A stretch of 37,806 nucleotides of DNA from an uncultured Gammaproteobacteria bacterium. Lineage in GTDB: Bacteria > Pseudomonadota > Gammaproteobacteria > SZUA-229. Below, one piece after another: positions 1-37,806 of the stretch. The position numbers and the translations under genes were made by a program. The first letter of the stretch is position 1. Each line of letters starts with the position of its first letter. The stretch covers positions 1 to 37,806 of the forward strand of contig CAJXZZ010000022.1 in the NCBI GenBank assembly GCA_913065105.1, written 5' to 3'. A model generated the notes under the pieces. The model saw only the letters and a list, made by a program, of their open reading frames with translations, was not told the DNA's origin and did not search any database.

Positions 1-209
1 AAGATGAAATTCCACACTACATGAAAAAACACCTGGTCAAAGCAGGTCTAACCGGCTGGGCACAGGTGCATGGCTGGCGTGGAAACACCTGTTTGCATAC
101 TCGGATTGAGCATGATCTTTATTACATAGAAAACTGGTCGTTATGGCTCGATATTAAAATTATTATCATGACAGTTTTTCGAGGTCTGGTACACAAAAAC
201 GCTTACTAG
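1..209 (+). CDS. Undecaprenyl-phosphate sugar phosphotransferase, C-terminal end (partial)
   Basis: Only the last 68 codons are present; the frame enters from the left edge at base 3. The tail contains [15 protein letters not shown], then [20 protein letters not shown] and a final K-N-A-Y. This is the conserved C-terminal catalytic region of the bacterial sugar transferase family (WcaJ/PssY/EpsE-like), inner-membrane enzymes that load a sugar phosphate onto undecaprenyl phosphate to start exopolysaccharide or capsule synthesis. The family usually places this motif at the very end, so the gene ends normally with TAG at 207-209. The sugar specificity and the N-terminal membrane part cannot be seen. 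A polysaccharide locus probably continues to the left. Confidence 0.88.
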
Positions 210-223
210 TTAAACGATAGTTA

Positions 224-251
224 GCAGTCGGCAGTATGCAGTATGCAGTAA
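224..251 (+). repeat. Four tandem heptamers (GCAGTAT type)
   Basis: Four consecutive 7-bp units, GCAGTCG, GCAGTAT, GCAGTAT and GCAGTAA, lie 15 bases after the sugar transferase stop codon. A perfect 12-bp palindrome, CTGAAGCTTCAG, follows at 269-280. No gene is visible in 210-346. Similar CAGTAGGCAGT-type heptads recur at 7350-7370 and, on the other strand, at 12500-12517, so this is a dispersed motif and not a one-off slippage tract. Confidence 0.7.
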
Positions 252-346
252 AAGCTTAGATGTAGAGGCTGAAGCTTCAGAATATTAGACGCATGGATTA
301 AGATTTCATGGTATTTAATGCCGTGATTAAAAACAAGGAGAAGTTA

Positions 347-1285
347 GTGAAATCTACGGTCATCAGTGGCGGCTGTTCTAGTCAGAAAAAATCCCATCAT
401 ATAAAAAGGCATAAGGTTATTCTGTTTTTATTGGTGGCTTTTTTATGCTCGATTGCCCCCTTCAGCTTTGCTCAAAAACCGGATCTCTTTTTATTAAAAA
501 CATACCAGAACCACAAAGATGTTACTGGTTGGGTGATGAGTGAAAAACTTGATGGTGTACGGGCTTATTGGGACGGTCAGCAACTGATTAGTCGGGGTGG
601 CCATGTTTTCAAAGCGCCGACATGGTTTACTCAGGGATTTCCGCCTTTTGAGCTGGATGGCGAGCTTTGGACGAAGCGTAATGATTTTGAAAATATTGTT
701 TCAATAGTACGCCAGCAGCAACCGGATGAGCGTTGGTCACAAATCAGCTATCGAATTTTTGAAGTGCCGCAACAGCCGGGTGGTTTATTGAAAAGGCTAG
801 CTGTACTAGGTGACTATTTGAAGGCGGTCGATCTGAAGTCTGCGCAGTTAACATCCGCTGCATCGAAACCTGTACATTTATCCATCATCCCTCAAGTTGA
901 AATTAAAAGTCAGACGCATTTGAACGAGTTTCTACAGCAGGTTATGAGTCAGGGAGGTGAAGGTGTTGTGATAAGAGATCCTGCCGCTGCATATCAAACA
1001 GGTCGATTAAATGGTGCGTTAAAACTTAAACCTCATCAGGATGAAGAATGTGAAGTAACAGGTTATCATCCGGGTCAGGGTAAATATCAGAATATGGTTG
1101 GCTCATTGGAGTGCCGGTTAAAAAATCAGAACGTTATTCGTATCGGTTCAGGCTTAAGTGATCAGCAACGAAAAAGCCCGCCTGCCATTGGAAGCGTCAT
1201 CACCTTCAAATATAATGGGTTGACGGCTAAGGGTTTGCCACGATTTCCAGTGTTTTTGCGACTGCGTCCGCTCGTTGCAGAGTAG
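347..1285 (+). CDS. ligE: Exported ATP-dependent DNA ligase, LigE type
   Basis: This is a small ATP-dependent DNA ligase that seals nicks through an enzyme-adenylate intermediate. Visible nucleotidyltransferase motifs are motif I K-L-D-G-V-R with adenylated Lys67, S-R-G-G, E-L-D-G-E, E-G-V-V-I-R and K-L-K-P, followed by a compact OB domain; the minimal size without extra domains fits LigE. The N-terminus has a basic region, a hydrophobic core at about residues 24-36 and a likely signal-peptidase site after Ala42 (S-F-A/Q), so the mature enzyme should be periplasmic. I chose the GTG at 347 (312 aa) because AAGGAG lies 6 nt upstream; an in-frame ATG at 308 would give 325 aa but has no ribosome site. 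Known LigE proteins have been linked to competence and extracellular DNA. It stands alone between a polysaccharide gene and tRNA-Glu. Confidence 0.9.
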   Translation: MKSTVISGGCSSQKKSHHIKRHKVILFLLVAFLCSIAPFSFAQKPDLFLLKTYQNHKDVTGWVMSEKLDGVRAYWDGQQLISRGGHVFKAPTWFTQGFPPFELDGELWTKRNDFENIVSIVRQQQPDERWSQISYRIFEVPQQPGGLLKRLAVLGDYLKAVDLKSAQLTSAASKPVHLSIIPQVEIKSQTHLNEFLQQVMSQGGEGVVIRDPAAAYQTGRLNGALKLKPHQDEECEVTGYHPGQGKYQNMVGSLECRLKNQNVIRIGSGLSDQQRKSPPAIGSVITFKYNGLTAKGLPRFPVFLRLRPLVAE

Positions 1286-1352
1286 TCAGTGAGCTACGCC
1301 TGGTTTCATATTAAATTATCACCAATACCATACTAAAATCACCAATAAGCTG

Positions 1353-1381
1353 TTGACCACAAGTTATTTCCAACGTACAAT
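1353..1381 (+). promoter_or_regulatory. Sigma-70 promoter of tRNA-Glu
   Basis: A -35 box TTGACC (1353-1358) and a -10 box TACAAT (1376-1381) are separated by exactly 17 bp; each matches consensus at five of six positions. The bases after the -10 box are C-rich and G-rich (TCCCGCCCG), the kind of discriminator known from stringently controlled stable-RNA promoters. Transcription should start near 1388, about 40 nt before the tRNA. Confidence 0.78.
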
Positions 1382-1388
1382 TCCCGCC

Positions 1389-1422
1389 CGTTGTAGCAGG
1401 GCCGAACGATGAGGCTACAACG
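1389..1422 (+). other. Hairpin in the tRNA-Glu 5' leader
   Basis: CGTTGTAGC at 1389-1397 is perfectly complementary to GCTACAACG at 1414-1422, giving a 9-bp stem with a 16-nt loop. The stem begins at the predicted transcription start and ends six bases before the mature tRNA, so nearly the whole precursor leader would be folded. It could also be an isolated REP-like palindrome; a genome search would decide. Confidence 0.6.
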
Positions 1423-1428
1423 TTGTGT

Positions 1429-1504
1429 GTCCCCATCGTCTAGAGGCCTAGGACACCGGGTTTTCATCTCGGCAACAGGGGTTCGACTCCCCTTGGGGAC
1501 GCCA
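1429..1504 (+). tRNA. tRNA-Glu (anticodon TTC)
   Basis: The 76-nt cloverleaf includes an encoded CCA (1502-1504). The acceptor arm GTCCCCA pairs with TGGGGAC, the anticodon arm CCGGG pairs with CTCGG (one G-U) around the loop TTTTCAT with anticodon TTC, and the T arm AGGGG/CCCCT encloses TTCGACT. The sequence closely follows the Escherichia coli glutamate tRNA. It has its own promoter just upstream and a likely terminator 53 nt downstream, so it is probably a single-gene transcript. Confidence 0.97.
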
Positions 1505-1556
1505 TTAATTTTAAGTTTGAGACTAGAGCTTTAAGATAACTTGGGTCTTAAACTAG

Positions 1557-1595
1557 AGGCTGGCCAAATTCGACAGGATTTGTACCAGCCTTTTT
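1557..1595 (+). terminator. Intrinsic terminator between tRNA-Glu and carA
   Basis: AGGCTGG (1557-1563) pairs with CCAGCCT (1585-1591); inside it CAAAT and ATTTG form a second short stem. Five T residues overlap and follow the stem (1591-1595). It most likely ends the tRNA-Glu transcript. If a carA promoter lies upstream of it, it would instead act as an attenuator in the carAB leader; the sequence alone does not separate these. Confidence 0.72.
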
Positions 1596-1642
1596 CATAT
1601 CTGCTCGATTTAGCTGCTCGGTTAGAATTATCAGCAGATATG
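1596..1642 (+). other. 10-bp inverted repeat upstream of carA
   Basis: CATATCTGCT (1596-1605) is perfectly repeated in inverse as AGCAGATATG (1633-1642), separated by 27 bases. It begins directly after the T tract of the preceding terminator. It may be an alternative RNA fold competing with that terminator or a two-site protein operator. Confidence 0.5.
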
Positions 1643-1651
1643 ATGTGTCGA

Positions 1652-1679
1652 TTTACACTGTATCTCGATTTATTATCAT
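1652..1679 (+). promoter_or_regulatory. Probable carAB promoter with TCGATTTA repeats
   Basis: TTTACA (1652-1657) and TATCAT (1674-1679), 16 bp apart, each match the sigma-70 consensus at five of six positions. A start near 1686 would leave a leader of under 20 nt before the carA TTG. The octamer TCGATTTA occurs three times, at 1605, 1648 and 1665; the second overlaps the -35 box and the third lies between the boxes, which is where a repressor site would act. I cannot assign the repeats to ArgR, PurR or another known factor. Confidence 0.5.
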
Positions 1680-1703
1680 GTACCGCACCTTCTGGAGAAT
1701 GTA

Positions 1704-2837
1704 TTGACCACAGCTGTGCTAGCGCTTGAAGATGGGAGCTTGTTTTACGGCAAGTCCATTGGCGTTTCCGGTGAAACTATCGGTGAAGTGGTATTTAATA
1801 CGGCGATGACGGGTTATCAAGAAATCCTCACCGATCCTTCCTACAGTCAACAGATCGTTACTTTAACTTATCCCCATATTGGTAATGTCGGCACATGTGC
1901 TGGCGATGAAGAAGCTAATGGTGTGTTCGCCAGTGGTTTAGTTATTCGTGATAGTTCTATGATAATGAGCAACTGGCGTGCAGAGAAAAGTCTGCATGAT
2001 TACCTGGTTGAAAATAACACGGTTGCCATTGCTGATATTGATACCCGTCGTTTAACGCGAATACTGCGTGATAAAGGTGCCATGGGTGGCTGTATTCTGG
2101 CAGGTGATGCGATTAACGATAAGGACGTCATTGCAAAGGCTAAAGCGTTCGCTGGTCTCAAAGGCATGGATCTGGCGAAAGAGGTGACCACGGCTGAGTC
2201 CTACCAATGGACTGATAACGTTTGGGATCTAGCAACGAATCAACCACACGTAAACCCTGAGCAGCAATTTCATGTTGTGGCTTACGACTATGGTGTCAAA
2301 CGTAATATTCTACGCATGCTGGTCGAGCGCGGCTGCAAAGTAACCGTTGTACCAGCCAAAACACCGGCAAGTGACGTGTTAGCGATGAGCCCAGATGGTG
2401 TATTCCTATCGAATGGCCCAGGCGACCCGGAACCCTGTGATTATGCCATTGAAGCTATTCGACAAATCCTGGAAACCGAGTTGCCCGTGTTTGGTATTTG
2501 TTTAGGCCACCAGTTACTGGCTTTGGCTTGCGGCGCAAAAACTCTAAAAATGAAGTTTGGTCATCATGGTGCCAATCATCCAGTGCAAGATTTATCAAAC
2601 AAAAAAGTAATGATTACTAGTCAAAATCACGGTTTTGCCGTTGATGGTGATAGTTTGCCGGCTAACCTGGAGGCGACGCATCGCTCTCTGTTTGATCAGT
2701 CGCTACAAGGTATACATCGCACAGACAAACCCGCTTTCGGATTCCAGGGGCACCCTGAGGCGAGTCCGGGGCCACATGACATCGCGCCTGTATTTGATCA
2801 CTTTATCGACTTGATGGAGAAAAAGCTAAAAGATTGA
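1704..2837 (+). CDS. carA: Carbamoyl-phosphate synthase small subunit (glutaminase)
   Basis: CarA hydrolyses glutamine and passes ammonia through a tunnel to CarB for carbamoyl phosphate, the precursor of arginine and pyrimidines. The 377-residue protein has the N-terminal CarA domain ([17 protein letters not shown]) and a class I amidotransferase domain from about residue 190. The triad is visible: Cys266 in F-G-I-C-L-G-H-Q, His350 and Glu352 in G-H-P-E. Start: a TTG at 1704, preceded by GGAG with a 6-nt gap; the protein aligns from there without overhang. TTG starts are also known for other carA genes. A likely promoter lies at 1652-1679. It is separated from carB by a 489-base insert holding a small nuclease-like gene, so the two subunits must be expressed through or despite that insert. 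Confidence 0.97.
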
Positions 2838-2838
2838 A

Positions 2839-3317
2839 TTTTCCGCCAATAAACGCGAATGAACGCAAATGTTTTATATATGGAGATATATTATGGAGGA
2901 AACTATTTCGCAGCGAGTGATACGTTGTGCTTTTGATGTTAGTAATACATTGGGTGCAGGGTTTCTTGAGAAAGTCTATGAGAATGCTCTTTGTGTTGAG
3001 CTCGAAAAAAACGGATTAAGATTTCAGGCTCAGAGGCCTATTACTGTTAATTACAAAGGTTTTCAAGTTGGAGAGTACGTAGCTGATATTGTTGTTGAAG
3101 ATAAGCTACTGCTTGAGTTAAAAGCATTGACAGCTATTTGTAGTTCACACGATGCGCAAGTAATGAATTATTTAAAAGCAACAGATCTGTCTGTCGGTTT
3201 ATTGCTAAATTTTGGCAGACCAAAGTTAGGTATAAAACGAATAGTTTGGCAACATGATGAAACAGAAAAAATATAATTTGGTTTTATTCGCGTTCATTTG
3301 CGTGCATTTGCGGAAAA
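2839..3317 (+). mobile_element. Decamer-arm element carrying a GxxExxY gene, between carA and carB
   Basis: Two 32-bp arms in inverse orientation, 2839-2870 and 3286-3317, match at 27 of 32 positions. Each contains three 10-bp units: TTCCGCCAAT, AAACGCGAAT, GAACGCAAAT on the left and ATTCGCGTTC, ATTTGCGTGC, ATTTGCGGAA on the right. The single gene between them starts 22 bases after the left arm and stops 9 bases before the right arm, so it fills the element. The outer edges lie 1 base after the carA stop and 9 bases before carB. No target duplication is visible. Arms of the same kind recur at 7490, 18936/19053 and 35628/35742. Calling it mobile is inference from this dispersal; no known transposase is present. 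Confidence 0.62.
2893..3276 (+). CDS. GxxExxY family protein, PD-(D/E)XK nuclease-like
   Basis: This 127-residue protein carries the family signature Gly23-F-L-Glu26-K-V-Tyr29. It also shows the layout of a PD-(D/E)XK nuclease core with a RecB/Cas4-type third motif: Asp65, Glu75-L-Lys77 and Gln89-x3-Tyr93, with predicted strands between. A nuclease activity is therefore plausible but not proven for the family as far as I know. I chose ATG 2893 because GGAGA lies 6 nt upstream; the in-frame ATG at 2869 starts inside the repeat arm and has no ribosome site. A hand count gives 139 G+C in 384 bases (36%), below two carA stretches sampled (42% and 53%), which suggests a foreign origin. It interrupts carA-carB and is flanked by inverted decamer arms. 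Its partner, if any, is probably the arm DNA itself (inference). Confidence 0.85.
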
Positions 3318-3326
3318 ACAATTACT

Positions 3327-6300
3327 ATGCCTAAAAGAGAAGATATAAAAAGCGTTTTAATCATCGGTGCGGGTCCTATCGTTATCGGACAGGCCTGTGA
3401 GTTTGATTACTCTGGGGCGCAAGCATGTAAAGCGATTAAAGAAGAAGGTATCCGTGTCATCCTGGTGAATTCAAATCCGGCCACCATCATGACGGATCCT
3501 GAAATTGCCGACGCGACCTATATAGAGTCAATCACCTGGAAGACGGTTGCTGCGATTATCGAAAAAGAAAGACCGGATGTTCTGTTGCCGACCATGGGTG
3601 GTCAGACCGCGCTTAACTGTGCGCTTGATTTAGACCGCGAAGGTATTTTAGAAAAATTTGGCGTTGAGATGATCGGTGCCAGCAAAGATGCCATCGATAT
3701 GGCAGAAGATCGCGAGCGTTTCAAAATCGCCATGGAAGAACTCGGTCTGGATATGCCGCGTGCAGCGATAGCGCACAGCATGGAAGAAGCCTACCAGGTG
3801 CAGGCGCAAGTGGGTTACCCGACGGTTGTACGTCCATCTTTCACCATGGGTGGCAGCGGCGGCGGTATTGCTTATAACAAAGAAGAATTCGATGAAATCT
3901 GCCTTCGTGGCCTGGATCTATCGCCGGTAAGTGAGTTACTGGTTGAGGAATCTATCTGCGGTTGGAAAGAATACGAGATGGAAGTGGTGCGCGACAAAAA
4001 TGATAATTGCATCATTATCTGCTCGATCGAAAATCTCGATCCGATGGGTATTCACACGGGCGACTCAATAACCGTTGCACCAGCGCAGACGCTGACTGAT
4101 AAAGAGTATCAGCATATGCGCGACGCTTCGGTTGCGGTATTGCGCAAGATCGGCGTTGAGACTGGCGGTTCAAATGTACAGTTTGCGGTGAATCCAGAAA
4201 ACGGTCGTATGACCATCATCGAAATGAATCCACGTGTTTCACGTTCCTCAGCGCTTGCTTCTAAAGCAACCGGTTTCCCGATTGCAAAAATCGCTGCAAA
4301 GCTGGCAATCGGTTATACGCTTGACGAATTGCAAAATGAGATTACTGGTGGTGCCACACCAGCATCGTTTGAGCCGACGATCGATTACGTTGTCACAAAA
4401 ATTCCACGTTTCACTTTCGAAAAATTTCCGCAAGCTGAAAACCGCCTGACCACGCAGATGAAATCGGTCGGTGAGGTTATGGCTATCGGTCGTACTTTCC
4501 AGGAATCATTGCAAAAAGCGCTGCGTGGATTGGAAGTTGATATCGATGGTCTAAGCCCAGTGCTTGATCCTGAAATGGCTGAAGACGAAGTTGAGTCCTT
4601 CTTAAATCAGGAACTGAGTCTGGCTGGTGCAGATCGTCTGCTGTATGTCGGTGACGCTTACCGTCGCGGTTATTCAAACGAGAAAATGTTTAACCTGACC
4701 AAGATCGATCCGTGGTTTTTAGTTCAGTTAGAAGATTTAATAAAAGAAGAACTGGCTCTCAATGGTAGGGCGTTAGCGAGTATCACTAAAGAAGAGTTAT
4801 ATCAGCTAAAACGTAAAGGTTTTTCTGATAGCCGCCTGGCTGGATTGTTGAACATCGAACAAAAAGTGATGCGTGAATATCGTCATTCATTAGATATTCG
4901 TCCAGTCTACAAACGCGTTGATACCTGTGCGGCAGAATTTTCGACTTCGACCGCTTACATGTATTCTACCTATGAAGAAGAATGTGAAGCCGATGTTGAT
5001 GACCGCGAGAAAATCGTCGTTTTAGGCGGTGGTCCAAATCGTATCGGTCAGGGCATCGAGTTTGATTACTGCTGTGTGCATGCCGCATTTGCTATGCGTG
5101 ATGATGGTTATGAAACCATCATGATCAACTGTAATCCTGAAACGGTATCGACTGACTATGACACTTCAGACCGTTTATATTTTGAGCCCTTAACCTTAGA
5201 AGATGTGCTCGAAGTATTAGATAAAGAAAAACCAAAAGGCGTCATCGTGCAGTACGGTGGTCAGACACCGTTGAAACTCGCGCGTGACCTGGAAGCTGCA
5301 GGGGTGCCTGTTATTGGTACAACCCCTGACTGTATCGATCTGGCAGAAGACCGCGAGCGCTTCCAGCAGGTGATTAATGAACTGGGCCTGAAACAGCCGC
5401 CTAATCGTCTGGCAAGGTCGACTGAAGAAGCGGTTGCTGGCGCGGCAGAAATTGGTTTTCCACTGGTCGTGCGTCCGTCTTATGTATTGGGTGGCCGCGC
5501 CATGGAAATCGTTTACAACGAAACTGACCTCAAGTTCTACATGAAAAATGCAGTCAGCGTTTCTAATGATGCGCCTGTGTTGCTCGATCGTTTCCTCGAT
5601 GATGCGGTTGAAGTTGACGTCGACGCAATCTGTGACGGTGAAGATGTATTGATTGGCAGCATCATGGAGCATATCGAACAGGCGGGTGTGCACTCGGGTG
5701 ATTCTGCCTGTTCGCTACCGCCGTATTCATTGTCTGCCGGTGTGCAGGATCAGTTGCGTGAGCAAACGCGTCAATTAGCCTTAAAACTGGGCGTGGTGGG
5801 TTTAATGAATATCCAGTTTGCGATCCAGTTTAACGACACTGGTGAAAATATTTATCTGCTGGAAGTCAATCCACGTGCTTCGCGTACAGTTCCCTTTGTA
5901 TCAAAAGCGACCGGTGTGCCTTTAGCAAAAATTGCCGCACGTTGTATGGCGGGTAAATCATTGAAAGAGCAGGGTGTGACTAAAGAAGTGGTGCCAAAAA
6001 CATTTGCTGTGAAAGAATCTGTATTCCCGTTTGTTAAATTCCCTGGTGTGGATCCGCTGTTAGGTCCTGAGATGAAATCTACCGGCGAAGTTATGGGCGC
6101 TGGTGATACCTTTGGTATGGCATTTGCGAAAGCACAATTAGGCGCTGGAGTAGATCTGCCAACAAAAGGTCGAGTATTCATCAGCGTACGTGAAAGAGAT
6201 CGTGAGAATGCGGTATCACTTGGCCGTGAGTTAGTCGCTAAAGGGTTTAAACTGGTGGCGACCAGCGGAACCGGTAGGGCATTAGAGGCTGCAGGTATAA

Positions 6301-6575
6301 AATTTAAGCAGGTCAATAAAGTTTATGAAGGTCGTCCACATATCGTCGACATGATTAAAAATGGTGATATTGCGTTAATTATAAATACCACCGAAGGCAA
6401 GAAGGCGATTCAGGATTCATTTACTATTCGCGCCTCTGCATTGCAGCACAAGGTGAGTTACACTACGACCATCGCGGGTGCGAACGCGACCGTTTTAGCA
6501 CTGGATTATTTAGAAGTGAACTCAGTGACGCGATTACAGGATTTACACGAAGATATTAAAGAGGCTATAGCGTGA
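3327..6575 (+). CDS. carB: Carbamoyl-phosphate synthase large subunit
   Basis: CarB makes carbamoyl phosphate from bicarbonate, two ATP and the ammonia delivered by CarA. At 1082 residues it is close to the 1073 of E. coli. It has two homologous synthetase halves: the first opens with [19 protein letters not shown], the second at about residue 560 with [16 protein letters not shown]. Each has an ATP-grasp domain ([11 protein letters not shown] and [11 protein letters not shown]). The last 140 residues form the MGS-like allosteric domain (V-A-T-S-G-T-G). The ATG at 3327 has no good Shine-Dalgarno sequence; the only purine run upstream is the GCGGAAAA end of the repeat arm. The stop overlaps the greA start (GTGA), so greA is translationally coupled. 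Confidence 0.98.
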
Positions 6576-7048
6576 GTCAAGATCCAATCACCGTGCGCGG
6601 TGCAAAAAAATTACAGGATGAATTATTTCAGCTGAAAAGTGTTGATCGTCCGAAAGTGATTGAAAATATCGCCATCGCTCGTGAGCATGGCGATCTGAAA
6701 GAGAATGCTGAATACCATGCGGCGCGTGAGCAACAGGGTTTTATCGAAGGTCGAATTAAAGATATCGAAGGAAAACTGGGTAACGCGGTAATCATTGATG
6801 TCACTACAGTGAATGCCAATGGCAAAGTTGTTTTTGGTGCGACGGTTGATGTCGCTGATGAAGAAACCGGCGATGAACTAACCTATCAGATCGTCGGTGA
6901 AGATGAAGCAGATATTAAGCAAAATATGATCTCGATCGGTTCACCGATTGCGCGCGCATTGATCGGCAAAGTAGAAGGTGATGTTGCAGAAGTAAAAACC
7001 CCTGGTGGCTTGCGCTCACTAGAAATCGTTGCGATACGTTATAACTAA
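6572..7048 (+). CDS. greA: Transcript cleavage factor GreA
   Basis: GreA enters the secondary channel of backtracked RNA polymerase and stimulates cleavage of the 3' RNA end, freeing stalled complexes. The 158-residue length equals that of E. coli. The N-terminal coiled coil carries [20 protein letters not shown], whose acidic tip residues (Asp and Glu of G-D-L-K-E-N-A-E) act in cleavage; the C-terminal FKBP-like domain ends with K-T-P-G-G. The start is a GTG overlapping the carB stop by four bases. Its stop overlaps the yhbY start by one base, so carB-greA-yhbY look like one translationally coupled unit. Confidence 0.97.
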
Positions 7049-7347
7049 TGTCACTTTCAAAAAAACAAACCAAATTTCTGCGTGCTAAATGTCACGATTT
7101 AAAAGCTGTCATCATGATGGGGCAAAAGGGGTTGACGGAAGAAGTCTTAAGCGAGATCGATCTTGCTCTAACGCATCATGAGCTGGTAAAAATAAAACTA
7201 TCTGCTGATGACCGCGAACTTCGTAAACAATTAATCGCTGAAATCTGTGATAAAAGTCAGTCGCAAGAAATTCAGTCGATAGGCAAAACATTGTCTATCT
7301 ATCGTGTAAACCCTGATAAAGTGGTAATCGAGTTGCCTGTAAAATAG
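7048..7347 (+). CDS. yhbY: Ribosome assembly RNA-binding protein YhbY
   Basis: This 99-residue CRM (CRS1-YhbY) domain protein binds pre-50S particles. The family loop G-Q-K-G-L-T is present at about residues 27-32, after the N-terminal helix L-S-K-K-Q-T-K-F-L-R-A-K-C-H-D-L-K, and the final strand reads Y-R. The start ATG shares its first base with the greA stop (CTAATG), so it is coupled to greA. In E. coli the yhbY gene points the other way, between greA and rlmE; here it is co-directional with both. It is followed by a 184-base gap holding heptads, a possible hairpin and a solo decamer arm. Confidence 0.95.
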   Translation: MSLSKKQTKFLRAKCHDLKAVIMMGQKGLTEEVLSEIDLALTHHELVKIKLSADDRELRKQLIAEICDKSQSQEIQSIGKTLSIYRVNPDKVVIELPVK

Positions 7348-7349
7348 TT

Positions 7350-7370
7350 GTCAGTAGGCAGTTACAGTTA
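7350..7370 (+). repeat. Degenerate heptads after yhbY
   Basis: GTCAGTA, GGCAGTT and ACAGTTA follow the yhbY stop by two bases and resemble the GCAGTAT heptads at 224-251. The array is short and degenerate, so it is best read with the other two sites. Confidence 0.45.
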
Positions 7371-7378
7371 AAAACCTT

Positions 7379-7417
7379 AAAATATATTGCCGTCCTGTCC
7401 AAAGGGAGGGATATTTT
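7379..7417 (+). terminator. Possible terminator hairpin after yhbY
   Basis: AAAATAT (7379-7385) pairs with ATATTTT (7411-7417), and inside it TCC/GGGA segments around CAAAG can pair partly. The stem is imperfect and the T run short. It may end the carB-greA-yhbY transcript, but the evidence is weak. A second small hairpin, CACTGC/GCAGTG, lies at 7440-7464. Confidence 0.3.
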
Positions 7418-7489
7418 GCAGCAGTAGTTAAATATTTTTCACTGCGTTCAAAAAGACAGCAGTGTTAACATTATTTTTCATTCACTTTT

Positions 7490-7519
7490 ATTTGCGTTTA
7501 TTCGCGTTCATTTGCGGAT
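7490..7519 (+). repeat. Solo decamer arm before rlmE
   Basis: Three exact 10-bp units, ATTTGCGTTT, ATTCGCGTTC and ATTTGCGGAT, match the right-hand arms of the carA-carB and nuoF-nuoG elements. No inverted partner was found in the preceding 140 bases. The arm ends 12 nt before the rlmE ATG and supplies its only Shine-Dalgarno-like bases (GCGGA). Confidence 0.8.
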
Positions 7520-7531
7520 AGAATTAAAACA

Positions 7532-8161
7532 ATGGCAAAAAGCAAAAGCAGCAAAGGCTGGTTAAAAGAACATTTCGATGATGAATATGTTCGCCGTTCT
7601 CAACAAGACGGTTATCGTTCACGCGCCATCTATAAACTCATGGAAATCGATGAAAAAGACCGCCTGGTAAAACCCGGTATGACGGTCATCGATCTTGGTG
7701 CTGCCCCTGGCGGCTGGTCTGAATACTGCGTAAAAAAACTGGGAAAGAAAGGTACTATTGTGGCGCTGGACATATTACCGATGGAACCAATTGACGGTGT
7801 CGCCATCGTAGAAGGTGACTTTCGCGAAGATGCAGTTTTTGAAGAATTAATGGCGGTTATGGGTAATGACAAGTCAGACCTTGTAATTTCCGATATGGCC
7901 CCCAATATTAGCGGTATGGGTTCTGTCGATATGCCCAGGGCCTATCACCTGTGTGATCTGGCACTGGATCTGGCTCGGCAGGTATTAAAACCCGGTGGTG
8001 CTCTGTTGGTAAAGTTGTTTCAGGGTGAAGGTTTTGAAGCTTATAACAAAGAGTTGAAATCTAGTTTTTCCAAAGTCGTAATGCGTAAGCCAAAGGCGTC
8101 GCGAGCGCGGAGTCGTGAGATTTATGCGCTAGCCACAGGTTTTCTTGGTAATGGGCATTAA
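7532..8161 (+). CDS. rlmE: 23S rRNA (uridine-2'-O)-methyltransferase RlmE
   Basis: RlmE (RrmJ/FtsJ) methylates the 2'-O of U2552 in the 23S A loop late in 50S assembly, using S-adenosylmethionine. The 209-residue length equals that of E. coli. The SAM motif [12 protein letters not shown] lies at about residues 55-66. The catalytic tetrad K-D-K-E is represented by the Lys of R-A-I-Y-K-L, the Asp of I-S-D-M-A-P, the Lys of L-V-K-L-F-Q-G and the Glu of S-R-E-I-Y. The ATG has no clear Shine-Dalgarno; a repeat arm ends 12 nt upstream. Downstream, ftsH follows after 65 bases, the usual rlmE-ftsH pair. Confidence 0.97.
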
Positions 8162-8226
8162 AGTGTTGTAAGTTAGAAACATATATTTGTTCGTGTTAAA
8201 TAGCGAATGTTATCTGGAGTGATCAC

Positions 8227-10161
8227 TTGAACGATCTAGCAAAGAATTTAGTTTTATGGGCTGTAATAGCAGTAGTTCTGCTGTCAGTTTTTAGTAATTT
8301 CAGTAAACAGTCAGGCGGTGCGCAAGCGCTACCTTATTCAACTTTTATTGAAATGGTCAAGTCCGGCCAGGTAACGCAGGTTACGATCGAAGGCCGTGAC
8401 ATCAAAGGTAAAACCAATACGGGCAGCGTATTCAATACCTTTACCCCTGAAACCAGTAATACCGCCATGGTCGGTGATCTGCTGGATAATAACGTCGAGA
8501 TTACAGCGGCGCCTCCTGAAGGTCAGTCATTATTGATGACGATCTTTATTTCATGGTTCCCCTTCCTGTTGCTCATCGGTATCTGGATTTTCTTTATGCG
8601 TCAGATGCAAGGTGGCGGTGGTGGCCGTGGTGCGATGTCCTTCGGTAAAAGCAAGGCGCGCATGCTGGGTGAAGATGAAATTAAAGTCACCTTTAAAGAT
8701 GTCGCTGGCGCAGAAGAAGCTAAAGAAGAAGTTTCTGAACTGGTTGATTTTCTGCGAGACCCAAGCAAGTTTCAGAAACTTGGCGGTAAAATCCCTAGTG
8801 GTGTTTTGATGGTGGGTTCACCTGGTACCGGTAAAACGTTGCTGGCAAGAGCGATTGCGGGTGAAGCAAAAGTACCGTTTTTCACCATATCGGGTTCTGA
8901 TTTTGTTGAAATGTTTGTTGGTGTTGGCGCATCACGTGTACGTGATATGTTCGAGACGGCTAAAAAACATGCTCCCTGCATTATCTTTATTGATGAGATC
9001 GATGCGGTTGGCCGTCATCGTGGCGCTGGTGTCGGTGGTGGTCATGATGAGCGCGAGCAGACGCTAAACCAGTTGCTGGTTGAGATGGATGGTTTTGATG
9101 GCAATGAAGGTGTCATCGTTATTGCCGCTACTAACCGCCCGGATGTGCTTGATCCCGCGTTGTTAAGGCCGGGACGTTTTGACCGTCAAGTGGTCGTGCC
9201 ATTACCCGATATTCGCGGTCGCGAACAAATTCTTAAAGTCCATATCCGTAAAGTGCCTGAAGCAGATGATGTCAAACTTGCGATAATTGCTCGTGGTACC
9301 CCTGGATTTTCAGGTGCTGATCTGGCCAATCTGGTGAACGAAGCGGCGTTGTTTGCTGCCCGTGAGAATAGCAAAGCGGTTAACATGTCTCACTTCGAGC
9401 GAGCAAAAGATAAGATCATGATGGGCGCAGAGCGTCGCTCCATGGTGATGTCTGAAAAAGAGAAAAAATTGACTGCTTATCATGAAGCCGGGCACGCGAT
9501 TGTCGGTCGATCAGTGCCTGATCATGATCCGGTTTATAAGGTGAGTATCATTCCGCGTGGTCGTGCCCTGGGTGTAACTATGTTTTTACCTGAGGAAGAT
9601 CGTTATAGCCACAGTAAAAAACATCTGGAAAGTCAGATTTCCAGTCTGTTTGGTGGACGTATCGCCGAAGAACTGATCTATGGTAAAGATAGTGTGACTA
9701 CGGGGGCTTCTAATGATATCGAGCGTGCAACGAGTTTAGCTCGCAGCATGGTCACTAAATGGGGTTTGTCTGAACGTTTGGGTCCACTGTCTTATTCTGA
9801 AGATGAAGGTGAAGTTTTTCTCGGTCGCTCCGTGACGCAGCATAAAAACATGGGTGATGATACGGCGCGCATCATTGATGAAGAAATTCGTGACATGATT
9901 GATCGCAACTATAATCGTGCTGAAATGATATTGAAGGAGAATATTGATATTCTTCATACCATGACCGATGCCTTGATGAAATATGAAACTATCGATGCAA
10001 ATCAGATTGACGCATTGATGGAAGGTAAAGAGGTTCCTGCACCAAAAGACTGGGTTGATCTCGATGATGACGACAGTAGTAATACTTCGTCTGGTCAGGC
10101 AAAGAAAAAAGATACCGGCAAGGACGGTACTATTGGCGGCGCTGCAGGGCAGCATCAATAA
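8227..10161 (+). CDS. ftsH: ATP-dependent zinc metalloprotease FtsH
   Basis: FtsH is a hexameric inner-membrane AAA+ protease that degrades unassembled membrane proteins and regulators such as LpxC. The 644-residue protein has an N-terminal membrane segment (residues about 5-22), a periplasmic domain, a second segment (about 100-118), the AAA domain and the protease domain. Walker A reads G-S-P-G-T-G-K-T (residues 197-204), Walker B F-I-D-E-I-D, and the second region of homology L-L-R-P-G-R-F-D-R. Zinc ligands are His419 and His423 (H-E-A-G-H) and Asp497 (S-N-D-I-E). The start is a TTG at 8227 with GGAG 7 nt upstream. A bidirectional-looking terminator follows. Confidence 0.98.
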
Positions 10162-10187
10162 TAGGGTCGTGAGCAGGTAGAATCTAC

Positions 10188-10213
10188 AAAAAAGGGGCTT
10201 TCGCCCCTTTTTT
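10188..10213 (+). terminator. Intrinsic terminator after ftsH
   Basis: The A-run, GGGGC, loop TTTC, GCCCC and T-run form a symmetric 11-bp stem-loop ending in six T residues, 26 bases after the ftsH stop. Because both flanks are homopolymeric it can work in either direction. It separates rlmE-ftsH from folP. Confidence 0.92.
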
Positions 10214-10257
10214 GTTTCATCTATTTTGTGTGTGAATTTAATATAACCTGAAGTGTT

Positions 10258-11073
10258 ATGCAGCATTTGTTAAAAAAAATTCGTTCTGGCCAATGGGTGG
10301 TGATGGGCATATTGAATGTCACGCCCGACTCATTTTCAGATGGTGGTCGATTCAATCAGTTAGATAATGCCCTAAAGCAGGCTTTGAAAATGCAGCAAGA
10401 GGGCGCTGAAGTTATCGACATCGGAGGTGAGTCAACACGTCCGGGTGCAGTGCCGGTGTCTCCTGATGAAGAGCTGGAGCGGGTTGTGCCCATTATCGAA
10501 AAGATACGTGAATATTCCAATGTTGCCATTTCAATCGATACCAGCAAACCAGAGGTTATGCAGGCGGCGATAGAAGCCGGCGCCAATATGGTGAATGATG
10601 TCAATGCCTTACATGCGGATGGTGCTATAGATGTTTGCGCTAAGTACCAGCTGCCTGTGTGTTTGATGCATAAACAGGGGGCACCTCAGAGTATGCAGAA
10701 TAATCCGCAATATGTGGATGTGGTTGATGAGGTTAAGCGGTATCTAGTCTCGCGTATTGAATATTGTATTGCTGCAGATATAAAGGCAGAGAATATTATT
10801 ATTGATCCTGGCTTTGGTTTTGGAAAAACGCTGGAAAATAACCTATGCTTATTGAAAGAGATTGGTCAGTTCTGCACACTGGACGCCCCGGTTTTGGTTG
10901 GCATCTCCAGAAAAAGCATGTTTGGCCTGCTACTGGATCGGGCCGTAAATGAAAGGCTGGTTGCCAGTACCTCTGCAGCGGTTATTGCCTATCAGAAAGG
11001 CGCGCGATTTTTTCGGGTGCATGATGTGGCAGAAACCTGTGATGCCTTGAAGCTGTGTGAAGCAGTCGTTTAG
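10258..11073 (+). CDS. folP: Dihydropteroate synthase
   Basis: FolP condenses p-aminobenzoate with dihydropterin pyrophosphate in folate synthesis and is the sulfonamide target. The 271-residue TIM barrel shows the pterin-site motifs [14 protein letters not shown] near the N-terminus, the mobile loop 2 region [10 protein letters not shown] at about residues 58-67, [22 protein letters not shown] and G-I-S-R-K-S-M near residue 220. No residue change of note was seen in these motifs. The ATG at 10258 has only a weak GAAG upstream. It follows the ftsH terminator, so it probably starts the folP-glmM transcript; glmM lies 23 bases downstream. Confidence 0.97.
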
Positions 11074-11096
11074 GATTTATTCGTTTAGGAAGTGAG

Positions 11097-12455
11097 ATGA
11101 CAAAAAAATATTTTGGTACAGACGGTATTCGCGGAAAAGTAGGTACGGGTTTAATGAGCCCTGAAAAAGTGCTCAAACTTGGCTGGGCCGTCGGTCGTGT
11201 ATTGGCATCGCATGACAATGATCATGGTCGAGTTAATCGTGTGGTCATCGGTAAAGATACTCGGATCTCAGGTTACATGTTTGAGTCTGCTCTGGAAGCG
11301 GGTCTGTCCGCCGCCGGCGTCGACATCGAATTGCTCGGCCCAATGCCGACGCCAGGCATCGCTTATCTAACGCGTACCTTGCGTGCTTCGGCGGGTATCG
11401 TTATTAGTGCTTCACATAATCCGTATTACGATAATGGCCTTAAGTTTTTTTCCCCCGATGGCGAAAAGCTGGATGATGATTTAGAGCATGAGATAGAAGC
11501 CATGTTTGAGTCTGAAATGGAAATTGTTGAGTCATCAACGCTGGGTAAGGCGCATCGCGTGGTTGATGCAGTGGGGCGTTACATCGAAGCCTGCAAAGCA
11601 TCTATCCCGATAAGTATTCGATTTAATGGTTTGAAAGTGGTTCTCGATTGCTCGAATGGCGCGACCTACGATATTGCACCGAAGGTGTTTGCCGAGCTGG
11701 GTGCAAAAGTTGTGACCATTGGGGATAAACCAGATGGTCTGAATATCAATCTGGACTGTGGTTCAACGAATCCTGAGCGTTTGATCACCCGGGTTAAAGT
11801 TGAAGGTGCGGATCTGGGTATTGCCTTTGATGGTGACGGTGATCGGGTATTGATGGTGGATCATCAGGGTGAAGTCGTTGATGGTGACGAGCTGTTATAC
11901 ATTATTGCGCGTTCACGTCTTAACGAAGGTGAAAACATCGGTGGTGTGGTTGGCACGCTGATGTCTAATCTAGGGATGGAGTTAGCCGTTAAGGCGCTGG
12001 GTCTGGAGTTTGCGCGCAGTCAGGTTGGCGATCGCTATGTGATGGAAACCCTGAACCAGAATGGCTGGACGATTGGCGGTGAATCATCAGGTCATATAAT
12101 CTGTCTGGATAGAACCACTACCGGTGATGGTATCGTTTCAGCATTACAGGTGCTGGCGTATCTGGCAAAAGAGAAAATCAGTTTGCATGAAGCCAAGTCC
12201 GGTATGAAAAAATTCCCACAGATAATGATCAATGTAGCGCTAAGCGGCAACTCTGATCCGATGCAGTCAGCAGCGGTACAGCAGTCCGTAGCTCAGGCTG
12301 AAGCAAAATTAAATGGTCGTGGCCGAGTATTACTCAGACCATCAGGTACCGAACCATTGATTCGTGTCATGGTGGAAGGTGAAGATGATCTGTTGGTCGT
12401 GCAATTAGCAAATGACATTGCTGCTCAGGTTGAGCAAGCAGCTCAAGCTGCCTGA
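11097..12455 (+). CDS. glmM: Phosphoglucosamine mutase
   Basis: GlmM converts glucosamine-6-phosphate to glucosamine-1-phosphate, feeding UDP-GlcNAc for peptidoglycan and lipopolysaccharide. The 452-residue protein begins [10 protein letters not shown]. The phosphoserine loop I-S-A-S-H-N-P places the active Ser at residue 106, the metal site is D-G-D-G-D-R at about residue 245, the sugar-binding loop is G-E-S-S-G-H, and the phosphate-binding loop near the C-terminus is [12 protein letters not shown]. It lies 23 bases after folP, with AGGA 8-10 nt before the ATG, and is probably co-transcribed with it. A 251-base gap with repeats follows. Confidence 0.97.
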
Positions 12456-12520
12456 GTAGCTAGTCGTTAGTTTGCAGCTAAAAGCTTCAAATCGACAGCT
12501 GCCCACTGCCCGCTGCTCGG
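12456..12520 (+). repeat. Heptad-type inverted island after glmM
   Basis: Directly after the glmM stop come loose heptads (GTAGCTA, GTCGTTA, GTTTGCA); on the opposite strand the far side reads GAGCAGC, GGGCAGT, GGGCAGC. GCAGCT (12474-12479) pairs perfectly with AGCTGC (12497-12502) around AAAAGCTT. This resembles a diverged inverted heptad element of the GGCAGT type seen at 224 and 7350. Confidence 0.45.
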
Positions 12521-12536
12521 CTAATTTATCTATGGC

Positions 12537-12557
12537 CTAATAAGCATTACTTATTAG
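12537..12557. promoter_or_regulatory. Operator-like palindrome upstream of tpiA
   Basis: CTAATAAG and CTTATTAG form a perfect 8-bp dyad around CATTA. A TATAAA stretch lies at 12578-12583, so the dyad would overlap the -35 region of any promoter there. The -35 match is poor, so the promoter is uncertain. The rest of the 12456-12706 gap shows no gene. Confidence 0.4.
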
Positions 12558-12706
12558 CTAAGCATGTAAGCTATTGATATAAAAATAAATCAGCGTGTCC
12601 CCGTCTTTTCTACCGTATTTACCTGATAAATTCCCTTTATCATCATTGATTTATTGAGTGCTGACAGGTATCCTTCTCACCCTTTAAAACATAGTCGGAG
12701 AATGTA

Positions 12707-13459
12707 ATGCGGCAGGTAATGGTAGCTGGCAACTGGAAAATGAATGGTTCCAGTGAATCAGTCAAAGAATTGATGACCGGTATCCTAGATGGCATGGCCT
12801 CAGTGACAAAAGCTGAAGTTGTGGTTTGTCCTCCTGCAGTATACTTATCTCGCGTTTGTGGAGCGGCTGATGGTTCTGCCATTAAAGTTGGTTCACAAAA
12901 TATCTGCGACCAAGATAAAGGTGCGTTCACCGGTGAAATTTCTGCAGATATGTTAAAAGACGTTGGCTGTGAATATGCCATCATTGGTCACTCTGAGCGT
13001 CGCGCGCTTTATGGTGAAAGTGATGAGCTGGTTGCCAGACGTTTCGCTGCGGCGCGCCGAAATGGTATTAAGCCTATTTTCTGTATCGGTGAAACACTGG
13101 AAGAGCGTGAGTCTGGTGTAACTAACGATGTATGTTCCCGTCAGATCGATGCAGTCATCGCTCTGGAAGGCGTTGAAGCGCTAGCTGATGGCGTTATTGC
13201 TTATGAGCCGGTATGGGCAATAGGAACTGGTAAAGTGGCGACACCCGAGCAAGCTCAGGACGTACATGCCTTTATCCGCGGTAAAATTGCCGATCTAAAT
13301 GCTGACGTTGCTGAAGGTTTACGTATTCTTTACGGTGGTAGTATGAACGCTGGTAATGCAAAAGAGTTGATTGGTCAGCAGGATATAGATGGCGGTTTGA
13401 TTGGCGGTGCATCACTTAAAGCCGAAGATTTTCTGGCAATTTGCCAGGCGGCTGAATAA
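12707..13459 (+). CDS. tpiA: Triosephosphate isomerase
   Basis: TpiA interconverts dihydroxyacetone phosphate and glyceraldehyde-3-phosphate in central carbon metabolism. The 250-residue barrel has all catalytic residues: Lys11 in G-N-W-K-M-N-G, His95 in I-I-G-H-S-E-R-R and Glu167 in Y-E-P-V-W-A-I-G-T-G; the phosphate-binding G-G-S and G-G-A-S loops follow near the C-terminus. GGAG lies 6 nt before the ATG at 12707. secG follows after 59 bases, the usual neighbour in gammaproteobacteria. Confidence 0.98.
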   Translation: MRQVMVAGNWKMNGSSESVKELMTGILDGMASVTKAEVVVCPPAVYLSRVCGAADGSAIKVGSQNICDQDKGAFTGEISADMLKDVGCEYAIIGHSERRALYGESDELVARRFAAARRNGIKPIFCIGETLEERESGVTNDVCSRQIDAVIALEGVEALADGVIAYEPVWAIGTGKVATPEQAQDVHAFIRGKIADLNADVAEGLRILYGGSMNAGNAKELIGQQDIDGGLIGGASLKAEDFLAICQAAE

Positions 13460-13518
13460 TTGCCTGCTGAACAAGCAGGCTTGTTCGGTAAGCGACCTTA
13501 TTAAGAGAGATTAAATTA

Positions 13519-13935
13519 GTGGATATTTTACTTCTTGTATTGCATGTATTTTTATCGCTGGGGATAATCACCCTGGTGTTATTACAAAAAGGTGCAGGTG
13601 CATCAGCCGGTGCTGCTTTTGGTGGCGGCGGCGGTGGCAGTGGCGGTGGCGGTGTATTCGGCGCCGCAGGCTCAGCTAATTTTTTGAGTAAAACAACTGC
13701 ATTTTTTGCTATCGGTTTTTTTGTAAATAGCCTGGTGCTGGCTTACCTGGCGGCAAATCGTGATGTACAGACTGATAGTGTTCTAGACGCACTAAATGCG
13801 CCAATAACCGAATTGAGTGTGCCAGCGGATGCAGCAGATGTTCCGCCGACAGATGTTCCTTCAGCGGTAGAAATAGATTCTTCCTCAGTGACTGATTTAC
13901 CACCGGCGGATGTACCTCCTCCAGCAGGTGAGTAG
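13519..13935 (+). CDS. secG: Protein translocase subunit SecG
   Basis: SecG is the small auxiliary subunit of the SecYEG channel in the inner membrane. The first transmembrane helix covers about residues 1-20, a Gly-rich loop with G-G-G-G-G-S-G-G-G-G follows at about 35-50, then the second helix at about 60-80 (with the preceding N-F-L-S-K-T-T-A conserved motif). The C-terminal 55 residues are an acidic, Pro-rich tail with repeated D-V-P-P; this makes it 138 residues against about 110 in E. coli. The start is GTG at 13519. tRNA-Leu begins only 13 bases after the stop, so the two probably share a transcript. Confidence 0.94.
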   Translation: MDILLLVLHVFLSLGIITLVLLQKGAGASAGAAFGGGGGGSGGGGVFGAAGSANFLSKTTAFFAIGFFVNSLVLAYLAANRDVQTDSVLDALNAPITELSVPADAADVPPTDVPSAVEIDSSSVTDLPPADVPPPAGE

Positions 13936-13948
13936 TTAAAAAGCTATC

Positions 13949-14033
13949 GCCGATGTGGTGAAATTGGTAGACACGCACGCTTGAGGGGCGTGTGGCGCAA
14001 GCTGTGCCGGTTCGACTCCGGCCATCGGCACCA
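13949..14033 (+). tRNA. leuU: tRNA-Leu (anticodon GAG)
   Basis: An 85-nt type II tRNA with encoded CCA. The acceptor GCCGATG pairs with CATCGGC, the anticodon stem CACGC/GCGTG encloses TTGAGGG (anticodon GAG at 13983-13985), a long variable arm follows, and the T arm GCCGG/CCGGC holds TTCGACT. Its place right after secG is the same as leuU in E. coli. No separate promoter was seen, so it is probably processed from the secG transcript. The 133 bases from here to nuoA hold no gene; a weak promoter-like TTGATG (14115) is present. Confidence 0.97.
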
Positions 14034-14166
14034 AATTAAAATATAACGCAGGATGCCAAATAATAAAACCAGAAATAACTGGAGCTGCAGGACGCATTGA
14101 ATGAGATATGCTTATTGATGCATGTCTTTCGTATAGGCATAAGAATAAAACCAAAGGGTCGAGAAA

Positions 14167-14526
14167 ATGCTCGAAAATTATTTGCCAGTATTGATATTTC
14201 TTGTCATTGGCATGATGGTTGGTGTTGGCGCCATGTTCATCGGCGGGTTTGTGCTGGCGCCTTCAAAACCTGATGAAGCTAAAAACTCACCATTCGAATG
14301 TGGTTTTGAGGCATTCGAGGACGCTCGTTTAAAATTTGATGTGCGTTATTATCTGGTCGCCATTCTCTTTATTATCTTCGATCTCGAAATCGCGTTTTTA
14401 TTTCCCTGGGCCATCGTGCTCGATAAAATTGGTCTGTTTGGTATTTTAGCAATGGGCATATTCCTGGGTATTCTGGTGATTGGTTTCATCTACGAGTGGA
14501 AAAAAGGAGCACTGGAATGGGAATAG
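14167..14526 (+). CDS. nuoA: NADH-quinone oxidoreductase subunit A
   Basis: NuoA is a membrane subunit near the quinone-binding junction of complex I. The 119-residue protein has three predicted helices (about residues 5-30, 62-85 and 90-110). The conserved loop [10 protein letters not shown] between helices one and two includes the redox-sensitive Cys, and [18 protein letters not shown] follows, with the acidic residues typical of this subunit. It is the first gene of the nuo operon. The ATG at 14167 follows GGGTCGAG. Its stop overlaps the nuoB start by 10 bases. Confidence 0.96.
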
Positions 14527-15056
14527 AAGGTGTTTTAGAAAAAGGTTTTGTTACCACCTCGGCTGATAAATTAATTAACTGGGCTCGTACCGGTTCCATG
14601 TGGCCAATGACTTTTGGTCTGGCCTGCTGTGCAGTAGAAATGATGCAGGCAGGTGCCTCGCGTTATGACCTTGATCGCTTTGGTATGTTATTTCGTCCAA
14701 GTCCGCGTCAATCTGATGTGATGATTGTTGCCGGCACCTTATGTAACAAAATGGCACCAGCATTACGAAGAGTGTATGACCAGATGGCTGAGCCGCGCTG
14801 GGTTATCTCGATGGGTTCATGTGCTAATGGTGGTGGTTATTATCACTATTCTTATTCTGTCGTGCGTGGCTGTGATCGCATCGTTCCGGTCGATATCTAT
14901 GTGCCCGGCTGCCCACCAACAGCAGAAGCTCTGCTGTATGGTATTTTACAATTACAGAATAAAATTCGCCGCACTAATACTATCGCCAGACAACCTGTCG
15001 AAGGTGATCCTGATTATAAACAGCCCGTGAGATATCGGGATGTGACAATAACATAG
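14517..15056 (+). CDS. nuoB: NADH-quinone oxidoreductase subunit B
   Basis: NuoB carries the terminal [4Fe-4S] cluster N2 that hands electrons to quinone. The four ligand cysteines are visible: the tandem Cys37-Cys38 in L-A-C-C-A-V-E, Cys102 in G-S-C-A-N-G-G and Cys132 in V-P-G-C-P-P. I place the start at ATG 14517 (179 aa) because GGAG lies 7 nt upstream; a GTG at 14496 would add seven residues encoded within nuoA. The gene overlaps the end of nuoA by 10 bases, so the two are translationally coupled. Confidence 0.97.
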
Positions 15057-15066
15057 GGTCGCTTGT

Positions 15067-15837
15067 ATGAACGTTCAAGAATTATCACAGGCACTGGCCA
15101 ATACCTTCTCATCACAACTGCAATCAAATGTGGTCGTGCAGAATGATGTATTCGGCGAAGTCACCATCGAAGTTTCACCTAAAGATGCATTATCAGTTTT
15201 TGAAACACTGCGTGATGAAGCCGCACTTAAGTTTGAGCAGTTGATCGATGTCTGCGGCGTGGATTACTCCGAATACGGCAGCGTTGAGTGGGCGACTAAT
15301 GAAGCTTCATCTACCGGGTTTAGCCGTGGCGTAGAACCTGCAACAGGAGCGCGTTTACGTTTCGGTGATGAGCTAGATGTTTCTGCTACGGATAGACCGC
15401 GTTTTGCTGCGGTGTATCACCTGATGTCGGTTACTCATAACCATCGTTTACGTGTCCGGGTTTACTGTGAGAGTGAAGCCGTTCCTGTTGTGCCTTCAGT
15501 TATAGAGTTATGGCCAGCAGCAAACTGGTTTGAACGTGAAGCCTTTGATCTGTTTGGTATCATCTTTGAAGGCCATCCGGATCTGCGTCGTATTCTTACT
15601 GATTACGGTTTTGTTGGTCATCCCTTTAGAAAAGACTTCCCGCTTATCGGTCATGTGGAAATGAAGTATGACGAAGAGCAAAAGCGTGTAATTTATCAAC
15701 CGGTCACTATCGAGCCGCGTGTGCTCGTGCCACGGGTGATCCGTGATGACGGTCGCTTTGATTCTGATGTATCTGTAGACATGTCGGCAGAGACGGCAAC
15801 AGCGGATGCTATGACTTCGGAGAGCAAAGATGCCTGA
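15067..15837 (+). CDS. nuoC: NADH-quinone oxidoreductase subunit C
   Basis: NuoC is a peripheral arm subunit that supports NuoD and NuoB. The family core is clear: [37 protein letters not shown] and R-R-I-L-T-D-Y-G-F[10 protein letters not shown]. Between V-D-Y and Y-H-L there is an extra loop of about 45 residues (G-F-S-R-G-V-E), similar to what I recall for Xanthomonas NuoC, and the C-terminus has an acidic Ser/Thr-rich tail of about 25 residues. Hence 256 residues against about 200 in compact homologues. nuoC and nuoD are separate genes, unlike the E. coli fusion; they overlap by 8 bases. Confidence 0.96.
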
Positions 15838-17083
15838 AATTCGTAACTATACCCTTAACTTTGGACCACAGCATCCGGCAGCTCACGGGGTATTACGCCT
15901 GGTACTGGAGATGGATGGTGAGGTTATCGAACGTGCCGATCCGCATGTTGGTCTGTTGCATCGTGCCACAGAGAAATTAGTTGAATCCAAACCATACAAT
16001 CAAAGCATCGGTTATATGGACCGGCTGGATTACGTTTCCATGATGTGTAACGAACATGGTTATGTCATGGCGATGGAAAACCTGATGAACATCTCAGTGC
16101 CAGAACGTGCGCAATATATCCGCGTCATGTTTGATGAGATAACACGTATCTTGAATCACCTGTTATGGATCGGCGCACATGCACTAGATGTCGGCGCGAT
16201 GACAATGTTCCTATATGCCTTCCGTGAACGTGAAGATCTAATGGACGTTTACGAAGCAGTGTCCGGCGCACGTTTGCATGCAACGTATTATCGCCCCGGT
16301 GGTGTTGCACGTGATCTGCCAGATACTATGCCTAAGTACAAAAAATCTAAATGGCATAGCCAGCGCGAAGTGAATAAATTAAATGAAAATCGTGAGGGTT
16401 CGCTGCTCGATTTTCTGGAAGATTTCACTAATCGTTTTCCAAATTATGTCGATGAGTACGAAACTCTGCTGACCGATAACCGTATCTGGAAACAACGTAC
16501 AGTTGATATTGGTATTGTTTCTCCTGAGCGTGCGATGGCGCTTGGTTTTACCGGACCGATGATCCGTGGTTCTGGCATCGCATGGGATCTGCGTAAGAAA
16601 CAGCCATACGAAGTTTATGATCGCATGGAGTTTGATATTCCGATCGGTACCAATGGTGATTGTTATGATCGTTACCTGGTGCGTATCCAGGAGATGCGTG
16701 AGTCAAATCGTATTATCAAACAATGTATAGAATGGTTACGTGATAACGATGGTCCGGTGATACTGCAAAATTATAAGATCGCGCCACCAAAACGTGAAGA
16801 GATGAAAGCGGACATGGAATCATTGATTCATCATTTTAAATTATTTACCGAAGGTTTCTGTCTGCCAGAAGGCGAAGCATATGCAGCGGTTGAACATCCT
16901 AAAGGTGAGTTTGGCTGTTACCTGGTTTCTGATGGTGCCAACAAACCCTACCGTCTAAAAATACGTGCACCTGGTTTTGTCCATCTGTCTGCGTTAGATG
17001 AAATGGTGCGCGGCCATATGCTGGCTGACGTGGTTGCCATTATCGGTACACAGGATATCGTATTTGGCGAGGTGGATCGATAA
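15830..17083 (+). CDS. nuoD: NADH-quinone oxidoreductase subunit D
   Basis: NuoD, the 49-kDa homologue, shapes the quinone cavity together with NuoB and derives from hydrogenase large subunits. The 417-residue length is typical. Visible motifs include [13 protein letters not shown] near the N-terminus (the loop with the quinone-site His), [12 protein letters not shown]-x-E, G-A[13 protein letters not shown], Y-Y-R-P-G-G-V, and the C-terminal [19 protein letters not shown]. It overlaps nuoC by 8 bases and shares the last base of its stop codon with the nuoE ATG. Confidence 0.98.
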
Positions 17084-17583
17084 TGACTGCTGCGACAGAA
17101 GAAATGACATTATCTGCTCATGCACGAGAAGAGATTGACGAGTTGTCATCGCATTTTCCTGCAGACCAGAAAAAATCAGCATTGTTAGGTGCGCTTAACG
17201 TCGTGCAGCATGAGAACAAAGGTTTCTTGACTGACGAGTTAATGGTCGCGGTTGCTGATTATCTAGGTCTGGCAAAGATCGAAGTCTATGAAGTCGCCAG
17301 TTTCTATTCGATGTATGAATTGAAACCAGTGGCGCGAAACAATGTTGCGATCTGTACCAACATCTGTTGCATGTTGATGGGATCTCAAACCATCGTCGAT
17401 CACGTTGAGAAAAAATTAAATATTAAGATTGGTGAAAGTACTGGCGACGGTCGTATCTATCTTAAAAAAGAAGAAGAATGTCTTGCAGCCTGTGCCGGTG
17501 GGCCAATGATGCAGGTTAATCATGTTTATTATGAAAATCTTACGCCTGAAAAAGTCGATGAGATTTTAGATGGTCTGGAGTAA
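17083..17583 (+). CDS. nuoE: NADH-quinone oxidoreductase subunit E
   Basis: NuoE is the 24-kDa-type thioredoxin-fold subunit that holds [2Fe-2S] cluster N1a in the NADH module. The ligands are seen as C-x4-C in [10 protein letters not shown] and C-L-A-A-C in the C-terminal part, with the usual G-P-M-M-Q-V-N following. The helix bundle at the N-terminus contains [13 protein letters not shown]. At 166 residues it matches the family. The ATG shares a base with the nuoD stop. Confidence 0.97.
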
Positions 17584-17591
17584 CGGGTCTT

Positions 17592-18926
17592 ATGTCATCA
17601 ACTAAACAGATAAAACCCGACGTGACCAAACCAGAGGTTAATACCAAAAACGAGCAGGTGTGTTTCGCTACGCTGCAGTTTGAAGGTGAATCGTGGTCTT
17701 ATGAAAACTATCTGAAAACGGGTGGTTATCAGGCGTGGCGAAAGATTCTTAAAGAAAAAATTTCACCAGAAGATGTGGTTGAAGAGATTAAAAAATCGGG
17801 TTTGCGTGGTCGTGGTGGTGCAGGTTTTCCTACCGGTCTGAAGTGGAGCTTTATGCCACGTACGGCGCCGGTGCAAAAATATCTGGTCTGTAATTCAGAT
17901 GAAAGTGAACCGGGCACCTGTAAAGACAGAGAGATCTTACGTTACAACCCGCATGCGCTGGTTGAAGGTATGGCGATCGGTTGTTACGCCATGGGCGCCA
18001 CGCACGGTTATAACTATATGCGCGGCGAGTTTATGGACGAGCCGGCGATACACTTCAAACAGGCATTGGCTGAGGCTTACGAAAATGGTCTGTTAGGTGA
18101 AAATATTTTAGGCAGCGATGTGAACATTGATCTGCATGCTTCATTAGGTGCCGGTGCTTATATCTGCGGTGAAGAAACCGCGTTATTGAATTCGCTGGAA
18201 GGCAAGCGTGGTCTGCCACGTTTTAAACCACCATTCCCGGCAAACTTTGGTCTGTACGGCAAACCAACGACCATTAACAATACCGAAACACTGTCATCGA
18301 TTCCAGCCATCATGCGTAACGGTGGTGAGTGGTTCCAGAACCTGGGTATTCCAAACAGCGGTGGTGTAAAACTATTTTCAATCTCTGGTCATGTTAACAA
18401 TCCGGGTAACTTCGAGATTCCTATGGGAACATCGTTTGCTGACCTATTAGCAATGGCAGGCGGTGTAAAAGACGGTCGTAAATTAAAAGCGGTTATTCCG
18501 GGTGGTTCATCAGTTCCGGTGGTGCCGGGTGATGTCATGATGAAAGCCAACATGGATTATGATTCTATCGTTGAAGCAGGTTCGATGTTAGGTTCCGGCG
18601 CGGTCATCGTGATGGATGAAACCACAGACATGGTTCAGACGCTGCGTCGTATCTCGCAATTTTATTTCTCAGAGTCCTGCGGTCAGTGTACGCCATGTCG
18701 TGAAGGTACCGGCTGGCTGTATCGCATGCTGACGCGTATCGTCGAAGGTAAGGGCACGATGGCTGATCTCGACAAACTCGATGATGTTGCCAGTAAGATC
18801 GAAGGTAGAACCATCTGTGCTTTGGGTGATGCAGCCGCAATGCCAGTGCGTAGCTTCCTGAAACATTTCCGTCCCGAATTTGAATATTACGTTGAACATA
18901 AACACAGCATGGTAAAGGCGGCTTAA
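17592..18926 (+). CDS. nuoF: NADH-quinone oxidoreductase subunit F
   Basis: NuoF oxidises NADH with FMN and passes electrons to [4Fe-4S] cluster N3. The 444-residue protein shows the FMN/NADH site [10 protein letters not shown]-x-K-W at about residues 73-85, N-S-D-E-S-E-P-G-T, the [17 protein letters not shown] segment, and the N3 ligands in [11 protein letters not shown] plus a later Cys in I-C-A-L-G-D. It follows nuoE after 8 bases. Nine bases after its stop, a 147-base inverted repeat element begins, which separates it from nuoG. Confidence 0.98.
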
Positions 18927-18935
18927 AAATGATTG

Positions 18936-19082
18936 TTCCGCAAATGAACGCAAATGAACGCAAATGTATTTTAGGTGGTTTCACTGAACGTGGAGTTGTG
19001 CGTCAAATATCGTATGTTTCATCTGTAAGTTCTGTAAAAAACAATATTAATTATTCGCGTTCATTTGCGTTCATTTGCGGAA
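18936..19082. mobile_element. Gene-less decamer-arm element between nuoF and nuoG
   Basis: The left arm at 18936-18965 (TTCCGCAAAT, GAACGCAAAT, GAACGCAAAT) and the right arm at 19053-19082 (ATTCGCGTTC, ATTTGCGTTC, ATTTGCGGAA) are inverted copies matching at 29 of 30 positions. The 87-base core has no gene. As RNA the arms would make a 30-bp stem in the middle of the nuo message. It matches the arms around the GxxExxY gene at 2839-3317, so it looks like a non-coding (MITE-like) member of that family. No target duplication was seen. Confidence 0.75.
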
Positions 19083-19094
19083 AATAAATTAGTT

Positions 19095-21584
19095 ATGTCT
19101 GAAGCAAAAGATACAATCGAAACAGTCACCATAACCGTTGATGGTCAGGAAATGCAGGCGCCTAAAGGTGTAATGCTGATCGAAGTTACTGATGCGCAAA
19201 ATATTAAAGTGCCACGTTTTTGTTATCACAAAAAACTGGCAGTAGCGGCTAACTGCCGTATGTGTCTGGTTGAGGTAGAAAAAGCACCGAAACCAATGCC
19301 TGCCTGTGCGACACCCGTAATGGATGGCATGGTTGTACACACGCATTCACAATATGCTAAGGACGCACAGAAATCAGTGATGGAGTTCCTGCTGATTAAC
19401 CATCCACTGGATTGTCCTATCTGTGATCAGGGCGGTGAATGTGAGCTGCAGGATGTTGCTGTAGCTTATGGACAGTCAGTATCTGAATATACTGAAGCTA
19501 AACGTGTTGTCTTTGATAAAAATATTGGGCCTTTGATTACTACCGAATTAACCCGTTGCATTCACTGTACCCGTTGTGTTCGATTCGGTCGTGAGATTGC
19601 CGGTATCCGCGAATTGGGCATGACCGGTCGCGGTGAGAATGCTTTAATTTCTACCTTTGTTGATGAATGTGTTAATTCAGAAATGTCAGGTAATGCCGTT
19701 GATGTTTGTCCGGTAGGTGCATTAACCGCAAAACCTTCGCGTTATAAAGGGCGCGCCTGGGAAATGATCCAGCATAAAACCATTGCGCCACACGACTGTA
19801 TTGGTTCGAATCTACATGTACATACCTTGCGTGGCGAAGTTGTTCGTGTCGTACCATGTGAAAATGAAGCTATCAATGAAGTCTGGATTTCAGATCGTGA
19901 CCGTTTCAGTTATGAAGGACTTAACAGCGACGACCGTTTGACCACACCGATGATCAAACGTGATGGTCAATGGCAGGCAGCTAACTGGGATGAAGCATTA
20001 CAGCTGGTTGCAGATAAATTTAAAGCTATCGCTGATCTTAAGCTGCAGCAGGCGGAAGCGGCTGAGGTTGAAACAGAAGCTGAAGTAAATACTGATGCTG
20101 AAACGGTTGAGCTAGAGAGTTGTGAAATGGCGGCGCTAGTGTCTGCTAACTCGACTCTGGAAGAGCAATATCTGACGCAGAAATTAATGCGTGTTTTAGG
20201 CTGCGGTAATATTGATTTTCGTTTACGTCAATCTGATTTTTCAGATCAGGATGCTGCACCGGTGATGCCATGGCTTGGTCAGAACATCGAACAGCTTGAA
20301 AAACTTGATGCGGCTTTATTGATTGGTTCAAATGTTCGCAAGGAACAGCCAATTGCAAATCTGCGTCTACGCAAAGCAACGCTAAACAACAATGCGAAGA
20401 TTTCTTTTTTGAATCCTCGCCAGTATGACTTTAATTTTGATGTTGCTAATAATATTTCTGTAGCGCAACAAAACATGGTGGCGGAATTAGCGGCCGTAGC
20501 TGCCGCTGTCTATCAGTTAAGCGGTAGTTCAGTGCCTGCCAATTTATCTGATGTTGCAAACAATGCAGCGATTAGTGAAACACACAAAACAATCGCGCAA
20601 CAGTTAGTAGATGCAGAGTCGGCAACGGTATTGCTTGGCAACATAGCGCACATGCATCCACAGTTTTCGGCTTTACGCGCACTTGCTGAGGCGATCGCTA
20701 AAGAAACCAGTAGTACCTTTGGTTATCTGACCGATGGCTGTAATGCGGCAGGTGCATGGCTGGCAGGTGCGGTTCCTCATCGTGGCGCTGGCGGTTCTGC
20801 AGGCGATGTTGTCACCGGTAAAAATTTGGCAGACATCATTGCTGATGCAAGCGAAGAAAAACTGGCCGCTTGTCTGTTACTCAATATCGAACCGGATACC
20901 GATGCGGCTAATGCAAATGCATTAATGGCAACCTTAAATGAAACTGACTTTGTTGTCTCGGTTTCAGCGTATGACTCGGCGTCAGTTAGGCAAGTGGCTG
21001 ATGTGATGTTACCGGCAGCCAGCTTTATGGAAACCTCGGGCACCTATGTTAACGCGGAAGGTTTCTGGCAGAGTTTCAAAGGCGTGGTTGAACCAAAAGG
21101 TGGTGCACGTCCAGCGTGGAAGATTTTACGCGTACTGGGCAATCTGACTGGAGTGGATGGTTTTGAGCACATGTCTTCAGAAGATGTAAAGGCAGAAGTA
21201 CGTTCATATTGTGAGTCGATCGAGTTATCGAATGCACTGGACAGCCCTGCAGTAGTAAAAACGGCTGCAACGACAGATATGCATCGTTCGTCAGATGTGC
21301 CGATGTACGCAGGCGATGCGATTGTTCGACGTGCGACTTCACTGCAGAAAACCGTTGATGCGCAGACGATGTGTGTGCGTTTAAACAGTGCCGAAGCCGA
21401 TCGCCTCGGTGTCAGTACTGCATCAACGGTTACAGTGAAACAGGGTGATAACAGTGCTGCATTAACACTGGTTATCGATGACACTATTCCTGATGCCTCT
21501 GCATGGATCCCATTGGCCGTTGAGGGTAACGATGTACTCGGTGCCGCTTTTGATGAAGTAAGTATAGAAGGGGTGGGGGCGTGA
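19095..21584 (+). CDS. nuoG: NADH-quinone oxidoreductase subunit G
   Basis: NuoG carries the electron wire of the NADH module. Ligands for [2Fe-2S] N1b are Cys43, Cys54, Cys57 and Cys71; the His/Cys cluster N5 is in [14 protein letters not shown], and N4 in C-I-H-C-T-R-C plus V-C-P-V-G-A-L. The extra N7 cysteine set found in E. coli is absent (only one Cys in H-D-C-I-G-S). A molybdopterin-oxidoreductase-like domain follows, with a Glu-rich insert near residue 325. I start at ATG 19095 (829 aa); an in-frame upstream start at 19065 would lie in the repeat arm. No proper Shine-Dalgarno is visible; the arm end GCGGAAAA is the only candidate. Its stop overlaps nuoH (GTGA). Confidence 0.96.
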
Positions 21585-22645
21585 GCGAAATGATTGATGA
21601 GTTGTTAGCCCGGGCTACCGTAACAGGCCTCGAACTCTGGAACTGGTTTCCAGCGGACTTACAAACACTATTATTAATACTGGGCAAGATTATTTTAATC
21701 CTCGTGCCTCTGATGCTGTGTGTGGCTTATATAACTTACGCTGAACGTAAAATTATTGGTTACATGCAGATTCGTATTGGGCCAAACCGTGTGGGTTTCC
21801 GTGGTTGGTTGCAGCCTATTGCAGATGCGATGAAGCTGCTGTTTAAGGAAGTTATTATCCCGACCAAATCAGATAAATATCTGTTTTTGATTGCGCCGGT
21901 ATTGTCGATTATGCCAGCGTTAGCTGCATGGGCGGTTATCCCGTTTGATCGTGGCGTCGTGTTAACTGATGTTAATGCAGGCTTGCTCTATGTGTTGGCG
22001 TTAACCTCTATCGGTGTTTACGGTGTCATTATTGCGGGTTGGGCGTCAAATTCTAAATATGCAATTTTGAGTTCGCTGCGTGTTGGTGCGCAGATTGTGG
22101 CCTATGAAATCGCTATGGGTTTCGCGCTTGTTGGTGTGTTAATGGCAAGCGGTAGTCTGAATATGAGCGATATTGTCGAAGGGCAGTCCGGTGGTATTGG
22201 CAGCTGGTATATCTGGCCGCTACTGCCATTATTCTTTGTCTATTTTATCTCCGGTGTTGCAGAGACTAATCGTGCGCCATTCGATGTCGCTGAAGGTGAA
22301 TCCGAAATTGTAGCCGGCTTCCATGTGGAATATTCGGGCATGGCATTTGCGGTATTCTTCCTCGCGGAATACGCCAACATTATTTTGATTTCTTCCTTAA
22401 CGGCATTGCTGTTCCTTGGCGGCTGGTTATCACCATTTGAAGCAGGTGAATCAAGTTTTTTCTGGTTCTTTGCTAAAGCCTGTATTTTTGCTTTCTGTTT
22501 CCTTTGGTTCCGTGCAACTTTCCCGCGTTATCGTTATGACCAGATTATGCGCCTGGGATGGAAAGTATTTATTCCTGTAACTATTGTCTGGTTATTTGTT
22601 GAGGCAGTGATGGTTGTGGCTGAAGTTGGTCCCTGGGCGGTTTAG
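21581..22645 (+). CDS. nuoH: NADH-quinone oxidoreductase subunit H
   Basis: NuoH is the membrane subunit that forms the quinone entry chamber where the peripheral arm meets the membrane arm. The 354-residue protein has about eight to nine hydrophobic helices and the signature loops [20 protein letters not shown] (after helix one) and [20 protein letters not shown]-x-V-E-Y-S-G-M, whose acidic residues line the proton path. The GTG start overlaps the nuoG stop by four bases. Confidence 0.98.
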
Positions 22646-22649
22646 TGAT

Positions 22650-23138
22650 ATGGAAACAATAAAACATTTTCTTAAGAGCTTTCTTTTCTGGGAATTATTT
22701 AAAGGCCTGGGCGTTACCGGTCGTTATCTATTTGCGCGGAAAATTACCGTGCAGTACCCGGAAGAAAAAACACCGATGTCACCACGTTTTCGTGGTCTAC
22801 ATGCACTGCGCCGTTATGCCAATGGCGAAGAACGTTGTATCGCCTGTAAATTGTGCGAAGCCGTTTGCCCTGCACTGGCGATTACTATTGATTCAGAAGA
22901 ACGTGAAGATGGTACGCGACGTACCACCCGTTATGATATTGATCTGTTCAAATGTATTTACTGTGGGTTCTGTGAAGAAGCCTGTCCGGTAGATTCCATT
23001 GTAGAAACCCATATTTTTGAATATCACTTTGAAGAACACGGCATGCAGATAATGACCAAAGAAAAACTGCTAGCAATCGGTGATAAGTACGAAGAAGAGA
23101 TCGCTGCTAATAAACAGGCAGATGCAGCTTACCGGTAG
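22650..23138 (+). CDS. nuoI: NADH-quinone oxidoreductase subunit I
   Basis: NuoI is a ferredoxin-like subunit with two [4Fe-4S] clusters, N6a and N6b, linking NuoG to NuoB. Both motifs are intact: [12 protein letters not shown] and [13 protein letters not shown] place the start at ATG 22650 (162 aa), four bases after the nuoH stop; upstream in-frame codons lie inside nuoH. The spacing Y-D-I-D-L-F-K-C and the V-E-T-H-I-F-E-Y tail resemble the TYKY-type subunits of proteobacteria and mitochondria. Confidence 0.97.
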
Positions 23139-23160
23139 GAATGAGAGTTAGGAAAAAAGC

Positions 23161-23775
23161 ATGACGATTACAGATTTTTTATTTTTTGCTTTCGCTGGTG
23201 TGGTAGTCGCTTCCGCATTAGGTGTGGTGGCGTCTAAAAATCCGGTGCATTCAGCATTGTTTTTAGTACTGACGTTTTTTAGCTGTTCGGCCATCTGGTT
23301 GATGCTGGAAGCAGAATTTTTAGCCATCACTTTGGTGCTGGTTTATGTCGGTGCAGTAATGGTGCTGTTTTTGTTCGTGGTGATGATGCTTGATATCAAC
23401 GTGGCTAAAATGCGCGAAGGTTTTGTATCCTATCTTCCCGTTGGCGCGCTGTTTGCTTTTTTGATGCTGGCGATCATGGTCTATGTGGTAGGGCCTGTAG
23501 GACCAGACGTAATGTCTACGGCGGCACTGGATAATGCGGTGAAACATGCGGCTGATTACAGTAATACTGAAGCTTTGGGTGAAATCCTCTATACCGATTA
23601 TGTACTGGCATTTGAAATTGCCGCGGTTATTTTGTTAGTGGCCATTATTGCGGCTATTTCCTTAACACTGCGCAGACGAACTACAACAAAATATCAGACA
23701 CCGGCTAATCAGATAAAAGTTAAACGTGATGATCGTCTGAAAATAATCAAGTCAGATGCCGAGGTACTAAAGTGA
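23161..23775 (+). CDS. nuoJ: NADH-quinone oxidoreductase subunit J
   Basis: NuoJ is a membrane subunit with five predicted helices; helix three (around [17 protein letters not shown]) carries the region that undergoes a pi-bulge transition in solved complex I structures. The early N-P-V-H-S-A-L-F motif is present. Length is 204 residues, with a basic cytoplasmic tail. It starts 22 bases after nuoI and overlaps the nuoK start. Confidence 0.96.
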
Positions 23776-24092
23776 TGGATACAAGTGTGATCGGTCTAAC
23801 CAGTTACTTAACTCTGGGCGCTATTTTATTTTCCATCAGCGTGGCAGGAATTTTTCTTAATCGAAAAAACATCGTGGTTTTACTGATGTGTATCGAACTG
23901 ATGTTGCTTGCGGCAAATATTAACTTTATCGCTTTCTCACATTATCTAAATGATTCGGCGGGTCAGGTTTTTGTTTTCTTTATCTTGACAGTTGCCGCCG
24001 CTGAAGCTGCTATCGGTCTGGCGATACTCGTCACCTTGTTCCGTAGTCGTCGAACCATTGACGTCGAAGACCTCGACGCACTAAAAGGGTAG
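23772..24092 (+). CDS. nuoK: NADH-quinone oxidoreductase subunit K
   Basis: NuoK is a three-helix membrane subunit related to MrpC that joins the central proton path. The conserved Glu residues lie in helix two ([12 protein letters not shown]) and helix three ([11 protein letters not shown]). Two start codons sit side by side, GTG 23772 and ATG 23775; both overlap or abut the nuoJ stop, so the exact start is open by one residue. The length is 105-106 residues. Confidence 0.96.
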
Positions 24093-24097
24093 GCCTG

Positions 24098-26086
24098 ATG
24101 GATAATTTATATCTAGCTATACCACTTGCATCACTTTTTGGTGCTATTGTTGCCGGTTTTTTCGGTGCGCAAATTGGTCGTAAAGGTGCGCACACGGTAA
24201 CGATTTTAGGCGTTGGTACGTCATTTATTCTTTCACTGTTTGCTTTAAATCACCACGTGTTTAACGACGCCGCTGCCTATAATCATTCGGTTTACGAATG
24301 GATGGTGTCTGATGGTCTCCGTTTCGAAGTCGGTTTCTTAATCGATAACTTAACCGTGATGATGATGTCGGTAGTAACGGGCGTCTCGTTGATGGTGCAT
24401 GTGTACACGATTGGTTACATGGAAGATGATCTGCATAACTGGCCAAAAGAGAGTCTGGCAGGCACTAATTCTTATCAGCGCTTTTTCAGTTACATATCGC
24501 TCTTCACTTTCTCTATGTTGATGCTGGTGATGTCGAATAACTTCATGCAGCTATTCTTTGGCTGGGAAGCGGTAGGTCTGGTCTCATACTTATTGATCGG
24601 TTTCTGGTCGGTTAGACCAACAGCTGTGTATGCAAACCTGAAAGCCTTTCTGGTTAACCGTGTCGGCGATTTTGGTTTCATCCTGGGTATCGCGGCCGTC
24701 GTCATGTATTCCGGCAGTCTGGATTATTACGAGGTATTTGATAAAGCCGGTGAGATGTCACAGCAGACCATGAGTATATTCTCTGGTACTGAGTGGAATG
24801 TTATCAGTGTGATCTGTATCTTGCTGTTTATCGGTGCCATGGGTAAATCAGCGCAAATGCCATTACATGTCTGGTTACCAGACTCGATGGAAGGCCCGAC
24901 ACCCATCTCTGCTCTGATTCATGCGGCAACCATGGTGACTGCTGGTATCTTTATGGTGTCTCGTATGTCACCACTATTTGAATTATCTGAAGCGGCCTTA
25001 AGTTTTATTATCGTCATTGGTTCTCTTACTGCGATCCTCATGGGGCTTGTCGGTATCGTGCAGAATGATATTAAACGTGTTGTGGCCTATTCAACACTGT
25101 CGCAGTTAGGTTATATGACGGTCGCGCTTGGTGCGTCTGCGTACTCTGCAGCGGTGTTCCATCTGATGACACACGCTTTCTTTAAAGCACTGTTATTCCT
25201 TGCTGCTGGTTCGGTGATTATCGCCATGCATCACGAGCAGGACATACGTAAGATGGGCGGTCTGAAAAAATACCTGCCGATTACCTACTGGACATCATTG
25301 GTCGGTTCGCTGGCATTGATCGGTTTTCCGGGGTTTTCAGGATTCTTCTCAAAAGACGCCATCATCGAAGCGGTGCATCATTCTACTATTCCCGGTCATC
25401 AGTTTGCTTATATAGCCGTGTTGTCGGGTGTATTCATTACTGCGTTTTATTCTTTCCGTATGTTCTTCCTGGTATTCCATGGTGAAGAGCGAATGGACAA
25501 ACACACCAAAGAGCATCTGCATGAGACACCCTGGGTGGTTACTGTGCCGTTAATTTTATTAGCGATTCCTTCGGTGTTTATCGGTGGTTTTACTATCGGC
25601 GATATGCTATTCGGTGATTACTTTGGTAGCGCAATCTATATAGCGGAAAATCATACCGGACTAGCTGAAGTCGGCAAACATTTCCATGGCGCCTGGGCAT
25701 TTGTTGAACATAGTTTTGCTGGTCCAGCGGTTTATCTGGCGGCAGCGGGTGTTATCTCTTCATGGTATATCTATATGAAGCAGCCGAGTATTGCCGACAG
25801 CCTGAAACAGCGTTTTATTATTATTTACAACCTGCTCGATCGCAAATACTACTTCGATGAATTCAACTCAGCTGTTTTTGCTGGTGGTAGTCGCCAGTTA
25901 GGTGATCGTTTATGGCAAGTTGGCGATGTTAAGTTTATTGATGGTGTGCTGGTTAACGGTTCTGCCAAACTGGTCGCCTGGTTTGCAGGTGTAACACGTC
26001 AGCTGCAAACCGGTATGTTGTATCACTATGCGTTTGCCATGATTATTGGCGTGTTGATGCTACTAGTGATGGGGCTGTTTATATAG
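24098..26086 (+). CDS. nuoL: NADH-quinone oxidoreductase subunit L
   Basis: NuoL is the distal antiporter-like proton pump subunit with the long lateral helix. The 662-residue protein has the expected run of about 14 antiporter helices, with F-F-G-W-E-A-V-G-L-V-S-Y-L-L-I-G-F-W (key Glu), M-G-K-S-A-Q-M-P-L-H-V-W-L-P-D-S-M-E-G-P-T-P-I-S-A-L-I-H-A-A-T-M-V and a Lys-bearing later helix, then a C-terminal amphipathic stretch and final anchor helix. It starts five bases after nuoK. A heptad-repeat island of about 130 bases separates it from nuoM. Confidence 0.98.
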   Translation: MDNLYLAIPLASLFGAIVAGFFGAQIGRKGAHTVTILGVGTSFILSLFALNHHVFNDAAAYNHSVYEWMVSDGLRFEVGFLIDNLTVMMMSVVTGVSLMVHVYTIGYMEDDLHNWPKESLAGTNSYQRFFSYISLFTFSMLMLVMSNNFMQLFFGWEAVGLVSYLLIGFWSVRPTAVYANLKAFLVNRVGDFGFILGIAAVVMYSGSLDYYEVFDKAGEMSQQTMSIFSGTEWNVISVICILLFIGAMGKSAQMPLHVWLPDSMEGPTPISALIHAATMVTAGIFMVSRMSPLFELSEAALSFIIVIGSLTAILMGLVGIVQNDIKRVVAYSTLSQLGYMTVALGASAYSAAVFHLMTHAFFKALLFLAAGSVIIAMHHEQDIRKMGGLKKYLPITYWTSLVGSLALIGFPGFSGFFSKDAIIEAVHHSTIPGHQFAYIAVLSGVFITAFYSFRMFFLVFHGEERMDKHTKEHLHETPWVVTVPLILLAIPSVFIGGFTIGDMLFGDYFGSAIYIAENHTGLAEVGKHFHGAWAFVEHSFAGPAVYLAAAGVISSWYIYMKQPSIADSLKQRFIIIYNLLDRKYYFDEFNSAVFAGGSRQLGDRLWQVGDVKFIDGVLVNGSAKLVAWFAGVTRQLQTGMLYHYAFAMIIGVLMLLVMGLFI

Positions 26087-26089
26087 AGC

Positions 26090-26216
26090 AGTGAATAACG
26101 GATAGTTAATAGTAGAAAACTAAAGACTAGAAACTAAAATTTTAGAGCAATACATTAAAACCGAAAATTAAATTACTAATGAAAAACTATTCACCATTAA
26201 CCATTAACTATTCACT
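26090..26216. repeat. Heptamer-arm inverted island between nuoL and nuoM
   Basis: The left side (26090-26113) reads A then GTGAATA, ACGGATA, GTTAATA; the opposite strand of the right side (26186-26216) reads A then GTGAATA, GTTAATG, GTTAATG, GTGAATA. The two are inverted, with three and four 7-bp units. A further heptad run (AAACTAA, AGACTAG, AAACTAA) lies near 26118-26138. The AT-rich 147-base gap has no gene. It begins four bases after the nuoL stop and breaks an otherwise tight operon. Confidence 0.65.
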
Positions 26217-26233
26217 TATACCGAAGGTATACC

Positions 26234-27757
26234 ATGTTTGCTGATTTACCATTATTAAGCTTGATTGTCTGGTTGCCGATTTTCGGCGGCGTGGCCGTAT
26301 TGCTCTCTGGTGATAAAGGCGATGCCAATGGTGTTCGTGTTTTATCTCTGGTCATATCCATCGCAACGTTTATTTTAAGTTTAGGTTTATACGCAGGCTT
26401 TGATTCATCAACCTCTGCCATGCAGTTCGTAGAAAAAACACCATGGATACCTGGTTTTGGTATTAATTATCATTTTGGTGTTGATGGTTTTTCTATGCCA
26501 TTAATTATTCTTACTACTTTCACCACGATATTAGTGGTGCTGGCTGGTTGGGAAGTTATCAAGAAAAAACCGGCGCAATACCTGGCAGCTTTCCTGATCA
26601 TGGAAGGTTTGATGATTGCAGTGTTTGCCGCGCTGGATGCTATTTTCTTCTATGTCTTCTGGGAAGCTATGCTGGTGCCGATGTTTATTTTAATCGGTGT
26701 CTGGGGCGGCGAACGTCGGGTTTACGCCACCATCAAGTTCTTCATTTATACCTTCATCGGCTCGGTATTTATGCTGGTAGCGCTGATATACATGTATTAC
26801 AAAGGTGGCAGTTTTGCTATTTTAGATATGCATGCAATGCCATTAACGCTTAACGAACAGACTTTTATCTTCTTCGCCTTCCTCGCGGCCTTTGCTGTGA
26901 AGGTGCCGATGTGGCCGGTGCATACCTGGTTACCCGATGCTCACGTTGAAGCGCCGACAGGTGGTTCAGTCATACTGGCCGCCATCATGCTAAAAATTGG
27001 CGGTTACGGTTTTATCCGTTTTAGTATGCCGATCACCCCGGATGCTGCGCATTCATTTGACTGGTTGATCATCTTTATGTCACTGGTCGCGGTGGTCTAT
27101 ATCGGTTTTGTTGCGCTGGTGCAAAAAGACATGAAAAAACTGGTGGCATACTCATCCATCGCCCACATGGGTTTTGTTACCTTAGGTCTGTTTGTTGTCT
27201 TCCAGATCTGGGAAAACCCGGCGAATGTTTCTGGTGGCGGTGCGGCGCTTGCGGTCGAAGGCGCGATGATCCAGATGATCTCACACGGTTTCATCTCGGG
27301 CGCCATGTTCCTGATGATCGGTGTGTTATATGACCGCATGCATACACGTGAGATTAACGCTTACGGCGGTGTAGTGCATACCATGCCTATATTTGCTGCT
27401 TTTGCCGTGTTCTTTTCTATGGCTAATGCAGGTCTGCCGGGTACATCAGGTTTTGTCGGTGAGTTCATGGTGATTATTGCCAGCTTCCAGGCTAACTTCT
27501 GGTATGCCTTCCTCGGTGCATTAACACTCATCCTTGGCGCGGCATATACCCTGTGGATGGTGAAGCGTGTTTTCTATGGTGAGATTGCTAATGAGGGGGT
27601 GCGTGCTTTAAAAGATCTTAATGCGCGTGAATTGACCATCATGACTACTTTGGCCATTGCTGTATTGATCCTGGGTCTGTGGCCTGCGCCGGTCGTTGAT
27701 GTGATGCATGCCAGTGTTGAAAATTTCCTACAACATATAGCTGTTTCAAAATTATAA
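26234..27757 (+). CDS. nuoM: NADH-quinone oxidoreductase subunit M
   Basis: NuoM is the middle antiporter-like proton-pumping subunit. In its 507 residues the conserved Glu lies in Y-V-F-W-E-A-M-L-V-P-M-F and the Lys/His-bearing segment is A-F-A-V-K-V-P-M-W-P-V-H-T-W-L-P-D-A-H-V-E-A-P-T-G-G-S-V. A-Y-S-S-I-A-H-M-G-F also matches the family. The start ATG at 26234 is preceded by GAAGG. The repeat island upstream leaves this ribosome site intact. Confidence 0.98.
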   Translation: MFADLPLLSLIVWLPIFGGVAVLLSGDKGDANGVRVLSLVISIATFILSLGLYAGFDSSTSAMQFVEKTPWIPGFGINYHFGVDGFSMPLIILTTFTTILVVLAGWEVIKKKPAQYLAAFLIMEGLMIAVFAALDAIFFYVFWEAMLVPMFILIGVWGGERRVYATIKFFIYTFIGSVFMLVALIYMYYKGGSFAILDMHAMPLTLNEQTFIFFAFLAAFAVKVPMWPVHTWLPDAHVEAPTGGSVILAAIMLKIGGYGFIRFSMPITPDAAHSFDWLIIFMSLVAVVYIGFVALVQKDMKKLVAYSSIAHMGFVTLGLFVVFQIWENPANVSGGGAALAVEGAMIQMISHGFISGAMFLMIGVLYDRMHTREINAYGGVVHTMPIFAAFAVFFSMANAGLPGTSGFVGEFMVIIASFQANFWYAFLGALTLILGAAYTLWMVKRVFYGEIANEGVRALKDLNARELTIMTTLAIAVLILGLWPAPVVDVMHASVENFLQHIAVSKL

Positions 27758-27795
27758 ACGCGATAAATATTTAGATTATTACTGGATAAGAAAGA

Positions 27796-29235
27796 ATGAC
27801 ATTTGAATCACTCAACATAGCTATCGCTTTACCTGAAGTATTTTTACTGACGATGGCCTGCCTGATACTGGTTGTCGATGTTTATCTACCTCAGGAAAAA
27901 AGAAACCTGACCTACGTGCTAACGCAGTTCTCGCTGATCATTACACTTGCCCTGTTATTGAGTAACCCGGCAGAAACACGAGTCCTGGCTTTTAATGATC
28001 TGTTCGTACAGGACGCGATGGCTGATGCGCTGAAGCTGTTCATCATCATCATCAGTTTTGGTGTGTTCGTGTATTCAAGAGAATATTTACAGGCGCGTAA
28101 CATATTCAAAGGCGAATTTTACGTCCTGGGTCTATTTAGTATCGTCGGAATGATGCTGATGGTATCTGCGAATAATCTTCTCATGCTCTATTTGGGCCTG
28201 GAACTGTTATCACTGTGTCTGTATGCACTGGTTGCCTTTAATCGTGATAATGGCAATGCCTCGGAAGCGGCGATGAAATATTTTGTCCTGGGAGCCATTG
28301 CATCTGGCATGCTGCTCTATGGCATGTCTATACTTTACGGCCTGTCAGGAAGTCTGAATCTGTCTGAAATAGCACAAGCCGTAACTAATGCGGAAGGCGC
28401 TCAAAATATCGGTATGATCTTTGCGCTGGTATTTATTGTTGTAGCGCTTGCCTTCAAACTGGGCGCGGTGCCATTTCATATGTGGATGCCAGATGTTTAC
28501 CAGGGTTCACCAACCGCCGTTACGGCATTGATCGCTACTGCACCAAAACTGGCGGGTTTTGCCATGATCATGCGTTTGTTGGTGGAAGCATTAGGTGGTC
28601 TGCAGGCCGACTGGCAGCAGATGATTATTGTATTGTCTGTTTTATCATTGGCAGTCGGTAATATTATCGCCATTGCTCAGACTAACCTTAAACGCATGCT
28701 GGCTTATTCGACGATCTCACATGTAGGTTTTATTCTATTAGGTATTCTTGCCGGAACATCAGAAGGGTATTCTTCTGCCATGTTCTATACCATCTCGTAC
28801 GCCCTGATGTCTCTGGGTGGTTTCGGTGTCATCATGTTGATGGCGCGGCAGGGTTTCGAGGCAGATAATATCAGCGACCTGACGGGGCTCAATCAACGTA
28901 GTCCCTGGTTCGCCTTCATCATGATGATATTAATGTTATCAATGGCGGGTGTGCCACCAACCGTAGGTTTCTGGGCAAAATTGGCTGTATTGACTGCAGT
29001 CGTTGATGTTGATCTGGTGTGGATGGCGATTATTGCGGTATTTTTCTCAATCATCGGTATATTCTATTATCTGCGTATTATCAAAGTGATGTATTTTGAT
29101 GATGCCGTGGATACCCGACCATTGGAATGTGGCCGAGATATGCAGATAGCGTTAAGTACTAATGGTCTTGCAATTTTGGCGCTTGGCTTGTACCCGGCAG
29201 CGTTGATGACGCTTTGTGTCTCAGTTTTTAACTGA
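27796..29235 (+). CDS. nuoN: NADH-quinone oxidoreductase subunit N
   Basis: NuoN is the third antiporter-like subunit, nearest the quinone site. The 479-residue protein shows L-L-M-L-Y-L-G-L-E-L-L-S-L-C-L-Y-A-L with the conserved Glu, A-F-K-L-G-A-V-P-F-H-M-W-M-P-D-V-Y-Q-G-S-P-T-A-V-T with the key Lys, and A-Y-S-T-I-S-H-V-G-F. It ends the nuo operon. A strong inverted-repeat element begins nine bases after its stop and could serve as the operon's transcription end. Confidence 0.98.
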   Translation: MTFESLNIAIALPEVFLLTMACLILVVDVYLPQEKRNLTYVLTQFSLIITLALLLSNPAETRVLAFNDLFVQDAMADALKLFIIIISFGVFVYSREYLQARNIFKGEFYVLGLFSIVGMMLMVSANNLLMLYLGLELLSLCLYALVAFNRDNGNASEAAMKYFVLGAIASGMLLYGMSILYGLSGSLNLSEIAQAVTNAEGAQNIGMIFALVFIVVALAFKLGAVPFHMWMPDVYQGSPTAVTALIATAPKLAGFAMIMRLLVEALGGLQADWQQMIIVLSVLSLAVGNIIAIAQTNLKRMLAYSTISHVGFILLGILAGTSEGYSSAMFYTISYALMSLGGFGVIMLMARQGFEADNISDLTGLNQRSPWFAFIMMILMLSMAGVPPTVGFWAKLAVLTAVVDVDLVWMAIIAVFFSIIGIFYYLRIIKVMYFDDAVDTRPLECGRDMQIALSTNGLAILALGLYPAALMTLCVSVFN

Positions 29236-29244
29236 TTAAAAATA

Positions 29245-29328
29245 TTTTGCCACGAAGGACGCAAAGAGCGCGAATTAAAATTTTTTATTTTTAATAACTT
29301 TGCGTTATTTGCGTCCTTCGTGGCAAAA
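29245..29328. repeat. Perfect 21-bp inverted-repeat element after nuoN
   Basis: The 21 bases at 29245-29265 are exactly complementary to 29308-29328; both carry GCCACGAAGGACGCAAA. Inside, each arm goes on with CGC-containing units spaced about 9 bp. The 42-base centre is AT-rich. As RNA it would be a very stable hairpin followed by AAAAGCTTTTCTTCT, so it may act as a terminator for nuo. The CGCAAA core resembles that of the decamer arms elsewhere in the window. Confidence 0.75.
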
Positions 29329-29371
29329 AGCTTTTCTTCTCTTATATTTCCAGTTTATTCGTCTTAGCGCC

Positions 29372-29400
29372 TTGCAATTTCCTGTGTAAGTCCGTAATAT
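29372..29400 (+). promoter_or_regulatory. Promoter of the initiator tRNA
   Basis: TTGCAA (29372-29377) and TAATAT (29395-29400) are 17 bp apart, each matching sigma-70 consensus at four of six. A GC-rich discriminator TCGCGAC follows. A start near 29408 would leave a leader of about seven bases before the tRNA. Confidence 0.58.
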
Positions 29401-29414
29401 TCGCGACTTGTTGT

Positions 29415-29491
<77 letters not shown>

Positions 29492-29564
29492 AAATTTGTT
29501 TTCTTGGTGGCATAGATGTACCGGAGCGTAGTTTCGGAGTCCTGGCTATTTACAAGAATTTTGG

Positions 29565-29590
29565 AAAGGCTCCGTTTACGGGGCCTTTTT
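29565..29590 (+). terminator. Terminator/attenuator between initiator tRNA and rimP
   Basis: AAAGGCTCCG, loop TTTA and CGGGGCCTTT form a 10-bp stem (one T-G pair) that runs into a tract of T residues. As in the E. coli metY-rimP-nusA operon, it may release most transcripts after the tRNA and let a fraction through to rimP. A TATAAA at 29619-29624 could be the -10 box of a separate rimP promoter, but no good -35 was found. Confidence 0.85.
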
Positions 29591-29632
29591 GTTACTGGCA
29601 ATAAATTTGTGGCGGTCGTATAAACGAGTGGT

Positions 29633-30088
29633 ATGAGACGAGATCAAACACATTTGTGGGAATTATTTGAACCGGTTGTTATCGGTATGGGTTACGATTT
29701 GATTGAAATCGAGCATTTCCCCAATCCAAAACACGGAGTATTGCGTCTTTATATTGATAAAGAAGGCGGTATAAATGTAGACGATTGTTCCAGTGTGAGT
29801 CGTCAGGTCAGTGCTTTGATCGATGTTGAAGACCCGGTGCGTGGTCAGTTTAATCTGGAGGTGACATCACCAGGTTCAGATCGACCATTGCGACGTTTAC
29901 AGGATTTTCAGCGTTTTACCGGTTCGCTGGTCAAGTTAAAAACGGTGATGCCACTGGAAGGGCAGCGTAATTTTAAAGGCCGTTTACTAGAAGCCAGTGA
30001 AGAAGTGCTGGTGATAGAAACGGACACAGAAGAACTTAGTTTGCCAATGGGTGCCATCGAAAAGGCACGCATCGTTCCGGAATATTAG
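29633..30088 (+). CDS. rimP: Ribosome maturation factor RimP
   Basis: RimP assists assembly of the 30S subunit, notably around S12. The 151-residue protein has the N-terminal alpha/beta domain with G-Y-D-L-I-E-I-E, L-R-L-Y-I-D-K-E-G-G-I-N-V-D-D-C and D-V-E-D-P-V at about residues 20-67, the family segment L-E-V-T-S-P-G-S-D-R-P-L at about 78-90, and a C-terminal Sm-like barrel. It is the first protein gene of the rimP-nusA-infB-rbfA-truB cluster. The ATG has only a weak GAG upstream. Confidence 0.96.
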   Translation: MRRDQTHLWELFEPVVIGMGYDLIEIEHFPNPKHGVLRLYIDKEGGINVDDCSSVSRQVSALIDVEDPVRGQFNLEVTSPGSDRPLRRLQDFQRFTGSLVKLKTVMPLEGQRNFKGRLLEASEEVLVIETDTEELSLPMGAIEKARIVPEY

Positions 30089-30159
30089 CCGGATTTTATT
30101 TGTACAAAAAATTATTATTGTTTGATAAATACACAGTTATTTAATGAGGGTTTAACACC

Positions 30160-31668
30160 ATGAGCAAGGAAATTCTCTACGTTGCAGATGCCGTTTCTAA
30201 TGAAAAGGGCGTCGAAAAAGAGATTATATTTGAGGCCATCGAGGCAGCACTTGCTACGGCAACACGTAAGAAAAACGGTAGAGATATCGAAGTACGTGTA
30301 AATATTGATCGCGAAACTGGCGAATACGATACTTTCCGTCGCTGGCTAGTGATTGAAAATGATGAGCCGATGGAAAACCCTCTGGGTGAGATAACGCTGG
30401 ATGCTGCACGAATCGATGAGCCTGAGATTGAACTGGGCGATTATGTTGAAGAGCAGATTGACTCGGTAGAATTTGGTCGCATCGCAGCACAAACGGCAAA
30501 ACAGGTTATCGTACAGAAAGTCCGTGAAGCAGAACGTGATCGTGTCGTTGAAGCTTATCAAGGTCGTGAAGGCGAACTTGTCATGGGCACAGTGAAGCGT
30601 GTAGAACGCGGCAATGTGTATATGGATATAGGTAGTGGTGTAGAAGGTTTTATTCCTAAATCCGATATGATACCTCGTGAAGCGGTACGTCCTGGTGATC
30701 GCCTGCGCGGTTATTTAAAAGAAGTGCGTTCAGAAACACGTGGCCCGCAATTGTTTATTAGCCGTACCGCTCCTGAATTTCTGGTTGAATTGTTTAAACT
30801 GGAAGTGCCTGAGGTAGATCAGGGTCTGATTGAAATTATAGGTGGTGCCCGTGATCCGGGCTCACGCGCAAAAATTTCAGTTAGATCGCTTGATCCCCGA
30901 ATTGACCCTGTGGGTGCCTGTGTTGGTATGCGTGGTTCCCGCGTGCAGTCAGTATCTAATGAGATTGGCGGTGAGCGCGTTGATATTATCTTATGGAATG
31001 AAGATATCGCGCAGTTTGTGATCAATGCCATGTCGCCCGCTGAAGTTCTTTCTCTGGTGGTTGACGATGAATCCAACAGTATGAATATCGCAGTGGACGA
31101 AGATAAGCTTGCCATGGCAATTGGTCGCGGTGGTCAAAACGTACGTCTGGCGAGTGAGTTGACGGGTTGGGAACTCAATGTGATGACTGAGCAGGAGTCT
31201 GAAACGAAAACCGCAGAAGAAGGTGCGAAGTACCTTGGCGTCTTTACCGAACATTTAGATGTGGATACTGAAGTGGCTGAAATTTTGGTTGCTGAAGGTT
31301 TTACAACTATCGAAGAAGTTGCCTATGTGCCTGAATCTGAGTTATTGAGCATCGACGAGTTTGATGAAGACATCGTTGCTGAGCTGCGTAACCGGGCCAG
31401 TGATTACCTGTTGACGCAGGCGATCATGACGGAAGAAGTACTGGAAGAAAATAAACCGCAGGAAGATCTATTGACAATGGAAGGCGTTGATCTTGAACTT
31501 GCTAATGCCCTGGCAGTAAAAGGCATCTGTTCAATGGAAGATCTAGCTGAACAGGCGGTTGATGAATTAATGGAAGTAGAAGGAATGGATGAAAAACGTG
31601 CGTCTGAATTAATAATGACTGCACGTGCTCCATGGTTTGCTGAAGAAGAGCAAGCAGAAAAACAATAG
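30160..31668 (+). CDS. nusA: Transcription termination/antitermination factor NusA
   Basis: NusA binds RNA polymerase and the nascent RNA, promoting pausing and, with other Nus factors, antitermination on rRNA operons. The 502-residue protein has the N-terminal polymerase-binding domain (residues about 1-130), an S1 domain (G-T-V-K-R-V-E-R-G-N-V-Y-M-D-I-G), two KH domains (P-V-G-A-C-V-G-M-R-G-S-R and A-I-G-R-G-G-Q-N-V-R) and two C-terminal acidic AR repeats, the form typical of gammaproteobacteria. GAGG lies 10-13 nt before the ATG. infB follows after 30 bases. Confidence 0.98.
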   Translation: MSKEILYVADAVSNEKGVEKEIIFEAIEAALATATRKKNGRDIEVRVNIDRETGEYDTFRRWLVIENDEPMENPLGEITLDAARIDEPEIELGDYVEEQIDSVEFGRIAAQTAKQVIVQKVREAERDRVVEAYQGREGELVMGTVKRVERGNVYMDIGSGVEGFIPKSDMIPREAVRPGDRLRGYLKEVRSETRGPQLFISRTAPEFLVELFKLEVPEVDQGLIEIIGGARDPGSRAKISVRSLDPRIDPVGACVGMRGSRVQSVSNEIGGERVDIILWNEDIAQFVINAMSPAEVLSLVVDDESNSMNIAVDEDKLAMAIGRGGQNVRLASELTGWELNVMTEQESETKTAEEGAKYLGVFTEHLDVDTEVAEILVAEGFTTIEEVAYVPESELLSIDEFDEDIVAELRNRASDYLLTQAIMTEEVLEENKPQEDLLTMEGVDLELANALAVKGICSMEDLAEQAVDELMEVEGMDEKRASELIMTARAPWFAEEEQAEKQ

Positions 31669-31698
31669 CGTTATTGTAATTATACACTGAGATATTTT

Positions 31699-34251
31699 AT
31701 GGCTGAAGTAACAGTAAAACAACTTGCAGGTGTCGTTGGCACACCGGTCGAACGTTTACTTGAACAGATAAAGGATGCTGGTCTTGATATTGATAAGCCG
31801 GATTCATTGATATCTGATACAGATAAGATGACCTTGTTGGGTTTCTTACGTGGACGTCACGGCAAAGACAGCAATATTGAAAGTGAAGATAAACCACGGA
31901 AAATTGCGCTCAAGCGTAAATCGGTGAGTGCAGTAAAAACAGCGGGCACAGGAAAGGGTTCAGTTTCCGTTGAAGTGCGACGTAAACGCAGCATTACGCG
32001 TCCAGTCGTTCAGGAAGCTGATGCAGAAAAAAGCGCTGAGCAGGAAACACCAGCTGAAATTACAGAATTGGAAAAACTTCGAGCTGATCAGGCTCGTCGT
32101 GAGGAACTGCGCGAGCAAGAGCGTAAGGTAAAACTTGAGCGCGCCGAAAAACGTGAAGAAGAACAATCTGCAGAAGAATCTCGCTTAGCAGCAATTAAAG
32201 CTGAGTCTGAGGCAGAAACAAAAGAAAAATCTGCCAAATCGCCAAAAACTGTAGCATCAAAAGAGAAGGCGCATACGCCTGATGAATTAGAGGCACAACA
32301 GGCACGCGATCAGAAAACGCCCGCGAAAAAACATAAGTCTGAACATAAAGATAAATCGACTTTATATGGTCGTAAAGAACTACATGTCTCCACGGGTCAA
32401 AGTGGTAAACGTCACAAGAGAAAAGGTAAATCGGCGAGAAGAACATCTGTTTCAGCCGATGCGAAACATGGTTTTGAAAGGCCTGTTGACGCTATCGTAC
32501 ATGACGTGACTGTACCCGACACCATCACCGTTGATGAACTGGCTAAACGCATGTCGATGAAAGCCGGTGAGCTCATTAAAGTTCTGATGCAGATGGGTGT
32601 AATGGCGACGATTAATCAGGTGATTGATCAGGATACTGCGGTACTGGTTATCGAAGAGCTTGGACATAATCCTGTTGTTGTTAATGAGGATGATTATGAA
32701 AATGTATTGCTTGCGCGTGATACATCAGATCTGAAACAGGAGCCACGTCCACCTGTAGTAACAATCATGGGTCACGTTGACCACGGTAAAACGTCTTTAC
32801 TCGACTACATACGTTCATCAAAAATTGCTTCTGGCGAAGCCGGTGGTATCACACAGCATATTGGCGCTTATCACGTAGAAACTGATAAGGGTGTAATTAC
32901 ATTTTTAGACACACCAGGGCATGCTGCATTTACTGCTATGCGTGAGCGTGGTGCCAATGCCACAGATATCGTTATTATTGTAGTCGCTGCCGATGATGGT
33001 GTGATGCCACAGACTATCGAAGCGGTGCAACACGCTAAAGCGGCTGAAGTGCCTATTATTATTGCCGTTAATAAAATGGATAAAGAAGGTGCCGATCCTG
33101 AACGTGTGAAAAATGAACTGGGTAACTATGAAATTATTCCAGAATCGTGGGGCGGCGAAAATATCTTTGTTAATGTTTCTGCGCTGACCGGTGAGGGTGT
33201 CGATTCGTTACTTGATGCTATTTCTATGCAAGCCGAGTTAATGGAATTAAAAGCCACATCAGAGGGTTTAGCCAAAGGTGTTGTGCTGGAAGCCGCATTG
33301 GATAAAGGCCGCGGTGTTTCTACCACTATTTTGGTACAGGAAGGTACGATCAGAAAAGGTGACATCATGCTTGCCGGCGAAGACTTTGGTCGTGTGCGTG
33401 CTATGTATGATGAGTTTGGTCATAGTATCGAAAGCGCGGGTCCATCTATGCCGGCTGTTATTATCGGTTTATCGAACACACCCAATGCTGGTGATGAAAT
33501 GCAGGTGTTGGCTGATGAGAAAACTGCTCGTGAAGTATCACAAAATCGTCAGGATAAAGCACGTGATCTGCGTCTTGCTACCCAGCAGGCAAATAAACTG
33601 GAATCCCTGTTTGACCAGATGGAAGCCGGCCAGGTTAAGAAATTAAATATTCTATTAAAAGCCGATGTGCAGGGTACATTACATGCCATCACTGATTCAT
33701 TAATGAAGTTAGCTGCCGACAACGATGAAGTAGATGTACGCATCGTCGCTTCGGGTGTCGGTGGTATTAATGAGACTGACATTAGTCTGGCGGCAGCATC
33801 CGGCGCTATCGTCATCGGCTTTAATGTACGCGCTGATTCTACCGCTCGTAGAGTTGCTGCGGAACGTGGTGTTGATCTTAACTACTACAGTATCATCTAT
33901 GAGTTGATCGATGAAGTGACTAAAGCGTTGACGGGTATGCTCAGTGCAGAATACCGTGAACAGATTATTGGTATGGCAAAAGTTAAGGAAGTATTCACGT
34001 CACCAGTATTTGGTCAGGTAGCCGGTTCACTGGTTACTGAAGGCGTGGTACGTAAGGACGCACCGATCCGTGTACTGCGTGACAACGTGGTAATTTTTGA
34101 AGGTGAACTTGAATCACTGCGTCGTTTTAAAGATGATGTGAAAGAAGTCATCAGTGGTACTGAGTGTGGTATCGCAGTGAAAAATTACGAAGTACAGGTT
34201 GACGATCAAATCGAAGTATTCGAGCGCGTAGAAGTTGCCCGCACGCTGTAA
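31699..34251 (+). CDS. infB: Translation initiation factor IF-2
   Basis: IF-2 is the GTPase that brings fMet-tRNA to the 30S subunit and promotes subunit joining. The 850-residue protein has an N-terminal IF2_N module (about residues 1-50), a long charged Lys/Glu-rich linker (about 55-260), a second IF2_N module (about 275-325), then the G domain with G-H-V-D-H-G-K-T (358-365), [16 protein letters not shown] and N-K-M-D, and domains II-IV. The linker is the variable part of the family. No clear Shine-Dalgarno precedes the ATG. The initiator tRNA it handles is encoded 2.2 kb upstream in the same cluster. Confidence 0.98.
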
Positions 34252-34283
34252 GGCTTCGCGTACCTTTACCTGTAGTTAGTTAG

Positions 34284-34682
34284 ATGCCTAGAGAATTTTC
34301 ACGTAGCGAACGCATGGCGGAATTACTCCGCCGTGAGTTGGCGGAAATTGTGCGCGACGAGATCAAGGATCCGCGCCTGGGTTTTGTCTCGTTTACCGAA
34401 GTGCGCATGAGCCGTGATTTAAGTCACGCCGTTATCTACTGTTCCGTTTTAAATGCCGAAGATCAAACTGAATCTATCGAAGTATTAAATCGTGCCGTCG
34501 GATTTATTCGTAAAGAAGTCGCGCGTCGTATTAAGGCGCGTATCGTACCGACCTTAAAATTTGCTATCGATGACAGCGTTTTGCGCGGTGCCGCGATGGA
34601 CAGTTTAATTAGCAAAGCCATTCAAAAAGATGAGCAGCGTGATAGCACGGATGATGACGACAGTGAAATTGAGAGTGAATAG
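34284..34682 (+). CDS. rbfA: Ribosome-binding factor A
   Basis: RbfA is a cold-shock 30S assembly factor acting on the 5' end of 16S rRNA. The 132-residue KH-like protein shows R-M-A-E-L-L-R-R-E-L-A-E-I-V near the N-terminus, D-P-R-L-G-F-V-S-F-T-E-V and the L-K-F-A-I-D-D-S-V segment, followed by a short acidic tail. It starts 32 bases after infB and ends two bases before truB, so truB is probably coupled to it. Confidence 0.97.
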   Translation: MPREFSRSERMAELLRRELAEIVRDEIKDPRLGFVSFTEVRMSRDLSHAVIYCSVLNAEDQTESIEVLNRAVGFIRKEVARRIKARIVPTLKFAIDDSVLRGAAMDSLISKAIQKDEQRDSTDDDDSEIESE

Positions 34683-34684
34683 TT

Positions 34685-35614
34685 TTGGGTAGACGTAAAA
34701 ATAAAGGTCGTGATGTTAGCGGTGTTCTATTATTAGATAAACCACAGGGCTGTAGTTCAAACCATATCTTACAGAAAGTTAAACGTCTGTTCGGTGCAGC
34801 GAAGGCTGGCCATACTGGTAGTCTGGATCCGCTCGCGACGGGTATGTTGCCGGTGTGTTTTGGTGAGGCGACAAAAATTTCTGCCTTTTTGCTGGATTCA
34901 GATAAACGCTACCATTTTAAGTGTCAGCTTGGTGTCAGCACAACAACGGGCGATGCAGAGGGTGAGGTTGTTGAGACACAAGATGTTTCAGCGATAACAG
35001 AACAGGATATAAAAAAAATATTACCAGAATTTATTGGTGAGATAGAACAGATACCACCCATGTATTCTGCACTGAAGCATAACGGTGAACGTTTATATAA
35101 GTTAGCTCGGCAGGGAATCGAAGTAGAACGTAAAGCCAGAAGCGTAACTATCTATGACATTGAATTTGTTTCTCTGGGTTTAGATGAGCAGCAACGGCTT
35201 ATTCTGGAGCTCAAAGTTTCTTGCTCAAAAGGCACGTATGTACGCACACTGGCTGAAGATATAGCGAAAAAATTACATTGTGGCGCGCATATTACGGTGC
35301 TAAGACGCTTGAGTGTGGGTCCCTATAGCGGTGACATGTTAACTGTTGAGCAGTTAACTGCATTAGCAGAGCAGGGCACCGATGTACTTGATGCCAGTCT
35401 GCAGCCCATTGATAGCGGCGTATCCGACTGGCCAGATGTACATCTAGGTGCAGATGCAGCATTTTATGTGCAACAGGGGCAGGCAGTATTAGTGCCGCAT
35501 GCGCCAACTCAGGGCTGGGTTCGTATCTACGACCAGAGTCATTTTTTGGGCCTGGGTGAGATTCAGGATGACGGGCTGGTAGCGCCGCGTCGGATGATCA
35601 AGCAGTGTGCTTGA
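34685..35614 (+). CDS. truB: tRNA pseudouridine(55) synthase TruB
   Basis: TruB isomerises U55 in the T loop of all elongator tRNAs and also acts as a tRNA chaperone. The 309-residue protein contains G-V-L-L-L-D-K-P-Q-G near the N-terminus, the catalytic Asp48 in G-H-T-G-S-L-D-P-L-A-T-G, the P-P-M-Y-S-A-L-K-H-N-G motif, C-S-K-G-T-Y-V-R-T-L and a C-terminal PUA-like domain. The start is a TTG two bases after the rbfA stop. A 312-base gap with a repeat element and a long hairpin follows before rpsO. Confidence 0.97.
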   Translation: MGRRKNKGRDVSGVLLLDKPQGCSSNHILQKVKRLFGAAKAGHTGSLDPLATGMLPVCFGEATKISAFLLDSDKRYHFKCQLGVSTTTGDAEGEVVETQDVSAITEQDIKKILPEFIGEIEQIPPMYSALKHNGERLYKLARQGIEVERKARSVTIYDIEFVSLGLDEQQRLILELKVSCSKGTYVRTLAEDIAKKLHCGAHITVLRRLSVGPYSGDMLTVEQLTALAEQGTDVLDASLQPIDSGVSDWPDVHLGADAAFYVQQGQAVLVPHAPTQGWVRIYDQSHFLGLGEIQDDGLVAPRRMIKQCA

Positions 35615-35625
35615 AAAAAACAGAA

Positions 35626-35773
35626 TTCTTCGCAAATGAACGCGAATATACGCAAAAATTTTTAAAGCGAAAAAACAATCAGTCATAGATGGCTACAGAG
35701 AAACCTGTATTTATCTGTAATGAAAATTGTAATAAGTTTTTATTAGCGTGTACCTGCGTTCATTAACGGAAAA
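35626..35773. mobile_element. Diverged decamer-arm element between truB and rpsO
   Basis: The left side has CTTCGCAAAT, GAACGCGAAT and ATACGCAAAA (35628-35657); the right side ATTAGCGTGT, ACCTGCGTTC and ATTAACGGAA (35742-35771). They are inverted and keep the 10-bp phasing, with about 10 mismatches in 33. The total length of about 148 bases equals the nuoF-nuoG copy. Both copies share ATCTGTAA about 30 bases before the right arm and GGAAAATAAA at the right edge. The 84-base core has no gene. Confidence 0.62.
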
Positions 35774-35783
35774 TAAAGCTTTC

Positions 35784-35840
35784 AAGATTTACCGGTTATT
35801 TCGACTGCACCGAATGGTGGTCGAAACACCTGAAAATCTT
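35784..35840. other. Long imperfect hairpin upstream of rpsO
   Basis: TTTCGAC (35799-35805) pairs with GTCGAAA (35820-35826), and inside it CACC pairs with GGTG around GAAT, with a two-base bulge. Outside it AAGATTT (35784-35790) can pair with AAATCTT (35834-35840). The T run after it is short, so termination is uncertain. A second small dyad, GCGATT/AATCGC (35866-35885), precedes a run of seven T; TTGTCA (35858) and TAAAAT (35877) here are promoter-like but only 13 bp apart. The 35615-35926 gap holds no gene. Confidence 0.5.
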
Positions 35841-35926
35841 TTAAAAACAATGCTTTTTTGTCACTGCGATTAGTGATAAAATCGCCCTCTTTTTTTAATA
35901 TAGTCAAAATTTAGTTCGGAGTATTC

Positions 35927-36196
35927 ATGGGTTTATCGACCACAGAGAAAGTCGACGTTGTATCAAAATACCAACAGAAAGAAGGAGATACTGGTTCTCC
36001 TGAAGTTCAGGTTGCGTTATTAACAACTCGCATCGTGCAATTAACAGAGCACTTTAAAGAGCATAAACACGATCATCATTCTCGTCGTGGTTTATTACGT
36101 ATGGTTAATCAGCGTCGTAAACTGCTGGATTATCTTAAAGGTAAGAACGTGAACCGTTATAAAGAGCTGATAGCTAGCCTTGGTTTACGTCGATAG
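35927..36196 (+). CDS. rpsO: 30S ribosomal protein S15
   Basis: S15 is a primary binder of the central domain of 16S rRNA and forms a bridge to the 50S subunit. The 89-residue length is exactly that of E. coli. Conserved stretches are [30 protein letters not shown] and [14 protein letters not shown] lies 5-6 nt before the ATG. It is followed by pnp, the usual partner. Confidence 0.98.
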
Positions 36197-36230
36197 TTTC
36201 AGGTTTTGATAGAAATCTCTGAATGACTGG

Positions 36231-36253
36231 AACTGGTTTGTACTCAGTTTTTT
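36231..36253 (+). terminator. Weak terminator-like hairpin between rpsO and pnp
   Basis: AACTG (36231-36235) can pair with CAGTT (36245-36249) before six T residues. The stem is only five pairs. A partial terminator at this place is known in E. coli, which supports the position more than the sequence does. Confidence 0.35.
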
Positions 36254-36314
36254 AGGATTTTCACCATCTAATTAGACAATATCAGGTCTCCATGACCGGT
36301 TGGGAATAAATAAC

Positions 36315-37806
36315 GTGATACCTACAGCAATTAAAAAATCATTTCAGTATGGCGATCTAACGGTAACGATGGAAACGAGTGAAATCGCTCGTCAGGCATC
36401 TGGTGCAGTGATGATTAGCATGGGCGACACAGTTGTTTTTGTTACTGTTGTCTGTTCTAAAGAATCAGAGCCGGGTAGAGATTTCTTCCCGATGACGGTT
36501 AATTATCAGGAGCGTACTTACGCTGCCGGTAAGATCCCCGGTGGTTTCTTCCGTCGCGAAGGTCGTCCCAGCGAAGCAGAGACATTAACCTGTCGTTTGA
36601 TCGACCGTCCTATCCGTCCTTTATTTCCAAAAGGTTTTACTAACGAATGTCAGATCGTTGCTACCGTGGTTTCAATCAGTGATGATATCGATCCTGAGAT
36701 TCCAGCCATTATTGGCGCTTCTGCGGCATTATGTGTTGCAGGTGTACCTTTCGCCGGTCCACTAGGCGCAGCACGCGTTGGTTATAAAGACGGTGAGTAC
36801 ATACTCAACCCAAATAAAGCGGCGCTGGAAAGCTCTGATCTTGACTTAGTCGTTGCCGGTACGAGCCATGCGGTATTGATGGTTGAGTCTGAAGCTAAAC
36901 TGCTTACAGAAGAGGTTATGCTCGGCGCGGTAATGTTCGGTCATGAACAGATGCAATCGGTTATTACTGCAATTAATGAATTTGCAGCAGAAGTGGGCAA
37001 TCCTAAGTGGGAATACATAACACCTGCTGCTGATGAAGCGCTGGCGGCTAAAGTGGCTGAAGTAAGTTCAACAGCCATCCTTGATGCTTATCAGATCGCT
37101 GAAAAAATGGCGCGTCAAGATGCGGTTAAAGCCGCTAGAAGAGCAGCCGTTGAAGCCCTGATGAGCGATGATGGCTGGTCTAAAGACGATGTTAAAGATG
37201 CCTTCGGTAAATTAGAGAAAAAACTGGTTCGTACTCGTTATATTGCGGGTGAAAAACGTATCGATGGTCGTACTACTTCAGACGTTCGTGCCATTACGGT
37301 TCGCACCGGCGTACTTCCACGTACCCATGGTTCAGCACTGTTTACCCGTGGTGAAACACAGGCACTGGTTGTTACTACATTAGGTACCGCGCGTGACGCA
37401 CAGATTATTGATGCGTTGGCTGGTTCATACCGCGAACCATTCATGTTGCATTACAACTTCCCTCCATACTGTGTTGGTGAAACCGGTATGGTCGGTACGC
37501 CAAAACGTCGTGAGATCGGTCATGGCCGTTTGGCAAAACGTGGCGTACTAGGTGTTATGCCATCAGAAGAAGAATTCCCATACACTGTCCGCGTAGTGTC
37601 TGAAATTACTGAATCAAACGGTTCAAGCTCAATGGCCTCTGTTTGTGGTACTAGTCTGTCGTTGATGGATGCGGGTGTACCAATTAAAGCACCGGTTGCT
37701 GGTATCGCGATGGGCCTTATCAAAGAAGGCGATGATTTCGCTGTGCTTTCTGACATACTTGGTGATGAAGATCATCTTGGCGACATGGACTTTAAAGTGG
37801 CCGGTT
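36315..37806 (+). CDS. pnp: Polyribonucleotide nucleotidyltransferase (PNPase), 3' end missing
   Basis: PNPase degrades RNA phosphorolytically from the 3' end, in a trimer and in the degradosome. The 497 codons seen cover the first RNase PH domain ([32 protein letters not shown]), the helical linker and most of the second RNase PH domain ([32 protein letters not shown], and [16 protein letters not shown] with the metal-binding Asp residues). The KH and S1 domains lie beyond the window. The start is a GTG at 36315 with GGGAA 8 nt upstream; the reading frame stays open to the last base. Confidence 0.97.

Follow-up and report, generated by a model that had tools for sequence, protein, structure and literature searches.

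Closest to the locus described here is the RAYT system, in which a conserved nuclease gene is flanked by repeats, and single repeats and inverted pairs are spread in trans (PMC3116915). Iterated repeats in inverted pairs are also known with no protein linked to them: the 'class 2 global regulator binding sites' of Geobacter metallireducens are inverted pairs in which TCTCCGTS[Y] is repeated three times in tandem (PMC2700814), and GGGAATC heptamers form inverted pairs in Xanthomonas (PMC4692102). GxxExxY proteins are mentioned in the open literature in passing, for an RT neighbour; in that literature, in which few subscription journals are covered, no report linking them to repeats was found, and the arm words described below go unmentioned. 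The preliminary description of the present locus knew of no element of such make-up, and none was found in the open literature, so the pairing of GxxExxY genes with arms as a repeat-plus-nuclease system is apparently undescribed so far.

The carA–carB element and its protein

The window, that is, the whole stretch of 37,806 nucleotides that was analysed, contains a compact element between carA and carB, composed as follows:

1704–2837, forward strand: carA, upstream neighbour (ORF translation; site variously occupied in relatives)
2839–2870, forward strand: left arm, three units of about 10 bp, CGCCAAT-CGCGAAT-CGCAAAT (inverted repeat, 27/32)
2893–3276, forward strand: GxxExxY/PDDEXK_3 gene, 127 aa (profile matches, AlphaFold, fold search)
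3286–3317, reverse strand: right arm, units of the left arm, inverted
3327–6575, forward strand: carB, downstream neighbour (ORF translation; site variously occupied in relatives)

The identity of carA and carB was taken from the ORF translations and from the gene order kept in relatives. The preliminary description had reported inverted 32-bp arms of three 10-bp units each between these genes, packed tightly around a gene of low G+C content (36%), and the coordinates and computed values bear this out. The arms, 32 nt each, are complementary at 27/32 positions, and their unit is CGC(A/G/C)AAT followed by three bases; the gene, with a G+C content of 36.2% compared to 45.3% for the window, lies 22 and 9 bases away from them. 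An in-frame ATG at position 2869 represents a possible further start of the gene. The window holds three inverted repeats of at least 27/32 within 600 bp, versus none in each of 20 dinucleotide shuffles, and the two-unit arm pattern has 19 matches there versus 5.8 ± 2.3 expected.

Profile searches clearly place the encoded protein in TIGR04256 (GxxExxY protein; 146.5 bits, cut-off 35) and in PF13366 (PDDEXK_3; 145.1 bits, cut-off 22), with the full model covered in both cases. The predicted catalytic set of the 127-aa protein comprises E26, D65, E75-x-K77 and Q89-x3-Y93. The motifs singled out earlier, namely these and G23-x2-E26-x2-Y29, turned out to be invariant or nearly so among 46 diverse proteins, where G21, G23, E26, Y29, D65, E75, Q89 and Y93 are invariant and K77 is conserved in at least 90%; in a 12-member set, all these motif residues, K77 included, are invariant. 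AlphaFold modelling predicted a PD-(D/E)XK fold (pLDDT 94.7, pTM 0.87), for which the fold search found the best match in Cas4 SSO0001 (PDB code 4ic1; Z-score 10.2, Foldseek E-value 9e-4); further matches include lambda exonuclease, AddAB and MGME1, Holliday junction resolvases lower in the list and some PD-(D/E)XK RNA endonucleases. No credible solved structure was found among the sequence relatives of the protein. The modelled structure and the motifs show a predicted nuclease of the PD-(D/E)XK superfamily, belonging to the Cas4/RecB/lambda-exonuclease branch; the earlier assignment to the RecB/Cas4 kind is consistent with a predicted fold nearest to Cas4 and lambda exonuclease. With the nuclease domains of Cas4, lambda exonuclease and AddB, the protein has in common the fold and the motif set D, ExK and QxxxY, but, unlike these, it stands alone as a domain of 127 aa, lacks the Fe-S cluster part and is encoded in a repeat-flanked locus.

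The dN/dS values among relatives (0.03–0.16) indicate that the GxxExxY protein is under selection and kept functional. Stop-broken genes lie next to intact ones at several loci (L089, L097, L122, L142, L160; copies in genomes G019, G023 and G052), which points to turnover. A PADLOC search for known defence systems gave no match for the locus, and a search for a phage link revealed no GxxExxY relatives in 50,697 phage records and no confident PHROG.

Linkage of arms to GxxExxY genes and the arm word

GxxExxY genes are usually flanked by inverted, iterated arms. Linkage was assessed on 80 GxxExxY loci from a one-genome-per-species collection, 74 of them usable, with the score defined as the best local inverted match between the 150 bp upstream and the 150 bp downstream, and with 386 further ORFs from these loci as controls. 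A score of at least 14 was found for 51/74 GxxExxY loci (69%) versus 12/386 control ORFs (3.1%; Fisher p 5e-38), and a score of at least 20 for 49% versus 1.0% (Fisher p 2e-28); when flanks from different genomes were paired, these levels were reached in 11% and 2.4% of cases, respectively. About one third of the GxxExxY loci had no clear arms. The comparison put forward in the preliminary description, that of GxxExxY genes with other genes, thus finds arms to be commoner at the former (69% versus 3%). The arms found in Planctomycetota, Chloroflexota, Bacteroidota, Pseudomonadota and archaea are variants of one inward-pointing design, (A/T)CC-RCNRA(T/G)-NN-ACRCNRA(T/G)... Tandem arrays of ten or more units of the arm word, compared to three in the usual arms, were seen at G078:C1:232589-232701 and G129:C51:1255-1346.

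The arm word can be written as CRCNRA(T/G). The arm unit was readable in 112 loci, and the comparison of words with protein clades used the 103 loci whose word ends in T (T-type) or G (G-type), leaving out loci with unreadable arms and nine words ending in A or C. T-type words recur with a 10-bp period in 46/53 loci, and G-type words with an 8–9-bp period in 49/50. The preliminary description had likened the 10-bp unit to about one helical turn, which agrees with the T-type loci but is not general, since a large protein clade has 8–9-bp units; 'one helical turn' is part of the story at best. On the maximum-likelihood tree of the 103 proteins, the T/G label changes twice, one of the changes being a small switched clade (L084, L086), versus a mean of 34.5 changes for shuffled labels (0/500 as low). 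T-type loci occur in more than 12 phyla and G-type loci in about ten, and both codes, each around a protein of the matching clade, are found within one genome or contig (G012, G037, L134, L154). Position 5 of the word (A/G) tracks the protein tree as well (10 versus 28 changes), and position 4 showed no such tracking. Of the 16 protein columns that separate the two clades best, positions 51 and 18 are those where the switched clade departs from the T-clade residue in the direction of the G-clade; position 51 is Pro in 40/48 G-clade proteins and in both L084 and L086. Because the word tracks the clade of the protein rather than the host, the GxxExxY protein appears to be what recognises it, a putative recognition that the sequence comparison strongly supports; the co-variation of word and clade is strong support, and the strongest evidence, for the protein reading its arms, short of proof of contact.

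Gene-less arms and the occupation of the same sites

The other two inverted repeats of at least 27/32 in the window are gene-less arm pairs (18934–19084 and 29245–29328), and pattern searches and comparisons with relatives added a single arm and a decayed pair:

7480–7518, reverse strand: single arm, no gene, upstream of rlmE in the yhbY–rlmE gap (pattern search; relatives)
18934–18965, forward strand: left arm of a gene-less T-type pair, nuoF–nuoG gap (inverted-repeat search; empty in some relatives)
19053–19084, reverse strand: right arm of the same pair, nuoF–nuoG gap (inverted-repeat search; cross-species comparison)
29245–29276, forward strand: gene-less G-type pair downstream of nuoN, left arm, CACGAAG-GA-CGCAAAG (28/32)
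29297–29328, reverse strand: gene-less G-type pair downstream of nuoN, right arm (inverted-repeat search)
35629–35657, forward strand: truB–rpsO gap, decayed pair with no gene, left arm (pattern search; relatives)
35740–35768, reverse strand: truB–rpsO gap, right arm of that pair, decayed (3 mismatches; relatives)

The word of the pair at 29245–29328 is CACGAAGGACGCAAAG, unlike the T-type copies in the window, with which this G-type pair, GCCACGAAGGACGCAAAGAGCGCGAA, shares the stretch. An Rfam scan of the window found tRNAs only. The source genome (3.06 Mb in 147 contigs) contains one GxxExxY gene and about ten further arm sites; nothing is shared between the interiors of its gene-less copies.

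Dispersed arms depend on the GxxExxY gene. In a survey of 54 genomes of the family, the strict three-unit pattern was counted, a reversed-pattern control was subtracted and the gene was searched for. Among family genomes at least 90% complete, those with the gene (n = 12) have 3–190 net matches and those without it (n = 11) have 0–5 (p 5e-5, with genomes counted as independent), the medians being 21.5 and 0. Matches reach about 200 per genome, at many sites with unrelated flanks. Five genomes below that completeness have 24–73 net matches and no detected gene (G003, G016, G022, G014, G008); their assemblies may lack the gene, or it may have been lost. Among 249 genomes sampled from the phylum, only gene carriers reach four or more matches, simple repeats aside. 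Another enzyme, an HUH transposase or an IS, might have spread the arms with the GxxExxY gene as a passenger, and Y1_Tnp is indeed common (42/54 family genomes), but its presence does not track arm abundance and the arm code tracks the GxxExxY tree, so that this explanation seems extremely unlikely. The HUH transposase as driver was rejected, its presence being unlinked to the arms: G040, G043, G044 and G045 have Y1_Tnp and no arms, and G028 has arms and no Y1_Tnp.

Searches of plasmids revealed seven diverged GxxExxY matches and one Thiodictyon plasmid with arms of the CGCAAAT code, amounting to two pairs and three singles in the 98 kb examined; viral contigs were searched for a long ACACAGATGA array and none was found. 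On plasmid pTs485 of Candidatus Thiodictyon syntrophicum (L319, L320), the CGCAAAT word occurs at 17 places and no GxxExxY match was found, which suggests that a protein encoded elsewhere in the cell acts on these arms in trans.

Comparison of orthologous gaps shows the same places empty, filled or differently worded. The empty carA–carB sites anticipated in the preliminary description do exist: among 30 family loci, 18 have gene and arms (some partial at a contig end), one has arms only (G041) and 11 are empty. None of the three outcomes named in that description as refuting came about, and its interpretation is supported in part. The nuoF–nuoG gap carries a gene-less pair, with two different words, in nine genomes and is empty in four (G017, G015, G009, G004); for the T-type pair there, compared across five species, the arms are 96–98% identical and the interior 60%, versus a 56% baseline for unrelated sequences of the same make-up. 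A single arm with alike flanks and differing words occupies the gapA–pgk gap in five genomes (CGCAAAT in the source genome, G000, and in G003, CACAGAT in G009, G-type in G006); five genomes lack it. The single arm of the yhbY–rlmE gap is also present in G005 and absent at that place in G003 and G015, and the gap after cbbQ holds, at the same place, T-type pairs (source genome, G009, G011) or G-type pairs (G013, G014). Around cbbQ in the source genome, two gene-less pairs lie inside 1 kb (G000:C72:13248-14260; L008, L009). Each arm of the carA–carB element of G004 carries one and the same insert of 40 bp, the two copies being inverted relative to each other. These re-worded orthologous arms, the kept arms with drifting interior and the mirrored G004 insert imply concerted rewriting or retention of arms.

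A GC-rich repeat of about 40–50 bp (e.g., GACGTGCA...GCGCATGGAGCGCAGG...) interrupts arms at four loci (L063, which is the G004 carA–carB element, L076, L294 and L308); perhaps it is another repeat family nesting there. Outside some elements lies an arm remnant with a word other than that of the element (L066/L027 at carA–carB of G002; L057 in G005), as though one element had displaced another there.

Repeated occupation of the same gaps makes homing-like replacement the main rival explanation: at fixed positions between genes, the nuclease would cut alleles that lack the element or carry another code, repair would copy the element in, and the gene-less pairs would be decayed homing cassettes. 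It fits the repeated occupation of sites such as carA–carB (18/30 genomes) and the only partial agreement of the carA–carB gene tree with that of the hosts (Mantel r 0.33, p 0.006), with clear swaps in G011, G012 and G002, but copying at fixed sites does not sit well with up to about 200 arm matches per genome at many sites with unrelated flanks, where the arm is conserved and the flank is not; on the whole, it is considered unlikely. Filled and empty sites compared at the carA–carB, nuoF–nuoG, gapA–pgk, cbbQ, yhbY–rlmE and truB–rpsO gaps revealed no consistent target-site duplication, only short ATGA-like repeats, and no excision product, transposition intermediate or recent copy, so movement rests on presence and absence between species.

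Conservation of arms at orthologous sites might also be expected if GxxExxY were a DNA-binding regulator and the arms its dispersed operator or nucleoid sites, kept for host regulation; similar paired tandem sites of Geobacter have been called putative global regulator binding sites (PMC2700814). This explanation, weaker than homing, is quite improbable, given that the catalytic residues are invariant or nearly so and that sites are missing from close relatives with no apparent pattern.

In 23S rRNA intervening sequences, a stem loops out the intervening part of the transcript, and the arms could similarly pair into a stem in the transcript of an operon, with the gene or spacer looped out and the protein acting on RNA. 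Complementary arms that change together, the location of most copies between co-directional genes, and the RNA endonucleases among the PD-(D/E)XK fold relatives speak for this. However, partnerless single arms persist at gapA–pgk and yhbY–rlmE, one copy in the source genome lies between convergent genes (L011), and a stem needs neither iterated units nor co-variation with the protein clade; an RNA-level element, likewise weaker than homing, is therefore very doubtful.

Likeness to known systems and biological meaning

The interpretation preferred in the present study is that the gene and its arms constitute the master copy of a repeat-plus-nuclease system resembling REP/REPIN–RAYT, built on an unrelated nuclease; this is judged to be probable. 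As in REP/REPIN–RAYT, a usually low-copy, conserved nuclease gene lies between inverted repeats (PMC3116915), dispersed pairs and singles of the same repeat are found in the genome, mostly in intergenic positions, and the repeat type is matched to the protein lineage, as seen from the two changes on the 103-protein tree. Unlike RAYT, which is an HUH (Y1) tyrosine nuclease, the GxxExxY protein has a predicted PD-(D/E)XK fold, and its arms are three or more iterated 8–10-bp words, whereas a REP is one palindrome. Membership in REP–RAYT fails on the enzyme, and the likeness in working, drawn by analogy, stands; proposed in the preliminary description with an unrelated fold in mind, this likeness fits the dispersed gene-less pairs and singles and is strengthened by the co-variation of protein and code.

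The nuclease would act in trans on the arms, either on hairpins or cruciforms of paired arms or on single-stranded arms, and arms and pairs would be copied to, or rewritten at, intergenic sites by repair or replication. The outcome would be scattered gene-less pairs and single arms, as proposed for RAYT with REPs and REPINs. The re-coding in situ and the conserved arms with drifting interior might come from repeated conversion or from selection for recognisable arms. Cutting and copying of arms, and their mobility, are thus what we infer for the GxxExxY protein.

The presence of short copies that lack the gene but have inverted ends, next to a copy that contains it, is reminiscent of MITEs, but, unlike in MITEs with an autonomous DDE transposon, no DDE transposase and no consistent target duplication were seen. 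A simple MITE copied whole would not give gene-less copies that share arms only and not the interior.

The 23S rRNA intervening sequences and S23 elements also have a small gene between inverted arms and no transposase, although the GxxExxY protein is unrelated to the S23 four-helix bundle and does not belong to S23. For comparison, S23 loci (23S_rRNA_IVP, PF05635) were taken from the same phylum (L219–L248). An inverted-arm score of at least 14 was found for 74% of free-standing S23 genes, and their arms are iterated with a 7-bp period, e.g., (GTAGGCA)n and GTGAGTA (examples in L220, L223 and L227). Strong lag-7 repetition occurs in 24/54 S23 flanks and lag-10 repetition in 0/54, whereas GxxExxY flanks show lag 10 in 21/148 and lag 7 in none; two unrelated small proteins therefore each have their own repeat period. 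To judge from their sequences, the Geobacter 'class 2' sites may be G-type arms, and the Xanthomonas GGGAATC pairs may be of the S23 kind. The evidence leans slightly towards an independent invention of a REP–RAYT-like system in bacteria and archaea, in which a PD-(D/E)XK nuclease would read the word, keep or rewrite the arms and co-evolve with the word, with S23 and its 7-bp arms as a second, parallel class.

The pairing offers a testable role for a very widespread and unexplained family of small proteins, and a possible origin for the iterated inverted repeats of many genomes, perhaps including the Geobacter and Xanthomonas pairs. The protein–DNA word code is legible from the sequence alone, so specificity should be predictable. 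If true, the GxxExxY system would represent a second solution, reached with an unrelated enzyme, to the persistence of a non-mobile nuclease gene with dispersed short repeats.
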